Below, one piece after another: positions 1-47,317 of a stretch of DNA of 47,317 nucleotides. Made by a program: the position numbers and the translations under genes. Numbering within the stretch: position 1 is the stretch's first letter; each line of letters opens with the position of its first letter. Location of the stretch: positions 1 through 47,317 of IMG/VR virus record IMGVR_UViG_3300032893_000084, one strand, 5' to 3'. The notes beneath the pieces were generated by a model that was not told where the DNA came from, searched no databases, and was given only the letters and a program-made list of their open reading frames with translations. Source of the DNA: a virus.

Positions 1-15
1 AGTCGCGACATGACT
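1..15. repeat. 15-bp terminal direct repeat, left copy
   Basis: The first 15 bases (AGTCGCGACATGACT) are identical to the last 15 (47303-47317). The repeat is itself an imperfect dyad, AGTC-7 nt-GACT. When the ends are merged the arms extend to GCGAGTC/GACTCGC. It could be the overlap of a circular assembly or filled-in cohesive ends; its place just upstream of the small terminase gene favours a cos site. Confidence 0.8.
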
Positions 16-66
16 CGCGCCGATGGGGGTGTGTGCGTCACAGTACCTTGAACATGTGCACCGTTG

Positions 67-876
67 TTAATATGAGCGCGTGATGCCGCTTTGCTTTTGT
101 GCACGCAGAGTGGCCGCCATCAGTGCACGTTCCCACAGCTTTGTGAAATCGCTGTGCTTCATCAGGCGATTCACGCTCTCGTCCATCCAGCGCCAACGGG
201 CATGGCGGGGGGCTTTGCCGAAGTGCTGAAGGATACGCACCCTTGGCGCACTGCGGCCCGTGCTGGGAAGGATGTAGCCTCTGCGTGACTTGATGCCATA
301 CAGACCAGGGGAGAAGCGGTTGCCCTTGGGAATGATCATGCGCTTGCCGTAGACGCTGCTCTCTGCGATCACGCGGATCATCGCCGCCACACGCGACTGC
401 GGAAGGCGGATGTCGTCCCAGTCCTCGGGCTTGGGGATGTTGGCCCCCGGCATGAGCTTGCCGCTGGGGCGCGCCATGTTTTCCCTCTGTCCTCCGCGGG
501 CCATGAGCGCAAGCGTTCTGCTTCTGACCTCGCGCTCATTGCCCTGGAGCGATCGCCATCCGTCGAAGGTGACGTTGCCGGACTTCCCGCGGACAAACGT
601 GCTCCCGATGGTGACGCGCTGCTGCGGGATCGGACGCGCTGAGGTTTTCTCCACCTGCATGCGGCTCAAGGAGAATCGCGGGTTACGCATGATGAGCCGG
701 CTTGCCAGGGTGGAAACTGCCAGCGGGCGCCAGCGGAAGCCCAGCTCGTTCAGGACGGTTGCCACAGCCGGGCGCATGAGGCCGGGGTAGCGCTCGAAGA
801 AAACGGCAAGCGAGGCGAACTCCCGAAGGTCCATGTTCAGAAACTCACCCCGCAGGTGTCGGAAGTCGTAGGCCAT
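67..876 (-). CDS. Uncharacterised basic phage protein (possible virion/minor tail protein)
   Basis: This 269-residue protein is rich in Arg. No motif identifies it with certainty. The C-terminal half (runs such as RVAAMIRVIAESSVYGKRM and RGYILPSTGRSAPR) has the look of phage minor tail or neck proteins, but that is an impression. It lies alone, divergent from the early operon and just before the candidate cos site on the circle. The ATG at 876 is six bases after a TATGCT -10 box with a TTGACC -35 box 16 bp upstream, so the mRNA is predicted to be leaderless; no Shine-Dalgarno is visible. Confidence 0.6.
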   Translation of the reverse strand: MAYDFRHLRGEFLNMDLREFASLAVFFERYPGLMRPAVATVLNELGFRWRPLAVSTLASRLIMRNPRFSLSRMQVEKTSARPIPQQRVTIGSTFVRGKSGNVTFDGWRSLQGNEREVRSRTLALMARGGQRENMARPSGKLMPGANIPKPEDWDDIRLPQSRVAAMIRVIAESSVYGKRMIIPKGNRFSPGLYGIKSRRGYILPSTGRSAPRVRILQHFGKAPRHARWRWMDESVNRLMKHSDFTKLWERALMAATLRAQKQSGITRSY

Positions 877-882
877 GGGATG

Positions 883-910
883 AGCATACCACCGACGATT
901 CGTTGGTCAA
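883..910 (-). promoter_or_regulatory. Predicted leaderless promoter for the 67-876 gene
   Basis: On the minus strand, TTGACC (910-905), a 16-bp spacer and TATGCT (888-883) are followed after 6 nt by the ATG at 876. That places the transcription start at or next to the start codon. Confidence 0.55.
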
Positions 911-916
911 TCGGTA

Positions 917-939
917 ATTTGTAAGCCGATTTGTAAGCC
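917..939. repeat. Tandem direct repeat ATTTGTAAGCC x2
   Basis: Two identical 11-bp copies (917-927, 929-939) with a 12-bp period lie directly upstream of the -35 box of the minus promoter. The position fits an activator or repressor site, or an origin iteron. Confidence 0.6.
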
Positions 940-945
940 AGCCTC

Positions 946-1043
<98 letters not shown>

Positions 1044-1058
1044 AAACCATGGGTTAGA

Positions 1059-1099
1059 AAGCTTGCTTGCTTCTCCTATGCTGACAAGCTTGCTTGCTT
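1059..1099. repeat. Direct repeat AAGCTTGCTTGCTT x2
   Basis: Two identical 14-bp copies at 1059-1072 and 1086-1099 (27-bp period), each followed by a related CCTATG/CCCTATG tail. They lie about 60-100 bp upstream of the early promoter, so a regulator or initiator binding role is possible. Confidence 0.6.
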
Positions 1100-1159
1100 G
1101 CCACTTTCCCTATGTCTCGGTGTGGGGGACTAATCACATGCACTATGTATGTAATATAC

Positions 1160-1188
1160 TTGACAAGTAAGGTTTTTGGCGATACAGA
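1160..1188 (+). promoter_or_regulatory. Predicted early promoter, leaderless
   Basis: TTGACA (1160-1165), a 17-bp spacer and TACAGA (1183-1188), with the ATG at 1196 seven bases later. The -35 is centred in a perfect 11-bp palindrome ACTTG-A-CAAGT (1158-1168), a possible operator. The GATACAG -10 region recurs at the promoters at 1745 and 13654. Confidence 0.65.
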
Positions 1189-1195
1189 TTGGTCC

Positions 1196-1507
1196 ATGAA
1201 GGTCAATCCTGAGATCCGGAGTCTGTACATCCACCTGCTCAGAAGGGACGACAACATGCTGTACCGCTTTGCCCGCGGCAAGTCGGAGAACTGGAACGGA
1301 GGCGCTGCTGCGCGAACCTACTCCGTTGTGGCGACTATCCGCATCCCGCATCACGGCCGTTTTCCCATCATGGATGAGCTGCGCCGCTCGGCAGGTGTGG
1401 CCAGGGACTCGGGAGATTTCCCGTTGCCAGATCGGGGGCCGGTCCTGGTTAAGATGAAGGAGATCGAGGATCGCTTCGAGCCGTACTTCGAGGATGCCCA
1501 TGGCTGA
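1196..1507 (+). CDS. Early phage protein of unknown function
   Basis: A protein of 103 residues beginning MKVNPEIRSLYIHLLRRDD. The frame stays open back to 1094, but the ATG at 1196 is preferred because it lies seven bases downstream of a consensus-like -10 box. The sequence is charged, with an acidic C-terminal end (EIEDRFEPYFED). No family is recognised. It is the first gene of the early operon and overlaps the next gene by 8 nt, so the two are probably translated together. Confidence 0.55.
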   Translation: MKVNPEIRSLYIHLLRRDDNMLYRFARGKSENWNGGAAARTYSVVATIRIPHHGRFPIMDELRRSAGVARDSGDFPLPDRGPVLVKMKEIEDRFEPYFEDAHG

Positions 1508-1694
1508 TCCCACCGTTGCCATCACCATCCGCGTGCGCCCTGCTCTTGCGGGACTCGCCAGGCTGCTGGCAGACCGCCTGAAGATCACGCAGGCCGAGCT
1601 TCTGGAGCGCGCCATCCGTGCCCTGGAGCGGGAGCTTGCGTCCACCGCGCAACCCGAGTACGATCCCGACGAGGGCGAGGAACCGCAATCGTGA
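1500..1694 (+). CDS. Small ribbon-helix-helix-like DNA-binding protein
   Basis: A protein of 64 residues starting MADPTVAITIRVRPALAGL. A short beta-strand-like segment (VAITIRV) followed by two helices (LAGLARLLADRLKIT, AELLERAIRALERELA) resembles the CopG/Arc ribbon-helix-helix fold, with an acidic tail. The ATG at 1500 is chosen over 1494 because GAGG at 1490-1493 is then correctly spaced. It is probably an early transcription regulator; its target is unknown. Confidence 0.6.
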   Translation: MADPTVAITIRVRPALAGLARLLADRLKITQAELLERAIRALERELASTAQPEYDPDEGEEPQS

Positions 1695-1744
1695 GCCGCT
1701 ACCGGGTAGTCAGAAAAAAAGTTGCGAAATCGGAAAAATAATTG

Positions 1745-1773
1745 TTGACAACGGTAGCGACAAGGGATACAGT
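1745..1773 (+). promoter_or_regulatory. Strong predicted sigma70-type early promoter
   Basis: TTGACA (1745-1750), exactly 17 bp, TACAGT (1768-1773). Unlike the other operon-leading promoters it has a leader with a strong Shine-Dalgarno (AAGGAGG, 1791-1797) before the ATG at 1802. The -35 lies in the palindrome-like TTGTTGACAA. Confidence 0.7.
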
Positions 1774-1801
1774 CTGCGTTGTGAATCGTAAAGGAGGGCA
1801 C

Positions 1802-1972
1802 ATGCCCGCGAAGGTAGAAAAGAAGCCCGGCCGTGTGTACGTCACGCGCACCGTGAGCCTGCCGCCGGATTTCATCGCCGAGATCGAGCAGAAAGCCGCC
1901 GAGGAAAGCCGCTCATTTTCCGCCCAGGTCGTGCACCTGTGCAAGCAGGCCCTCAAGCGGGGCAGGGGATGA
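1802..1972 (+). CDS. Ribbon-helix-helix (Arc/CopG-like) regulator
   Basis: A protein of 56 residues with the classic layout: strand RVYVTRTVSL, helix PPDFIAEIEQKAAEES, turn, helix SFSAQVVHLCKQALKRG. Such proteins bind DNA as dimers through the strand. The ATG at 1802 is fixed by AAGGAGG at ideal spacing. It ends in an ATGA overlap with the next gene. It has its own strong promoter, so it is probably an early switch protein. Confidence 0.75.
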   Translation: MPAKVEKKPGRVYVTRTVSLPPDFIAEIEQKAAEESRSFSAQVVHLCKQALKRGRG

Positions 1973-2208
1973 GCGCCCCGGGTGCAGCCCGCGACACCAT
2001 CCCCGCGGGGCTTCGCATCATCACCTTGGAGCGCTGCGCCTGCGGACGCGAGCTCATCACACCCCAGCAGGTAGCCACCGCCACCTGTGAATACTGCCAG
2101 CTTGCGCACATGGACCTCTGCCTCTGCGGGGCCCGCCTTGAAAGCCCGATGGAGCGGCGCATGCAGATGTGCCTGTCCTGCGCTCGAAGGAGGATGCGAG
2201 ATGCCTGA
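1969..2208 (+). CDS. Small zinc-ribbon protein
   Basis: A protein of 79 residues with four Cys pairs: CACG, CEYC, CLCG and CLSC. This arrangement suits two zinc-ribbon knuckles and a nucleic-acid or protein binding role. The start ATG at 1969 overlaps the stop of the upstream gene (ATGA), which indicates translational coupling. Function is unknown. Confidence 0.65.
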   Translation: MSAPGAARDTIPAGLRIITLERCACGRELITPQQVATATCEYCQLAHMDLCLCGARLESPMERRMQMCLSCARRRMRDA

Positions 2209-2437
2209 CACCCCCAACCCGTGCATCGTCTGCGGGCGCCATCAGAGTCCTCCCATACAGATGGGAACCGGGAACGCCGACTATCAGTGCTTCTGCTACG
2301 CAGATCCCACCAACCATTCCATCATGGTGAGCGGACGAACGGCAGCGGAGGCAGTCCAGCGCTGGAACCGCCTGAACGCGCGCGCGCAGGCACCGCTGAC
2401 GCTTGGCGCGTTCCTGCGCCGGATCATGGGGCGCTGA
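2201..2437 (+). CDS. Lar-like (restriction alleviation family) zinc-ribbon protein
   Basis: A protein of 78 residues: an N-terminal CIVCG knuckle, a middle YQCFCYAD, and a C-terminal TAAEAVQRWNRLN helix. The last element, an Ala-rich helix ending in RWN, is typical of the phage Lar family, which in Rac prophage modulates type I restriction-modification. Similarity is by pattern only; many phage members have no tested role. The ATG at 2201 overlaps the preceding gene by 8 nt. Confidence 0.6.
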   Translation: MPDTPNPCIVCGRHQSPPIQMGTGNADYQCFCYADPTNHSIMVSGRTAAEAVQRWNRLNARAQAPLTLGAFLRRIMGR

Positions 2438-2438
2438 C

Positions 2439-3509
2439 GTGGGCTCCCAACCCCGTGGCATTTCCGGATCGCGCGCGGCGGCCATCCTGGGCCTCGGCGA
2501 GTACGAGGGCCAGACGGTGTTCACCGCGTGGCAACTGATCTGCGAGGAGCGCCGGCCCGGCTTCAACGCATCGCGCGGCTACATCCTGCCGCCCCCAGTG
2601 GATAACCCCGCTGTCCGCTGGGGGTCGGCGTTTGAGGATGCGATCGTGGAGCTCGCGGGTGCCAAGCGCGGACAGAACATCCGCTATCGTGAGCGCCTGT
2701 ACTGGGTCGATTTCAACGGAGAGTCAAAAACAGGATCGGCGATGCTCGGTCCCTACGACCCGATCACCTGCCACATCGACGGTCGCTATGCTGACGGAGT
2801 CCTCCACGAAGGCAAGACCACCAACCTGTGGAGCTTCCGCGAGCTGTGGGGGCCGCCGGGCACCGACCGCGTGCCGCAGACCTACCAGGTGCAGACGCAA
2901 CACCAGATGCTGTGCACGGGCGCCACCGAGTGCATCGTGAGCGTGCTGGTCTTCCCGCGCCGCACCGACGAGTGGGAAGCGGAAGGGTGGTCCTTGAAAG
3001 CCGCCCGCTGGGAATCGGATGGACCAGATGGTCCTGTCAATCACTGGCTCGAAAAAGAGGGCATGCGGCCTGTCTCGCCCAGCTCCTGGGCCCGCGTGAT
3101 GGCCGAGATGGGCCTGTTCCACCAATACCCTGTGCCGGCCTCGCCGTCGCTGCAGGCCATGCTCATCGACGGCTATCGCCACTTCTGGGACCACTACGTG
3201 CTGCCCGAGCGCGAGCCCGAGATCGACTGCTACGCTGACCTGCGCCGCGCATTTCACGCTCCTGTGGGAACGCTGGTGGTGACCGAGCAGGAGGAAAGCT
3301 GGCTCAGTGAGTACCGCATGATCGGAGAGGAAATCTCGCCCAGCGGCCGCTTGGGACGCCGCAGGGAGGAGTTGAAAACGCTGGTCCTGAAATCCGCGCG
3401 CTCCCGGTCGGGCAGTGCAGTCCCCGACGAGGAAAGCGGCGACAAGTTGATATTCCGCGACAGCACCGGCCGCAAGGTCGGCAGCTTCGACGGCAAGACG
3501 TTTCGATAG
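2439..3509 (+). CDS. YqaJ/lambda-exonuclease-type recombination nuclease
   Basis: About 356 residues. The N-terminus GISGSRAAAILGLGEY matches the conserved start of YqaJ-family exonucleases, and the core holds an Asp followed by an E-G-K (HIDGRYADG then LHEGKTT) as in PD-(D/E)xK nucleases, then YQVQTQHQML, the helix that follows the active site in this family. These enzymes digest one DNA strand for phage recombination with a single-strand annealing partner; the downstream gp3-like gene may be that partner. The GTG at 2439 is chosen because the conserved region begins six codons later; the frame is open from 2403. Confidence 0.8.
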   Translation: MGSQPRGISGSRAAAILGLGEYEGQTVFTAWQLICEERRPGFNASRGYILPPPVDNPAVRWGSAFEDAIVELAGAKRGQNIRYRERLYWVDFNGESKTGSAMLGPYDPITCHIDGRYADGVLHEGKTTNLWSFRELWGPPGTDRVPQTYQVQTQHQMLCTGATECIVSVLVFPRRTDEWEAEGWSLKAARWESDGPDGPVNHWLEKEGMRPVSPSSWARVMAEMGLFHQYPVPASPSLQAMLIDGYRHFWDHYVLPEREPEIDCYADLRRAFHAPVGTLVVTEQEESWLSEYRMIGEEISPSGRLGRRREELKTLVLKSARSRSGSAVPDEESGDKLIFRDSTGRKVGSFDGKTFR

Positions 3510-3519
3510 GAGGGGTGAG

Positions 3520-3681
3520 ATGACCAAGCTGTACGTTTGGAAGCGAGGGGATCGCTACTACGCCGGTCCGGGCTACGTGAAGGACATCAACAAGGCGGAG
3601 ATCCATCGCAACAAGTCGCCGGTTCGTGACACCGGCAAGGAGCGCGAGGTAGAGGTCACGCTGGTGGAGGTCCAGGCATGA
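3520..3681 (+). CDS. Small hypothetical protein between exonuclease and gp3-like gene
   Basis: A protein of 53 residues beginning MTKLYVWKRGDRYYAG and ending EVTLVEVQA. A strong Shine-Dalgarno (AGGAGGGG, just after the exonuclease stop) precedes the ATG, and the stop overlaps the next start (ATGA). No known family; basic middle, strand-rich ends. The context suggests an accessory of recombination. Confidence 0.65.
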   Translation: MTKLYVWKRGDRYYAGPGYVKDINKAEIHRNKSPVRDTGKEREVEVTLVEVQA

Positions 3682-4703
3682 TCAAGCGCGGGCTGCACAA
3701 GACGCTGGCCGAGGTCGGCAAGATCAAGACCGGCTTCAAGGGCGAGAAGATCAAGAGCCGAAGCGGGGCGGAGTTCTCGCCTCCCAAGAAGTTCGATCAC
3801 TTCGTTATCACCACCACCGAGCGCCAGGGCGGGAGCAAGGACGGAAACCTGCTGGTCAACGAGCGCATGATGGCCAAGGTGGGAAAGGAGCCGCGGGAGT
3901 TGAAGATCCGGCTCCCGTTCGATTCCATCGACAAGAACTTCTTCACCCAGTACCAGGCGTACAACGGAGGCAAGAAGGTGTGCGCCGGCGACGGGGAAAC
4001 CGCAACGCGCCGAGGCGAGGTCACGGTCAAAGGCGACAAGCTGGAGGTCAAGGAAGGCCCGCTGCACGAGGTGGCATGCGACTACGCCACCTGCCCCATC
4101 GCTCAGGCCGGCAAGTGCAAGGTGTCGGGCATCCTGAGCGTGTTCCTGCCGCAGAGCGGAGACCTGGGAGGTGTCTACAAGTACCGCACACACTCCTGGA
4201 ACGGGGTGAGCTCCATCCTGAGCGCCCTGGAGTACTTCGCGGAGAACACCGGCGGGATCCTCCAGGGCATGCCGCTGAAGCTCGTGCTGGTGAAGAAGAC
4301 CACTGAGGAGCACGGCAGCATCAACTACGCCACCTTGGTGATCGACGGCGAGGAGATCTTCGGCCTGCGCCAGAGGGCCCTGGAGGAGAAGAAGTCCCGG
4401 GCGCTACTGGGCTACGACATCTCCAAGGCGGAAGCCGAAGCCGAGGCCTCTGGCATCCTTGAGGACACCGACCCAGAGGACGAGGTGGAGGCGGAGTTCT
4501 ACGCCCACGACCAGCCCGGGGTGAGCGACCGTCCGCCTGCCAAGCCCGAGAAGGGCACCAGTGCCGCCGACGTCGAGCGAAAGCTCGCCCCGGCGCCCGC
4601 TGCTGTGCACCCGGTAGCCGAGGGTAGCCCGGCCGCAGCGGCGCCCAAGGGAGGCCAGCAGGCTCAGACCGGCGAAGGCCAGCCGGGGCTGGACATCTTC
4701 TGA
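3678..4703 (+). CDS. gp3/recombination-directionality-factor-like protein, likely recombination or ssDNA-binding partner
   Basis: A protein of 341 residues. The core carries the features seen in phage proteins annotated as RDF-like (phiC31 gp3 type): a Cys pair CDYATCPIAQAGKC near residues 133-146, then FLPQ, GVYKYRTHSWNGVSSI and a helix. The last 90 residues are Pro/Ala/Glu-rich linker ending in GLDIF, which recalls the acidic-hydrophobic tip of SSB proteins. No serine integrase is present, so a role with the adjacent exonuclease in annealing or ssDNA binding is more likely than excision control. Coupled by ATGA to the gene before. Confidence 0.6.
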   Translation: MIKRGLHKTLAEVGKIKTGFKGEKIKSRSGAEFSPPKKFDHFVITTTERQGGSKDGNLLVNERMMAKVGKEPRELKIRLPFDSIDKNFFTQYQAYNGGKKVCAGDGETATRRGEVTVKGDKLEVKEGPLHEVACDYATCPIAQAGKCKVSGILSVFLPQSGDLGGVYKYRTHSWNGVSSILSALEYFAENTGGILQGMPLKLVLVKKTTEEHGSINYATLVIDGEEIFGLRQRALEEKKSRALLGYDISKAEAEAEASGILEDTDPEDEVEAEFYAHDQPGVSDRPPAKPEKGTSAADVERKLAPAPAAVHPVAEGSPAAAAPKGGQQAQTGEGQPGLDIF

Positions 4704-4793
4704 AAACTGGGAGGCGCGGCAACGGCGACCACGGAAAGGCGTCTGGCGCCGCGAGAGTCGGTCATCTCCTCCCCAGGTTGTGGCCGGAACCGA

Positions 4794-4813
4794 GCCCGGG
4801 CGGTTTCCCGGGC
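4794..4813 (+). other. Perfect hairpin upstream of small membrane-protein genes
   Basis: GCCCGGG (4794-4800), loop CGGTTT, CCCGGGC (4807-4813). No U-run follows, so this is not a standard terminator; it may attenuate or protect the mRNA in the 131-nt gap between the recombination genes and the next block. Confidence 0.5.
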
Positions 4814-4834
4814 ATCCTTTGACGGAGGTAGGGT

Positions 4835-5035
4835 ATGGAACGCGACCCCATCACGGTTCGGATGCTTCTGGCGATGCTCCTGGTCTGCCTCATCTTTGCC
4901 CCGTTCGTGCTTTTCCCGGGGTGGCTGGTGCGCACGTGGCGCAAGGCGTGGTCGCGCATCCGTCCGCCTGCCTCCGATGAGCAGGTGACCGAGCACCTTC
5001 ACGATCTGGTGCGCCGAGGGGAGGCCGGGCTGTGA
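4835..5035 (+). CDS. Small single-pass membrane protein
   Basis: A protein of 66 residues with a hydrophobic segment at about residues 10-31 (MLLAMLLVCLIFAPFVLFPGWL), then a basic, cytoplasm-facing stretch (RTWRKAWSRIR). GGAGGTAGGG precedes the ATG. It overlaps the next start by GTGA. Function unknown; early membrane proteins of phages often alter host envelope functions. Confidence 0.65.
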   Translation: MERDPITVRMLLAMLLVCLIFAPFVLFPGWLVRTWRKAWSRIRPPASDEQVTEHLHDLVRRGEAGL

Positions 5036-5214
5036 GCGCCTCCACGACACCTCAGGTCCCCGTGATCTGCGCGGGATGCGGAAAGCAGACCGGCACCACC
5101 GACGAATGCCGGGCGTTCCCGGGACGTGCCTCGCACACCATCTGCCCGGACTGCCTTGAGCGCCTGTACGGAAACCGCGGCGTCTCTCGCGGCCTGCATG
5201 GGGTGCGGCCATGA
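5032..5214 (+). CDS. Small zinc-ribbon protein
   Basis: A protein of 60 residues with CAGCG and CPDC knuckles plus Cys and His between them (DEC, SHTIC), consistent with one zinc site. GTG start overlaps the stop of the preceding gene. Function unknown. Confidence 0.55.
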   Translation: MSASTTPQVPVICAGCGKQTGTTDECRAFPGRASHTICPDCLERLYGNRGVSRGLHGVRP

Positions 5215-5306
5215 TCCACTGGACGAACCTTCTGTGGATAGTCCCGCTGTCCGTCACGGTGGGCGTGTGCATCGCGGCCCTGCTTTTCGCAGCGCACGAC
5301 GACTGA
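5211..5306 (+). CDS. 31-residue membrane peptide
   Basis: MIHWTNLLWIV, a hydrophobic span (about residues 6-27) and the end AAHDD. The ATG overlaps the upstream stop (ATGA). It is entirely one predicted transmembrane helix, with two membrane genes nearby, so a small envelope-modifying peptide is plausible. Confidence 0.5.
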   Translation: MIHWTNLLWIVPLSVTVGVCIAALLFAAHDD

Positions 5307-5320
5307 GCCGGAGGCACCCC

Positions 5321-5653
5321 GTGAGCTTCATCCTTTTCATGCAGTACCTGGGAGACCACGTGCCCGCGCTGGGAGCGCTGCTGGTCCTCATGAGCTTCGT
5401 GGCGGTCCTCTGCGCGGTCTTCTACAAGCTGGGAAAGCACGCGGCCAACAAGCGCTGGGCCTGGGACGTCGAGCATATGCCCAACGTCATCGGCCAGGAC
5501 ATCCGGGAGAAGCTGGAACGCGAGAAGGCGATCCTGCAAGCGCGCCTTGCCTGGGCCACCGACCGAATCCGCGTGCTTGAGCCCCTGGGGTCCGGGGTGA
5601 TCGACCTCGTGAAGCGCAGCACGGAGCAGCGAGCTGCGGGAGGTGGAAGGTGA
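5321..5653 (+). CDS. Membrane-anchored coiled-coil protein
   Basis: About 110 residues from the GTG at 5321 (GGAGG at 5310-5314). An N-terminal hydrophobic segment (ALGALLVLMSFVAVLCAVF) is followed by a charged, helical region (IREKLEREKAILQARLAWATDRIRVLE) likely to form a coiled coil. The frame is open further upstream but without a better start. No known family. Confidence 0.55.
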   Translation: MSFILFMQYLGDHVPALGALLVLMSFVAVLCAVFYKLGKHAANKRWAWDVEHMPNVIGQDIREKLEREKAILQARLAWATDRIRVLEPLGSGVIDLVKRSTEQRAAGGGR

Positions 5654-6111
5654 GCCAGACGGATGACCTGAGGAAGGCGCTGGAAGAGGCGGAACGGTCC
5701 CTTGAAACGATAAGCCGCGCGGGATTCAAGGATCACTCGCTCGACGGGGACCTTCTTAACATCCGTGGATATGCCCACAACCGGGCAGTCGTCGCCCGCG
5801 CCATCCTCGCTGCCGCCCACCCGCCCGAGCCGGCCGAGGGGACGGGGCTGAGGGAGGCGGCGGCGGACGTTCTCAAGGACTTCGATGACCGTTGTCTTGA
5901 TGAGAAGCCCATGCCGGGACAGAAGCAGGTCATGGAAAATCTGCGATCCGCCCTCGCCTCCCCTGCCCCCGACGGAGGGCTGTTGGCAGAAGCACGGTGG
6001 CTGCTCACCGAGTGGAAAGCCGAGGACCGGGAAGCGCCATCAGCGCAGGAATGGTACCGACGACGCGATGCGTGGCTCCGCGCCCAGCCGCCAAAGGAGA
6101 CGAAGGGATGA
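5650..6111 (+). CDS. Hypothetical early protein
   Basis: A protein of 153 residues, helical and acidic. It begins MSQTDDLRKALEEAERSL and ends with EWYRRRDAWLRAQPP. GTG start overlaps the previous stop (GTGA) and its stop overlaps the next ATG. The sequence MENLRSAL...EARWLLTEW suggests repeated helical hairpins; no family recognised. Confidence 0.6.
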   Translation: MSQTDDLRKALEEAERSLETISRAGFKDHSLDGDLLNIRGYAHNRAVVARAILAAAHPPEPAEGTGLREAAADVLKDFDDRCLDEKPMPGQKQVMENLRSALASPAPDGGLLAEARWLLTEWKAEDREAPSAQEWYRRRDAWLRAQPPKETKG

Positions 6112-6605
6112 GCTACCGACCGCTCGTTTGCCCAGACCATCAGACGGTCGTAACGATTCACACCGAACTGGATCATTACTGTGAGTGGTGCGGAAAGAAG
6201 ATGGTTCCGGAGGAGCGCAGAAGGAAGGGCCGACGATCCACTGACCGCTGCCCCGACGAGACGCCCGACATCAAGGTGACACGCCTACGGCCTGAGCAGA
6301 TAGAGGACGATGACGGGAACATGCCAGAGACGCCCGCCCCCGACGGTAAAAAGCCAAGTCCGATAGACGAATGGACGTGCGTTTCCTGCGGGTGGAAAAG
6401 CAATCCTCCCGGTCGCAACGTGTGCGACAACTGTGGGGACCCGAGGCCCTCCCCTTCCGAGGCAGCGAGGCGGTGGAGGTGTTTACGGTGCGGGGCTGTA
6501 TGGTCGACCTTCCCCGAAGGACCTCACCATACGTGGCTTTCGTCCAACCAGCCCATTTGCGACGGCACCCTCATTCTGGACCCAAGCGCAGGCGGGACTC
6601 CATGA
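6108..6605 (+). CDS. Protein with three zinc knuckles, including a RanBP2-like finger
   Basis: A protein of 165 residues. An N-terminal CEWCGKKM knuckle is followed by an acidic linker, then EWTCVSCGWKSN...CDNCG, close to the RanBP2-type pattern W-x-C-x2-C-x4-N-x6-C-x2-C, then CLRCGAVW. Multiple small zinc modules suggest binding to RNA, ubiquitin-like or other protein partners; the actual partner is unknown. ATGA overlaps on both sides. Confidence 0.6.
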   Translation: MSYRPLVCPDHQTVVTIHTELDHYCEWCGKKMVPEERRRKGRRSTDRCPDETPDIKVTRLRPEQIEDDDGNMPETPAPDGKKPSPIDEWTCVSCGWKSNPPGRNVCDNCGDPRPSPSEAARRWRCLRCGAVWSTFPEGPHHTWLSSNQPICDGTLILDPSAGGTP

Positions 6606-7006
6606 GCAACCCCCTGTACAACGCCGAACCCAGCGACGAGGAATGCGCGGCCATGGAAGTCGATGAGTTCGTGCGCATCCGCGAGTGGAACCGCCGAAGG
6701 ATCGTCAACGGCAACTACAACCTGAGCGAGTTCAACGCTCGGGTGTTCATCGACAACCTGAACTGGGTGATGGGCTTCGCGTGGCGCCTGTGGAAGCTCC
6801 TGGAGCAATCCAAGGACCGAGCGTACATCCGCGAGCTCAGGCAGGAAAACCGCGAACTGGTGCAGCGCGTGAAGCGCCTGGAAGGCGGGCAGATCGACTC
6901 CCAGCGCGTGCGACGCCTGCAAGCGGACAAGGAGGCGCTGGTGCGATTGTGCCACCAGTGGCAGATCAAGGTCCCCGAGCGCCTCACGGCGGATTTCGAC
7001 GGCTGA
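6602..7006 (+). CDS. Helical/coiled-coil hypothetical protein
   Basis: A protein of 134 residues. The N-terminal half is acidic; the C-terminal half (about 75-115) is a likely coiled coil (IRELRQENRELVQRVKRLEGG...RVRRLQADKEALVRLC). ATG at 6602 overlaps the stop of the gene before. It directly precedes the primase-helicase and may be a helicase-loader-like accessory, which is only a context guess. Confidence 0.5.
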   Translation: MSNPLYNAEPSDEECAAMEVDEFVRIREWNRRRIVNGNYNLSEFNARVFIDNLNWVMGFAWRLWKLLEQSKDRAYIRELRQENRELVQRVKRLEGGQIDSQRVRRLQADKEALVRLCHQWQIKVPERLTADFDG

Positions 7007-7025
7007 CCCCGAGGGAGCCACCCGA

Positions 7026-9770
7026 GTGCCCAACGACGACCTGGCCGCCTACCGCCCGCGCATCCGCGATTTTCTCTCCCGCCTCGGCGTGGAGGTAGCC
7101 CCCGATGGCACCATGCGCTGCATCAACCCGGACCATCCCGACGAGCACCCGTCAGCGCATTGCTACGACACCAACGTCTACTGCCCGGTGTGCGGGGTGA
7201 GCTGGGACATATGGGATGCCTGCGGCCTCATCAAGGGCATGGGGACAGGCAAAAGCACATTCCGCGAGCGAGTGAAAATCGTGAAGGAAACGCTGGGGGA
7301 TTTCAGCGGGGCGGACGACAGAGGAACCGTACCGAGAACAGACACTCGGAAGCAGGCGAGTCCTTCCGCCCCTTCTTTCATCCCCCTGTCCGTCGACGAG
7401 GCGAAGTCCGTCTACACCGCCAAGCGCCTCCTGGAGCTTGCCCCGTTCTCCCCCGCGGTGACCCGCCAGCTCGGGACGGACTTGGAGATCGCAGGCTCGT
7501 GGACCTGCAAGGATGAAAGCGGCCGCGTGGAGATCCTCTCGGTGCGCTTTGAAAGGAAGGGAGACCGTGAGCGATTCCAGCGGAAGGAAATCGAGCGACT
7601 GGACAAGATCGTCCTTGGCTTCTGGGCAAGCGCTGGCACCGGGGACCATGGCCCGACTGTTCGCTTCAAGGGATGCCCCGTACGACTTTTCGGACGTGAC
7701 CTCCTTGCCGCCCGGCCCGACGCCCCTGTTCTCATCGTCGAGGGGGAGAAGTGCTGGAAGGCAGCGCAGGAAATCCCGGGGTATGTACCGGTCACGTGGA
7801 ACGGCGGCGCGAAAAAGGCTCGCCTCGCGGATTGGTCGCCGCTTGTGGGGCGACAGGTGGTCATCTATCCCGACGATGACAGGCCCGGTCTGGAATCGGC
7901 CGAAAGTCTTCGACACACACTCCAGTCTCACGTTCAGTCGGTTCGCGTGCTTCAACCACTTCCTGACGCTCGCAAGATCAAGCCACAGGCGGCCGACATC
8001 GTGGAAGCCCTACAGGTGCGAAGCCCGCAGGAGATGGCGGAATACCTTGGGAATGGGCCCGAGTTCGCTGCGGAGGCTCGCGGAGAGCCTGTTCGACAGC
8101 AACCTGCCCGAAATGAGAATGCTCAAAGCGATGATGGACATGATGGGAGTGAAGGTGGAGGACGTGGCGGATCTCATGATGCGGGCGATCTGACCCCCGA
8201 CGCCATCCCTTTCCGCATCCTGGGTACCGCCGACGACGGCCTGACCTACTTCCTCGACCGCAGCGAGCGCATGCAGACCTTCCGCCTGGGATCGCTTACC
8301 AAGACCAACCTGCAATTGCTGGCATCCATCGACTGGTGGGAAGGCATGTTCCCGAAGAACTCTCGGGGGCAAGGGCTTGATGTCGATCGTGCAATCGACT
8401 GGCTTATTGAGGCATCCAATGGCAAAGCCTTCGATATTGGCTCGATTCGCGGGCGCGGTTGCTGGCGCATTGCGGGCGCCTCCGGCACCACCTACCTCTA
8501 CCACGACGGGACGAGCACCTACGGCGGGCCGGACCCTGATCGCGTCTACCAGAGGAAAACACGGCTGGACCTGGGACTGGACGGCAATCCTGCTGTGGCC
8601 GAAACCAGGGCGCGCATGTGGGCTGCGGCGTCGGCGCTGAGTTTCGAGACCCCCGCGGACTGCGCGCGCCTCCTGGCGTGGAGCGTATTGGCCCCCTTCT
8701 GCGGAGCCCTGCCCGTGAGGCCCGCGGTGTTCCTAACGGGCCAGAGCGGCAGCGGGAAGTCCACGGTGCTCCAGTATGTCGTCAAGCGCATGGCCCGCGG
8801 GCTGTACGTCACCAACGTCACCGAGGCCGGCATCCGACAGGAGCTGCAGCTGGACTGCCTGCCGGTGGTAGTGGAGGAAGCGGAAAGCGGCGAGGAAGAA
8901 AGCCGCATGCGCATGCGAAACGTGTTTGCCCTGATGCGGCAGAGTTTCAGCGACGACTCCCCGCGCATCCTCAAAGGCACCACCCAGGGGCGGAGCATAT
9001 CGTACGTGGCGCGAAGCATGTTCCTCTACGCCGCCATCCAGCCCGGCTACGAGCGCGAGGCCGACGCCAACCGTATCGCCGTGGTGGACATGCGAAAGCC
9101 CGAAAACAACTGGGCGGAAATACGAGCCGGCCTTGCCTGCGCCTTCACGGAGGAATCCTGCGCCGGGGTTAGGGCGTTCACCTGGGCGCATTTGGCCGAG
9201 ATCATCGAGCAGGCCGAGCGCTTCTCTGTGGCCGTGCACGACCGCACGGGAATGGACACCCGCTACAGCCTCATGGAGGGGATCCTGTGGGCGGCGCACT
9301 GGCGGGTGTGGAAAAACGCATTTCCCACTGACGAGCAGCTCGCCGAGTGGCTTCCCACCGTGTACGCCTCCAAGCCCGTGGAGCGCGCCGAGGACGACAG
9401 CGAGAGCATGATCCAGCGGCTCATGGATGAAGTGATGCCGCTTTTCGATGCCCCCACCAAGCGCTACACCGTGGAGCACCTCCTGCGCACCCTGGCCCGA
9501 GGATATGACACCGAGGACCCCGCGGCCGACCTCGCCAAGTACCGAAAGACGCTCAACACCCTGGGGCTGTATGTGGACAGCAAGGGCCAGATGTGCGTGG
9601 CCGTCCGTAATCACCACCTGGGCCGCATGCTCGGCGCGCAGTACAGCCGCGTGCTGGCACGGCACCTGTTGTGCCTGAAAAAGGGGGAGACCGTCACCCC
9701 GCCGGGTGAGACCTCCCGCCGCTGCATGGTGTTCTCCGCGGGCCTGCTGGAAGGGGATCCGCCGATATGA
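7026..9770 (+). CDS. Phage primase-helicase (CHC2 zinc finger, TOPRIM, ATPase)
   Basis: A protein of 914 residues. Residues 32-56 hold a primase zinc finger (C32, H37, C53, C56). A TOPRIM fold follows, with VLIVEGEK (E239) and VVIYPDDD (D283-D285). After a Gly/Asp-rich linker a P-loop ATPase domain has GQSGSGKS at 572-579 and an acidic Walker B-like VVVEEAE about 50 residues later. It should synthesise RNA primers and unwind DNA at the fork. The GTG at 7026 is preceded by GAGGGAG. It is the central replication gene of the early operon. Confidence 0.85.
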   Translation: MPNDDLAAYRPRIRDFLSRLGVEVAPDGTMRCINPDHPDEHPSAHCYDTNVYCPVCGVSWDIWDACGLIKGMGTGKSTFRERVKIVKETLGDFSGADDRGTVPRTDTRKQASPSAPSFIPLSVDEAKSVYTAKRLLELAPFSPAVTRQLGTDLEIAGSWTCKDESGRVEILSVRFERKGDRERFQRKEIERLDKIVLGFWASAGTGDHGPTVRFKGCPVRLFGRDLLAARPDAPVLIVEGEKCWKAAQEIPGYVPVTWNGGAKKARLADWSPLVGRQVVIYPDDDRPGLESAESLRHTLQSHVQSVRVLQPLPDARKIKPQAADIVEALQVRSPQEMAEYLGNGPEFAAEARGEPVRQQPARNENAQSDDGHDGSEGGGRGGSHDAGDLTPDAIPFRILGTADDGLTYFLDRSERMQTFRLGSLTKTNLQLLASIDWWEGMFPKNSRGQGLDVDRAIDWLIEASNGKAFDIGSIRGRGCWRIAGASGTTYLYHDGTSTYGGPDPDRVYQRKTRLDLGLDGNPAVAETRARMWAAASALSFETPADCARLLAWSVLAPFCGALPVRPAVFLTGQSGSGKSTVLQYVVKRMARGLYVTNVTEAGIRQELQLDCLPVVVEEAESGEEESRMRMRNVFALMRQSFSDDSPRILKGTTQGRSISYVARSMFLYAAIQPGYEREADANRIAVVDMRKPENNWAEIRAGLACAFTEESCAGVRAFTWAHLAEIIEQAERFSVAVHDRTGMDTRYSLMEGILWAAHWRVWKNAFPTDEQLAEWLPTVYASKPVERAEDDSESMIQRLMDEVMPLFDAPTKRYTVEHLLRTLARGYDTEDPAADLAKYRKTLNTLGLYVDSKGQMCVAVRNHHLGRMLGAQYSRVLARHLLCLKKGETVTPPGETSRRCMVFSAGLLEGDPPI

Positions 9771-9791
9771 GCCGAAACGCTGGAGGTACCA

Positions 9792-10022
9792 ATGCCTGAC
9801 CGATCTGCCCTCATCCAGATGGTGTGGTCGTGGGACCGCGCGGCAGTCGAGCGAGGACGGCCGGCCGAGGTGCGCCGCGGGATCTGGCGCATCCTGGATG
9901 CCCTGTACGACGACATGGCGATGGTGCGCACCCCGGGCTTCAGGGAGACGGTGCGAAAGGCGCTGGAGACCCTGAAGCAGACCCCCGAGGTTGCAAGCGT
10001 GCGAAAGGAGCTGGGGCTGTGA
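9792..10022 (+). CDS. Small helical hypothetical protein
   Basis: A protein of 76 residues, starting MPDRSALIQMVWSWD, with a good Shine-Dalgarno (TGGAGGT). It is rich in Arg and Glu and predicted all helical. It sits between the primase-helicase and the HNH gene and overlaps the latter (GTGA). No family recognised. Confidence 0.6.
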   Translation: MPDRSALIQMVWSWDRAAVERGRPAEVRRGIWRILDALYDDMAMVRTPGFRETVRKALETLKQTPEVASVRKELGL

Positions 10023-10393
10023 GCGGCAAGGCCGAGGGATACCCGTCGAACTGGCAGACGATCGCCCGCCGGGTGAAAAAGGCAGCGGGTTGGAAGTGCG
10101 TGCGCTGCGGCGCCAAGCACTCCCGCGAGGGCTGGAATATCCTCACCGTCCACCATCTCGACGGCGACAAGATGAACTGCCGATGGTGGAATCTCGTGGC
10201 ACTCTGCCAGCGCTGCCACCTTCGGATCCAAGGGCGCGTGAAGATGGACCAGCCGTTCATCTACGAGCACAGCGCGTGGTTCAAGCCCTACGTCGCGGGC
10301 TTCTATGCCTGGAAGTATCTCGGAAAGCATCTGGGCCGAATGCGCGTGCTGGAGCGCATGGACGAGCTTCTGGCCTTGGAGCGCGTGATATGA
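10019..10393 (+). CDS. HNH endonuclease
   Basis: A protein of 124 residues from the GTG at 10019. It has C27/C30 and C63/C66 zinc-binding pairs flanking the HNH core: HH at 45-46, N53/N58 and H67 (VHHLDGD, WNLVALCQRCH). HNH enzymes nick or cut DNA. Free-standing copies in phages act in homing or packaging; this one is in the replication operon, not near terL, so homing or processing of replication intermediates is more likely than packaging. Confidence 0.8.
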   Translation: MSGKAEGYPSNWQTIARRVKKAAGWKCVRCGAKHSREGWNILTVHHLDGDKMNCRWWNLVALCQRCHLRIQGRVKMDQPFIYEHSAWFKPYVAGFYAWKYLGKHLGRMRVLERMDELLALERVI

Positions 10394-10548
10394 CCCGCAC
10401 CGAGTACACCCGCCCGTTTTCCGCCGAGTACCTGCATGCCGAGGGGCGCCCGGTGCTGCGCCTGATGGACGGGCCGCTTCATGAGTACGTGGACGCCGGC
10501 TATGTGAGCTGGCTGGAAGCAGAACTGAAGAAAGCGAGGGAGAAATGA
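10390..10548 (+). CDS. 52-residue hypothetical protein
   Basis: MTRTEYTRPFSAEYLH... ending WLEAELKKAREK. ATG overlaps the HNH stop closely and the stop overlaps the next ATG (ATGA). Small, soluble, no motif. Confidence 0.5.
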   Translation: MTRTEYTRPFSAEYLHAEGRPVLRLMDGPLHEYVDAGYVSWLEAELKKAREK

Positions 10549-10772
10549 CGCAGCTCGTTCATGTTGCTGTCTTCGAGGAATCAAGATTGAAGCGCGACGG
10601 GACACCCGGAAAGGCGACATTGCGCGCCTATACAATGTGGTATTCGCCGGCGTGGGCAGGATGCTGCATGCACCACGTGACCTGTGAGCGAAAAGATGCG
10701 AAGGCGGCAGCAATCGCCGAGCACCGCGAGAAATGCATGAAAGGGGACGGTAATGGAACTTCTCAGACCTGA
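10545..10772 (+). CDS. Hypothetical protein with CC-x2-H-H motif
   Basis: A protein of 75 residues. It contains GCCMHHVTC in the middle and a Lys/Glu helix (RKDAKAAAIAEHREKC), which might bind a metal. ATGA-coupled to the gene before; it overlaps the next gene by 20 nt. Function unknown. Confidence 0.5.
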   Translation: MTQLVHVAVFEESRLKRDGTPGKATLRAYTMWYSPAWAGCCMHHVTCERKDAKAAAIAEHREKCMKGDGNGTSQT

Positions 10773-11115
10773 CGGCCGCGTCGTGAGCGGCCTGCCGTGC
10801 ATCTACCACCTGGGGCTGGCGGTCCTCTTCTCGGAGGCCGTGCGGGAGGACGCCGACAGCTACATCTTCGACCCCGCGCACACCGTGTGCCTGATGTTCG
10901 CACCGCCGGACCCCAAGGGACAGCAGGCCTACGGCGTGATCAAGGGCTTCGGACCCGCGATCCCCTTGAGGCCGACCTTCCTGCGCGCGGGAAAAGCGGC
11001 GGTCTTCGTCACCGACTGCACCGACCCCTCGGTGATCGCGCGGTGCCGCCAGACGCTCACGGGCCTCATCGTGGCCCCCGCAGGTGCCATCCCAGCCGGG
11101 GAAAGGGAGCACTGA
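10753..11115 (+). CDS. Hypothetical protein
   Basis: A protein of 120 residues with mixed alpha/beta character (PCIYHLGLAVLFSEAVREDADSY, then KGFGPAIPLRP, AAVFVTDC). No catalytic pattern recognised. AAAGGGG precedes the ATG. Its stop shares one base with the next start (TGATG). Confidence 0.55.
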   Translation: MELLRPDGRVVSGLPCIYHLGLAVLFSEAVREDADSYIFDPAHTVCLMFAPPDPKGQQAYGVIKGFGPAIPLRPTFLRAGKAAVFVTDCTDPSVIARCRQTLTGLIVAPAGAIPAGEREH

Positions 11116-11264
11116 TGCGTATCGGACGTTTGGAGATCCACCTGATGATTCATCCCAAGCCTAAGCTCAAGGGATGGAAATGCCCGGTCCATGGAGAGCT
11201 GATGTACATTCTCTATGCTTGCCCGAAATGCGGCAAGGGCGTTTCCCCTATCATGAAGGAATAG
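11115..11264 (+). CDS. 49-residue zinc-ribbon protein
   Basis: A short protein with CPVHGEL...CPKCGKG, a one-zinc ribbon (C-x2-H and C-x2-C). It is immediately upstream of the helicase gene, with a TGATG overlap from the gene before, so the two may be co-expressed accessory and enzyme. Confidence 0.55.
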   Translation: MRIGRLEIHLMIHPKPKLKGWKCPVHGELMYILYACPKCGKGVSPIMKE

Positions 11265-11265
11265 C

Positions 11266-13026
11266 GTGCTCCGCGACTACCAGGCCGCCGACGTCGCCGA
11301 GATCCGCCCGCTCATCCGCGACCACGCAAGCGTGCTGCACCAGCTACCTACCGGCGGGGGCAAGACCGCCGAGGTGAGCGCCATGGTGAGCCTCATCCGC
11401 GGCCTGAATCCCACGTTCGTGATCTGGTTTGTAGTCCCGCGAAACGAGCTTCTCCAGCAGGCAAGCGAGCACTTCGAGCGCTGGAAGATCCCGCACGGGC
11501 ATATCGCCGCCGGCCGCGAGGAAAGCCGAGCGTTCAAGGTGCAACTGGTGAGCAAGGACACGCTCCTGCGCCGCCTGGGCCGCGTGAAGACCTGGCCGGA
11601 TGTAATTTTCTTCGACGAGTGCCATCTCTATTATGACGCGCAGCTTGCCATCATCGAGGCCGCGCGCGCGCAGAAGACCGCCCTCAGGGTGATCGGGCTC
11701 ACCGCCACCCCTGAGCGCCTGGACGGCCGCGGACTGGCCATAGAAGCAGGAGGACCCTATGAGGCAATCCATTTCGGCCCGAGTATCCCTTGGCTCACGG
11801 ATCGCGGCTTCCTCAGCTCTCTTCGATATTTTGCGCCTCCAATTGCAGGGCTTGACTCCATCCATCGTCGAGGCACTGAATACGACGCCTCTGAATTGGA
11901 AGCTCTCCTTGAAAAACGCAAAGTGTACGGTGACGTTGTCCGGTACTATGGAAAATACGGCAGCATCGGACACTCAGGGATATCGCTTCCGGGTGCGCCC
12001 ACAGCGCGAACGGGTCAAGGCTACCACAAAGGTCGACCCGCGCTGATCTTCTGCCGATCGGTGCGAAGCGCCTACGAGACGGCGCAGCGCTTCACCGAGG
12101 CGGGCTACCTATTCTTCACGATCGAGGGCGCCATGCGAAAAGGCGAGCGCCGCCGCCTGATCGAGGCACTCAGGAAGGGGGAGATCGATGGGCTCACCAA
12201 TTGTGATCTCTGTACATACGGCCTTGATGTGCCGCGTGTTGAATATGGAGCTTCGCTTCGTCCGACTCTGTCTCGGGCTCTCTATTTCCAGAAGGTGGGT
12301 CGGATTCTTCGCCCATATCCGGGTAAGGAGGAGGCTCTATTCTTCGACCATGCGAATCTTGTCCAGGAGCATCAAGACGCCGCGCATCCCGGTGTTCCGC
12401 TTTTCTACCACGATCAACTGACCTGGAACTTCTACGGCCGGGAGCGCAGGGAGCGCGCGCCGGTCTCCACCGAGTTGCGCCTGTGCCCCCTGAAGGACTA
12501 CCAGTACTGCAGTGACCCCGCCTGCCGCGGAGGGTGCAAGCTGGATCCCGCTACCGCCATGAGCCGGGGGGAACTTGAGACCGTGGATGCCCGTCTGGAG
12601 GAACGCACGCCGCCGCGGACGTGGACGACGCTCGAGCCCGAGGAGCGCCGCGAGGTGCAGGACAGGATAGGTGCTGCCTCCGATGCCTGGTTGTCGGCCC
12701 TTCAGGAGGACCCGCCGAGGCTGGACCCGGGGCCGGTGGGCGAGCTACTGCGTATCGCCGAGGAACTGGGCAGGTCGGTGATGTGGGTATATCACTTCCT
12801 CACCGAGCGCGAGATCCCCATTCGAGCCGAGGCCGCCAAGGTGAGCGTCGAGCGCTACCGCCAGATGCCTAGGGCGGTGAATGTCCCGCTTCTGGTGGAG
12901 ATCGGCCGGCAGGCGAAGAAACGCGATGGCACCCCCTACGCGCGGGGCTGGGCGTGGATGAAGAAAAAGGAACTGGAACGCGAGGCCGAGGAGCGCTCCG
13001 AGGCCGGAAAGGAGCTTGTGGGATGA
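11266..13026 (+). CDS. Superfamily 2 DEAD/DEAH-box helicase
   Basis: A protein of 586 residues. N-terminal LRDYQ, motif I LPTGGGKT (27-34), motif II DECH (117-120) and motif III TATP (146-149); the C-terminal RecA-like domain shows PALIFCRSV and the motif VI QKVGRILRP. After it comes a Cys-rich patch (CPLKDYQYCSDPACRGGC) that may bind zinc, then a helical tail. It likely remodels replication or recombination intermediates as T4 UvsW-type enzymes do. The GTG start gives the usual motif-to-terminus distance for this family. The C-terminal extension of about 200 residues is not assigned. Confidence 0.85.
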   Translation: MLRDYQAADVAEIRPLIRDHASVLHQLPTGGGKTAEVSAMVSLIRGLNPTFVIWFVVPRNELLQQASEHFERWKIPHGHIAAGREESRAFKVQLVSKDTLLRRLGRVKTWPDVIFFDECHLYYDAQLAIIEAARAQKTALRVIGLTATPERLDGRGLAIEAGGPYEAIHFGPSIPWLTDRGFLSSLRYFAPPIAGLDSIHRRGTEYDASELEALLEKRKVYGDVVRYYGKYGSIGHSGISLPGAPTARTGQGYHKGRPALIFCRSVRSAYETAQRFTEAGYLFFTIEGAMRKGERRRLIEALRKGEIDGLTNCDLCTYGLDVPRVEYGASLRPTLSRALYFQKVGRILRPYPGKEEALFFDHANLVQEHQDAAHPGVPLFYHDQLTWNFYGRERRERAPVSTELRLCPLKDYQYCSDPACRGGCKLDPATAMSRGELETVDARLEERTPPRTWTTLEPEERREVQDRIGAASDAWLSALQEDPPRLDPGPVGELLRIAEELGRSVMWVYHFLTEREIPIRAEAAKVSVERYRQMPRAVNVPLLVEIGRQAKKRDGTPYARGWAWMKKKELEREAEERSEAGKELVG

Positions 13027-13241
13027 CCCTGGCCAAGCGCGCCGAGGTGCTGCGGATGGACCTCAGAAAGCGCGGAATACTTCCGAAGTGTCGGCTCTGT
13101 CGGATGCCGCTGACTGCACCGCTTTCGATCCTGCGCGGCGTCGGGCCGGTGTGCTGGAAACGGGATCGCCAGCAACTCCCGCTCGACCTCGGATCACCCG
13201 CCACCGACCGCCCATCCGAGTCAGGCAGTCGCGGAACATGA
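13023..13241 (+). CDS. DUF6011-like small zinc protein
   Basis: A protein of 72 residues with CRLCRMPLTAPLSILRGVGPVCW, matching the DUF6011 pattern (C-x2-C ... S-I-x3-GxGPxC). The ATG overlaps the helicase stop (ATGA). Its last ~60 codons run antisense to the end of the VRR-NUC gene. Role unknown; such proteins often accompany phage replication genes. Confidence 0.65.
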   Translation: MTLAKRAEVLRMDLRKRGILPKCRLCRMPLTAPLSILRGVGPVCWKRDRQQLPLDLGSPATDRPSESGSRGT

Positions 13242-13557
13242 CCTGCACCCGGGACAGCCGTCCGCGACCGGCTTTGATCTCTTCGCCGACGAAAACGGCG
13301 ATCCGGGCGCCCACCATCTCGGGGGTGACCACCACGCTGTCCCATCCCGCGAGGTCCGGCCATCCCGCCGGAGCGGCGTGCAGGACGCTGGCCCGTCGCA
13401 GAAGAACGTCCCCGGGGTACAGCACGAACGGGGTAGGGCGGTGCACGCGGTGCTCCTCGCCCACCCAGCCCTGTCCGGCGTTGATCCTGAAGCGGCGCTC
13501 GTCCGGCTCCAGGGAGGCGAGGCGGCCTTCAATGATCGTGCGCTCCGGGGCGCCCAT
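13063..13557 (-). CDS. VRR-NUC (PD-(D/E)xK) nuclease, opposite strand to the early operon
   Basis: A protein of 164 residues. The core has GWPDLAG (D68), VTPEMVGARIAVFVGEEIKAGRG (E93-x-K95), LSRVQ (Q105) and a MGG motif: the VRR-NUC signature used by structure-specific and modification-dependent nucleases. The ATG at 13557 is set by a predicted leaderless promoter (TATTCT, 7 nt before it). It is the only early-region gene on the minus strand, and its 3' end overlaps the DUF6011 gene antisense by 179 bp. It may process recombination junctions for the phage. Confidence 0.75.
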   Translation of the reverse strand: MGAPERTIIEGRLASLEPDERRFRINAGQGWVGEEHRVHRPTPFVLYPGDVLLRRASVLHAAPAGWPDLAGWDSVVVTPEMVGARIAVFVGEEIKAGRGRLSRVQVMFRDCLTRMGGRWRVIRGRAGVAGDPVSSTPARRRAGSKAVQSAASDRADTSEVFRAF

Positions 13558-13564
13558 GAGGGTG

Positions 13565-13593
13565 AGAATACCCCGTGCACGGGGTTGCATCAA
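13565..13593 (-). promoter_or_regulatory. Leaderless promoter of the VRR-NUC gene with operator in the spacer
   Basis: Minus strand: TTGATG (13593-13588), 17-bp spacer, TATTCT (13570-13565), then 7 nt to the ATG. The spacer is almost filled by the perfect palindrome ACCCC-GTGCAC-GGGGT, so a bound protein would block polymerase. Confidence 0.65.
13567..13588. promoter_or_regulatory. Operator copy 1 (GTGCAC-centred palindrome)
   Basis: 22-bp element AATACCCC-GTGCAC-GGGGTTGC, one of five near-identical sites in the genome (others at 13633, 35721, 44276, 47211). The inner 16 bp are a perfect palindrome. Confidence 0.65.
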
Positions 13594-13632
13594 GTGTGCC
13601 AAGTTGGCGCGCGGGTGCATAAATATATTTTT

Positions 13633-13654
13633 GCTACAGGGTGCACAAGATAGT
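13633..13654. promoter_or_regulatory. Operator copy 2 (GTGCAC-centred palindrome)
   Basis: GCTACAGG-GTGCAC-AAGATAGT lies directly upstream of, and shares one base with, the -35 box of the plus-strand XRE operon promoter. With copy 1 it brackets the divergent intergenic region. Confidence 0.65.
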
Positions 13655-13682
13655 TGACGATACCCCGTAGTAGTGATACAGT
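13654..13682 (+). promoter_or_regulatory. Leaderless promoter of the XRE operon
   Basis: TTGACG (13654-13659), 17-bp spacer, TACAGT (13677-13682), then 7 nt to the ATG at 13690, with no Shine-Dalgarno between. The same GATACAGT -10 region is seen at 1768. Confidence 0.65.
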
Positions 13683-13689
13683 GTAGTAC

Positions 13690-13950
13690 ATGAAGACGAA
13701 CGAAAACGAGTTGACCACCGCCGAAGCAAGGTTCTTTGAAGCCGCTCTCCGCCGCGGGCTGGCCGCGAATCCCAAGGCCACCATGGAAGAGGCGATCACC
13801 ACGGGCATGACCCTGGAACTGGCGTTCGAGGATGAACTCCTTGAGAACGCGACTCCCCGGGCGAAGATGGCGCGAAAAGCAATCGGAGCTGCGGTGTTCG
13901 CGCAGATCAATATCCAGAATGCCATCGAAAGCATGGAGCGGGGAGCATGA
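13690..13950 (+). CDS. Acidic hypothetical protein co-transcribed with XRE regulator
   Basis: A protein of 86 residues, predicted helical and acidic (EARFFEAALRRGL, MEEAITTGMTLELAFEDELLENA, then basic RAKMARKAIG). The start follows a -10 box by seven bases, so the mRNA is probably leaderless. The stop overlaps the XRE start (ATGA). Pairing a small helical protein with an XRE-type regulator recalls toxin-antitoxin or repressor-cofactor pairs, but no toxin fold is seen. Confidence 0.6.
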   Translation: MKTNENELTTAEARFFEAALRRGLAANPKATMEEAITTGMTLELAFEDELLENATPRAKMARKAIGAAVFAQINIQNAIESMERGA

Positions 13951-14126
13951 CCCCCGCCGCGATTCGCGCCATCCGTGGGGCACTCACGCAGGAGCAATTC
14001 GCCAAGCGCCTGCGCGTCTCCCTTGCGCTGGTTCGGGCATGGGAGCGTGGCGCACGCATCCCGCGAGGGCCTGCCGTGTTGATGCTGGAAACGATCAGGG
14101 ATACGATGAAAGGGGGTAAAAAGTGA
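13947..14126 (+). CDS. XRE-family helix-turn-helix regulator
   Basis: A protein of 59 residues: IRAIRGALTQEQFAKRLRV-S-LALVRAWERGARIPRGPAVLMLE, the classic Xre/HigA-like HTH (recognition-helix SLALVRAWERG, then the RxPxGPA turn and a dimer helix). It is too short for any other domain. It is the best candidate in the genome to bind the GTGCAC operators, since its own operon carries one. ATGA overlap before, GTGA overlap after. Confidence 0.8.
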   Translation: MTPAAIRAIRGALTQEQFAKRLRVSLALVRAWERGARIPRGPAVLMLETIRDTMKGGKK

Positions 14127-14494
14127 TCGAACGTGGATTTCACTGGTCAAGCCGGGCATGGTATGCCAAGGCAAATGGAAAAAGAGATCCCGAGGTCACA
14201 TTCGGACTATATAGCACCGAAGGCGGAACTACCGGGGAGATGATCATGCGCTGGCATTGGCTCGGTGGCAAATGGGTCGCCCGCCTTGAATCCTTCGACG
14301 ATTCGTGGAAGGCGCTTGCCTCATTTCCCGAATTGATCACCGAGCTTGAAAAGCAGGATGGCAAGGGCATGACTGACGATATATTCGTCACCATCCTCAT
14401 GCAACTCGGTTTCCGCGATCTCACGAATTACAAGGACCCCGATCTCAAGGAAGTCTGCCCGAAGTGCGGGCAACCGATAGGAGGAAAATCATGA
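14123..14494 (+). CDS. Hypothetical protein with C-terminal zinc knuckle
   Basis: A protein of 123 residues. A Trp-rich N-terminal half (FHWSSRAWYAKANG, MRWHWLGGKWVARLESFDDSWKAL) looks beta-sheet; the C-terminus ends CPKCGQPIGG, half a zinc site. GTG start overlaps the XRE stop. Base composition is a little poorer in GC than the neighbours. Function unknown. Confidence 0.6.
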   Translation: MIERGFHWSSRAWYAKANGKRDPEVTFGLYSTEGGTTGEMIMRWHWLGGKWVARLESFDDSWKALASFPELITELEKQDGKGMTDDIFVTILMQLGFRDLTNYKDPDLKEVCPKCGQPIGGKS

Positions 14495-15882
14495 AGTGGC
14501 ATCTTTTCATCCTCGGCCTCGCCCTTGCGCTGGCCGCCTGCCAGCCTCCGATTCCCGGCGTTGTGCACGTCGATGGCATCGTGCTGTCGGTCACCTCTCA
14601 GACGCTTCCCCCGGGCACGCAGTACCAACTCAGTGCGCAGCTTCAACCCGCGAACGCCTCCGACCAGGCCGTAACGTGGACCTCCAGCGCCCCTGGGGTG
14701 GCGAGTGTATCCGGTGGCCTCGTGCAGGCGAAGGCAAACGGCAGCGCCACGATCATCGCCACCTCGCATGACGGAGGCTTCACCGCAACGTGTGCGGTAA
14801 CCGTGCAGACTCAGGTAATTCCTCCCCCCGCTGGACTGACCGGCCCGGTGCTCGCCGCCCTCTACGACGGGAGCGCCGTTCGCCTGTGGGATGGAACGAA
14901 CACCGTGGTGTGGAAGACGGGTACCGCGAGCCACGGCAACGGGTCGAAGATCACCGTGGGACAGGTCCTGTATTTCCTCGACTCCTCGGGGGCGATCACT
15001 CAGGCGATCAACCTCCCGGCGCTTCCCGCGGGGGTGACCGTCATCGGCGACCCGGTTACCTACACCTTCGAGGCGCTGAGCGCGCAGCAGTCCTACGACA
15101 TCGACTACACCCCGGGAGCGCACACCCGCATCTGGCAGGATGGCGCGGAGTACGGCGACTGGCACGCGAACACCTGGAACTACGCCTCCAGCTTCGAGAC
15201 GGAAAACGGCGACGTGATTGCGTTGGATGACCTCGGACGCTTCCACGACATCACCAACGCGGCACTCGTCTCCAACCAGATCGTGTGGGCGGTGGAAGGC
15301 GGACCTCTGTTCTACGAGCCCGACACCGCCAACCCCAACGCACTGGTGATCTACGACTCCGCGCACCCCGGAGGGAGAAGCGTAACGGTGACCGGCGGCG
15401 GCTTCCCATGGCCCGGGCGCCAACCGTGGATCCAGGCAGGTGGCGTGTGGTACGACGGCTACGGCGACGTGTGGGATCCGGGAGCAGGGACGTTCACCAC
15501 GCATGCGAATGCCCTCCAGCAGTTTGCCCTGCCGCAGCCTCCGCTTGTGACCTCGCAGGGATCGGGCCTCTACCACGACAACGGGCAGTACAGCCGCATG
15601 ATCCCCGCCTACGTGGACTCCGGCATGGTGTTCTTCATCGAATGCACAAGCGGCTCCCTCATCAGTTTCAGCCCGTCCACAGGCGTGGCGGCGTTCGTGC
15701 AGTTCCTGTACACCGGCGACGGCTGGCAGACCACCGGGGAGGCGCTTTCTGCCACCCTGCTGCCGGAGGATATCTCGGGGTCGCTGTACTACCATCAGGG
15801 GACCACGCTGTGGAAGCGCGACAGCTCCAGCACGGTGATTTCGAGTTTCAGCGCCGACCAGAAGCTGTGGGTGATGAAATGA
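14491..15882 (+). CDS. Secreted lipoprotein with bacterial Ig-like (Big2) domain
   Basis: A protein of 463 residues beginning MKWHLFILGLALALAACQPP, a lipoprotein signal peptide with lipobox L-A-A-C. Residues ~28-110 form a Big2 Ig-like domain (LSVTSQTLPPGTQYQLSAQ, VTWTSSAPGVASVSGG, GSATIIATSHDGGF). The rest (~330 residues) is rich in Gly, Trp and aromatic strands, resembling a beta-propeller or beta-sandwich. AGGAGG precedes the ATG. It is expressed with early/regulatory genes, not with virion genes, so a host-envelope role such as superinfection exclusion by receptor masking is a reasonable inference. Confidence 0.7.
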   Translation: MKWHLFILGLALALAACQPPIPGVVHVDGIVLSVTSQTLPPGTQYQLSAQLQPANASDQAVTWTSSAPGVASVSGGLVQAKANGSATIIATSHDGGFTATCAVTVQTQVIPPPAGLTGPVLAALYDGSAVRLWDGTNTVVWKTGTASHGNGSKITVGQVLYFLDSSGAITQAINLPALPAGVTVIGDPVTYTFEALSAQQSYDIDYTPGAHTRIWQDGAEYGDWHANTWNYASSFETENGDVIALDDLGRFHDITNAALVSNQIVWAVEGGPLFYEPDTANPNALVIYDSAHPGGRSVTVTGGGFPWPGRQPWIQAGGVWYDGYGDVWDPGAGTFTTHANALQQFALPQPPLVTSQGSGLYHDNGQYSRMIPAYVDSGMVFFIECTSGSLISFSPSTGVAAFVQFLYTGDGWQTTGEALSATLLPEDISGSLYYHQGTTLWKRDSSSTVISSFSADQKLWVMK

Positions 15883-16001
15883 AGGTCGATCTCACGAGGC
15901 CTCAGATGAGCGCCATTCTTCTTGCCCTCCAAAATCTGCTCGACGACGGTGAGGAATCGGCTCACGCCTTCGGATCAAGGTCAAGTGCGCACGCGGCATG
16001 A
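15879..16001 (+). CDS. 40-residue hypothetical protein
   Basis: MKVDLTRPQMSAILLALQNLLDD... ending SSAHAA. It overlaps the lipoprotein stop (ATGA) and the next start (ATGA). The N-terminal half could be one amphipathic helix. No known family. Confidence 0.45.
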   Translation: MKVDLTRPQMSAILLALQNLLDDGEESAHAFGSRSSAHAA

Positions 16002-16225
16002 CGAGCGGCGGAAAAGATTCGCGAAGCGATGAACTCACGGAAGGTGATGAAGTGACCCGAGCCGAGCTCAGGCCGGCGGCAGTGATCGGACATCAGGAAT
16101 ACTGGCGAGGGTACTTCCATCGGTTCGTGGAACACAAGGGAGAGGCCAAGGCCATAATCGAGCAGGAAGATGGCCATATCGCGCTTGCCGACGCCCACAA
16201 GGTGAAGTTTCTCGACGTGGAATAA
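15998..16225 (+). CDS. Small hypothetical protein, last gene of the early operon
   Basis: A protein of 75 residues, ending IEQEDGHIALADAHKVKFLDVE. Starts at ATG 15998 (ATGA overlap); an alternative GTG at 16052 has GGAAGG upstream. Its stop is directly followed by the terminator region. Function unknown. Confidence 0.5.
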   Translation: MTSGGKDSRSDELTEGDEVTRAELRPAAVIGHQEYWRGYFHRFVEHKGEAKAIIEQEDGHIALADAHKVKFLDVE

Positions 16226-16254
16226 AAAGCCCCGCCTTGCGACGGGGCGGAAAC
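16223..16254 (-). terminator. Intrinsic terminator of the late (minus) operon
   Basis: Read on the minus strand: GCCCCG, 8-nt loop, CGGGGC (plus 16229-16248) followed by a T-run (A-run at 16224-16228 on plus). It ends the long minus-strand structural operon. Confidence 0.7.
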
Positions 16255-16256
16255 CT

Positions 16257-16301
16257 GCGGGGTGCTGGGGGTGAGAAGCCCAACGGCCCCCGCTTTTCTT
16301 T
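16257..16301 (+). terminator. Intrinsic terminator of the early (plus) operon
   Basis: GCGGGG (16257-16262) pairs with CCCCGC (16288-16293), with an inner GGG/CCC stem, followed by TTTTCTTT. The two terminators lie side by side between convergent operons. Confidence 0.65.
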
Positions 16302-17152
16302 CAGCTTAAGCTCACCCCGTACTTTTCCTCAATCGCCGAAACGGCATCCGCATACGACGCCTGCGCCTTGGCCAGAGCCTTGGCGTCTCCCGTGATCTCA
16401 AGCCGGGCGCGGAGTGCAGCCGCCTCCTGCTGGGCGGCCACCTGCGCCGCCTGCGCCTCGGCGGTCCGCTGGTCGGGGTCGAGTGCGGCCACGCGGTCGG
16501 CCTCCTGCTGGGAGGCAATCTCCTGCGACTGCTCGGAGGTCGGAGTCAGCACCGCGCCCTTGGGAAGCTCATCTCCGAGCTTTACCACCGATGCTTTCCG
16601 CCACGGGTTGGGAAGCCAGTACTCGCGTCCACGGAGGTCGGTGATGTACTCCCCGCTCATGAGAAGCGCCCGGCCGTCACCTCGCGCGGCGTGCTTCGCC
16701 TGCAGGGAGGCCGCCGCATCATCGGCGATGAGGTCCTCGCCCTGCGGCGGGTGGGTGTACTCCGCCTGCTCGAGGAACAGCGCCGCGCGCCGTGCCTCGA
16801 AGGCGGTCACCAGCGGCGTGAGTTGCTTGACCAGTTCCTCGGCCTCGCCAAGATGCATCTGGTACTCCCCGTTGTAGCGCGCCATGAGCTGCGGGTTGCC
16901 CGCTGATAGCACCTTGCCATCGGGGAGCACCACCGCGGCGAACCGCGAGGCCATGGAAAGCGCCTCATCGGCCTTGGCGCGCACGAGGTTGATCTGAGCG
17001 TTGAGCGCGTGCATCTGCTTGCTCTCGTCGGTCTCCGCGAGGATCGCCTCCACCTTGCGCCACGTCGCCTCGGGGTCGATGAAGCCGTGCGCCTCCCCGA
17101 AGCCCAGCACGATCTCCCGCCCGTCTACGTTCGCGTGAAATACGGTTTTCAT
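16301..17152 (-). CDS. Putative tail-fibre-associated or assembly protein
   Basis: A protein of 283 residues from the ATG at 17152 (GGTGAGAGG upstream). Predominantly helical; the C-terminal ~80 residues are Ala/Gln/Glu-rich coiled coil (QEADRVAALDPDQRTAEAQAAQVAAQQ). The middle contains GEYITDLRGREYWLPNPWRK. It is the last gene of the late operon, right after the fibre gene, a place typical of fibre chaperones, but no family is recognised. Confidence 0.5.
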   Translation of the reverse strand: MKTVFHANVDGREIVLGFGEAHGFIDPEATWRKVEAILAETDESKQMHALNAQINLVRAKADEALSMASRFAAVVLPDGKVLSAGNPQLMARYNGEYQMHLGEAEELVKQLTPLVTAFEARRAALFLEQAEYTHPPQGEDLIADDAAASLQAKHAARGDGRALLMSGEYITDLRGREYWLPNPWRKASVVKLGDELPKGAVLTPTSEQSQEIASQQEADRVAALDPDQRTAEAQAAQVAAQQEAAALRARLEITGDAKALAKAQASYADAVSAIEEKYGVSLS

Positions 17153-17156
17153 CCTC

Positions 17157-17267
17157 TCACCTCTTCTTTGTGCCGTACTGGCACGGATCATGGAATAGAC
17201 CGACGAAGCGGTCTCCTTTGAGATATCCGAGTTTCGTTCCACACTTGGGACAGGTGACGACCTTCAT
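17157..17267 (-). CDS. 36-residue zinc-knuckle peptide
   Basis: MKVVTCPKCGTKLGYLKGDRF...DPCQYGTKKR, with Cys pair CPKC and one further Cys. It lies just after the fibre gene stop. Function unknown. Confidence 0.45.
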   Translation of the reverse strand: MKVVTCPKCGTKLGYLKGDRFVGLFHDPCQYGTKKR

Positions 17268-17270
17268 TGC

Positions 17271-18128
17271 CTAATACCTGATCCCGATGTAGCAGGCCAT
17301 GTTGATCATGCGTGTCTCCTTGGAAGTCCTGGGAGCGGTTCCGGTTGAGCCATCGCCTTCGGTTGCGCCCCCATCGGTGGTTGGACCCGAGATGAAAATA
17401 CCAGGGTCGGTAACCGGCGTTGCGCTACATGTAGTTGTTTGAGGAGAATAAGCGTTCTGCGACGTCCCAGTGGTGCCCCTCGAAATGCCATGGATATGCC
17501 CCTGCAGTGCATCCAGCTCGATGCTGCCATTGGGCGTGCCTCCGCCACGCGTGGCACCAAGGGGGTCCCGTGTGGCTCCCGTGTCGATTCCGCGGATGGT
17601 CACTCCGCGGGCATCGGGGAGGGTGAGATAGGTGCCGCTGGTCGAGCGCGTGACTCCGCCTGAGTCCGAGCTGAGGTAGAACGGAACCCCTGCGGTGTTG
17701 TTGGCGGCGTCCCCGCAGTACACGGCGTTGCACAGGTCGGGGTAGGATGCCACCGCGATGGTCTGCCCCTGGAGGAGCAGTACGCGAGCGCCGACCGTTG
17801 CAGGTGCCTGCGAGCGGCACCACAGCACCAGTTCTCCGGGTGAGCTGAATAGGAGTTGCAGCGCCGTGAGGATCTGCCCCGAGGTTCGGCGCATCGTCGC
17901 CTCGCCCGGGGAGGCGTGCAGGAAGGCGTTCTCCGCCGCCCATGCCTCGAGCACCCCAGAGGGCGTGAGGCCCGCGCGGTTCATGATGGTCTGGAAGCTC
18001 CCCCAGATCATGTTCACCCAGTCGGAGACCGCCGCCGTGCCGTCGGTGGCGCCAGCCCCCGAGCAGTTTTTCGCCGCCACAGAGGGATATGCCCCTGTGA
18101 TGTTGGGGATGCCTGCAAGGTCTTTCAT
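17271..18128 (-). CDS. Tail fibre / tail collar domain protein
   Basis: A protein of 285 residues. The middle (YLTLPDARGVTIRGIDTG and RDPLGATRGGG) and the HIHG motif match phage tail-collar/fibre tip domains, and the end TSKETRMINMACYIGIRY is the typical conserved C-terminus of short fibres. It probably trimerises and contacts the host receptor. GGGAGG precedes the ATG. At 285 residues it is a short fibre; no long fibre gene is obvious elsewhere. Confidence 0.8.
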   Translation of the reverse strand: MKDLAGIPNITGAYPSVAAKNCSGAGATDGTAAVSDWVNMIWGSFQTIMNRAGLTPSGVLEAWAAENAFLHASPGEATMRRTSGQILTALQLLFSSPGELVLWCRSQAPATVGARVLLLQGQTIAVASYPDLCNAVYCGDAANNTAGVPFYLSSDSGGVTRSTSGTYLTLPDARGVTIRGIDTGATRDPLGATRGGGTPNGSIELDALQGHIHGISRGTTGTSQNAYSPQTTTCSATPVTDPGIFISGPTTDGGATEGDGSTGTAPRTSKETRMINMACYIGIRY

Positions 18129-18205
18129 GTTTCCTCCCAGGGGCGTTCGCCCTTTCGGTTTTCGGTTTCACGAGGGCGTATGCCCCGCCAGTTTCGTATT
18201 CTCAT
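18125..18205 (-). CDS. 26-residue linker ORF
   Basis: MRIRNWRGIRPRETENRKGER... between the baseplate and fibre genes, with ATGA overlaps at both ends. Very basic. It may exist to carry ribosomes to the fibre start rather than for its product. Confidence 0.35.
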   Translation of the reverse strand: MRIRNWRGIRPRETENRKGERPWEET

Positions 18206-19575
18206 GAGAAGCTCACCATCAGCGCCGCCCAGGTATGTAGCGGCTTCCACCGCATCACGATCTCCACCAGACGCTGGCGCAGGTTCGCGGGGATCGTGGC
18301 CATCGTGAGAGCGGAAATCGGAGGCCCAAGGGTGACGTCGTTCAGCGTGATGTCATCGACGTAGAAGTATTGGCCGGTGAGCCCACTGCCCAATTCGAAG
18401 ATCCACACGTCTGTGGTGTCAGAGGGAAGCGTAATCGTGGTGGAAAGCACCTGGACCTGATCGTAAAGATTAGCGCAAACCGGTGTATTGCCGTGGTTTG
18501 CTCCTGAATTGCGATAGCCGAACTGAAATCCTACCTGGGTTCCCAAAATCCCGCTCGCCGAGGGGATGTAGAACTTTTTGGAGATCGTATAGGTGTGCCC
18601 CGGGATGAAGCCGTGCAACCCGGTTCCGGCTCCTATCCCATAGGTCAGCCCAGCCTCAGACAATCCGTCTGCTGTCTGAGTAAACTTGAAACTATGAGTC
18701 CCACTCGAAGGCCAACCGGAAAAACCGTCCGTGCTCTGAGCCCACGTTGGATTGTTGGACTTGTAGGGCACCGTCTCCCCGCTCACCATCGGCGGAGTCG
18801 CGCTCTCGCAGTCCCCTCGGTCAATCAGGTTCGGGTAGGCCCGCGTGGCCGCCGCCGCGAGGAAGAACACGCAGGGCCACGTAGTAGGGTCGCTGGGGCT
18901 TGCCACCGTGATCGGCAGATAGCTCACGCTGTAGTACTGCCCGAGATAGTAGCCGCCGGTCGTCCCGCTTCGCAGATAGCCGAGGTAGCTCTGTGCCCCC
19001 CCGAGGGACTCATAGTTGGGGACCGGCACATACGGCTCGCCGTTTACCAGCCACACCCCGCCGCCGGAGGCAACCCCGAGGAATGCGCGGGTGATGCCCC
19101 CGGTGTTGTACCCCAGGTACTGCGTGTTTCCTCCTCCGAGGTACATCTGATAGGTGAAGCCCATGAACGGAGCGGGGTCAACCGGGGGGTCGTTGGCAAA
19201 CACCATGAGCCCGTAGCCCCCGACGCCCAGGCCCGCGTCGTCCAGGGCCCGCTGCAGGGTGTCCAGGGTGCTCTTGCGGTTGCGGCCGTACTTGACGCTG
19301 GCAAGGTAGGCTCGGCGAGTGCTCTCACTGAGCTGCGCGTTGGGCGTTACCCCGTACTCGCGTTCCAGCTCGTCGAGGAATGGCGTCCGCCACGGGTCGC
19401 GGATGTAGGCAAGCTGCACGATGGCGTCGTGGGTGGCCTGCAGGTTGTCGCCCAGCCCGTCGAGGAAGTGGTCGAAGTCCCCGCCGGGCGCCGGGCGCCA
19501 GATCGCCCCCGGCGGCAGAACGGCGTCGAGGAATGCCCGCATCAGCGTCCGCGTGCCCACGTAGGGGTCAGACAC
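18202..19575 (-). CDS. Baseplate protein (Mu gp48/DUF2313-like) with inserted carbohydrate-binding-like module
   Basis: A protein of 457 residues. The N-terminal ~140 residues (PPGAIWRP, LDELEREYGV, RRAYLASVKYG) and the last ~25 residues (RQRLVEIVMRWKPLHTWAAL) are the two parts of the Mu gp48-type wedge/tail-end protein. Between them are Gly/Tyr-rich repeats (YLGYNTGG, YLGYLRSG) and a ~150-residue jelly-roll-like module (NLIDRGDCE, HSFKFTQT, YFYVDDITL) like CBM4/9 domains. The inserted part has lower GC. The fusion may put a glycan-binding domain on the baseplate. Confidence 0.75.
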   Translation of the reverse strand: MSDPYVGTRTLMRAFLDAVLPPGAIWRPAPGGDFDHFLDGLGDNLQATHDAIVQLAYIRDPWRTPFLDELEREYGVTPNAQLSESTRRAYLASVKYGRNRKSTLDTLQRALDDAGLGVGGYGLMVFANDPPVDPAPFMGFTYQMYLGGGNTQYLGYNTGGITRAFLGVASGGGVWLVNGEPYVPVPNYESLGGAQSYLGYLRSGTTGGYYLGQYYSVSYLPITVASPSDPTTWPCVFFLAAAATRAYPNLIDRGDCESATPPMVSGETVPYKSNNPTWAQSTDGFSGWPSSGTHSFKFTQTADGLSEAGLTYGIGAGTGLHGFIPGHTYTISKKFYIPSASGILGTQVGFQFGYRNSGANHGNTPVCANLYDQVQVLSTTITLPSDTTDVWIFELGSGLTGQYFYVDDITLNDVTLGPPISALTMATIPANLRQRLVEIVMRWKPLHTWAALMVSFS

Positions 19576-19771
19576 GATTGACTCCCAGGGGGCGGTATCC
19601 CCGTTCGTGAACGACAGTCTCCTCCGGCGCTTTCTCGTCGATCTTCATGGGCCAAATGAAGTCGATTTCGCTTGTACAGGCCGCTACGGCCTTCTGTTCC
19701 GTCGAGAAAACTCCCATCAGGTCCCACGATGCAGATTTCGGTCGAGTCACGACCCACACCTCATCAGACAT
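19568..19771 (-). CDS. Small phage protein within the baseplate cluster
   Basis: A protein of 67 residues: WVVTRPKSASWDLMGVFSTEQKAVAACTSEIDFI. Many contractile-tailed phages carry a comparable short protein of unknown function near baseplate genes. It overlaps both neighbours by 8 nt, typical of a real operon gene. Confidence 0.6.
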   Translation of the reverse strand: MSDEVWVVTRPKSASWDLMGVFSTEQKAVAACTSEIDFIWPMKIDEKAPEETVVHERGYRPLGVNRV

Positions 19772-20936
19772 ACGTAATGCCCCCGAGCTTCGCCTTCTCC
19801 CCGGCGCTCACCGTGTAGGCGCTCACGAACGTGCTCACCGACAGCCCGAAGCCGATGTTGGCGGCACTGGCCCCGTAGGCCACGAGCACGCCCTGGATGA
19901 CCTTCGATACGCTGGGGTTTGTGATGCTGTCGTTTCGGCCGAACGAGGGATCCACGCCGGTGACAAACGGGGTGACGGCCAGGAAGTACTTGGTGAGCGC
20001 ATCGAGGATGGCCGCCTGGCATTGCGAGGTGAGCCCGCCGGGAACGTTGAGGCCGGTGATCTGCACGTAGATCGAGGTCCGCGTGATCGCCTGCACGTAC
20101 AGCGTGCCATCGGTGAGGCCGAGGTCCTGACGCGCCAGTCCCGTGTTCGGGTCGGTGGTGATCGCCGTGCGCACCTGCGTGAGGAGGCCTGCAGGGGCGA
20201 TGCCGTCCGCCTGGATCGTGGGGTCGCACTCGACGTACACCGTGCGCATGACCGGCGAGCTCGTCACTCCCGCAGGGGCCCCGCTGTAGGGGTAGGCGCG
20301 AACGACTCCCGACACGCCCTGCGCCCACAGCCTGTATGATGCCGCGTTGCTCCCGGTGGCCTGCGCCTGCTGGGCGTCCAGTACCCGAACGCGGTAGGCG
20401 TCGTCGGTCTCGGCGTCGGCGCCCGTGGTGGTGGTTGCGGCCACCGTGGGGATCCCGGTGGCTCCCACGATCTGCCCCTGCAGGACGAGGGTATCGCTGT
20501 TGTTGAGGTTCCCCGAGGCCCCCGCCACCTGCGCGGTGAGCGCCAGGGTCACGGTCCCGCCCGCGATGGTGCCCCCGGTGGTCACGGTGTACAGCGCTCC
20601 GTTGGGAAGCCCGATCATGACCGTCCCCACCGGGATCACCGTGCCGTTGGTGCCGGTGAGGGTCACGGAGAGAACGGCAGCAGCCGCTGCGTGGCGGGGG
20701 GTGTCGTACTCAAGGCCCAGGAGGTCGAGGTCGGACCCGCGTGCGGTCTGCGCGAGCACCGCCTTGATGCGGTCGGCCAGTAGCTTTGAAAGGGCCGTCT
20801 GACCCATCCCCTGCATGACGGCCACCTCACGGTTGTACGCCTTGTCCGCCGCCGGGGTCGTCTGGTTCAGGCGCGCCTCAAGGTAGGCGATGTTCTGGTC
20901 AACCTGTTCCTGCGTGGTGAGGATGGGGATGCTCAT
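19764..20936 (-). CDS. Baseplate J-like wedge protein
   Basis: A protein of 390 residues. The N-terminal part (EQVDQNIAYLEARLNQT...LSKLLADRIKAVLAQTARGSDLDLLGLEY) is the usual start of baseplate J proteins; the middle has Gly/Thr-rich strands (NGTVIPVGTVMI, AGASGNLN) and RVRVLDAQQAQATGS, also typical. It forms the wedge that connects fibres to the hub. ATGA overlap with the gene upstream. Confidence 0.85.
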   Translation of the reverse strand: MSIPILTTQEQVDQNIAYLEARLNQTTPAADKAYNREVAVMQGMGQTALSKLLADRIKAVLAQTARGSDLDLLGLEYDTPRHAAAAAVLSVTLTGTNGTVIPVGTVMIGLPNGALYTVTTGGTIAGGTVTLALTAQVAGASGNLNNSDTLVLQGQIVGATGIPTVAATTTTGADAETDDAYRVRVLDAQQAQATGSNAASYRLWAQGVSGVVRAYPYSGAPAGVTSSPVMRTVYVECDPTIQADGIAPAGLLTQVRTAITTDPNTGLARQDLGLTDGTLYVQAITRTSIYVQITGLNVPGGLTSQCQAAILDALTKYFLAVTPFVTGVDPSFGRNDSITNPSVSKVIQGVLVAYGASAANIGFGLSVSTFVSAYTVSAGEKAKLGGITYV

Positions 20937-21094
20937 GATTTAGGCCTCGCTATGCGAATGCACTTCTTGCATGTGCCCTCGTCTTCATCCATCGTGGCAA
21001 ACTCTTTCTTTACTTCGGCCCCGCAAAGCGTTTCAAAATAACCGCACTGGACGCAAGGAAGGTCGGCCATGATGTGAACAAGTCGAGTTTTCAT
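20933..21094 (-). CDS. 53-residue Cys-rich protein inside the baseplate cluster
   Basis: MKTRLVHIMADLPCVQCG... with CVQC, LCG and CKKC pairs, a likely zinc ribbon. The ATG overlaps the stop of the upstream gene and its stop overlaps the J start. Its place suggests a moron-like or regulatory peptide rather than a structural part. Confidence 0.5.
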   Translation of the reverse strand: MKTRLVHIMADLPCVQCGYFETLCGAEVKKEFATMDEDEGTCKKCIRIARPKS

Positions 21095-21534
21095 GCTTCC
21101 GCCTTCACGAGCCGCGCGGCCGCGGGGTCGCTCGCCTGATTGCTCCACAGCATCCCGCGGCGGTCGAGGGTCAGCTTCTGCCCGCTACCGAGAGAGATGG
21201 CGATGGATAGGTTCCACGCCGTGGGATTGGAGACCTCAACCGTCACCTCGGGGATGAGAGGGCTTTTCAGCGCGCGCTCGGCGCTTTGCGGGATGTCGGC
21301 CGCCAGCGCCTGAAGCGTGATCGGGCCCTCGCAGGTATCTTCGAAGTCGCTTCCGATGCGCTGGCCCGGTGGCAGGAACAGGTTCCCGCACCACCCTGGC
21401 CGCGTGAATAGCGAGATGAGCGCCTGATTCTCAAGCCCGCGGTCCATGACCGGCTGACCGCCCTCGTAGTCGAGGTCAGCGCCGTTGGGAGTGAGCAGGA
21501 GCCGGGCGTCGCCGGAGTAGCGGTCAGTCTGCAT
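21091..21534 (-). CDS. Mu gp46-like baseplate protein
   Basis: A protein of 147 residues with the gp46 pattern: DRYSGDARLLLTPNGADLDYEGGQPVMDRGLENQALISLFT, a GNLF motif and a C-terminal strand segment (IAISLGSGQKLTLDR). It is the equivalent of P2 gpW/T4 gp25, which attaches the baseplate to the sheath. Confidence 0.8.
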   Translation of the reverse strand: MQTDRYSGDARLLLTPNGADLDYEGGQPVMDRGLENQALISLFTRPGWCGNLFLPPGQRIGSDFEDTCEGPITLQALAADIPQSAERALKSPLIPEVTVEVSNPTAWNLSIAISLGSGQKLTLDRRGMLWSNQASDPAAARLVKAEA

Positions 21535-21543
21535 CTCGCTGCC

Positions 21544-22125
21544 TCATTCCGCTGTATCCAGTAGCGCGTCGATCGCCGTGGTGACGTTGACCACCGAGGA
21601 AAACAGGGGCGCCATGAGCGCCACGATGGCCGCCGCCAGTGATGCGCTCGAGCTCCCGCCCGTGGTGATACTCGCCTGCGCCGCCGTCCCACTGAAGGTG
21701 TTCAGCGCCTGCAGGAGGTTGTCCAACTGCGTCCTGAGGTTCTGCGTGGCGTTTCCCAGGTACACCTTGCCGTTCTGCTTGAACTTCACCCTCCCGCGCT
21801 TGTTTCCGCTGCCGTCGCTGCCATAGAGCAGTTTTTCCCCAGGGTTGAGGTTGGGGTCCGGCGGGATGTCGTCCTGGCAGGCCACGGCGTACTTCCAGCC
21901 CGAGGAGTCGATGAGGACCACCAGCGCGCCCGCCGGGGGTGAAAAGTCCTCGCCCGCCAGGGGCACGAGCTGCACCGTCTGCAACTGGGGTCCGATGCGC
22001 ACCTGTAGAAGCCGCGCCTTTCCGCTTTTTGAGTTCTTCGGCGCTCCCACTCCCAGGAGAGTCGGCTGTCCCTGTGCATCGGTGGTCGCAAGTCCCTTGA
22101 CTACGCCCACGCGGATCTCGTTCAC
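21544..22125 (-). CDS. Mu gp45-like tail spike (baseplate assembly) protein
   Basis: A protein of 193 residues from the GTG at 22125 (GTGA overlap with the hub gene). An N-terminal OB-like beta barrel (RLLQVRIGPQLQTVQLVPLAGEDFSPPAGALVVLID) is followed by a repeat-like DDIPPDPNLNPGEKLLYG...KQNGKVYLG segment as in gpV/gp45 spikes, and a low-complexity C-terminus (SSSASLAAAIVALM). It should form the membrane-piercing spike. Confidence 0.75.
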   Translation of the reverse strand: MNEIRVGVVKGLATTDAQGQPTLLGVGAPKNSKSGKARLLQVRIGPQLQTVQLVPLAGEDFSPPAGALVVLIDSSGWKYAVACQDDIPPDPNLNPGEKLLYGSDGSGNKRGRVKFKQNGKVYLGNATQNLRTQLDNLLQALNTFSGTAAQASITTGGSSSASLAAAIVALMAPLFSSVVNVTTAIDALLDTAE

Positions 22126-23387
22126 TGCCACCTCCCGCTCCACGGTTCCCGCACGGGCTGGCCGGTGTAGACCTCCGGCGGGACCAGGTACAGGGTGGCC
22201 GTCTGCCCCGAGGCGCTGTGGTCGTAGTCGATCTGGCGGACGAGGAACTTGGTCGCGATGTTGATATCAAGCGAGGGCGCAAGGGCCGTCACAAAGTCGT
22301 TGGGATTCCACAGGTCCCCAGCCGGCGTGTACCAGCCGATCACCGGAAAGGGGATGGTGAGGGCCTTCACGAGCTGGCGCGATCGGTGCCATGCAGCGGT
22401 CACCCCCGCCCCGCCTGCTGCGATGTCTCCCATGATGATGTTGGTGCGGCGGCTGCCGGGCACGCGGTCATCGGTTGCCACGCTGTACATGGCCCCCCCA
22501 GTGTCCTCGCTCTCGTCGGCGTCGTACTCCAGGGGGGCCCCGCTTTGCCCGTAGACGGCGTAGGTGGAGAAGCGCTGGCGGCCATCGAAGGAGGCGCCCC
22601 AGCTCTGGCTCTGCGCGTTCGACCCTGAGAGGGCCTGCCGGTAGGCGGCGATGTCCTGCTCACCGAGGGTGGCGACCTCAGGCCCGGTCTTTGCGCCCAT
22701 GGTGATGAGAAGCATCCCATAGCGGTCGTTGGTCACAAGCGCCCCCCGCTGGTAGGCGAGGCGGGTGAAAAACTCGGAGTACTTCTCGGTGAGCTGTGTC
22801 TGCACGATGTCAAACGGAGTGACCACGCGCGTGTAGTCGGCGCCCGTGAGGATGCGGCTGATTCCCACGGAGATTGGGGGGGTGAGTGCAGATCCGTCCA
22901 CGTTTTTCATCTGACGGCACAGGGTGGAGGCGATGTCCGGGAGGCTTGAGCCCTGGAACTGGTAGCCTGAGAACGGGGGCATGTCGCTATCCACGAGGTC
23001 AGCGGTGTACGATGCGCACTCAAGCTGCTTCACCAGCCCCTGAGCGGTGAACGTGTTCCGAACCGTGTACAGGCGGCCGGTGTTCACCAAGCGCGGGCCG
23101 ATGTAGATCTGCGCTCGAGCGTAGGTGTACGGGCCTATGCGGCGGTCAAGGTCCTTGTCGCGGCCGGGGATCCACTCCACCTCGCAGGTCCAGCCGTCGG
23201 CCACAGTGTCTATGCTGCGGCTGATCTTGGCGTTGAGGATGGGCACCTCGCGGCCTTCCAGGAGGAAGGTAACCTCGTTTCGCGGCTTGTGGCGCAGCGC
23301 CGTCTCAAGCGCCCGCGACTCCGAGACCGCCTTGGAGTTGGCAAGCGTCTGCTGTCCCTGGGCAATGGCCTCGTCAAGTGAGCTCAT
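22122..23387 (-). CDS. Baseplate hub protein (Mu gpP-like)
   Basis: A protein of 421 residues with gpP/gp27-like layout: early EVTFLLEGREVPILNAKISRSIDTVADGW, VNTGRLYTV, and late PVIGWYTPAGDLWNPND. Hub proteins make the ring on which the spike sits. ATGA overlap with the short gene upstream. No lytic domain is seen. Confidence 0.75.
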   Translation of the reverse strand: MSSLDEAIAQGQQTLANSKAVSESRALETALRHKPRNEVTFLLEGREVPILNAKISRSIDTVADGWTCEVEWIPGRDKDLDRRIGPYTYARAQIYIGPRLVNTGRLYTVRNTFTAQGLVKQLECASYTADLVDSDMPPFSGYQFQGSSLPDIASTLCRQMKNVDGSALTPPISVGISRILTGADYTRVVTPFDIVQTQLTEKYSEFFTRLAYQRGALVTNDRYGMLLITMGAKTGPEVATLGEQDIAAYRQALSGSNAQSQSWGASFDGRQRFSTYAVYGQSGAPLEYDADESEDTGGAMYSVATDDRVPGSRRTNIIMGDIAAGGAGVTAAWHRSRQLVKALTIPFPVIGWYTPAGDLWNPNDFVTALAPSLDINIATKFLVRQIDYDHSASGQTATLYLVPPEVYTGQPVREPWSGRWQ

Positions 23388-23602
23388 GCCCGGCGCCTCT
23401 GGTACGGTCGGACGCGAAGAACGGCGCGGACCGATTCCATGGTGAATCCGTAGTCGGACGCGATGGAGTGCGTCGATTCACCATGATCATGGCGGGCAAT
23501 GAGTGTATCCCACAGGCGGTGGCGCTTGTCCGCGTGGCCGCAGAAAGCGCATGGACCTGCGGGAGGGAACATCCTATCGAGCACGGGGCCTGGGTGTCTC
23601 AC
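23384..23602 (-). CDS. Small zinc/HTH-like protein between baseplate genes
   Basis: A protein of 72 residues: CAFCGHADKRHR, then WDTLIARHDHGESTHSIASDYGFTMESVRAVL, which reads like a helix-turn-helix (STHSIASDYGFTMESVRAVL) with a nearby Cys-His cluster. ATGA overlaps at both ends. It could regulate transcription or be a moron gene. Confidence 0.55.
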   Translation of the reverse strand: MRHPGPVLDRMFPPAGPCAFCGHADKRHRLWDTLIARHDHGESTHSIASDYGFTMESVRAVLRVRPYQRRRA

Positions 23603-24882
23603 TGGTACACCACCACCTCGCGGCCGGCGGGCAGGAGCACGATGTCATCGCCGATGAGGCCGTTGGAGGCAATGAAAAGGTCGTAGAGGTCGTCGTAGGT
23701 GCTGGAGTCCTCGGGGGCATACTCGGTGATTACGATCTCACCCGGGTGGCGGGGCCGGTCGAGGGTGAAGCGGCGCGCCACCTTGAGGTCGAAAATGAGG
23801 CGAAGCAGGTACTGCAGGCCCATGCTCACCACCAGCGCGAGGTCGGCGTACGACATGCCATTGGAGAAGTACTGCCCTGAGGCGGGGTTGCCGGCGGTTG
23901 CCGTCTGCACGGCGTCGAGGGCAGCGGTGATCTCCGTGAACATCGCCGAAATGTCGTTGATCGCCTGCAGGGCCTGGTCACGGGTGGCAGGCGGGGAGGT
24001 GAGCACGCTCTGGATGCACCCGGTTATCGCCCCCGAGAGGAAAAGCTCATCCATCGCAGCGGCGTTGGTGGCCGCGACATCGGAGCCGGTATTCAGGCCC
24101 AGGGCGTCCTTGATGTCGTCCACGAACGCCCCGAAGTTGGCAAGTTTCGTGGCAAGGTCCGCCTCGACGACTGCCGGAAGGGACATGATCTGCTGCACCT
24201 GCTGGTAGATGTTCACGCCGTCCCACACGGCGGCCTGCAATCCCGCGGTGGCCGAGTTCCACGCCGCGGTGAACTGAGCCTGCAGGTCGGCGCTCTTGCT
24301 GATGAGGCTGGCCAGGCCCGAGGAAACGAACTTCCCCAGCGCCCCCAGCCCCGCGGCTTGCGCGGCGGCCTGTCCCTCGGCGTCGGAGACATCCAGGGCA
24401 TCGGTGAACTGCGCGGCGGCCGCGGCGTTGGCGGCATCGACCTGGGCGCTGGTGAGGGCCGCCTGCTCGGAAAGCGAGCGCGTGGCGGCGGTGGAGGGCA
24501 CCTCGACCCACGGGCCGCTTACCTGCGTGGCGTTGCCGCTTTCGGTGGGCTGGACCTTGAGGCTGAACGGGCCGATGGGCTGGAGGCTGAACTGGCCATA
24601 GACGGGGTGCATGATGCCCCAGGGGCCGCGCTGCGCGAGCGCCCGGGCGAACCCCAGGGCCATGGTGTCGTGGTTGTCCCCCTCGAAGGTGAGGGTAAGG
24701 GGAAACGCCCAGCCCTTGCTGCCGAGGTCCTGCGTGATCGTGCCGTCGAAAAGCGGCGGGTTGAACTGCGGGACCTGCTTTCCGATCTCGATGTCATCCC
24801 CGCCCCAGGAGGCGACAAATCGCGTGCCGTCCGGGGCAACGAGGGTGATCTGCGCGCGCAAGCGGCTCTGCCAGGGGATCAC
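23599..24882 (-). CDS. DNA circularisation protein family / tail hub-associated protein (Mu gpN-like)
   Basis: A protein of 427 residues. The N-terminal domain (WQSRLRAQITLVAPDGTRFVASW, IEIGKQVPQF) resembles the DNA circularisation N-terminal family found in Mu-like tails. The middle is a long Ala-rich helix region, and the C-terminal ~70 residues (GEIVITEYAPED, DDLYDLFIASNGL, LLPAGREVVVY) resemble a LysM-like tail hub motif. It lies between the tape measure and the hub, as in Mu. Confidence 0.7.
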   Translation of the reverse strand: MIPWQSRLRAQITLVAPDGTRFVASWGGDDIEIGKQVPQFNPPLFDGTITQDLGSKGWAFPLTLTFEGDNHDTMALGFARALAQRGPWGIMHPVYGQFSLQPIGPFSLKVQPTESGNATQVSGPWVEVPSTAATRSLSEQAALTSAQVDAANAAAAAQFTDALDVSDAEGQAAAQAAGLGALGKFVSSGLASLISKSADLQAQFTAAWNSATAGLQAAVWDGVNIYQQVQQIMSLPAVVEADLATKLANFGAFVDDIKDALGLNTGSDVAATNAAAMDELFLSGAITGCIQSVLTSPPATRDQALQAINDISAMFTEITAALDAVQTATAGNPASGQYFSNGMSYADLALVVSMGLQYLLRLIFDLKVARRFTLDRPRHPGEIVITEYAPEDSSTYDDLYDLFIASNGLIGDDIVLLPAGREVVVYQ

Positions 24883-25232
24883 GGCGATCCCCCGATCATG
24901 GCGCTGCGCTGGTGTCCATCCTGACTTCGAAACTTGTCATTCGCCCACGTAACCGGCTGGATCTTGAAGTCAATCGGAAGGCCGGTAAGGTCTTTGCCGA
25001 GGGCTGAAAATGCGAGACAGATTGCCTCCCACTTGGCGCCCTCGGGGACCTTGTGCCCGAACATGAGCTCGAAATCCTTGTCCTCAAGAAGAACAACGAC
25101 GTCCACGTCCCGCCACCCCTTGCCCCTTACCGATGAGCCGACATGATAGGCGCAGGTAACACCGAACGCGTCCGCCAGGAACTTCCCGAAGATGGAGTAG
25201 AGCTTGATGGAGGCCGGGAATCCGACGCTCAT
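24879..25232 (-). CDS. Nucleotidyltransferase-fold protein in the tail operon
   Basis: A protein of 117 residues with the polymerase-beta superfamily signature: HVGSSVRGKGWRDVDVVVLL (G-S then D-x-D) and a third acidic position in LPIDFKIQ. Such minimal NTases transfer nucleotides to proteins or RNA, and some are antitoxin or defence components. The gene overlaps the tape measure stop by one base and the next start by ATGA, so it is part of the operon. A role in tail assembly is not obvious. Confidence 0.65.
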   Translation of the reverse strand: MSVGFPASIKLYSIFGKFLADAFGVTCAYHVGSSVRGKGWRDVDVVVLLEDKDFELMFGHKVPEGAKWEAICLAFSALGKDLTGLPIDFKIQPVTWANDKFRSQDGHQRSAMIGGSP

Positions 25233-26710
25233 TATCCGCCTCCCATGGCGTACTGCATGCCCTGGGCGCCGGAAAGGGCGGGGGCCACACGGACGTTACT
25301 CGTGGTGCCGGGGGCGCGGCTGTTGTCCACGTTGATGTTGTTGACCACCCGCATGCTTGGCGCACCCTTGTTCGGGGCCTCGGCGTTGTTCCAGTAGCCC
25401 TGGTTGGCGTTCTGCTGCGTCAGCCCCAGCTTGTCGGTGGCGCCTTTGAGCCACGGGGGAATGAAGTTCTCGAAGGATTTCAGGCCGCGGCCGGACAATA
25501 GGTCCACGAGCGTGCGCACGGCCTCCACCACCAGCCAGATCGGGGAGGCGAGGAAGAAGATGGCCGTCCGAAGGGCGAGCGACTTGTTGTACAGGCGGTC
25601 GAACCAGTTCCATGCGGCGTTCAGGGCGTCGGTGATGTCGTGCCAGTAGTGGATGATGATGAGCACCGCGGCGGCCAGCGCCTCGATGCCGATGATCACA
25701 GCCCCGATGGGGTTGGAGTCCAGCGCGACGTTGAGGGCGATCTGCGCGGCCGTCCAGTAGACGTACACCAGCGCCAGAAGCGGCCAGTTCTTTATGAGCC
25801 AGCCCGCGGCGTTCCAGAGGAACAGCAGGAAGGGCTTGGCGGCCTGGATGGCGCTTGCGATGTTCATGATCGCGTTTTCCACCCGCTGAGCGATGATCTC
25901 CTTGTTGGCGGCCACCCATGCGAGGGCCTTCTCGATGTAGGGCTGCGCGGCGCGAAGCACGAAGGAGAGCACGGTGTCCTTGACGCTCTGCACGCTGCCT
26001 TTCAGGCGCTTGAGGCTGTCGTCGAAGCGCGCGGAGGCCTCGATGGTCTTGTCATCGAGCACGCTGCCGTAGATGGAGGCCTCCTGCATGAGCTTGTGGA
26101 TGCCCTCGCGGCCCTGGGCCAGCATAGGCAGCAGGTCCTGGCCGGCTTTTCCAAATGCGGCCACGGCGATGCGCGCGCGCACCTGAGGGTCCCGCGTCTT
26201 GGAGATGGAGTCGGCCAGGATCAGGAAGGCCTCGCTGGCGTCATGGGTGGAGCGGATCTGGCGGGCAAGCCCCGGCGGGCCGAAGCGCACGAGGTCCATG
26301 AGCGTGCCCTTGCCCACGCTGAGGTCGGCCATGTTGCGGTTAAGGCGCTGCAAGCCCGTCTGCAGGCCCTCGACGTTGGTATCCGTGAGCTTCGCGGCGT
26401 AGGAGAAGCGCTGCCAGGCGTCCGCAGATACCCCGATGATGGAGGCCATGCGCCCGATCTCCTGCCCGCGGGCGGCAAACTCGGGGACGGCCTCCACGAG
26501 CTTTTTCACCCCCTCGGCGGCCTTTTCGAACAGGCGCTCGCCCAGCACGCCGCCGAAGACCGCCTTGAAGGATGCCGCGCCCTTTTCCGCCTTGCCCCAC
26601 GCGCCCTCAGAGGCCGTGCCGAACTTCCCCATGTTCACGCCCATGTGGCTGAGGATCGTGGAGAACTTGTCCACCGCAGAGAGCACGGAGCGAACGGCGA
26701 AGTCAGGCAT
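25232..26710 (-). CDS. Tape measure protein
   Basis: A protein of 492 residues. N-terminal helical region with Ala/Gly-rich heptads (KFGTASEGAWGKAEKGAASF), a central domain (IGRMASIIGVSADAWQRFSYAA, LMDLVRFGPPGLARQIRST), and two to three hydrophobic helices around 280-360. It sets tail length; 492 residues is short, predicting a short contractile tail (very roughly 70-75 nm at 1.5 angstrom per residue). It follows the chaperone frameshift pair as expected. Confidence 0.8.
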   Translation of the reverse strand: MPDFAVRSVLSAVDKFSTILSHMGVNMGKFGTASEGAWGKAEKGAASFKAVFGGVLGERLFEKAAEGVKKLVEAVPEFAARGQEIGRMASIIGVSADAWQRFSYAAKLTDTNVEGLQTGLQRLNRNMADLSVGKGTLMDLVRFGPPGLARQIRSTHDASEAFLILADSISKTRDPQVRARIAVAAFGKAGQDLLPMLAQGREGIHKLMQEASIYGSVLDDKTIEASARFDDSLKRLKGSVQSVKDTVLSFVLRAAQPYIEKALAWVAANKEIIAQRVENAIMNIASAIQAAKPFLLFLWNAAGWLIKNWPLLALVYVYWTAAQIALNVALDSNPIGAVIIGIEALAAAVLIIIHYWHDITDALNAAWNWFDRLYNKSLALRTAIFFLASPIWLVVEAVRTLVDLLSGRGLKSFENFIPPWLKGATDKLGLTQQNANQGYWNNAEAPNKGAPSMRVVNNINVDNSRAPGTTSNVRVAPALSGAQGMQYAMGGG

Positions 26711-26879
26711 CTACGGAGCCTTCCTCACGGAGTCCCGCTCGGCGTTGGCCATGAGCGCATGCCAGCCGTCCCAGTAGCGCAGCTCCTCGTAGCTCATCTC
26801 CTTGATCTCGGAGGGCTGGACTCTGCGGTAGAACAGGTTGCCCATCATCTGGTGAACCCTGCCTACCCCAAGAGAAAAA
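26711..26879 (-). CDS. Frameshift extension of the tail assembly chaperone (-1 frame)
   Basis: The -1 frame continues from the T-run as FSLGVGRVHQMMGNLFYRRVQ... and ends SVRKAP just before the tape measure. It has no start of its own and would be made as a fusion with the upstream chaperone, as with lambda gpGT or P2 E+E'. Confidence 0.65.
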
Positions 26880-27312
26880 GCAGCCCGAGGTCCTCGGCCG
26901 CGTTGAGGTCCACGCCCCGAAGCTCGTGCACCGCCTGCGGGGGGAGGCCCGTGAGGTGCGCGATGAGCGCGTACGCCCGGGCGTAGCGGTCGTCCTGGTC
27001 GAAGCCATCGGTGGCCAGCTTCGCCTTGGCGCCCATCTGCGCCCAGTCCAGGTCCTTGGTCTCCCCGGGCGGGTTGGCCAGGTGCTGGCGAACGGTGAGC
27101 CGGTTTCCGTCTCGGATGTTCTCCAGGAGGCCCATGCGGTAGAAGCGCACCAGCCGCTCGCAGACCCCCTCGATGGCGGCCTTGGCCTTTCGGTCGGGCT
27201 GGGCGTCGATGTCGATCTGGTAGTGCTCGATGAGCTGGCGCACCTGCGCGGTGGCCGCCTCGGGGGAGAGCTTGTATTTGCTCTCGTCTCGGTTCAGCGA
27301 AAATTGACCCAT
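26863..27312 (-). CDS. Tail assembly chaperone (gpG/E-like)
   Basis: A protein of about 149 residues from the ATG at 27312 (MGQFSLNRDESKYKL); the reading frame is open slightly further. Helical, polar, located between tube and tape measure. The 3' end has CTG-CTT-TTT-CTC-TTG (T-run at plus 26875-26879) nine codons or fewer before the stop, a plausible -1 slip site. The region is the standard place for the gpG/gpGT type pair. Confidence 0.7.
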   Translation of the reverse strand: MGQFSLNRDESKYKLSPEAATAQVRQLIEHYQIDIDAQPDRKAKAAIEGVCERLVRFYRMGLLENIRDGNRLTVRQHLANPPGETKDLDWAQMGAKAKLATDGFDQDDRYARAYALIAHLTGLPPQAVHELRGVDLNAAEDLGLLFLLG

Positions 27313-27335
27313 GTTTCTCACCTCCATGGTTGGGC

Positions 27336-27377
27336 GAGGGGGCCCTGTAATTCGCCGGCCGCCACCGGCGCCCCCTC
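27336..27377 (-). other. Compound hairpin between tube and chaperone genes
   Basis: GAGGGGGC (27336-27343) pairs perfectly with GCCCCCTC (27370-27377), with an inner GCCGG/CCGGC stem (27354-27369). There is no T-run after it, so it may stabilise the tube mRNA or slow transcription, raising tube protein over the genes downstream. Confidence 0.5.
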
Positions 27378-27387
27378 ACCCTATGCG

Positions 27388-27768
27388 TCAGCCCTCCGCG
27401 ATTGCCCGGAGGCTCTCCATCTCCGAGAGGCTGCAGGCGATGGTGATGCCGCTCATCGCCCGCACCACCTTGGTCATCTTGCGGTTGTTGCGGCCGCTGG
27501 TGGCCACCCCCTCGTTGTCCCACTGGGAGGCGGGGAGGTTCACGTTGGTGTCGCCCAACACCCGGTAGGTCACCCCTGCGATGGACACCGAGAGCGGGGT
27601 GCCGCTGTCATCGGGGGCGGTGCCCGAGAACACCTCCCACTGATTGTCCCTCGGGATCAGGGTGACGGTGAGCTTGTTGTCCTGGTTCTCCCAGTTTTCA
27701 AGCTTGATGAAGCCCGAGGCTTTCAGGATCCCCGAGCGGAACGCCGCGGCGAGGGTTACGTCTGCCAT
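27388..27768 (-). CDS. Tail tube protein
   Basis: A protein of 126 residues, beta-strand rich (KLTVTLIPRDNQWEVFSG, TPLSVSIAGVTYRVLGDTNV). It directly follows the sheath and a tiny gene. Size and composition fit contractile tail tubes of 120-170 residues; motif-level evidence is weak, so the call rests mostly on gene order. Confidence 0.7.
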   Translation of the reverse strand: MADVTLAAAFRSGILKASGFIKLENWENQDNKLTVTLIPRDNQWEVFSGTAPDDSGTPLSVSIAGVTYRVLGDTNVNLPASQWDNEGVATSGRNNRKMTKVVRAMSGITIACSLSEMESLRAIAEG

Positions 27769-27906
27769 CTATTTCTCCTTGACCTGACGGTGCGTAGGCG
27801 GCTTTGTGGTGGGAAGCGGACGCTCATGGAAATAGGAAGGGCCCGGGGAAGTGAACACCCATGCCAGCAGGAGCAGCACCGCGATGAATGCGATCAGTTC
27901 CCACAC
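27769..27906 (-). CDS. 45-residue single-pass membrane peptide between sheath and tube
   Basis: GTG start with a strong Shine-Dalgarno (GGAGG). MWELIAFIAVLLLLAWVF is a transmembrane helix; the rest is Pro/Thr/His-rich and charged (ERPLPTTKPPTHRQVKEK). The position inside the tail cluster is unusual for a membrane peptide; it may act in lysis or assembly at the membrane, or be a moron. Confidence 0.5.
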   Translation of the reverse strand: MWELIAFIAVLLLLAWVFTSPGPSYFHERPLPTTKPPTHRQVKEK

Positions 27907-27916
27907 CGTATGCCTC

Positions 27917-29548
27917 CTATGCGGCCAGCGCCGCGAAGCTGATGTCGAAGTTGATCGTGGTGTCGATGATGTTCCCCTGGCCCGATAGGATGATCGGGAT
28001 GACCGCGGTGAACCCGTCGCCGCCGGTGCGCACCTGGATGGGCGGGGAGGCGCTGGACATTCCCGACTTCAGGGCGTTGATGGTGTAGGTGGCGTCCGCG
28101 ATCCACCCCTTGCCCGCCCACGCCTTGGCGAGTGCTATGTACTCGTCCACCACGTCCTGCACGTCGCGAGCGTACTGCTTGGCCGTGACGTCGGTGACCT
28201 GGTTCTTGTCCTTGACGATGGCGATTCCGCTCCACTTTGCCCCGCGGAAGGTGGCCAGGTCGCTTGCGATGATGTTCTGCAGCTTCGCCAGGTTCACGCT
28301 GTCGCGGTAGCCGTTGCTGGTGGAGGGGATGCCGGTGTTGTTGGCGTAGTAGGTGACCACGTTCTGGAGCACCACGTACCCGCCCTGAATGACGGTGGGC
28401 GACAGCCCTGCCTTGACCGCGGTGTCGCGGTTGGTGTAGTCGGCCGTCCACATGCCGCTGGGCCCGGGCTCCACGCCCGAGAGCACGATGCCGTCATAGG
28501 GGCGAAGCGCCGCCTGCCCGGTCCGCGCGTTCACCGCCCCGCAGGCGACGGCCGCCACCTCGCAGGGGTGAGTGCGGCTTCCGGCAACGCAGATGAGCTG
28601 GTCGGTTCGGTCGTAGGTGTTCGTGGTGGCAAATGTGGTGAGCGCGCTGGGGACCGTGGCGCTGTTGGTGACGTCGCCCGTCCAGCAGCGGAAGGGCTTT
28701 CCCACCAGGTGGTCGTAGCAGCCCGTGGGGGGATCAGCGCTGGCCAGCCCGTTGTAGGTGGAGACCGCGGTGGTCGTGGTCTGGTCCTGCGCGGTGGCCG
28801 CCGCCGTGGTGCCGCTGGCGAGGTAGCCGTGGACGAGGTCGGTCATCCACTGGTTTCCCGGGAGGTTGTTGGCGTTCGTCCCGGTTCCCAGCGCGTTCAG
28901 GGCGTTGGCGATAGTCGGCACGCCCGTCCCGCCGGTCATGGCGGTCACGGTTACCCCGACTCCGGCCGGGAGGCTGTCGCCGGCCTGGATGTTGACGGCC
29001 AGCGGGATCGAGTTGCCCCAGGGGCCCTTGGACTTCGAGGTGGTGGTGACGTTGGCCGTGCCGCCGTTGGATGCGGTAATCGGTGCGTGGCTGTCGGCGG
29101 TGATGGCCGCCGCGATCGCCGTGGCGATGGTGATGGCGCTGTCACCCGAGGCCACCGAGACGGAGTAGCGCACGCCGTCCACGTAGATGGCAAGGGTGCC
29201 GGCGGCCGTCGAGGGTCCGGTGATGGCAAACCCCGTGGAGGTTGCAGCAGCTCCCGCGACTTCCGCCTGCGGGATGACGTAGACGCCGGCGCCACCGGTG
29301 CCGAGGCCGGCGAAGACCCCGATGGCCAGGCGGTCGAGCATGAAGCCAGCGCCGAACTTCAGGGCCACCGCCCCCGGGCTGGAATAAGGCCCGTAGACGG
29401 TCTCCGCGGTGATGGAGCCCGCCAGCGAGGGGTCAAAGGTCCCGATGATGACGATGTTGCGCGCCACGTCGTTGGCCACAGGCGTGAAGGAGGTGTTCTT
29501 GACTCCGGCGCCGCGCGCGACGGCCAAGCTGCTGGAGAGGATGGGCAT
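27917..29548 (-). CDS. Contractile tail sheath protein
   Basis: A protein of 543 residues. Strand-rich, with the sheath features of the N-terminal (FTPVANDVARNIVIIGTFDP) and C-terminal regions (ALAKAWAGKGWIADATYTINALKSG, TAVIPIILSGQGNIIDTTINF), typical of Mu/T4-type sheath subunits; a central insertion is Thr/Ala/Gly-rich. GGAGG precedes the ATG. Its presence shows the phage is a myovirus. Confidence 0.8.
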   Translation of the reverse strand: MPILSSSLAVARGAGVKNTSFTPVANDVARNIVIIGTFDPSLAGSITAETVYGPYSSPGAVALKFGAGFMLDRLAIGVFAGLGTGGAGVYVIPQAEVAGAAATSTGFAITGPSTAAGTLAIYVDGVRYSVSVASGDSAITIATAIAAAITADSHAPITASNGGTANVTTTSKSKGPWGNSIPLAVNIQAGDSLPAGVGVTVTAMTGGTGVPTIANALNALGTGTNANNLPGNQWMTDLVHGYLASGTTAAATAQDQTTTTAVSTYNGLASADPPTGCYDHLVGKPFRCWTGDVTNSATVPSALTTFATTNTYDRTDQLICVAGSRTHPCEVAAVACGAVNARTGQAALRPYDGIVLSGVEPGPSGMWTADYTNRDTAVKAGLSPTVIQGGYVVLQNVVTYYANNTGIPSTSNGYRDSVNLAKLQNIIASDLATFRGAKWSGIAIVKDKNQVTDVTAKQYARDVQDVVDEYIALAKAWAGKGWIADATYTINALKSGMSSASPPIQVRTGGDGFTAVIPIILSGQGNIIDTTINFDISFAALAA

Positions 29549-29549
29549 A

Positions 29550-30218
29550 CTATGGGCCTCCTGCTTTCGCTCCCGCCTTGGCGGGGTCCGGGCTTGCGCC
29601 CGTGGGATCGCTTGTCACAGAAAGGGATAGATCCACCGCACCGGAGCCGGCCGGGGTACCGACCTCTCCCGAGACGGCCTCGGTCACGGTGCAGGTGTAG
29701 TCCATGGTGCCGGAGAGCAGTACGTACTCGCCAACCGGCGGCGGGGACTCCTTGTTGATGTTGGAAATCCAGCGGTCACCTATCTGCACGCCGCCTAGAG
29801 TCTGGGAGTTGCGGGGGTCCATGAGGATACCGAAGAGGATCCCCGAGAGCTCGTCCCAGCGGATATCCGCCTGGTGGGCGGCGCTGTCGGAGGCGGCAAG
29901 CGCAGATGCGAACGCCTGCGGGGTGGCGTTGGGGTCCATGAGGGGGCGAAGGTCCGCCGAGGCCTGCGCTGCGAGCTTCAGTTCCACCTGGAAGGTCATG
30001 GCGTGGCGAAACGGCCCCTGGAGCCAGCCCGATCGCGCTTTGTCGAGCTGGCCGCTTCGGTAGAACACCGTCACATGGCGCAGGTTCCCCAGCAGGCTCT
30101 CGGCGTCGTGGCTCTGCCGCTGGAAGCCCTCCACGGAGAAGCGCCCCGCGGCGTTGGCCTCAAGGAGCGAGAGCAATGCCTCGCGGATGATCGGCGCGCG
30201 CCAGTCGGTGGCGCTCAT
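29550..30218 (-). CDS. Putative tail terminator/completion protein
   Basis: A protein of 222 residues. N-terminus WRAPIIREALLSLLEANAAGRF, middle QVELKLAAQASADLRP..., C-terminal strand-rich part DRWISNINKE...YVLLSGTMDYTCTVTEAV. Gene order between head-tail joining protein and sheath is the usual place for the tail terminator (gpU-like). No catalytic motif. Confidence 0.5.
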   Translation of the reverse strand: MSATDWRAPIIREALLSLLEANAAGRFSVEGFQRQSHDAESLLGNLRHVTVFYRSGQLDKARSGWLQGPFRHAMTFQVELKLAAQASADLRPLMDPNATPQAFASALAASDSAAHQADIRWDELSGILFGILMDPRNSQTLGGVQIGDRWISNINKESPPPVGEYVLLSGTMDYTCTVTEAVSGEVGTPAGSGAVDLSLSVTSDPTGASPDPAKAGAKAGGP

Positions 30219-30607
30219 GCCTGGCCTACCGCCTGGGGGAAGAGGCGCACGAAGCCGATGGAGTCCACTCGCTCGGGGGCCCGGGTGCGCCCGTCGATGA
30301 GAAAGCGCTTGAGCGTAGGGTCAGCGGGCGAGGTGGGGATCATCACGAACCACGGCTCGTCGGCCTTGGGCACGCGCGAGAGCGAGGACAGGCGCAGGAT
30401 CACCAGCGGGCTTTTCACCACGACGATCTCCCCGCCCGGGCGCTCCTCGCGGTAGTCGTACATGACTTTGCCCAGGAGCGGGCCTCCGTGCAGAGAGGTG
30501 GAGATCACCACGCCATCGGGGGCGATGAGGACCACGGGGGCCGCGAAATCGCTTTCCAGCGTCGCCGCCAGGTCCTGCTCGAGCATCGTCCATGCCTCGC
30601 CGGCCAT
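30215..30607 (-). CDS. Head-tail joining protein (gpFII-like)
   Basis: A protein of 130 residues: DLAATLESDFAAPVVLIAPDGVVI, GKVMYDYREE, VVVKSPLVILRLSSLSRVP, then WFVMIPTSP. This mixed-sheet pattern occurs in small head-tail joining proteins of lambda-like and Mu-like phages that follow the capsid genes. ATGA overlap with the next gene. Confidence 0.65.
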   Translation of the reverse strand: MAGEAWTMLEQDLAATLESDFAAPVVLIAPDGVVISTSLHGGPLLGKVMYDYREERPGGEIVVVKSPLVILRLSSLSRVPKADEPWFVMIPTSPADPTLKRFLIDGRTRAPERVDSIGFVRLFPQAVGQA

Positions 30608-30610
30608 AGG

Positions 30611-30796
30611 TCAATCCTTCAAGGCAGCGCGCGGTACGGCCCGGGGCGGCGCCGGGGAATCGGCGGCGGGAGCCCGCGCGGCGGCTTTCAGCGGGTGGTC
30701 GGCGGGAAGCGCGGCGAGGATCTCCTCCGGGAGGGTGTCGCCCGGCGCAAGGTGCAGGCCGTTGCCGTGGTAGTGGACTCCCTCGGGGAGTTTCAT
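30611..30796 (-). CDS. Small hypothetical head-region protein
   Basis: A protein of 61 residues, MKLPEGVHYHGNGLHLAPGD..., ending with an Ala/Pro-rich tail. Its spacing to the neighbours is 3 nt on either side. No family recognised. Confidence 0.5.
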   Translation of the reverse strand: MKLPEGVHYHGNGLHLAPGDTLPEEILAALPADHPLKAAARAPAADSPAPPRAVPRAALKD

Positions 30797-30799
30797 GGC

Positions 30800-31216
30800 C
30801 TATGACCTCGACGGGCCTGCGACCGGCGGCGAGGGGAGCTTCGCGGCGGGGGCTGCGGTTCCCTGAGCCTCGGCCTTCGCGGCGGCGGCGGCGTCCAGGG
30901 CGGCGATGCCTGAGCCTGCGGTCACGCTGTCGGCCATGACCTTCGTGACGTTGGCCTTCTCCGAGGCGCTGGCGGCGCCTTTCGGGGAGGCAGGGGCGTC
31001 CAGGGCGGCGGCCTTGCCTTCCTTGATCAGCCCGGCGATGCGCTCGGCGCCGAGGGCCGCGAGGTGCTCGACGTCCTTGACGATCTCCCCCGGGGCGATG
31101 CTGGCAAGGTGCTCGATGGATTGCACCACCTTCTTGGCCTCGTCCAGGGTTACGCGCTCGACGTGGAGGAATCCCTCACCGAGCCATCGGAATGCGCTGG
31201 GAGCTTTGTCTGCCAT
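30800..31216 (-). CDS. Ala/Lys/Glu-rich hypothetical head-tail protein
   Basis: A protein of 138 residues: RVTLDEAKKVVQSIEHLASIAPGEIVKDVEHLAALGAERIAGLI, then an Ala/Pro-rich disordered tail. By place it may be equivalent to lambda gpFI (packaging accessory), but similarity is not visible. Confidence 0.5.
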   Translation of the reverse strand: MADKAPSAFRWLGEGFLHVERVTLDEAKKVVQSIEHLASIAPGEIVKDVEHLAALGAERIAGLIKEGKAAALDAPASPKGAASASEKANVTKVMADSVTAGSGIAALDAAAAAKAEAQGTAAPAAKLPSPPVAGPSRS

Positions 31217-31228
31217 TTCTCACCTCTC

Positions 31229-31381
31229 TCACCTTCGGGGCGGAAGCACTGCCTTGCCTTCGCGCAGGTAGCGTTCCGCCGTGACTGAATCCACGTAGAT
31301 CCGTTCTCCTGGACCGGCGACGGGGCGCCCGTTGTCGTAGAGCACCCCGTCCTTCCAGATCATGGCGATGGTCCCGATCAT
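31229..31381 (-). CDS. 50-residue hypothetical protein after the capsid gene
   Basis: MIGTIAMIWKDGVLYDNGRPVAGPGERIYVDSVTAERYLREGK.... Two ATG choices (31381, 31363). It fills the gap between capsid and head-tail genes. Strand-rich, unknown. Confidence 0.5.
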   Translation of the reverse strand: MIGTIAMIWKDGVLYDNGRPVAGPGERIYVDSVTAERYLREGKAVLPPRR

Positions 31382-31396
31382 CCCGGGATGGCCCTA

Positions 31397-32620
31397 TCAG
31401 CTCGTCCCGGCCATCACGCCGTAGGCGAAGGCATCGACCTGCGTGGGAGCGTAGATCGGGGCGGCCTGCACGCGAACGGTGAGGTTCTTCGCCACGTTCT
31501 CCTCGTAAGCGTCCACGTAGTACATCTGCGGGGGCACCACGTTGGTCGCACCCTCCACGCCCGCGGGAAGAGGCGGCAGCGCCGGGTTGAAGCCGAAGCG
31601 CTCCATCATCTTCGCGGTGTCGATGGAGGTCTGCGGCAGGCGCTCGGGCGGCCCGAAGTAGCGGTCGCAGCGCGCGCCGCTGAAGCCCACGAGCACCGCG
31701 GTGTCGTCGAAGTACTTCGTGCTCACCCCGCTGGTGTTCGCGCTGGCGTAGATCTCGGGGTAGGTGAACACCGTCAGGCTGTAGCCCTTGGGCGTGCGGA
31801 TCTGGCCGAAGGGGATCAGGCCGCCGGCCACCATGCGGTCGAACTTCGCGTCGGGACGGAAGCTCGAGGAAAACTGGATGAAGTCCCAGTAGAAGTGGTG
31901 GGCGAAGGCGGTGTAGACGCTGGAGTTTCCGAGGAACTGGCTCATGGCCGTTCCTCCGAACACCGCGAAGTCCGGCGCGTTCTTGCAGTAGAAGCGCACC
32001 AGGTCGTTCATCGCGTCCAGGTCCGTGAGCGGGACGCCCGAGGCGTTGGCCCACTGGTGGGTGGGCGTGTAGGCCAGGGCGGAGCTCCGCTTGAAGTCGT
32101 AGATATCGCTCGTGGTGTCCGACAGGGACTTCGCGCACTGCTTGCCCGTGGTGATCGACTGCACCGCCAGCTTTTCCTGGAGGCGGATGTGGCGCTGCAC
32201 GGCGATCTTGTAGATCTTCTGCGCCAGGCGCTGCGCCCGCACCTCCCGGGTCCAGTTCTCGTACGGGCCCTCGTCGGGGATGATGCGGTTGTTGATCTGG
32301 TCGCCGGTGATCGTGCCGCTTTCCTCGGTGAGCGGGTACTTGCGGCTGAACGCCGTGCCCTGGCCCACGAGGATGTCGGCGTGCGTGGTGCCGCCGAACT
32401 TCGCGTTGACTCCGCGCGGGATCAGCGCGGCGAAGGTCTCGTCGCTGCGCTCAATCTCGATGTCCAGATCGTTGGCGTTGGGGCTGAAGATGGTGAAGGC
32501 ACCGTTGGCGGGGTTGCCGAACATCGCCTGGAAGGCGGTCGGAAGGTGCATGGTGTCGATTTCCCGAAAGCCCGTTGCCAGGAATCGGGAAAGCGGATCG
32601 AAGACAATCGGTGAAGCCAT
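31397..32620 (-). CDS. Major capsid protein (lambda gpE-like)
   Basis: A protein of 407 residues with gpE-family features: N-terminal VFDPLSRFLATGFREIDTM, LIPRGVNAKFGGTTHADILV, RLAQKIYKIAVQRHIRLQEKLAVQSITTGK (the E-loop/long helix), and later FGPPERLPQ. It follows the decoration protein. AGGAG precedes the ATG. It builds the shell on the scaffold-protease complex. Confidence 0.85.
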   Translation of the reverse strand: MASPIVFDPLSRFLATGFREIDTMHLPTAFQAMFGNPANGAFTIFSPNANDLDIEIERSDETFAALIPRGVNAKFGGTTHADILVGQGTAFSRKYPLTEESGTITGDQINNRIIPDEGPYENWTREVRAQRLAQKIYKIAVQRHIRLQEKLAVQSITTGKQCAKSLSDTTSDIYDFKRSSALAYTPTHQWANASGVPLTDLDAMNDLVRFYCKNAPDFAVFGGTAMSQFLGNSSVYTAFAHHFYWDFIQFSSSFRPDAKFDRMVAGGLIPFGQIRTPKGYSLTVFTYPEIYASANTSGVSTKYFDDTAVLVGFSGARCDRYFGPPERLPQTSIDTAKMMERFGFNPALPPLPAGVEGATNVVPPQMYYVDAYEENVAKNLTVRVQAAPIYAPTQVDAFAYGVMAGTS

Positions 32621-32635
32621 CTTGCGTTTTCTCCT

Positions 32636-33133
32636 CTACGCCGTCTTGCTGGCCGCGTACGCCGTCTTGGTGTAGATCCCCAGCATCTTGAGCAGGGCCT
32701 TGCAGGTGAGCACGATGTACGGGGTGGCCGTGCCCGAGCCCGCCGCGTTGCCCGTGAACGCCGTGGTCAGCGCCAGTGCCGAGGAGCCGCCTGCCACGTA
32801 GGCGTCGAAAACGAGCTGGCCGCCGTCGATCTCTACCGCCGTGCCGATGAGGATCTGAACGCCGGTCACGTCCCCTGCGATCACCGAGGCGCCCGAGACC
32901 CCGCCGTCGTTCATGAGGATGCCCGCGGGGATGGCGCTGCCATCGGTATTGGTGACGCTGGACCACGGCACCCACTTCTCGCTTGCGGCGACCTGCGCCA
33001 TGACGGTGTACTGGGCGATGTCATGACCTGCCACGCGGGAGGCATCCCGGAGGATCGTCTCGTTCTCGTAAACGAGCGCCGTTCCGCCCAGGATGAAGGG
33101 GTAGGTCTTGTTGGTCTGTGATGCCTGCAGCAT
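32636..33133 (-). CDS. Head decoration protein (gpD-like)
   Basis: A protein of 165 residues; TNTDGSAIPAGILMNDGGVSGASVIAGDVTGVQILIGTAVEIDGGQLVFD is the typical gpD/HDPD pattern of strands with Gly/Asp turns. The first 40 residues are an N-terminal extension. It should stabilise the expanded capsid. Confidence 0.75.
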   Translation of the reverse strand: MLQASQTNKTYPFILGGTALVYENETILRDASRVAGHDIAQYTVMAQVAASEKWVPWSSVTNTDGSAIPAGILMNDGGVSGASVIAGDVTGVQILIGTAVEIDGGQLVFDAYVAGGSSALALTTAFTGNAAGSGTATPYIVLTCKALLKMLGIYTKTAYAASKTA

Positions 33134-33145
33134 TGGTCTCTCTCC

Positions 33146-33727
33146 TTATGGCCCGTTGGGGTTGATGGGCTGCTCCCATCCGAAAGTGCTGACTGATGCC
33201 ACCAGCGCGATGGCTCCGTTGGAGACGTAGGGGAAGAAGGCGACACCGGGGGGGACGACGATCTTGCCCCAGACGAGGTCCTGGGTGTCGAAGAGCATCC
33301 CCGCGGCGAGGTTGCCTCCAGAGGAGAAGCCGTTGGGGGCCATGTAGGCCGGGCCCGTGGTCATGGTCAGGGTGGTGTGCGCGAAGTTCATCCGTGATGC
33401 CACACCTGCCCCGGGCATGGCGTTGATCGGGGTGACACCGCCGAAGGTGATGATGGGCTGGCCCGTTCCGTACTGCGCCCCTGCCGCCAGGAGGTAGCCG
33501 TAAGCGATGTGCGCGGCGATCACCGTTCCTGATACCACCCCGTAGTTGATCTGGATGATGTGCAGCATCCGGTTGGAGTCGCTGGGGTTCCAGATGACGG
33601 GGAGGTTGTTGGTCGTGACTGCCTTGCCGGTGACGCCTGCCGCTGGGGTGTTGTACCAGAAGCACTGGCCTGCCGAGACGGCATCGGTGACGCCTGCGGG
33701 AACTCCCGCGCCTACCGTGTACTCCAT
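33146..33727 (-). CDS. Duplicated virion-type protein, copy B
   Basis: A protein of 193 residues, of the same length as its upstream neighbour and clearly homologous (MEYTVGAG, GQCFWY, IWNPSDSNR, GAGVAS, WGKI, PPGVA, FGWE all shared). Strand-rich with Gly/Ala turns, like capsid surface or fibre-head proteins. It directly precedes the decoration protein. Confidence 0.65.
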   Translation of the reverse strand: MEYTVGAGVPAGVTDAVSAGQCFWYNTPAAGVTGKAVTTNNLPVIWNPSDSNRMLHIIQINYGVVSGTVIAAHIAYGYLLAAGAQYGTGQPIITFGGVTPINAMPGAGVASRMNFAHTTLTMTTGPAYMAPNGFSSGGNLAAGMLFDTQDLVWGKIVVPPGVAFFPYVSNGAIALVASVSTFGWEQPINPNGP

Positions 33728-33728
33728 C

Positions 33729-34310
33729 TCAGCCGCCCCCCGAGGTGATGGGCTCTTCCCAGCCGAACACGGCCACCGAGGCGGTCATGGTGAGCGTGCC
33801 GCCAGAAACCGCGGGGAAGTAGGCGACGCCCGGCGGGATGACGATCTTTCCCCAGGTCCAGTCCATGAGCGGGAACAGCGGGCCGTTTCCGATCGCCCCG
33901 CCTGCGGAGAGCCCGTAGGTCCCCTGGTAGGTTGGGCCGACCGTGAGCGAGCACGTCGCCGGTGCGAAGCGCATCTTTGATGCGACGCCCGCCCCGATGA
34001 GGGCGTTGACAGGGCTGCCTGCCGTGTAGGACACGACCGGTTGCGCGGTCCCGATCTGGGCACCGACGCCGAGCTGGATGCCCCAGCCGATGTGCTGGGC
34101 GGCCACCGCTCCCGAAACGTAGCCGAAATTGACCTGGATGACGTGGAGCCTGCGATTGGAATCCGACGGGTTCCAGATCATCGGGGCGCTGGAGGTGCCC
34201 ACCACCGCGAGGGCCACTCCCGAGGCGGCGGTCGAGTACCAGAAGCACTGGCCGTTGAGAATGGCATCCTGGACGGGCGACGGGAGGCCTGCGCCTACCG
34301 TGTACTCCAT
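33729..34310 (-). CDS. Duplicated virion-type protein, copy A
   Basis: A protein of 193 residues paralogous to the next gene (IWNPSDSNRRLHVIQVNFG versus IWNPSDSNRMLHIIQINYG). The two are adjacent with a 1-nt gap. Probably a tandem duplication with divergence, so perhaps a hetero-oligomeric surface protein. Confidence 0.65.
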   Translation of the reverse strand: MEYTVGAGLPSPVQDAILNGQCFWYSTAASGVALAVVGTSSAPMIWNPSDSNRRLHVIQVNFGYVSGAVAAQHIGWGIQLGVGAQIGTAQPVVSYTAGSPVNALIGAGVASKMRFAPATCSLTVGPTYQGTYGLSAGGAIGNGPLFPLMDWTWGKIVIPPGVAYFPAVSGGTLTMTASVAVFGWEEPITSGGG

Positions 34311-34311
34311 G

Positions 34312-34818
34312 CTACAGCCCCCTCACGCCGCCAGAGGCGTGCCCGCCCTTGGCCGCTTCCTGCAGGGCGATCTCGCCCTTGAGGGCTTCCACGGGGTCGG
34401 TGTGCGCGGCCAGCGCCGCTGCCTCGATGGCCGCCACGTCGATCTTCAGGGCCGCGGCCTTGGCGATGAGCTCGGCGTTGGCCTCCAGCTTCAGCGGGGC
34501 GGTTTCGCCGGCGTCCTCGGTTTCCTTCTGGGCGGCGGTGAGCTTGCGCTGCTCCTTGCCCATGTCCACGAGGCGGACGAACGCGCGAAGGGCCGCCGGT
34601 TCCTCGGTGCCTGCCATGACGTCGATGGCGAGCTTGGCGATCTGCTTGACCTCGCTCTCGACGTAGCCGTCCTTGCTCACCTCCAGGGCGAGGAAGGGCT
34701 TGGCCGCGTCGATGCGCGCCTGCATGGCCTTCGCCCCTTCGTCGTGGGCGGCTTTCAGCGCCGCGTTGTACTCGGCGAGGGCTGCGGCGTCGGAGGCCAG
34801 AAGTTCCTTCAGGGTCAT
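34312..34818 (-). CDS. Candidate scaffold protein from an internal start (Nu3-like)
   Basis: In the same frame as the protease gene, ATG at 34818 is preceded by GGGAGGAACACC, a strong internal Shine-Dalgarno. The product is 168 residues, helical and rich in Ala, Lys and Glu (KELLASDAAALAEYNAALKAAHDEG..., EMESK-like repeats). This is the layout of lambda C/Nu3. Confidence 0.65.
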   Translation of the reverse strand: MTLKELLASDAAALAEYNAALKAAHDEGAKAMQARIDAAKPFLALEVSKDGYVESEVKQIAKLAIDVMAGTEEPAALRAFVRLVDMGKEQRKLTAAQKETEDAGETAPLKLEANAELIAKAAALKIDVAAIEAAALAAHTDPVEALKGEIALQEAAKGGHASGGVRGL

Positions 34819-35709
34819 GGTGTTCCTCCCATGGGATTCATGCTGCGCGACAAGCGCGCCGGTCGTTTCTGAGGTTCGGCGGGACAAAGAGTCGGGCGCC
34901 GCAGGAGATTCGGCTTTCATGGACATTCGAACGTCGTCGATCATGCGGACGCGGAGGGCCTCGGCGGAGATGAGAACGGCGCCCGACCCGTAGTTCTCGG
35001 CTACGTATTCGGCGGTGACGCCCCGGCCTTCGGCCACGCGGGCCAGGAAGACGCCTTCCATGGCGTCGGCGCGCGCCTGCAGGTTCTCGCGGCCGGCCTT
35101 GGTCGCGGGGTCATCGACCTTCGCGGGGGCGTTCTTGCTCACGATCTGCACGCGCTTGATGCCGGCCTGTTTCTGCCAGTCGCTATCGTCGATGGCAACG
35201 ATCTTCACGCCGATACTGCCCTGCTCGCAGGCAGGGGACATGGCGACGATCTTCGTGCAGGCGCTGGCCAGCCAGTAGGCGGCCGATGCCATGAGGCCGT
35301 GGTTTTCGGCGGTGCAGGGCTTTTTCTCCGCCAGCGCGGCGATCGCCTGCCAGCACTGGTCCACGCCCTGAACATCCCCGCCGGGGGAGTTGATGGCGAA
35401 GGCCACGCTGGTGCAGGCGCTTGCCGCGGCGCGGTCGCAGGCGGCCATGATGGTGCGATAGCTGGAACCGGAGAGTCCGAACAGACGGGCCAGAGGTGAG
35501 GGGCCGTTGATGGAAAGCGGTCCGTCGATGCGGATGCGCGCCTCCCCGTCGTCCTCCTCGTAGATGTCGTCTACGGGGTCCTCATCATCGCCATCCTCCG
35601 CGAACATGGAGGCGGCAAGACGGATCTCGGCCTCGCTCGCGTTTTCGAGTTTCTCCAGGTAGGAGATCAGTGAGGTGGGCTCCATGGCGAACAGCTTCAA
35701 GCTGCTCAT
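34312..35709 (-). CDS. Head maturation protease with C-terminal scaffold (S49/lambda gpC-like)
   Basis: A protein of 465 residues. The N-terminal half has S49 features: FAINSPGGDVQG, HGLMASAAYWLAS (nucleophile Ser142), ACEQGSIGVKIV. The C-terminal ~168 residues are helical scaffold. It cleaves itself and the scaffold during capsid maturation. The ATG at 35709 lies nine bases after a TAGTTT -10 box inside an operator-bearing promoter, so it begins a new transcript. Confidence 0.8.
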   Translation of the reverse strand: MSSLKLFAMEPTSLISYLEKLENASEAEIRLAASMFAEDGDDEDPVDDIYEEDDGEARIRIDGPLSINGPSPLARLFGLSGSSYRTIMAACDRAAASACTSVAFAINSPGGDVQGVDQCWQAIAALAEKKPCTAENHGLMASAAYWLASACTKIVAMSPACEQGSIGVKIVAIDDSDWQKQAGIKRVQIVSKNAPAKVDDPATKAGRENLQARADAMEGVFLARVAEGRGVTAEYVAENYGSGAVLISAEALRVRMIDDVRMSMKAESPAAPDSLSRRTSETTGALVAQHESHGRNTMTLKELLASDAAALAEYNAALKAAHDEGAKAMQARIDAAKPFLALEVSKDGYVESEVKQIAKLAIDVMAGTEEPAALRAFVRLVDMGKEQRKLTAAQKETEDAGETAPLKLEANAELIAKAAALKIDVAAIEAAALAAHTDPVEALKGEIALQEAAKGGHASGGVRGL

Positions 35710-35718
35710 GATGAGAGG

Positions 35719-35748
35719 AAACTACAGGGTGCACGGGGTAGTCTGCAA
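35719..35748 (-). promoter_or_regulatory. Near-leaderless promoter of the protease/capsid operon
   Basis: Minus strand: TAGTTT at plus 35724-35719, with TTGCAG 18 bp upstream (35748-35743), and 9 nt from -10 to the ATG. The operator sits in the spacer and overlaps the -10, as at 13565. Confidence 0.5.
35721..35742. promoter_or_regulatory. Operator copy 3 (GTGCAC-centred palindrome)
   Basis: ACTACAGG-GTGCAC-GGGGTAGT, with perfect outer arms ACTAC/GTAGT. It lies between the small XRE gene and the protease gene and overlaps the promoter of the head operon. Confidence 0.65.
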
Positions 35749-35782
35749 GTACGGAGTTACTCCGTACTCCGATCACTCCGTA
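35748..35782. promoter_or_regulatory. Second, different dyad with an extra half-site
   Basis: AGTACGGAGT-T-ACTCCGTACT (35748-35768) is a perfect 10-bp inverted repeat with a 1-nt centre; a third ACTCCGTA half-site follows at 35775-35782. The one-base loop and absent T-run argue against a terminator. It lies just downstream of the local XRE gene and may be that protein's own operator. Confidence 0.55.
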
Positions 35783-35946
35783 GGGCGGAGGGTTTCGATC
35801 TTCTCTTCGATGTCGCGGCGCGGCCGGCCACGGCCCTGCTCCCAGAACTCCACGGTGCGCGCTGCCACTCCGATGGTCTGCGCAAACTGCTCGCGCGACA
35901 TCGCCAGGCGCCGCTTTCGAAGCTCCCGGATTTCATCGGCGGTCAT
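35773..35946 (-). CDS. Second XRE-family helix-turn-helix regulator
   Basis: A protein of 57 residues: RKRRLAMSREQFAQTIGVAARTVEFWEQGRGRPRR, a typical HTH in which SREQFAQTIGV packs against the recognition helix AARTVEFWEQG. ATGA overlap with the gene upstream. It sits immediately upstream of the protease promoter and its two dyads, so it is a strong candidate late-gene regulator. Confidence 0.75.
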   Translation of the reverse strand: MTADEIRELRKRRLAMSREQFAQTIGVAARTVEFWEQGRGRPRRDIEEKIETLRPTE

Positions 35947-36524
35947 CGGCGGATCCTCATGGTGGCGCGCGCCACGGCAAGCGGGTCCACCCGGGCGAAG
36001 GCAGGTGAGTCCACCTGGGCGTCGTTGGATTCCTCGGGCTTGGAGGGATCGGCGATCACGCGCGGGTCGCGGTAGGGTTCGCGGGCGGAGCGCTCCTCGG
36101 TGATGGCGTGGCCGTGGGCTTCCTCGTAGTTGGCCTGCCAGTCGCCTGCCATTTCCACGTCCTCGGGGGCCTCGTGGTGCTCCCCGATGATGAGGGAATC
36201 CCACTGGCTTTCATCGTTGTTGGCCTCCAGGTACTCGCAATCAGGCGGGATCCCGGGATAGGCACCGTGGTTTCCGCCGCCATCGAAGTTGTTGTCGATG
36301 TTGGCTCGGTACCAGCCGCCGTCGATGTAGTAGAAGTGCTTGGTCACCCCCCGGCAGGTGAAGTCGTGGGACTTCCACCTTGGGGGCTGCCAGAAGCCGC
36401 GCTCGTCCTTGAACGGCTCCTCGTAGGCCACGCACTGCGCCGGAAGGCCCGCAGCGTCCAGCGCCTCCTGCCAGCGTGCGGCCTCGTCGGGGTCATGGAA
36501 GAGGATCAGGCGCCGCTCGCTCAT
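35943..36524 (-). CDS. Hypothetical protein upstream of the XRE gene
   Basis: A protein of 193 residues. Starts MSERRLILFHDPDEAARWQEALDAAG; the middle is rich in Trp, Tyr and Asp (KHFYYIDGGWYRANIDNNFDGGGNHGAYPG). No known domain. ATGA overlap at both ends. Confidence 0.55.
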   Translation of the reverse strand: MSERRLILFHDPDEAARWQEALDAAGLPAQCVAYEEPFKDERGFWQPPRWKSHDFTCRGVTKHFYYIDGGWYRANIDNNFDGGGNHGAYPGIPPDCEYLEANNDESQWDSLIIGEHHEAPEDVEMAGDWQANYEEAHGHAITEERSAREPYRDPRVIADPSKPEESNDAQVDSPAFARVDPLAVARATMRIRR

Positions 36525-36823
36525 ACGCCTGCGACCACGCCGAGGGAGAGCACGGTGAAGCTCTGCGCGGCTGCGCTCACCTTCTTACCGTCGCTTTGGA
36601 CCACCCAGGGGAATACCGCCCAGACGCCGGCGGTGTCGTTTGTGGCGTTGGGAAGGTCGGCATACATCACGCCGTTGGGCTCATCGGTGACGGTTGCCGT
36701 GAGGTAGGCAGGCGTGCCAGAGCCCGGCTTTAGGTAGCCGATCTGCTTGGTGGTCGCCCCGGTGATGTCCACCCCGAGAGTGACCGTGATTCGGATGTCG
36801 GTTCCCACCACCGCGTAGGTCAC
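36521..36823 (-). CDS. Small beta-sandwich-like virion protein
   Basis: A protein of 100 residues: DIRITVTLGVDITGATTKQIGYLKPGSGTPAYLTATVTDEPNGVMYADL. The pattern resembles baseplate upper-protein (BppU-like) or fibre adaptor domains. ATGA overlap with the repeat protein upstream. Confidence 0.5.
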   Translation of the reverse strand: MTYAVVGTDIRITVTLGVDITGATTKQIGYLKPGSGTPAYLTATVTDEPNGVMYADLPNATNDTAGVWAVFPWVVQSDGKKVSAAAQSFTVLSLGVVAGV

Positions 36824-37854
36824 AGGGCCACCTCCTTGACGGGTGTGAAAGAGAACGCCAGCGCCCGAACGGGAGAGAACGAGGCGGAGACGTTGGGCTC
36901 GAAGGACAGGGAGAGCGCGGGAACTGCCCCGAAGGAAGCGGATACCCCGAGGGTGGGCTGAAACGAAAGGGCCACGCGGTAGCCGGGGACAGTGGGAGCC
37001 GACCCGCCGGAGTACAGGAGATCGGCCTCCTCGGAGGTGAGGACGAGGGAGCCGGGGGCGCAGGCGATGAAAAGCCCTCGAGAAAGTTCGGCCGACTGCG
37101 GAGAAAGGGAAAGGGAACCGGCCTGCGCGGAAAGCATATAGGACCCCGCGGTGGTCTTGCTCAGGGTGGCCGACTGTGCGGAGAGCGCAAGGGACCCGGC
37201 GGCGGTGGTCATGCTGCGGGAGCGCGTAAAGGTAGCGGATTCCCCGGTGAGGGAAAGCACACCCGATGCGGCAGCGAGTCCACGCGCTATGGTGAACGCC
37301 GCAGACTGTGCCGAGAGGGAAAGGGTACGCGAGGCAGCGGTGAGCGCGCGGCTCACTGTCATGCCGGCGGTTTTCGCCGACAGGGAAAGCGAGGAGCTTG
37401 CCGCTGCCATGGCGCGCCCGATCTTCAGGGACGCCGACTCGCCAGTGAGGGATAGCGATCCGGCGGAGGCGGCCAGCCCGCGCGCGCGGGTAATCGTGGC
37501 CGATTCAGCGGCGAGGGAGAGCGTGGTCGGGGCGGCGGTGAGCGCGTAGTGCGCGGCTCCCGGGGTGTAGGCGAGGGTAGCAGATTCTGCCGTAAGCGTG
37601 AGATTCGTTTTCGCGGCGGCCAGGGCACGCCCGATGGTGAGGGAGGCGGTCTCTGCCGTGAGCGCGAGGCTGGTTTTCGCCGCGGTGAGCACCCGGCCCC
37701 GGGTGATCGTGGCCGATTGCGCCGAAAGCGTAAGGGTGGTCGATGCCGCTGTGAGGGTATAGGCCGTCCCGCCGCTATCGGATTGCGTCGGATCGCGGAG
37801 GATGATGTTGTTCGGAGTCGCCGATCCCTGGCGAAGGTAGATGAGCAGGCTCAT
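36820..37854 (-). CDS. 22-residue-repeat surface/fibre protein
   Basis: A protein of 344 residues. From about residue 31 it consists of roughly eleven tandem 22-residue units of the type LTAAKTSLALTAETASLTIG, each with alternating Leu/Thr/Ser and a conserved L-T-A-E-S/T-A core, followed by three copies of a shorter LSF-P-x3-VSASF-like unit. Such a repeat would make a beta-solenoid or long sheet and is typical of virion fibres. The DNA repeats invite copy-number change. Confidence 0.65.
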   Translation of the reverse strand: MSLLIYLRQGSATPNNIILRDPTQSDSGGTAYTLTAASTTLTLSAQSATITRGRVLTAAKTSLALTAETASLTIGRALAAAKTNLTLTAESATLAYTPGAAHYALTAAPTTLSLAAESATITRARGLAASAGSLSLTGESASLKIGRAMAAASSSLSLSAKTAGMTVSRALTAASRTLSLSAQSAAFTIARGLAAASGVLSLTGESATFTRSRSMTTAAGSLALSAQSATLSKTTAGSYMLSAQAGSLSLSPQSAELSRGLFIACAPGSLVLTSEEADLLYSGGSAPTVPGYRVALSFQPTLGVSASFGAVPALSLSFEPNVSASFSPVRALAFSFTPVKEVAL

Positions 37855-38195
37855 GCCGGCACCAGGGTGTTCACCGTCGTCCCCGCTTTGTCAGGAGAAC
37901 CGGGAAGATAGGCGACGCAATAGAAAGGACCGGCGTTCGGGCCGATCAGGAATGTGAAGTTTCCTGAGGCATCGCTCTGGACCATTGCGGCTTCCACATC
38001 GTTGGAGGTGTAGAACAAGTGAACCTGACAGTTGCCGAGTGCCGACCCCGTTCCGTCCACAGTCTGACCCGAAAGCGCCCAGATGTGCGTATCCCGCATG
38101 AGCGGAGAGAGGCGCGTTCCTTTGAGGTCGAGCTTCGCCATCCCGTGGATCATAAGGGGCGAACGACCACTCGGGAACTGCGCCATGCTGGGCAT
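37851..38195 (-). CDS. Carboxypeptidase-regulatory/Ig-like small virion protein
   Basis: A protein of 114 residues with IWALSGQTVDGTGSALGNCQVHLFYTSNDVEAAMVQSDASGNFTFLIGPNAGPFYCVAYLPGSPD, the strand-turn pattern of carboxypeptidase-regulatory-like domains. It overlaps the upstream stop by one base (TAATG-type) and the downstream start by ATGA. Confidence 0.55.
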   Translation of the reverse strand: MPSMAQFPSGRSPLMIHGMAKLDLKGTRLSPLMRDTHIWALSGQTVDGTGSALGNCQVHLFYTSNDVEAAMVQSDASGNFTFLIGPNAGPFYCVAYLPGSPDKAGTTVNTLVPA

Positions 38196-38761
38196 TATGT
38201 GAGGTCCTCAACGTAGTACTCGAACACCTGTAGACCCGTGGTTGACTCAGACGCAGAAAGCCCCACCCAGAAGTCGAGGATATTCGAGATGGTAGAGTCA
38301 AAGCCTGTGCCGACTGCCGGGGTCGTGTTCGGGCACATGATGGTTCCCACACCTGCGGTCGGATCGGCCACTGCTCCCGAGATGACGAACATGATCCCCT
38401 GCAGGACGCCCTGCCCGAGGAACTTTGCGGCCGTTCCGCTTCCGACCGAGTCAACGCGAAGGTCAACGACGAGCTTTGCAGGGATGAGTGTGTGTGCCGT
38501 GGTTGTGGTGGTGATGGCACCGGATGTCCAGACGACAATGCTCCCCATCATCACCTGAAAGGTGAACGTGCGCTGGGAGGTCACGACGTTGGAAATACCC
38601 ATGACGGAAGTCACGCGAAGCTGTTTTCCCGGGTAGAGGTAGTTCGGGGGAAGCGTGACGAGCGCCTGCGGGTTGATGACACTCTTCGCCGTGGTATAGG
38701 TGTTAAGGGATGTCCCTGCGGCGATCTGGTTGGCAATGACCTGTGACCAGGTTTGAATCAT
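38195..38761 (-). CDS. Putative virion structural protein
   Basis: A protein of 188 residues, strand-rich, with long Thr runs (TTTTTAHTL) and VEDLT at the end. It has no known motif; its place among lysis-side virion genes and its composition suggest a head- or fibre-surface protein. Confidence 0.5.
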   Translation of the reverse strand: MIQTWSQVIANQIAAGTSLNTYTTAKSVINPQALVTLPPNYLYPGKQLRVTSVMGISNVVTSQRTFTFQVMMGSIVVWTSGAITTTTTAHTLIPAKLVVDLRVDSVGSGTAAKFLGQGVLQGIMFVISGAVADPTAGVGTIMCPNTTPAVGTGFDSTISNILDFWVGLSASESTTGLQVFEYYVEDLT

Positions 38762-38801
38762 CGTCCTATCTCCTTAGTTTTATGTCTGCCATAGCTCACT
38801 C

Positions 38802-39221
38802 CTACGCGAGCTGAAGGACTCCGTTGGTTCCGTCCAGGGTGATCGTGAAGGTGTCCCCGTTGTGCAGCACGACCTCGCTGCCGTAGTCGTAGTAGCCGAT
38901 GAGGTTGCCGGTGGTCACGTCGTAGAGCACCGCGTATCGGAACTGCCCCATGTCCGAGGGGCCCCCGGTCCATGCCGTGGGGGAGGCGAGCACCAGCTTG
39001 TAGGTGCCGCCCGACTGCGCCGAGGAGGACACCGTGCAGGCGTTGCCGTCGGTGGTGTAGCCGTTGCCAGATGCGATCTGCGTGACGTCGGCCTTCACCG
39101 CATGGGTTGCGACGTTGGGCGCGGCATCGGTGAGCATGATCTTGTAGGTGTCGCTTCCGAGGTTGTCGCCCTCGACCGCATTTTCCTTGAACGCCTGATA
39201 GAATACGATGGCAACCGCCAT
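38802..39221 (-). CDS. Putative virion protein of a common phage family
   Basis: A protein of 139 residues beginning MAVAIVFYQAFKENAVEGDNLGSDTYKIMLTDAAPN; the NLGSDTxKIxLTxxAPN start followed by GNGYTTDG and a Gly-rich strand region is frequent in phages as an unknown structural protein. Confidence 0.6.
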   Translation of the reverse strand: MAVAIVFYQAFKENAVEGDNLGSDTYKIMLTDAAPNVATHAVKADVTQIASGNGYTTDGNACTVSSSAQSGGTYKLVLASPTAWTGGPSDMGQFRYAVLYDVTTGNLIGYYDYGSEVVLHNGDTFTITLDGTNGVLQLA

Positions 39222-39230
39222 ATCCCCTCC

Positions 39231-39785
39231 CTACTGTCCGAAGGCCTCGAGGATCAGGTCCAGCGCCAGTCCCGCCCCGGCCCCGATTCCCGCCGTCCCG
39301 ATATCGCCTTTGTTCACCAGCGCACCCGCGGCTGCGCCAGAGGCGGTGAGTGCCACCGCTCGCCAGATGCGAACGCGGATCGCGTAGCTACTGACTTCCG
39401 CTTTGTGATCCTTGTCCGCCTTGTCCAGAAGGTCCTGCTGGCGCTGCAGTGCTGAAGCTGAGCTGGACTCCAACGCGCTGATTGTATTGTTCAAGTCGGA
39501 CAACTGCTTCGTCAGCCTTGAGAGCTCCGCCTGTTGCGCTTGCGATTGCAGCGCCGAGTCGGTCGAGTGCTGATTGAGTTGCGCTTGCAAATTGTCCCTC
39601 TCGGACAGCGCTTGCTGCAACGCTTGCCTGTAGGCGGCCAACTGCGCTTTGACTATCCCCAAGTCCACGTTGGACGCCATCCAGTCCTGTTTTGAGATCG
39701 GAGGCGACGCTTGCGAGGTCTGAGCGTAGTTTTGCCACGTCGGAAGCGAAAGCAGAATCAGCACGGTCAGCGCGAACCTTTTCAT
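39231..39785 (-). CDS. Secreted/periplasmic coiled-coil protein, spanin candidate (outer part)
   Basis: A protein of 184 residues with a signal peptide (MKRFALTVLILLSLPTWQNYA), a long Gln/Ala/Ser-rich coiled coil (QLAAYRQALQQALSERDNLQAQLNQ...) and a C-terminal Ala/Gly-rich hydrophobic region. AGGAGG precedes the ATG. It overlaps the next gene out of frame by about 400 bp, as in Rz/Rz1 spanin pairs, but lacks a lipobox Cys, so it is not a classical Rz1. Confidence 0.55.
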   Translation of the reverse strand: MKRFALTVLILLSLPTWQNYAQTSQASPPISKQDWMASNVDLGIVKAQLAAYRQALQQALSERDNLQAQLNQHSTDSALQSQAQQAELSRLTKQLSDLNNTISALESSSASALQRQQDLLDKADKDHKAEVSSYAIRVRIWRAVALTASGAAAGALVNKGDIGTAGIGAGAGLALDLILEAFGQ

Positions 39786-39846
39786 ATACGAGGCCTCCTG
39801 CCAGGAGCGCGATGATGGCGGCGAACACCCACCACGGGATTTTCAC
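39388..39846 (-). CDS. Membrane-anchored coiled-coil protein, i-spanin candidate
   Basis: A protein of 152 residues from the GTG at 39846 (GTGA overlap with the stop of the preceding gene). N-terminal transmembrane helix (WWVFAAIIALLAGGLVY) then coiled coil (DVAKLRSDLASVASDL...) and a Gly/Ser/Gln tail. It shares 398 bp with the gene below in another frame. Both frames look like real proteins with a membrane anchor plus coiled coil. Confidence 0.5.
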   Translation of the reverse strand: MKIPWWVFAAIIALLAGGLVYEKVRADRADSAFASDVAKLRSDLASVASDLKTGLDGVQRGLGDSQSAVGRLQASVAASAVREGQFASATQSALDRLGAAIASATGGALKADEAVVRLEQYNQRVGVQLSFSTAAPAGPSGQGGQGSQSGSQ

Positions 39847-40103
39847 TGCGGTACACCCTGCGTGGGCGAGGAGGGCGGAGCCGGCGGGACCTTGGTGTCG
39901 GCGCTGGAGGCTTTCCACAGCAGGCCGCTTGCCACCACCAGGAGGCCGCCCACGACGGTCCATAGGTCAGGGCCTTTCTGCCCGCTGGTGAAGAGGTACA
40001 CGATGGCCACGACCATGAGCACGGCGCCCCAGAAGCGCTTGTCGTCGCCGTCTCCGTTTCGGTCGAGGAAGAAATCGCCGAGGACCTTCAGGAATGCTTT
40101 CAT
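39843..40103 (-). CDS. Two-helix membrane protein, holin candidate
   Basis: A protein of 86 residues with hydrophobic helices FWGAVLMVVAIVYLF and LWTVVGGLLVVASGLLW and a Pro/Ser/Thr tail. Located next to the endolysin; two transmembrane helices are typical of class II-like holins. ATGA overlap with the gene upstream. Confidence 0.6.
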   Translation of the reverse strand: MKAFLKVLGDFFLDRNGDGDDKRFWGAVLMVVAIVYLFTSGQKGPDLWTVVGGLLVVASGLLWKASSADTKVPPAPPSSPTQGVPQ

Positions 40104-40390
40104 GCTGCTTCTCCTATGGCCGGGCCAAGGCCGGCGGCTACAACGACAAGACCTCGGCGCCAGATGTTCTTGATGCGTGCCGCTCGGTTCTTGCCTCGGA
40201 AATGCTCCTGCGCGATGACCAGCGCCGAGTAGGCGGCCGCGGTTCCCAGCATCTGCGCCCAGCCCGAGGGGTCATGGGGAACGGGAAGGCGCTGGATGTA
40301 GAACATGCGAACGTAGAAGCAGGCGGCGGCCAGCCCCCAGACGAAGAGGATGTCGATGCCATCGATGAGCGAATCGGCGAGGGCTTTCAC
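40100..40390 (-). CDS. Second membrane protein of the lysis cassette
   Basis: A protein of 96 residues from the GTG at 40390 (GTGA overlap with the endolysin stop). Hydrophobic segments ILFVWGLAAACFYVRMFYI and MLGTAAAYSALVIA, then a basic C-terminus. It may be a holin or antiholin; with the next gene it gives two small membrane proteins, as in many lysis cassettes. Confidence 0.55.
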   Translation of the reverse strand: MKALADSLIDGIDILFVWGLAAACFYVRMFYIQRLPVPHDPSGWAQMLGTAAAYSALVIAQEHFRGKNRAARIKNIWRRGLVVVAAGLGPAIGEAA

Positions 40391-40968
40391 ATTGCCCTCG
40401 CCACGTCGGCCTTGAAGCCGGTAAAAAGCGCGGGATTGTTGACCCAGAGGCGCGGGCAGTCCTTCCATCCCACGACGAGGTTGTGCGTGGCGATGTCCGC
40501 CAAGGGGTCCAGGGAGTAACGGCGGCAGATGTCTGCGGAAAGTTCGATGGCCGCCTGCAGGGTCTGCTCAGTGAAGGCACCCTGCGCATCGATGGGTTCC
40601 ATCTCGATGCCCATGGTGCAGATGTTGGGTCCGATGGACTGCGGGTCCGTGGCGTGGTCACCGAACTTGGCGCGCGCCCAGTCGGTGTAGATGCGGGCGC
40701 TGGCAGGGTCGAGCTGGTTGCTCCCCACGTGGTAGGCGACCTCGGCCTCGGGGATACAGCGGATTATTGATCCGTCCATATCGACGATGTAATGCGCGCT
40801 GCCATAGCCGGTGGTGCCCTGCTTTCGGTCCTCGAAATACTGGCGCGTCTGAACGGCCGTCTGGCGCGGGACAGCGGTCCAGTGCATCACCAAGGCGAGA
40901 ACGGAATGCAGTTCCGTGCCGGGACGCGAGAAGGGATTGGGGGTGAGCAGGTTTTCCGTGAGGTTCAC
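40387..40968 (-). CDS. Endolysin, N-acetylmuramoyl-L-alanine amidase (Amidase_2)
   Basis: A protein of 193 residues. Zinc-site positions are H29 (MHWTAV), H162 (ATHNL) and D170/C171 (WKDCPR), with GYGSAHYIVDMDGSI as the family core and VAYHVG later. It cleaves the amide bond in peptidoglycan. No signal peptide, so it needs a holin. The start at 40968 gives the normal distance to the first motif. Confidence 0.85.
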   Translation of the reverse strand: MNLTENLLTPNPFSRPGTELHSVLALVMHWTAVPRQTAVQTRQYFEDRKQGTTGYGSAHYIVDMDGSIIRCIPEAEVAYHVGSNQLDPASARIYTDWARAKFGDHATDPQSIGPNICTMGIEMEPIDAQGAFTEQTLQAAIELSADICRRYSLDPLADIATHNLVVGWKDCPRLWVNNPALFTGFKADVARAM

Positions 40969-40975
40969 GATCGCC

Positions 40976-41224
40976 TCATTTCAGGATCGCCACGATGACG
41001 CTGCCGCAGACGCCCACCGCGGCGGCGACGCCCAGGAGCACGTTGACGATGTTCGCCTTGCGTGGATTCGGGGCGGCCTCCATCGGGCAGACCCGGGGAT
41101 GACTATGGCGCCAGGTCTCGATCTCGGTCATGCGCTGGGCAAGGCCCTTGGTACCGTTCCCGAGGATCGCCGTTCTCATCATGGCGACATCCTCAAGGAG
41201 TTGCGTTTCCTGCTGCGCTGTCAT
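40976..41224 (-). CDS. Small membrane protein after the portal gene (XhlA-like candidate)
   Basis: A protein of 82 residues: helical N-terminus (QQETQLLEDVAMMRTAI...MTEIETWRHSH) and a C-terminal transmembrane helix (IVNVLLGVAAAVGVCGSVIVAIL). ATGA overlap with the portal stop. It resembles XhlA-type haemolysin/holin-associated proteins that sit before an amidase; this is a likeness of layout. Confidence 0.55.
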   Translation of the reverse strand: MTAQQETQLLEDVAMMRTAILGNGTKGLAQRMTEIETWRHSHPRVCPMEAAPNPRKANIVNVLLGVAAAVGVCGSVIVAILK

Positions 41225-43038
41225 TTTGGTGCTCCTGCGGGTTGCGGGGTTTTGCCGTTGGTGCCGGGTGCGGAAGGGGCTCCGGGTGCGGCCTTGGGGG
41301 CGCCTGCCTTGGCCACCTCCAGCTCGTGGGCCTTGTTGGCCTGATCCTTGCCCTCCGCCTCCTCCATGGTGGTGGCAGATACGGTGATCTTCTGCGCCCA
41401 CGGGGGGATGGGGAGGATGGGGAAAGTGCGCTTGTTGCGGGCGATGTTGACCATGGCGTCTCCTCCGCCGCGCTCGTAGCTCACCTTTTCGATAGTGGTC
41501 GCCGACATCCCCAGGTATTCCTTGTCCGCCGCCGCCTCCTTGGTGGGGTCGATCTGAACGGGTGGGGAGCCGATGAAGCGGTGCTTGCACCATGCGGCGC
41601 GAAGGCGCGGGTCATTCCAGCCCGGGCAGGAGATGCGCCCTGCTGCGATCTCCACGGCGAGGAAGTTTTCGTAGATCACCGACAGGCAGCCGATGTCCAG
41701 GGCGTCGCGGTCCATCTCCACGCCGCGGTAGACCACCATGAGGGCGGTGCGCGCCGCGGAGTAGGAGCTGTCGTACTTGATCTTGAAGTGCTCTATGGAC
41801 ATCCCGTAGGGCACCAGGAGCGGTGCAAGCATGGCGTCCAGCGTTTTGTCGAAGTCGGGGCCGGGCGCGTTGTTCTGGAGAAACTCAAGCTTGTCGCCCT
41901 GGCCGGCCGATGTGATGAGCGTGGACCCCGGGACGTTGAAGGCCGTTTCCTCCAGGGGGACCACGTTGACCTGGGAGGCGAGGCCGAAGCTGTCGGTGAC
42001 GGCCACCCCAAGCGGGGCGGCCACACTGCCGAAGCCCTGGACCGGCGCGGGGCCCGCGGGGGGCACGCCGATGTTTTCGAAGAAGTTGGAGGGCGGCATC
42101 TGCTCGTTGGTGACGATGCCCACCATGTTCGACTGGTTGATGGCCTTCTTGACTACGCTGACGAAGAAGTCCTCCAGGAGCTCGAACTCCTGGACGGTGG
42201 ATCCCAGTTGCGAGTAGCCTCGGCCCTGGCCTGCGTATTCGGGGGCAAACCAGTGCACCATGTGCGTGCGGCCGGACTTCTCACCCACGCGGGGGACCGT
42301 GCGCTCCTCGAGGGTGCCGCCGATGGGATCCTGCGGGGGCTGCACCCAGATCTTATATGCTCGCTCGCTGCCATCGGGGTTGCGCTCGATGCCGTCGTAG
42401 AACTTGTAGGGCATGAGCGTCGTGGAGGTGATGGCGTCTCCCCGGATCTGGTTGGCGTCGATGATCTCCCACTGGATGCCCGCGATGAGGTCCTGCCGCT
42501 GCGGGTAGTACAGGCGCAAAAACTCGTCGTTGTCGCGGGTTTTCGAAACCATGAGCTGGTGCATGGCCTGCTTCAAGTTCCACAGGCCCGAGCGGTGGCT
42601 GGACTTCGAGGAGGCCCATAGGTCGAAGGACTGGTTGACCTTCTGCGCCCAGGCGTCGGCCTCCTCCTCGCTTATGCCAAGCACGGCGGCCATGGGTGTG
42701 GCGGAAAGCGTGAGGCCGCGGTCGATGACGGTATCGGCCTTGCGGTGGATGAGGCCGTAGGCATGGATGCTGTCTTCGGCGATGTCGCGGGCCTGCTGGC
42801 GCAGCCCCCAGTGCCAGGTGATCCGCCCGCCGATGGGCTTGCTCTGTCCGCCCATCCACTTGCCGCCGGTGGAACGACTCCAGCCGGTGAGGAAGCCTCC
42901 GGCGCCAGCGCCCGATGAGTAGTCGGCGCGAAGGCGGGAGGGGCGCGCATCCTTGAGCTTCTGCAGGTACTCGGCCTTTAGGCGGTTGGCCTCGTCGGCC
43001 TGTGCGGCCTCCCGGGCGGCGCGTGCGATCTTAGGCAA
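41221..43038 (-). CDS. Portal protein (lambda gpB-like)
   Basis: About 605 residues. It has the gpB-type pattern: LRQQARDIAEDSIHAYGLIHRKADTVIDRGL, IQWEIIDANQI, MVHWFAPEYAGQGRGYSQL, YDSSYSAARTALM, then a helical wing and a Pro/Gly/Ala-rich tail. The frame is open to a TTG at 43083, but TTG at 43038 has GGGAGG six bases upstream and gives an 8-nt overlap with the gene before. Forms the dodecameric DNA entry ring. Confidence 0.8.
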   Translation of the reverse strand: MPKIARAAREAAQADEANRLKAEYLQKLKDARPSRLRADYSSGAGAGGFLTGWSRSTGGKWMGGQSKPIGGRITWHWGLRQQARDIAEDSIHAYGLIHRKADTVIDRGLTLSATPMAAVLGISEEEADAWAQKVNQSFDLWASSKSSHRSGLWNLKQAMHQLMVSKTRDNDEFLRLYYPQRQDLIAGIQWEIIDANQIRGDAITSTTLMPYKFYDGIERNPDGSERAYKIWVQPPQDPIGGTLEERTVPRVGEKSGRTHMVHWFAPEYAGQGRGYSQLGSTVQEFELLEDFFVSVVKKAINQSNMVGIVTNEQMPPSNFFENIGVPPAGPAPVQGFGSVAAPLGVAVTDSFGLASQVNVVPLEETAFNVPGSTLITSAGQGDKLEFLQNNAPGPDFDKTLDAMLAPLLVPYGMSIEHFKIKYDSSYSAARTALMVVYRGVEMDRDALDIGCLSVIYENFLAVEIAAGRISCPGWNDPRLRAAWCKHRFIGSPPVQIDPTKEAAADKEYLGMSATTIEKVSYERGGGDAMVNIARNKRTFPILPIPPWAQKITVSATTMEEAEGKDQANKAHELEVAKAGAPKAAPGAPSAPGTNGKTPQPAGAPK

Positions 43039-43474
43039 GTTGTGCCTCCCAGAGCGTTCGCTGACCGAGCGGGTGATGGTCAACCCTCAGTCGAGAAGGA
43101 ACGGACCATGATTTCCCCGGGGTGCTTCCGATGACTTTCCACCCGGCTGCGCGCAGACTCGTCCCCGGTTCCTCGGCGAGCGTGAATGTCAAGAGGCGGC
43201 GGTACCCCATTGACCGGGCGGCGCGCCACGCGGCCTGATAGAGCATCGACGCAGCATTGTGCGTTCCATCGGTGCAGCAGCGAGTCACCTCCGCCGTGTA
43301 GCCGTCATCGGAGCGGCGAGCGACAGGGCGGCCCACGATGACCACGCCGACTACTTTCTCCCCGTCATTCACCCCGATTGCGAAGCGGTAGCCCTGCGGA
43401 GGCTCATGGTGACGGTGGTGCTCGGCGATGAACGTGCAGGCTTCCGCAAAGGTGACTGGCTGCAATTCAAGCAT
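43031..43474 (-). CDS. XF1762-family protein (acetyltransferase-like fold)
   Basis: A protein of 147 residues with the family pattern EACTFIAEHHRHHEPPQG, GVVIVGRPVARRSDDGYTAEVTRCCTDGTHNAASMLYQAAWRAARSMGY, then SLRAAGW and SWSVPSR. The family is common in phages and has a GNAT-like layout; its substrate is unknown. It is placed between head genes. It overlaps both neighbours by 8 nt. Confidence 0.75.
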   Translation of the reverse strand: MLELQPVTFAEACTFIAEHHRHHEPPQGYRFAIGVNDGEKVVGVVIVGRPVARRSDDGYTAEVTRCCTDGTHNAASMLYQAAWRAARSMGYRRLLTFTLAEEPGTSLRAAGWKVIGSTPGKSWSVPSRLRVDHHPLGQRTLWEAQLA

Positions 43475-43739
43475 ACGTGAGCCTCGCCTTGAGGTGGGTC
43501 TCGGGCTTCCTGTCCGCGCCGAATGTGCGGGTGATGGTGATGGTGCAGGAGCGCAGGCCCCAGTGCCAGCCGCGATCGACCAGCGCGCGCTCGAGGTCGG
43601 AGAGCACGGAGCGGGGAAGGGCGGGGATGTCGCGTACGGGGTGGCCGCCGAAGGTGCCGAACTCAAGCTCGGCGGGGCGCGCGCGAAGGTCAGGAAGGCC
43701 CGTGATATCCTCGCTGTGGATTACGGGCACGCGCGTCAT
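43467..43739 (-). CDS. Hypothetical protein in the head operon
   Basis: A protein of 90 residues: MTRVPVIHSEDITGLPDLRARPAELEFGTFGGHPVRDIPALP... ends with KARLTYA. ATGA overlap with the gene before. No known family. Confidence 0.55.
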   Translation of the reverse strand: MTRVPVIHSEDITGLPDLRARPAELEFGTFGGHPVRDIPALPRSVLSDLERALVDRGWHWGLRSCTITITRTFGADRKPETHLKARLTYA

Positions 43740-43948
43740 AGCCAGTTCCACGTCAATTCATGGCGGTGAGACTTTGGGGGTTCCACACCCCGAATGAACA
43801 TGGATTTGCATCTGGCACGGAATCCCCGTGATGCAATTCGTTTTGAAGGACCGTCAGGTTTCCAGAATGGCTTTTTGTCGCGTCCGGGTCGAGGATATTC
43901 GAATACCCTTCCCGCCGGTCCATGATCTCGAATCGTGCGTGACATCAT
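43736..43948 (-). CDS. Small basic hypothetical protein in a locally AT-richer patch
   Basis: A protein of 70 residues, Arg/Lys/Trp-rich (RPGRDKKPFWKPDG, RGFRARCK, HELTWNWL). Both ends overlap neighbours by ATGA, which supports expression. The 43.80-43.95 kb sequence is poorer in GC than the rest. Could be a recent acquisition. Confidence 0.45.
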   Translation of the reverse strand: MMSRTIRDHGPAGRVFEYPRPGRDKKPFWKPDGPSKRIASRGFRARCKSMFIRGVEPPKSHRHELTWNWL

Positions 43949-44256
43949 CGGCGCCTCAGCGTGAGGTTGGTGTTGCGCCGGCCGTAGAGCTTGCCGAAGT
44001 AGTAGCCCACCTGGCGCTCGGCGAAGATCACGGCGTCCTGCACCTGCTTGAGGTCGCGGCGCTTGGCGCTCTGCTGGCCCTCGCCGCCGGAGAAAGTGTA
44101 GGACTCAACGGGGGAGGCCATGAGCATGGTGAGCTGCGCCTGAAGCGCGGTGAGCTGGGAGGTCCAGTAGGAATACTGTTGCTGGTAGAACTGCGCGACG
44201 GTGGTGGGCAGAACCGAGAGCGTGCTCTGGGTCACGGGCTGTGATAGATCGCTCAC
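43945..44256 (-). CDS. gpW-like head-tail joining protein candidate
   Basis: A protein of about 103 residues from the GTG at 44256, which follows a -10 box by six bases. Contains LTALQAQLTMLMASPVESYTFSGGEGQQSAKRRDLKQVQDAVIFAE and an Arg-rich end. Its position between terL and portal is that of lambda gpW. The ORF is open to 44289, but that start would lie inside the operator. Confidence 0.6.
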   Translation of the reverse strand: MSDLSQPVTQSTLSVLPTTVAQFYQQQYSYWTSQLTALQAQLTMLMASPVESYTFSGGEGQQSAKRRDLKQVQDAVIFAERQVGYYFGKLYGRRNTNLTLRRR

Positions 44257-44262
44257 ACGGGG

Positions 44263-44291
44263 AAGATACCACAAAGCTACCCGGTGCACAA
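44263..44291 (-). promoter_or_regulatory. Leaderless promoter of the gpW/portal operon
   Basis: Minus strand: TTGTGC (44291-44286), 17-bp spacer, TATCTT (44268-44263), then 6 nt to the GTG at 44256. The -35 lies within the operator at 44276-44297. Confidence 0.5.
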
Positions 44292-44297
44292 GGTAGC
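44276..44297. promoter_or_regulatory. Operator copy 4 (GTGCAC-centred palindrome)
   Basis: GCTACCCG-GTGCAC-AAGGTAGC, with perfect arms GCTACC/GGTAGC. It lies between the end of terL and the gpW-like start and covers the -35. Confidence 0.65.
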
Positions 44298-44301
44298 AAG
44301 A

Positions 44302-46269
44302 TCAGGGGCGAGCGATCCCGCCTTCCAGCCAGGTGAGGGCGTGGTTACTGCCGATTTCCTCCGCCTGGCGCTGCGTGGCCCCCTTCTCGCGAGCGGCCTT
44401 TCGCATGCCCTCAACCAGCCCCATGAGGTAGATGTCCCCTGCGGCCATGTTGTACACGCGGCAGTCCAGGGCCTCGTTTCGCCTGCCACCGGAGACGAAG
44501 CTGCCATCGGCAAGCTGCTCCTCGGCGGTGAGCTGCGCGAAGTAGGAGTCGGGGTAGTCGCGGGGGAAATCCTGAAATCCGCTGGGCTGGGGGTCGGCCG
44601 GGCGGCGGGTGACGGTACCCAGCTTGTTGTACAACTGCGCCTTGTAGAACTGCGTGTTGATCTCGTAGAGGACCTGGGTGACGTCCCCGATCTGGAGGAT
44701 CCGCCAGCGCTTGTATGCGGTGCCCGCGATGTCCCCTTTCTCCCGGCGCTCGGGGTCGGCCACGATCTGCTTGGCGCCCTTGCAGGGGAAGGTACTTCTC
44801 CAGCGTCCGCAGAAGGCGTAGACGATGTTGGTGACGTTTCCGTCCGAGGAGTCGATGAGGATGATGGCGGGGCCGAACTGCACGCCGTCAGCGCGCCGGT
44901 ACAGGAGGCCCGGGTGGTCGGGATTGCCCGCCCACTGGTTGAGCTCCTCCCAGGCTCCGGAGAATGGGTCCTCGATGGAGCCGGTGAACACCCGGTAGTC
45001 CACGCTCCAGGTCTTGTAGCCGCGGCCATGGCCGAGCACCTCCATCTCCAGGCGGGGTCCCTGCTCGGGGGTCTCAGGCTTGTCCTTGCCGCGCTGCACG
45101 TCGATGGCTGCCGTGAGGTAGATGGTGCCCGGCTGGACCTCTTTCTGGGCGTAGGTCCCGCGCAGGGTGATCACCTTTCGAATGTCGGGGCGCGCGCCGG
45201 TCTCCGCATAGGGCAGGCCGCGGTAGAGGTTGGTGAACGAACGCGAGCCCTCGGGGGTTTCCAGAGAGGCCATGTAGAGCCTCCAGTAGTCGCTCCAGGA
45301 GAGCATCCCCACGGGGGAGTACAGGGCGTTGATCTGGCGACTGCGCAGGGTGGGGTCGGATGACTTTCGCGTGGGCTCCCAGTGGCCGGCGGCGAGCATA
45401 CCGGTTTTCTGATGGTTCTGGATCTCGGCAAAGCAGTGCTGGCAGATGTAGACGGCGCGCAGGAACTCACCGGCCTGCAGGATGGGCTTGATTCCGTACT
45501 GCGCGTCATCGGCCAGATGCACCAGCTCCTGCTCGCGGCCGCATGCAGGGCAGGGCACGAGGAACTTGCGCATGTCGCCGAGGTTGCACAGGCGCTCGAT
45601 CTCCGAGTTTCCGGCGACCGTAGGGGAGCTGAAGTCCATGACCTTTTTGCGCGCCCCCCAGCTTGCGGTGTGCCCGAAGTTGACATCCGTCCAGTAGCCC
45701 TCACCCGAGGTAAGCAGTGCCGCGCGGCCGTCGATCTCATCGCGGACCAGCACGCGGATATCACCGGCGCGCAGGGCCTTCTTGGAGCTCGAGCTGATGA
45801 TGTCCAGATATCCGCCCACCACCTCTTTCTTGAACACCTTGTCGCCGGTACGGCGGCTCTTTGCCTCGTTGGTTTGGCTGGCGATGAGGTGGCGAAAGCC
45901 CATGGAGTCCACCATGGCGTCGAAGCGCCGTGTGCTCCAATCCTCGGCGAGCTCGTCGGTGGCCGTCACATACTCGCAGGCGGTCGGGTTTTCGAATTGC
46001 CAGTAGCCCACGACGTTCTCCGCGGCGGCGGTCACCCCGAGCTTTCGCGCCTTCATGGTGATGGAGTGCTGCACGGGTGAGAAAGGGGAGAGGTCGTCCA
46101 TGATCTCCACGAGATAGGGAGTGCGCCCGTTGTCCCAGTAGCCAGGGAAGGGGGTGTCGGGAGGCATCACGCGGCGGCCCTGGACGAACTCGCTGATCAG
46201 GCGCGCCGGTGCGTGGTCGGGCAGGAGGTCGATCTCCTTGCGGAAGAACGTGCGGTCGGCGGTGGTCAT
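44302..46269 (-). CDS. Terminase large subunit (lambda gpA-like)
   Basis: A protein of 655 residues from the ATG at 46269 (ATGA overlap). The ATPase P-loop-like MKARKLGVTAAAE (about residues 72-84) aligns in position with gpA's deviant Walker A; DIRVLVRDEIDG provides the acidic Walker B. A Cys pair (CPACGREQE, CQHC) may bind zinc. The nuclease part begins with LTAAIDVQ. It packages DNA and cuts at cos. The alternative start at 46311 adds 14 residues. Confidence 0.9.
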   Translation of the reverse strand: MTTADRTFFRKEIDLLPDHAPARLISEFVQGRRVMPPDTPFPGYWDNGRTPYLVEIMDDLSPFSPVQHSITMKARKLGVTAAAENVVGYWQFENPTACEYVTATDELAEDWSTRRFDAMVDSMGFRHLIASQTNEAKSRRTGDKVFKKEVVGGYLDIISSSSKKALRAGDIRVLVRDEIDGRAALLTSGEGYWTDVNFGHTASWGARKKVMDFSSPTVAGNSEIERLCNLGDMRKFLVPCPACGREQELVHLADDAQYGIKPILQAGEFLRAVYICQHCFAEIQNHQKTGMLAAGHWEPTRKSSDPTLRSRQINALYSPVGMLSWSDYWRLYMASLETPEGSRSFTNLYRGLPYAETGARPDIRKVITLRGTYAQKEVQPGTIYLTAAIDVQRGKDKPETPEQGPRLEMEVLGHGRGYKTWSVDYRVFTGSIEDPFSGAWEELNQWAGNPDHPGLLYRRADGVQFGPAIILIDSSDGNVTNIVYAFCGRWRSTFPCKGAKQIVADPERREKGDIAGTAYKRWRILQIGDVTQVLYEINTQFYKAQLYNKLGTVTRRPADPQPSGFQDFPRDYPDSYFAQLTAEEQLADGSFVSGGRRNEALDCRVYNMAAGDIYLMGLVEGMRKAAREKGATQRQAEEIGSNHALTWLEGGIARP

Positions 46270-46568
46270 ACTCGCCCCCAGAGTTCCCAGAGCGGAGGTC
46301 GGGTTCCCCACTCGGGAAGGTCATGAGGCCAAACATCCTCGCTAAAGAGAACGTATGGGGCATAGCGCAGTCGCGGGATCTGTCGGCAACGGAGTGCATG
46401 CCGAGCCGCGTCCCTTCGGTTGAGGAAGACTCCACGGTCGGTGACAAAACCCTGCTCGGCATGCAGATACGTCTTGCGCTTCTCATGCGTGAGCACGAAG
46501 GCCTGATAGTGGCGGAAGCCCTTCACCACCTCGCCATCAATCAGGCGAACCGCGGACGATACGATCAC
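46266..46568 (-). CDS. Small conserved phage protein between terminase genes
   Basis: A protein of 100 residues: VSSAVRLIDGEVVKGFRHYQAFVLTHEKRKTYLHAEQGFVTDRGVFLNRRDAARHALRCRQI...FSEDVW. The HAEQGFVTxRGxFLNR pattern occurs in many phages as a small protein of unknown function. ATGA overlaps with both terminase genes. Confidence 0.65.
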   Translation of the reverse strand: MIVSSAVRLIDGEVVKGFRHYQAFVLTHEKRKTYLHAEQGFVTDRGVFLNRRDAARHALRCRQIPRLRYAPYVLFSEDVWPHDLPEWGTRPPLWELWGRV

Positions 46569-47203
46569 TCCCCGGCCCCCGGGTCGCTGACCTCCCCGTC
46601 GCCTATGGCATCCAGGTAGGCGTTCATCTCGGTTTTGATCTGCGCCAGCGATCGGCGGATCTCCAGGCCCATGAGCTCCTGCACGCGCGGGGTGTCGGCG
46701 TCGGTGAGCTTGAAGGCGGCGGCGATGTCCGGGCCCAGCTTGTCGGCGAGCGTTTTCAACTGCGAGGTGTGCACCTGATACATGCGGGCAAAGATGCGGT
46801 GCACGTCGGTGCGTTCCACCAGTTCGCCGCGGCGGATGGCGTTCTGCTGCTCCTCTTTGTCCGCCTGGGCCACGATTTTTCGAAGCTCGGCCATGGAGTA
46901 GGTTTCACCTTCGAGGGTAAGCGGGCCTCCGCCCTCGGGGACCTCTGCGAGCTTTTTGCCCCGGGGTTTCCGCGATCCTCCCGACCGCACAACGCGCTGC
47001 GAGGGTTTGGCCCCGGGTTTCCCGCCGGAGGGACGATGCGCCTGGCGGCGCTGGCGCTTGGAGGTGGTGAGATAGGCGGCGTTCTCTTTCCGCGCGGGGT
47101 TGATTGATCCGTCTCGCTCGCGGATGACGCGGCCCTTGGCGATGGCCCCGGACACCGAGGGAGGCTTGACCCCAGCCATGCGTGCAAACTCCGCCTGTGT
47201 CAC
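46565..47203 (-). CDS. Terminase small subunit (DNA-recognition)
   Basis: About 212 residues. The N-terminus (VTQAEFARMAGVKPPSVSGAIAKGRVIRERDGSINP) is the winged-HTH-type DNA-recognition segment of small terminases; a basic linker and a C-terminal helical region (ELRKIVAQADKEEQQNAIRRGELVER...) follow. The GTG at 47203 is preferred because it follows a TATCCG -10 element by five bases; the open frame reaches GTG 47224, inside the operator. Confidence 0.75.
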   Translation of the reverse strand: MTQAEFARMAGVKPPSVSGAIAKGRVIRERDGSINPARKENAAYLTTSKRQRRQAHRPSGGKPGAKPSQRVVRSGGSRKPRGKKLAEVPEGGGPLTLEGETYSMAELRKIVAQADKEEQQNAIRRGELVERTDVHRIFARMYQVHTSQLKTLADKLGPDIAAAFKLTDADTPRVQELMGLEIRRSLAQIKTEMNAYLDAIGDGEVSDPGAGE

Positions 47204-47208
47204 GTGAT

Positions 47209-47214
47209 CGGATA
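47209..47214 (-). promoter_or_regulatory. Possible -10 element of terS
   Basis: TATCCG on the minus strand, 5 nt upstream of GTG 47203. No good -35 is visible at 16-18 bp, so the promoter may need activation. It has the same distance to the operator core as at 13565 and 35719. Confidence 0.35.
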
Positions 47215-47232
47215 CCACGTGCACAGGGTAGC
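47211..47232. promoter_or_regulatory. Operator copy 5 (GTGCAC-centred palindrome)
   Basis: GATACCAC-GTGCAC-AGGGTAGC, arms GATACC/GGTAGC (one mismatch). It lies upstream of terS, the first gene of the late operon. Confidence 0.65.
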
Positions 47233-47235
47233 ACG

Positions 47236-47274
47236 GCGTTAGGCGCAGGGCAAGCTAACGTGTTAGCCTAATGC
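47236..47274. repeat. Nested inverted repeats upstream of terS
   Basis: GCGTTAGGC (47236-47244) pairs with GCCTAATGC (47266-47274, one mismatch), and GCTAAC-GT-GTTAGC (47254-47267) is nested inside. It lies between the candidate cosN and terS, the place of cosB in lambda; it may be the small terminase binding site. Confidence 0.55.
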
Positions 47275-47302
47275 GAAGTTGCCGCAGGTCCGAATGTGGG
47301 CG

Positions 47303-47317
47303 AGTCGCGACATGACT
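47303..47317. repeat. 15-bp terminal direct repeat, right copy; candidate cosN
   Basis: Identical to positions 1-15. The bases on the left (47300-47302, GCG) and those after the left copy (16-18, CGC) complete a hyphenated palindrome with 7-bp arms around a 7-nt centre. Lambda-type terminases nick symmetrically within such a dyad. The distance to the start of terS is about 100 bp, comparable in layout to lambda cos-Nu1. Assignment as cosN is inference. Confidence 0.55.

Follow-up and report, generated by a model that had tools for sequence, protein, structure and literature searches.

A 15-bp terminal repeat as the probable cos site of a contractile-tailed phage genome with a gpA-type terminase

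Introduction

Do the two ends of a viral record that share 15 bp mark the natural ends of a packaged chromosome? The window analysed here is a whole IMG/VR virus record of 47,317 bp, which the database classes as linear and without end repeats. A first-pass annotation had found that its ends share 15 bp and that, after joining, GCGAGTC and GACTCGC flank a 7-nt centre. It had proposed a candidate cos site, pointing to a gpA-like terminase, to the position just upstream of terS and to 5' overhangs of 15 nt, which on filling-in would duplicate the ends. In phage lambda, the two-fold symmetric cosN is presumably nicked by a pair of TerL protomers that TerS anchors on cosB, and termination of packaging needs cosQ (PMC9026076, PMC4669245).

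Results

The terminal repeat and its dyad

The sequence AGTCGCGACATGACT was found at both ends of the window (1-15 and 47303-47317) with no third copy on either strand, and the longest terminal overlap was exactly 15 bp. At the base composition of the window, an exact end match of this length has a chance probability of about 3e-9. Joining of the ends generated the dyad GCGAGTC-GCGACAT-GACTCGC, which is present only in the joined form and is centred exactly on the repeat (47300-47317 plus 16-18), confirming both sequence features of the first-pass annotation. Dyads with a 7-7-7 layout are by themselves not rare (4 seen in the circularised window, about 5 expected), and the generic pattern GCGAGTC-N7-GACTCGC was found in 113 stretches of viral contigs and is therefore not specific. 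Exact centring of the dyad on the terminal repeat is improbable (about 1e-4).

Genes around the site

The features of the region are listed in Table 1. On the minus strand the order is the site, terS, a gpA-type terL and a lambda-type portal gene, while the gene at the other end of the window runs toward the site. From the coordinates of terS and the adjoining repeat copy, the repeat lies 78 bp upstream of the terS start adopted here. A gpA-type TerL and a TerS coexist in this genome, as membership of the lambda-type 5' cos phages requires. Tail sheath and baseplate proteins are also encoded in the window, so the phage is contractile-tailed. Neither a tyrosine integrase (PF00589) nor a serine resolvase (PF00239) was found in the window. 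Elsewhere, a long GA dinucleotide run with CTTGCTTG repeats occupies an intergenic stretch ahead of the early genes (950-1100), and a gene on the strand of the replication genes (14464-15882, +) codes for 472 aa including an Ig-like domain (phrog_215, phrog_341 and further tail/head families).

Table 1. Features at and around the terminal repeat (window coordinates; cosQ and cosB labels are assigned by position and resemblance)
Feature	Position	Strand	Remarks
Cohesive-end copy, window start	1..15	-	Right-hand chromosome end when terS-terL is read left to right; exact 15-bp repeat
Outer 3 bp of second dyad arm (CGC)	16..18	.	Completes dyad on joining
cosQ-like element AAGGTACTGTGAC (AAGGTACTGTG invariant in 7/7 site-crossing sequences)	37..49	-	GGTACT 26 nt before predicted nick
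Gene that comes last when the chromosome is packaged	67..876	-	Homologues just upstream of site in L004, L005, L006, L123, L124; in L213 by tblastn
terL, gpA-type terminase large subunit	44302..46311	-	ATPase PF05876 1e-45, nuclease PF20454 2e-42, phrog_15 1e-116
terS, terminase small subunit	46565..47224	-	phrog_57 3.5e-20; same-place homologues in L003, L004, L006, L123
Possible TerS-binding repeats GGCTAAC, GTTAGCT, GCCTAAC	47238..47268	-	Not significant alone in the window
cosB-like conserved GGACCTGCGG	47282..47291	-	13 nt past conserved TCATGTCGCGA core in window, L003, L004, L006
Dyad arm GCGAGTC (47300-47306), 7-nt centre GCGACAT (47307-47313), first 4 nt of right arm	47300..47317	.	
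Cohesive-end copy adjoining terS, cosN	47303..47317	-	Left-hand packaged end, AGTC-ATGTCGC-GACT; homologous base is contig end in relatives
Predicted nicks	between 15 and 16; between 47302 and 47303		

Relatives whose contigs cross the site

The site was internal in the contigs of six relatives (L004, L005, L006, L123, L124 and L213). A homologue of gene 67-876 was directly upstream of it in 6/6, with 30-58% identity in the first five (blastp), and terS was directly downstream in those that were read (L004, L005, L006, L123 and L124). Since the same upstream gene and terS flank the site in these relatives, the two ends of the window are adjacent in nature; judged from the six contigs, they are joined in the replicating or concatemeric form. 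Contigs ending on the side of the upstream gene were also searched for, and only crossing contigs were found. Both ends are therefore shown by the window contig alone, and the 15-nt length and the 5' polarity rest on this one contig plus the symmetry of the site.

The aligned block in the crossing relatives consists of AAGGTACTGTG(AC), about 25 nt, and a dyad with the centre (A/T)TGTCGC. In 7/7 site-crossing sequences AAGGTACTGTG and TGTCGC show no variation and keep a near-fixed distance. Compared with that of the window, the TerS of L124 (2780-3552) is not alignable and that of L005 (around 3755-4495) is barely so. The downstream stretch in these two contigs differs from that of the window, yet they keep the upstream cosQ-like element and the dyad, as lambda-like phages keep cosQ and cosN while cosB varies (PMC4669245). 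The window has three GTTAGSC-like copies between the site and terS, which are not above shuffles (0.41), while L124, L213 and L123 have significant repeats different from these, with arrays between the site and terS in L124 and L213. The TerS divergence of L124 and L005, together with the arrays proper to L124 and L213, suggests exchange of a TerS-cosB module.

The upstream GGTACTGTG element stands at near-fixed spacing from the site and resembles the cosQ of lambda. The lambda record has GGTCCT 23 nt before the nick, and in the window GGTACT ends 26 nt before the predicted nick. Occurrences of the motif GGTNCT likewise start at 27, 36 and 39 bp from the record ends in Rhodobacter phage RcKemmy (GGTTCT, 27) and two Vibrio gpA phages; the motif was absent from the stretch examined of LPPA36, whose record is circular.

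Covariation of the dyad arms

The inner arms vary in a compensating fashion (AGTC/GACT, CATC/GATG, CGTC/GACG and CCTC/GAGG). Across the seven crossing sequences, 93.9% of the arm cells were paired (G-T scored as a pair) and 3 pairs were altered on both sides; the covariation score was matched in 5/500 shuffles, and slid controls were far lower. For the inner four pairs in 13 sequences, 41/52 were matched against 31.5 in shuffles (fraction 4e-5; 6e-4 with one row per distinct arm pair). These shuffle figures are indications and not probabilities, because shuffling ignores relatedness. Pairing was weak (1-2/4 pairs) in L125, L127, L128 and L236. Centred on the repeat and with compensating changes, the arms fit a two-fold symmetric nicking site.

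Relatives whose contigs end at the site

The L003 contig (95% nucleotide identity) terminates at the base identical to that of the window. Six more distant contigs, with TerL about 40-55% identical to that of the window or of L130, start exactly 4 nt before the homologous heptamer, as the window does. Taken in the order L125, L127, L128, L130, L234 and L236, their starts are CTAA/ATGTCGC, AGGT/TGTTCGC, CGTG/TAGTCGC, CGTC/CTGTCGC, CCTC/ATGTCGC and AGTC/ATGTCGC (the stroke precedes the heptamer). The heptamer consensus among contigs ending at the site is NTGTCGC, and the placement of L127 is ambiguous by 1 nt. The start of L239 is within 2 nt of the site position, and no site heptamer could be recognised in L126, L235, L238 and L240, whose starts are also near terS; the first 60 nt of L126 and of L235 could be diverged cos sites or ordinary breaks.

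A fixed chromosome end was thus found, the window and seven further contigs ending at the homologous base. Under random placement of ends over 300 bp, the probability of 7/12 falling on one base is about 4e-15; this figure is idealised, since recognition of the site in the more distant contigs was by eye. In a control set of about 30 gpA contigs of greater distance, which start near terL, the pattern occurred once only, in L179, whose start resembles the site; it was set aside as it falls inside an ORF. At the far ends of L003, L125 and L130, the three looked at, no matching repeat was present.

Discussion

The terminal repeat is very probably the cos site of a contractile-tailed phage whose complete linear genome is represented by the window. 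A gpA terminase would cut it in the 5' manner of lambda, leaving 15-nt overhangs that were later filled in. Because relatives from other samples end at the same base, we regard it as a real but ordinary cos site. In the proposed mechanism, for which we infer the strand polarity, the exact overhang length, the roles of TerS and TerL and the function of cosQ, TerS would bind the DNA beside its own gene and place a pair of gpA-type TerL subunits in symmetrical arrangement on the dyad, which reads GCGAGTC-ATGTCGC-GACTCGC on the terS strand. Each TerL would nick one strand 4 nt outside the heptamer, giving a stagger of 4+7+4 = 15 nt and 5' overhangs of AGTCATGTCGCGACT and its complement. The upstream GGTACTGTG element may act like the cosQ of lambda in ending packaging, and after injection the overhangs would anneal and the genome circularise. 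Library end-repair would have filled the overhangs in, so that each end of the contig carries the 15 bp. Duplicated ends are expected from 5' overhangs after end-filling but not from 3' overhangs, and are seen here in the one contig that has both ends. According to the PhageTerm authors, assemblers tend to put cos ends at the limits of contigs, and the filling-in of 5' overhangs leaves a shared end sequence whereas 3' overhangs are cut (PMC5557969); the shared sequence at the contig ends of the window fits this description of 5' cos ends. The first-pass annotation had reasoned from the gpA-like terminase, the location directly upstream of terS and putative 5' overhangs that had been filled in. 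Sequence comparison with related phages supported this reasoning, since ends at the same base, crossing contigs with the same adjacent flanks and a covarying dyad were found. A folded-end mechanism was also considered and was dropped because the 15-nt overhangs form only weak hairpins, at -0.6 and -1.2 kcal/mol, with no clear advantage over shuffles.

Circular assemblies leave duplicated ends too, and 15 bp is a short match, so the repeat might have arisen by chance or as an overlap left by the assembler in a circular molecule, without any physical end. Against this stand the chance figure of about 3e-9, the contigs of L003, L125, L127, L128, L130, L234 and L236, which are partial and yet end at the same base, the three far ends without such a repeat, and the centring on a covarying dyad. 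Common assembly k-mers, of 21 and up, are also longer than 15. Taken together, this origin is highly improbable. Very short direct terminal repeats made by T7-like extension synthesis, instead of single-stranded overhangs, would duplicate the ends as well and are only marginally easier to credit: repeats of this kind are cited down to 131 bp, while cohesive ends reach 19 nt (PMC5557969), and the TerL is of the gpA type, in which those relatives whose ends have been mapped carry 5' overhangs (lambda 12, PMC4669245; RcKemmy 11, PMC8601537).

The 15-bp direct repeat, with 7-bp arms round a 7-bp centre, also looks like the core of attL and attR of a tyrosine integrase, in which case the window would be a prophage excised at these sites; att repeats of 15 bp are known from VarioGold (PMC9658991). 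As noted above, the window has neither a PF00589 integrase nor a PF00239 resolvase. In the crossing relatives phage genes and not host DNA lie on both sides, the site goes together with terS wherever relatives were read, and among 84,980 prokaryote genomes there was no relative by TerL and no match to the site pattern. We consider a prophage origin of the repeat just as improbable as an assembly artefact. Set beside the preferred reading of an ordinary lambda-type cos, it is unlikely, though less so than the foregoing, that the lineage represents a separate cos class with a gpA terminase, a 15-nt stagger, a long dyad and arms that drift freely while complementary. Under that reading, since the arms drift and stay complementary, the enzyme (or a transient cruciform) would read symmetry and not arm sequence.

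The probable cos of the window is like that of lambda (cosQ-cosN-cosB, gpNu1/gpA) in its gpA-type TerL, the site just upstream of terS, the two-fold symmetric nicking site, the upstream GGTNCT element and, as predicted here, the 5' overhangs (PMC4669245, PMC9026076). It differs in the overhang, 15 nt against 12 nt and of unrelated sequence, in a stronger dyad in its lineage (arms of 7-9 bp in some members), in having no demonstrable R-site set or IHF site in the window, and in belonging to a contractile-tailed phage whose TerL is only distantly related. If lambda-like is taken in the sense of Feiss, as 12-base 5' ends similar to those of lambda, the window falls outside it, since its 15 bp show no resemblance to the 12 bases of lambda. 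The TerL is about 30% identical to those of RcKemmy and the RcC cluster, in which fixed 5' overhang ends have been mapped. In contrast to the window, RcKemmy has an 11-base overhang (PMC8601537), is a siphovirus and has several genes between the record start and terS.

The terminase of P2 belongs to a different family, of the gpP type. The window resembles P2-type cos in its long cohesive ends (19 nt in P2, PMC5557969). A 15-nt stagger is unusually long for the gpA terminase family, although the kind of cos is itself known. Among 50,697 annotated phage records, none was close by DNA, cos region or upstream gene. The literature searched contained no description of a 5' cos with 15 nt, which is not proof of absence. 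What is new is thus the 15-nt length (12 in lambda, 11 in RcKemmy) and a lineage absent from the annotated phage records.

Conclusions

The results indicate that the window represents an entire genome whose natural ends are those of the record, despite its database class of linear without end repeats, and they supply a packaging strategy for a phage lineage without a close annotated relative. They also suggest that gpA terminases can leave overhangs of 11 to 15 nt. Since the contigs of the six distant relatives begin at the predicted nick, contig ends can be used as terminus data without reads, and lining up the ends of related metagenomic contigs can reveal physical phage termini.
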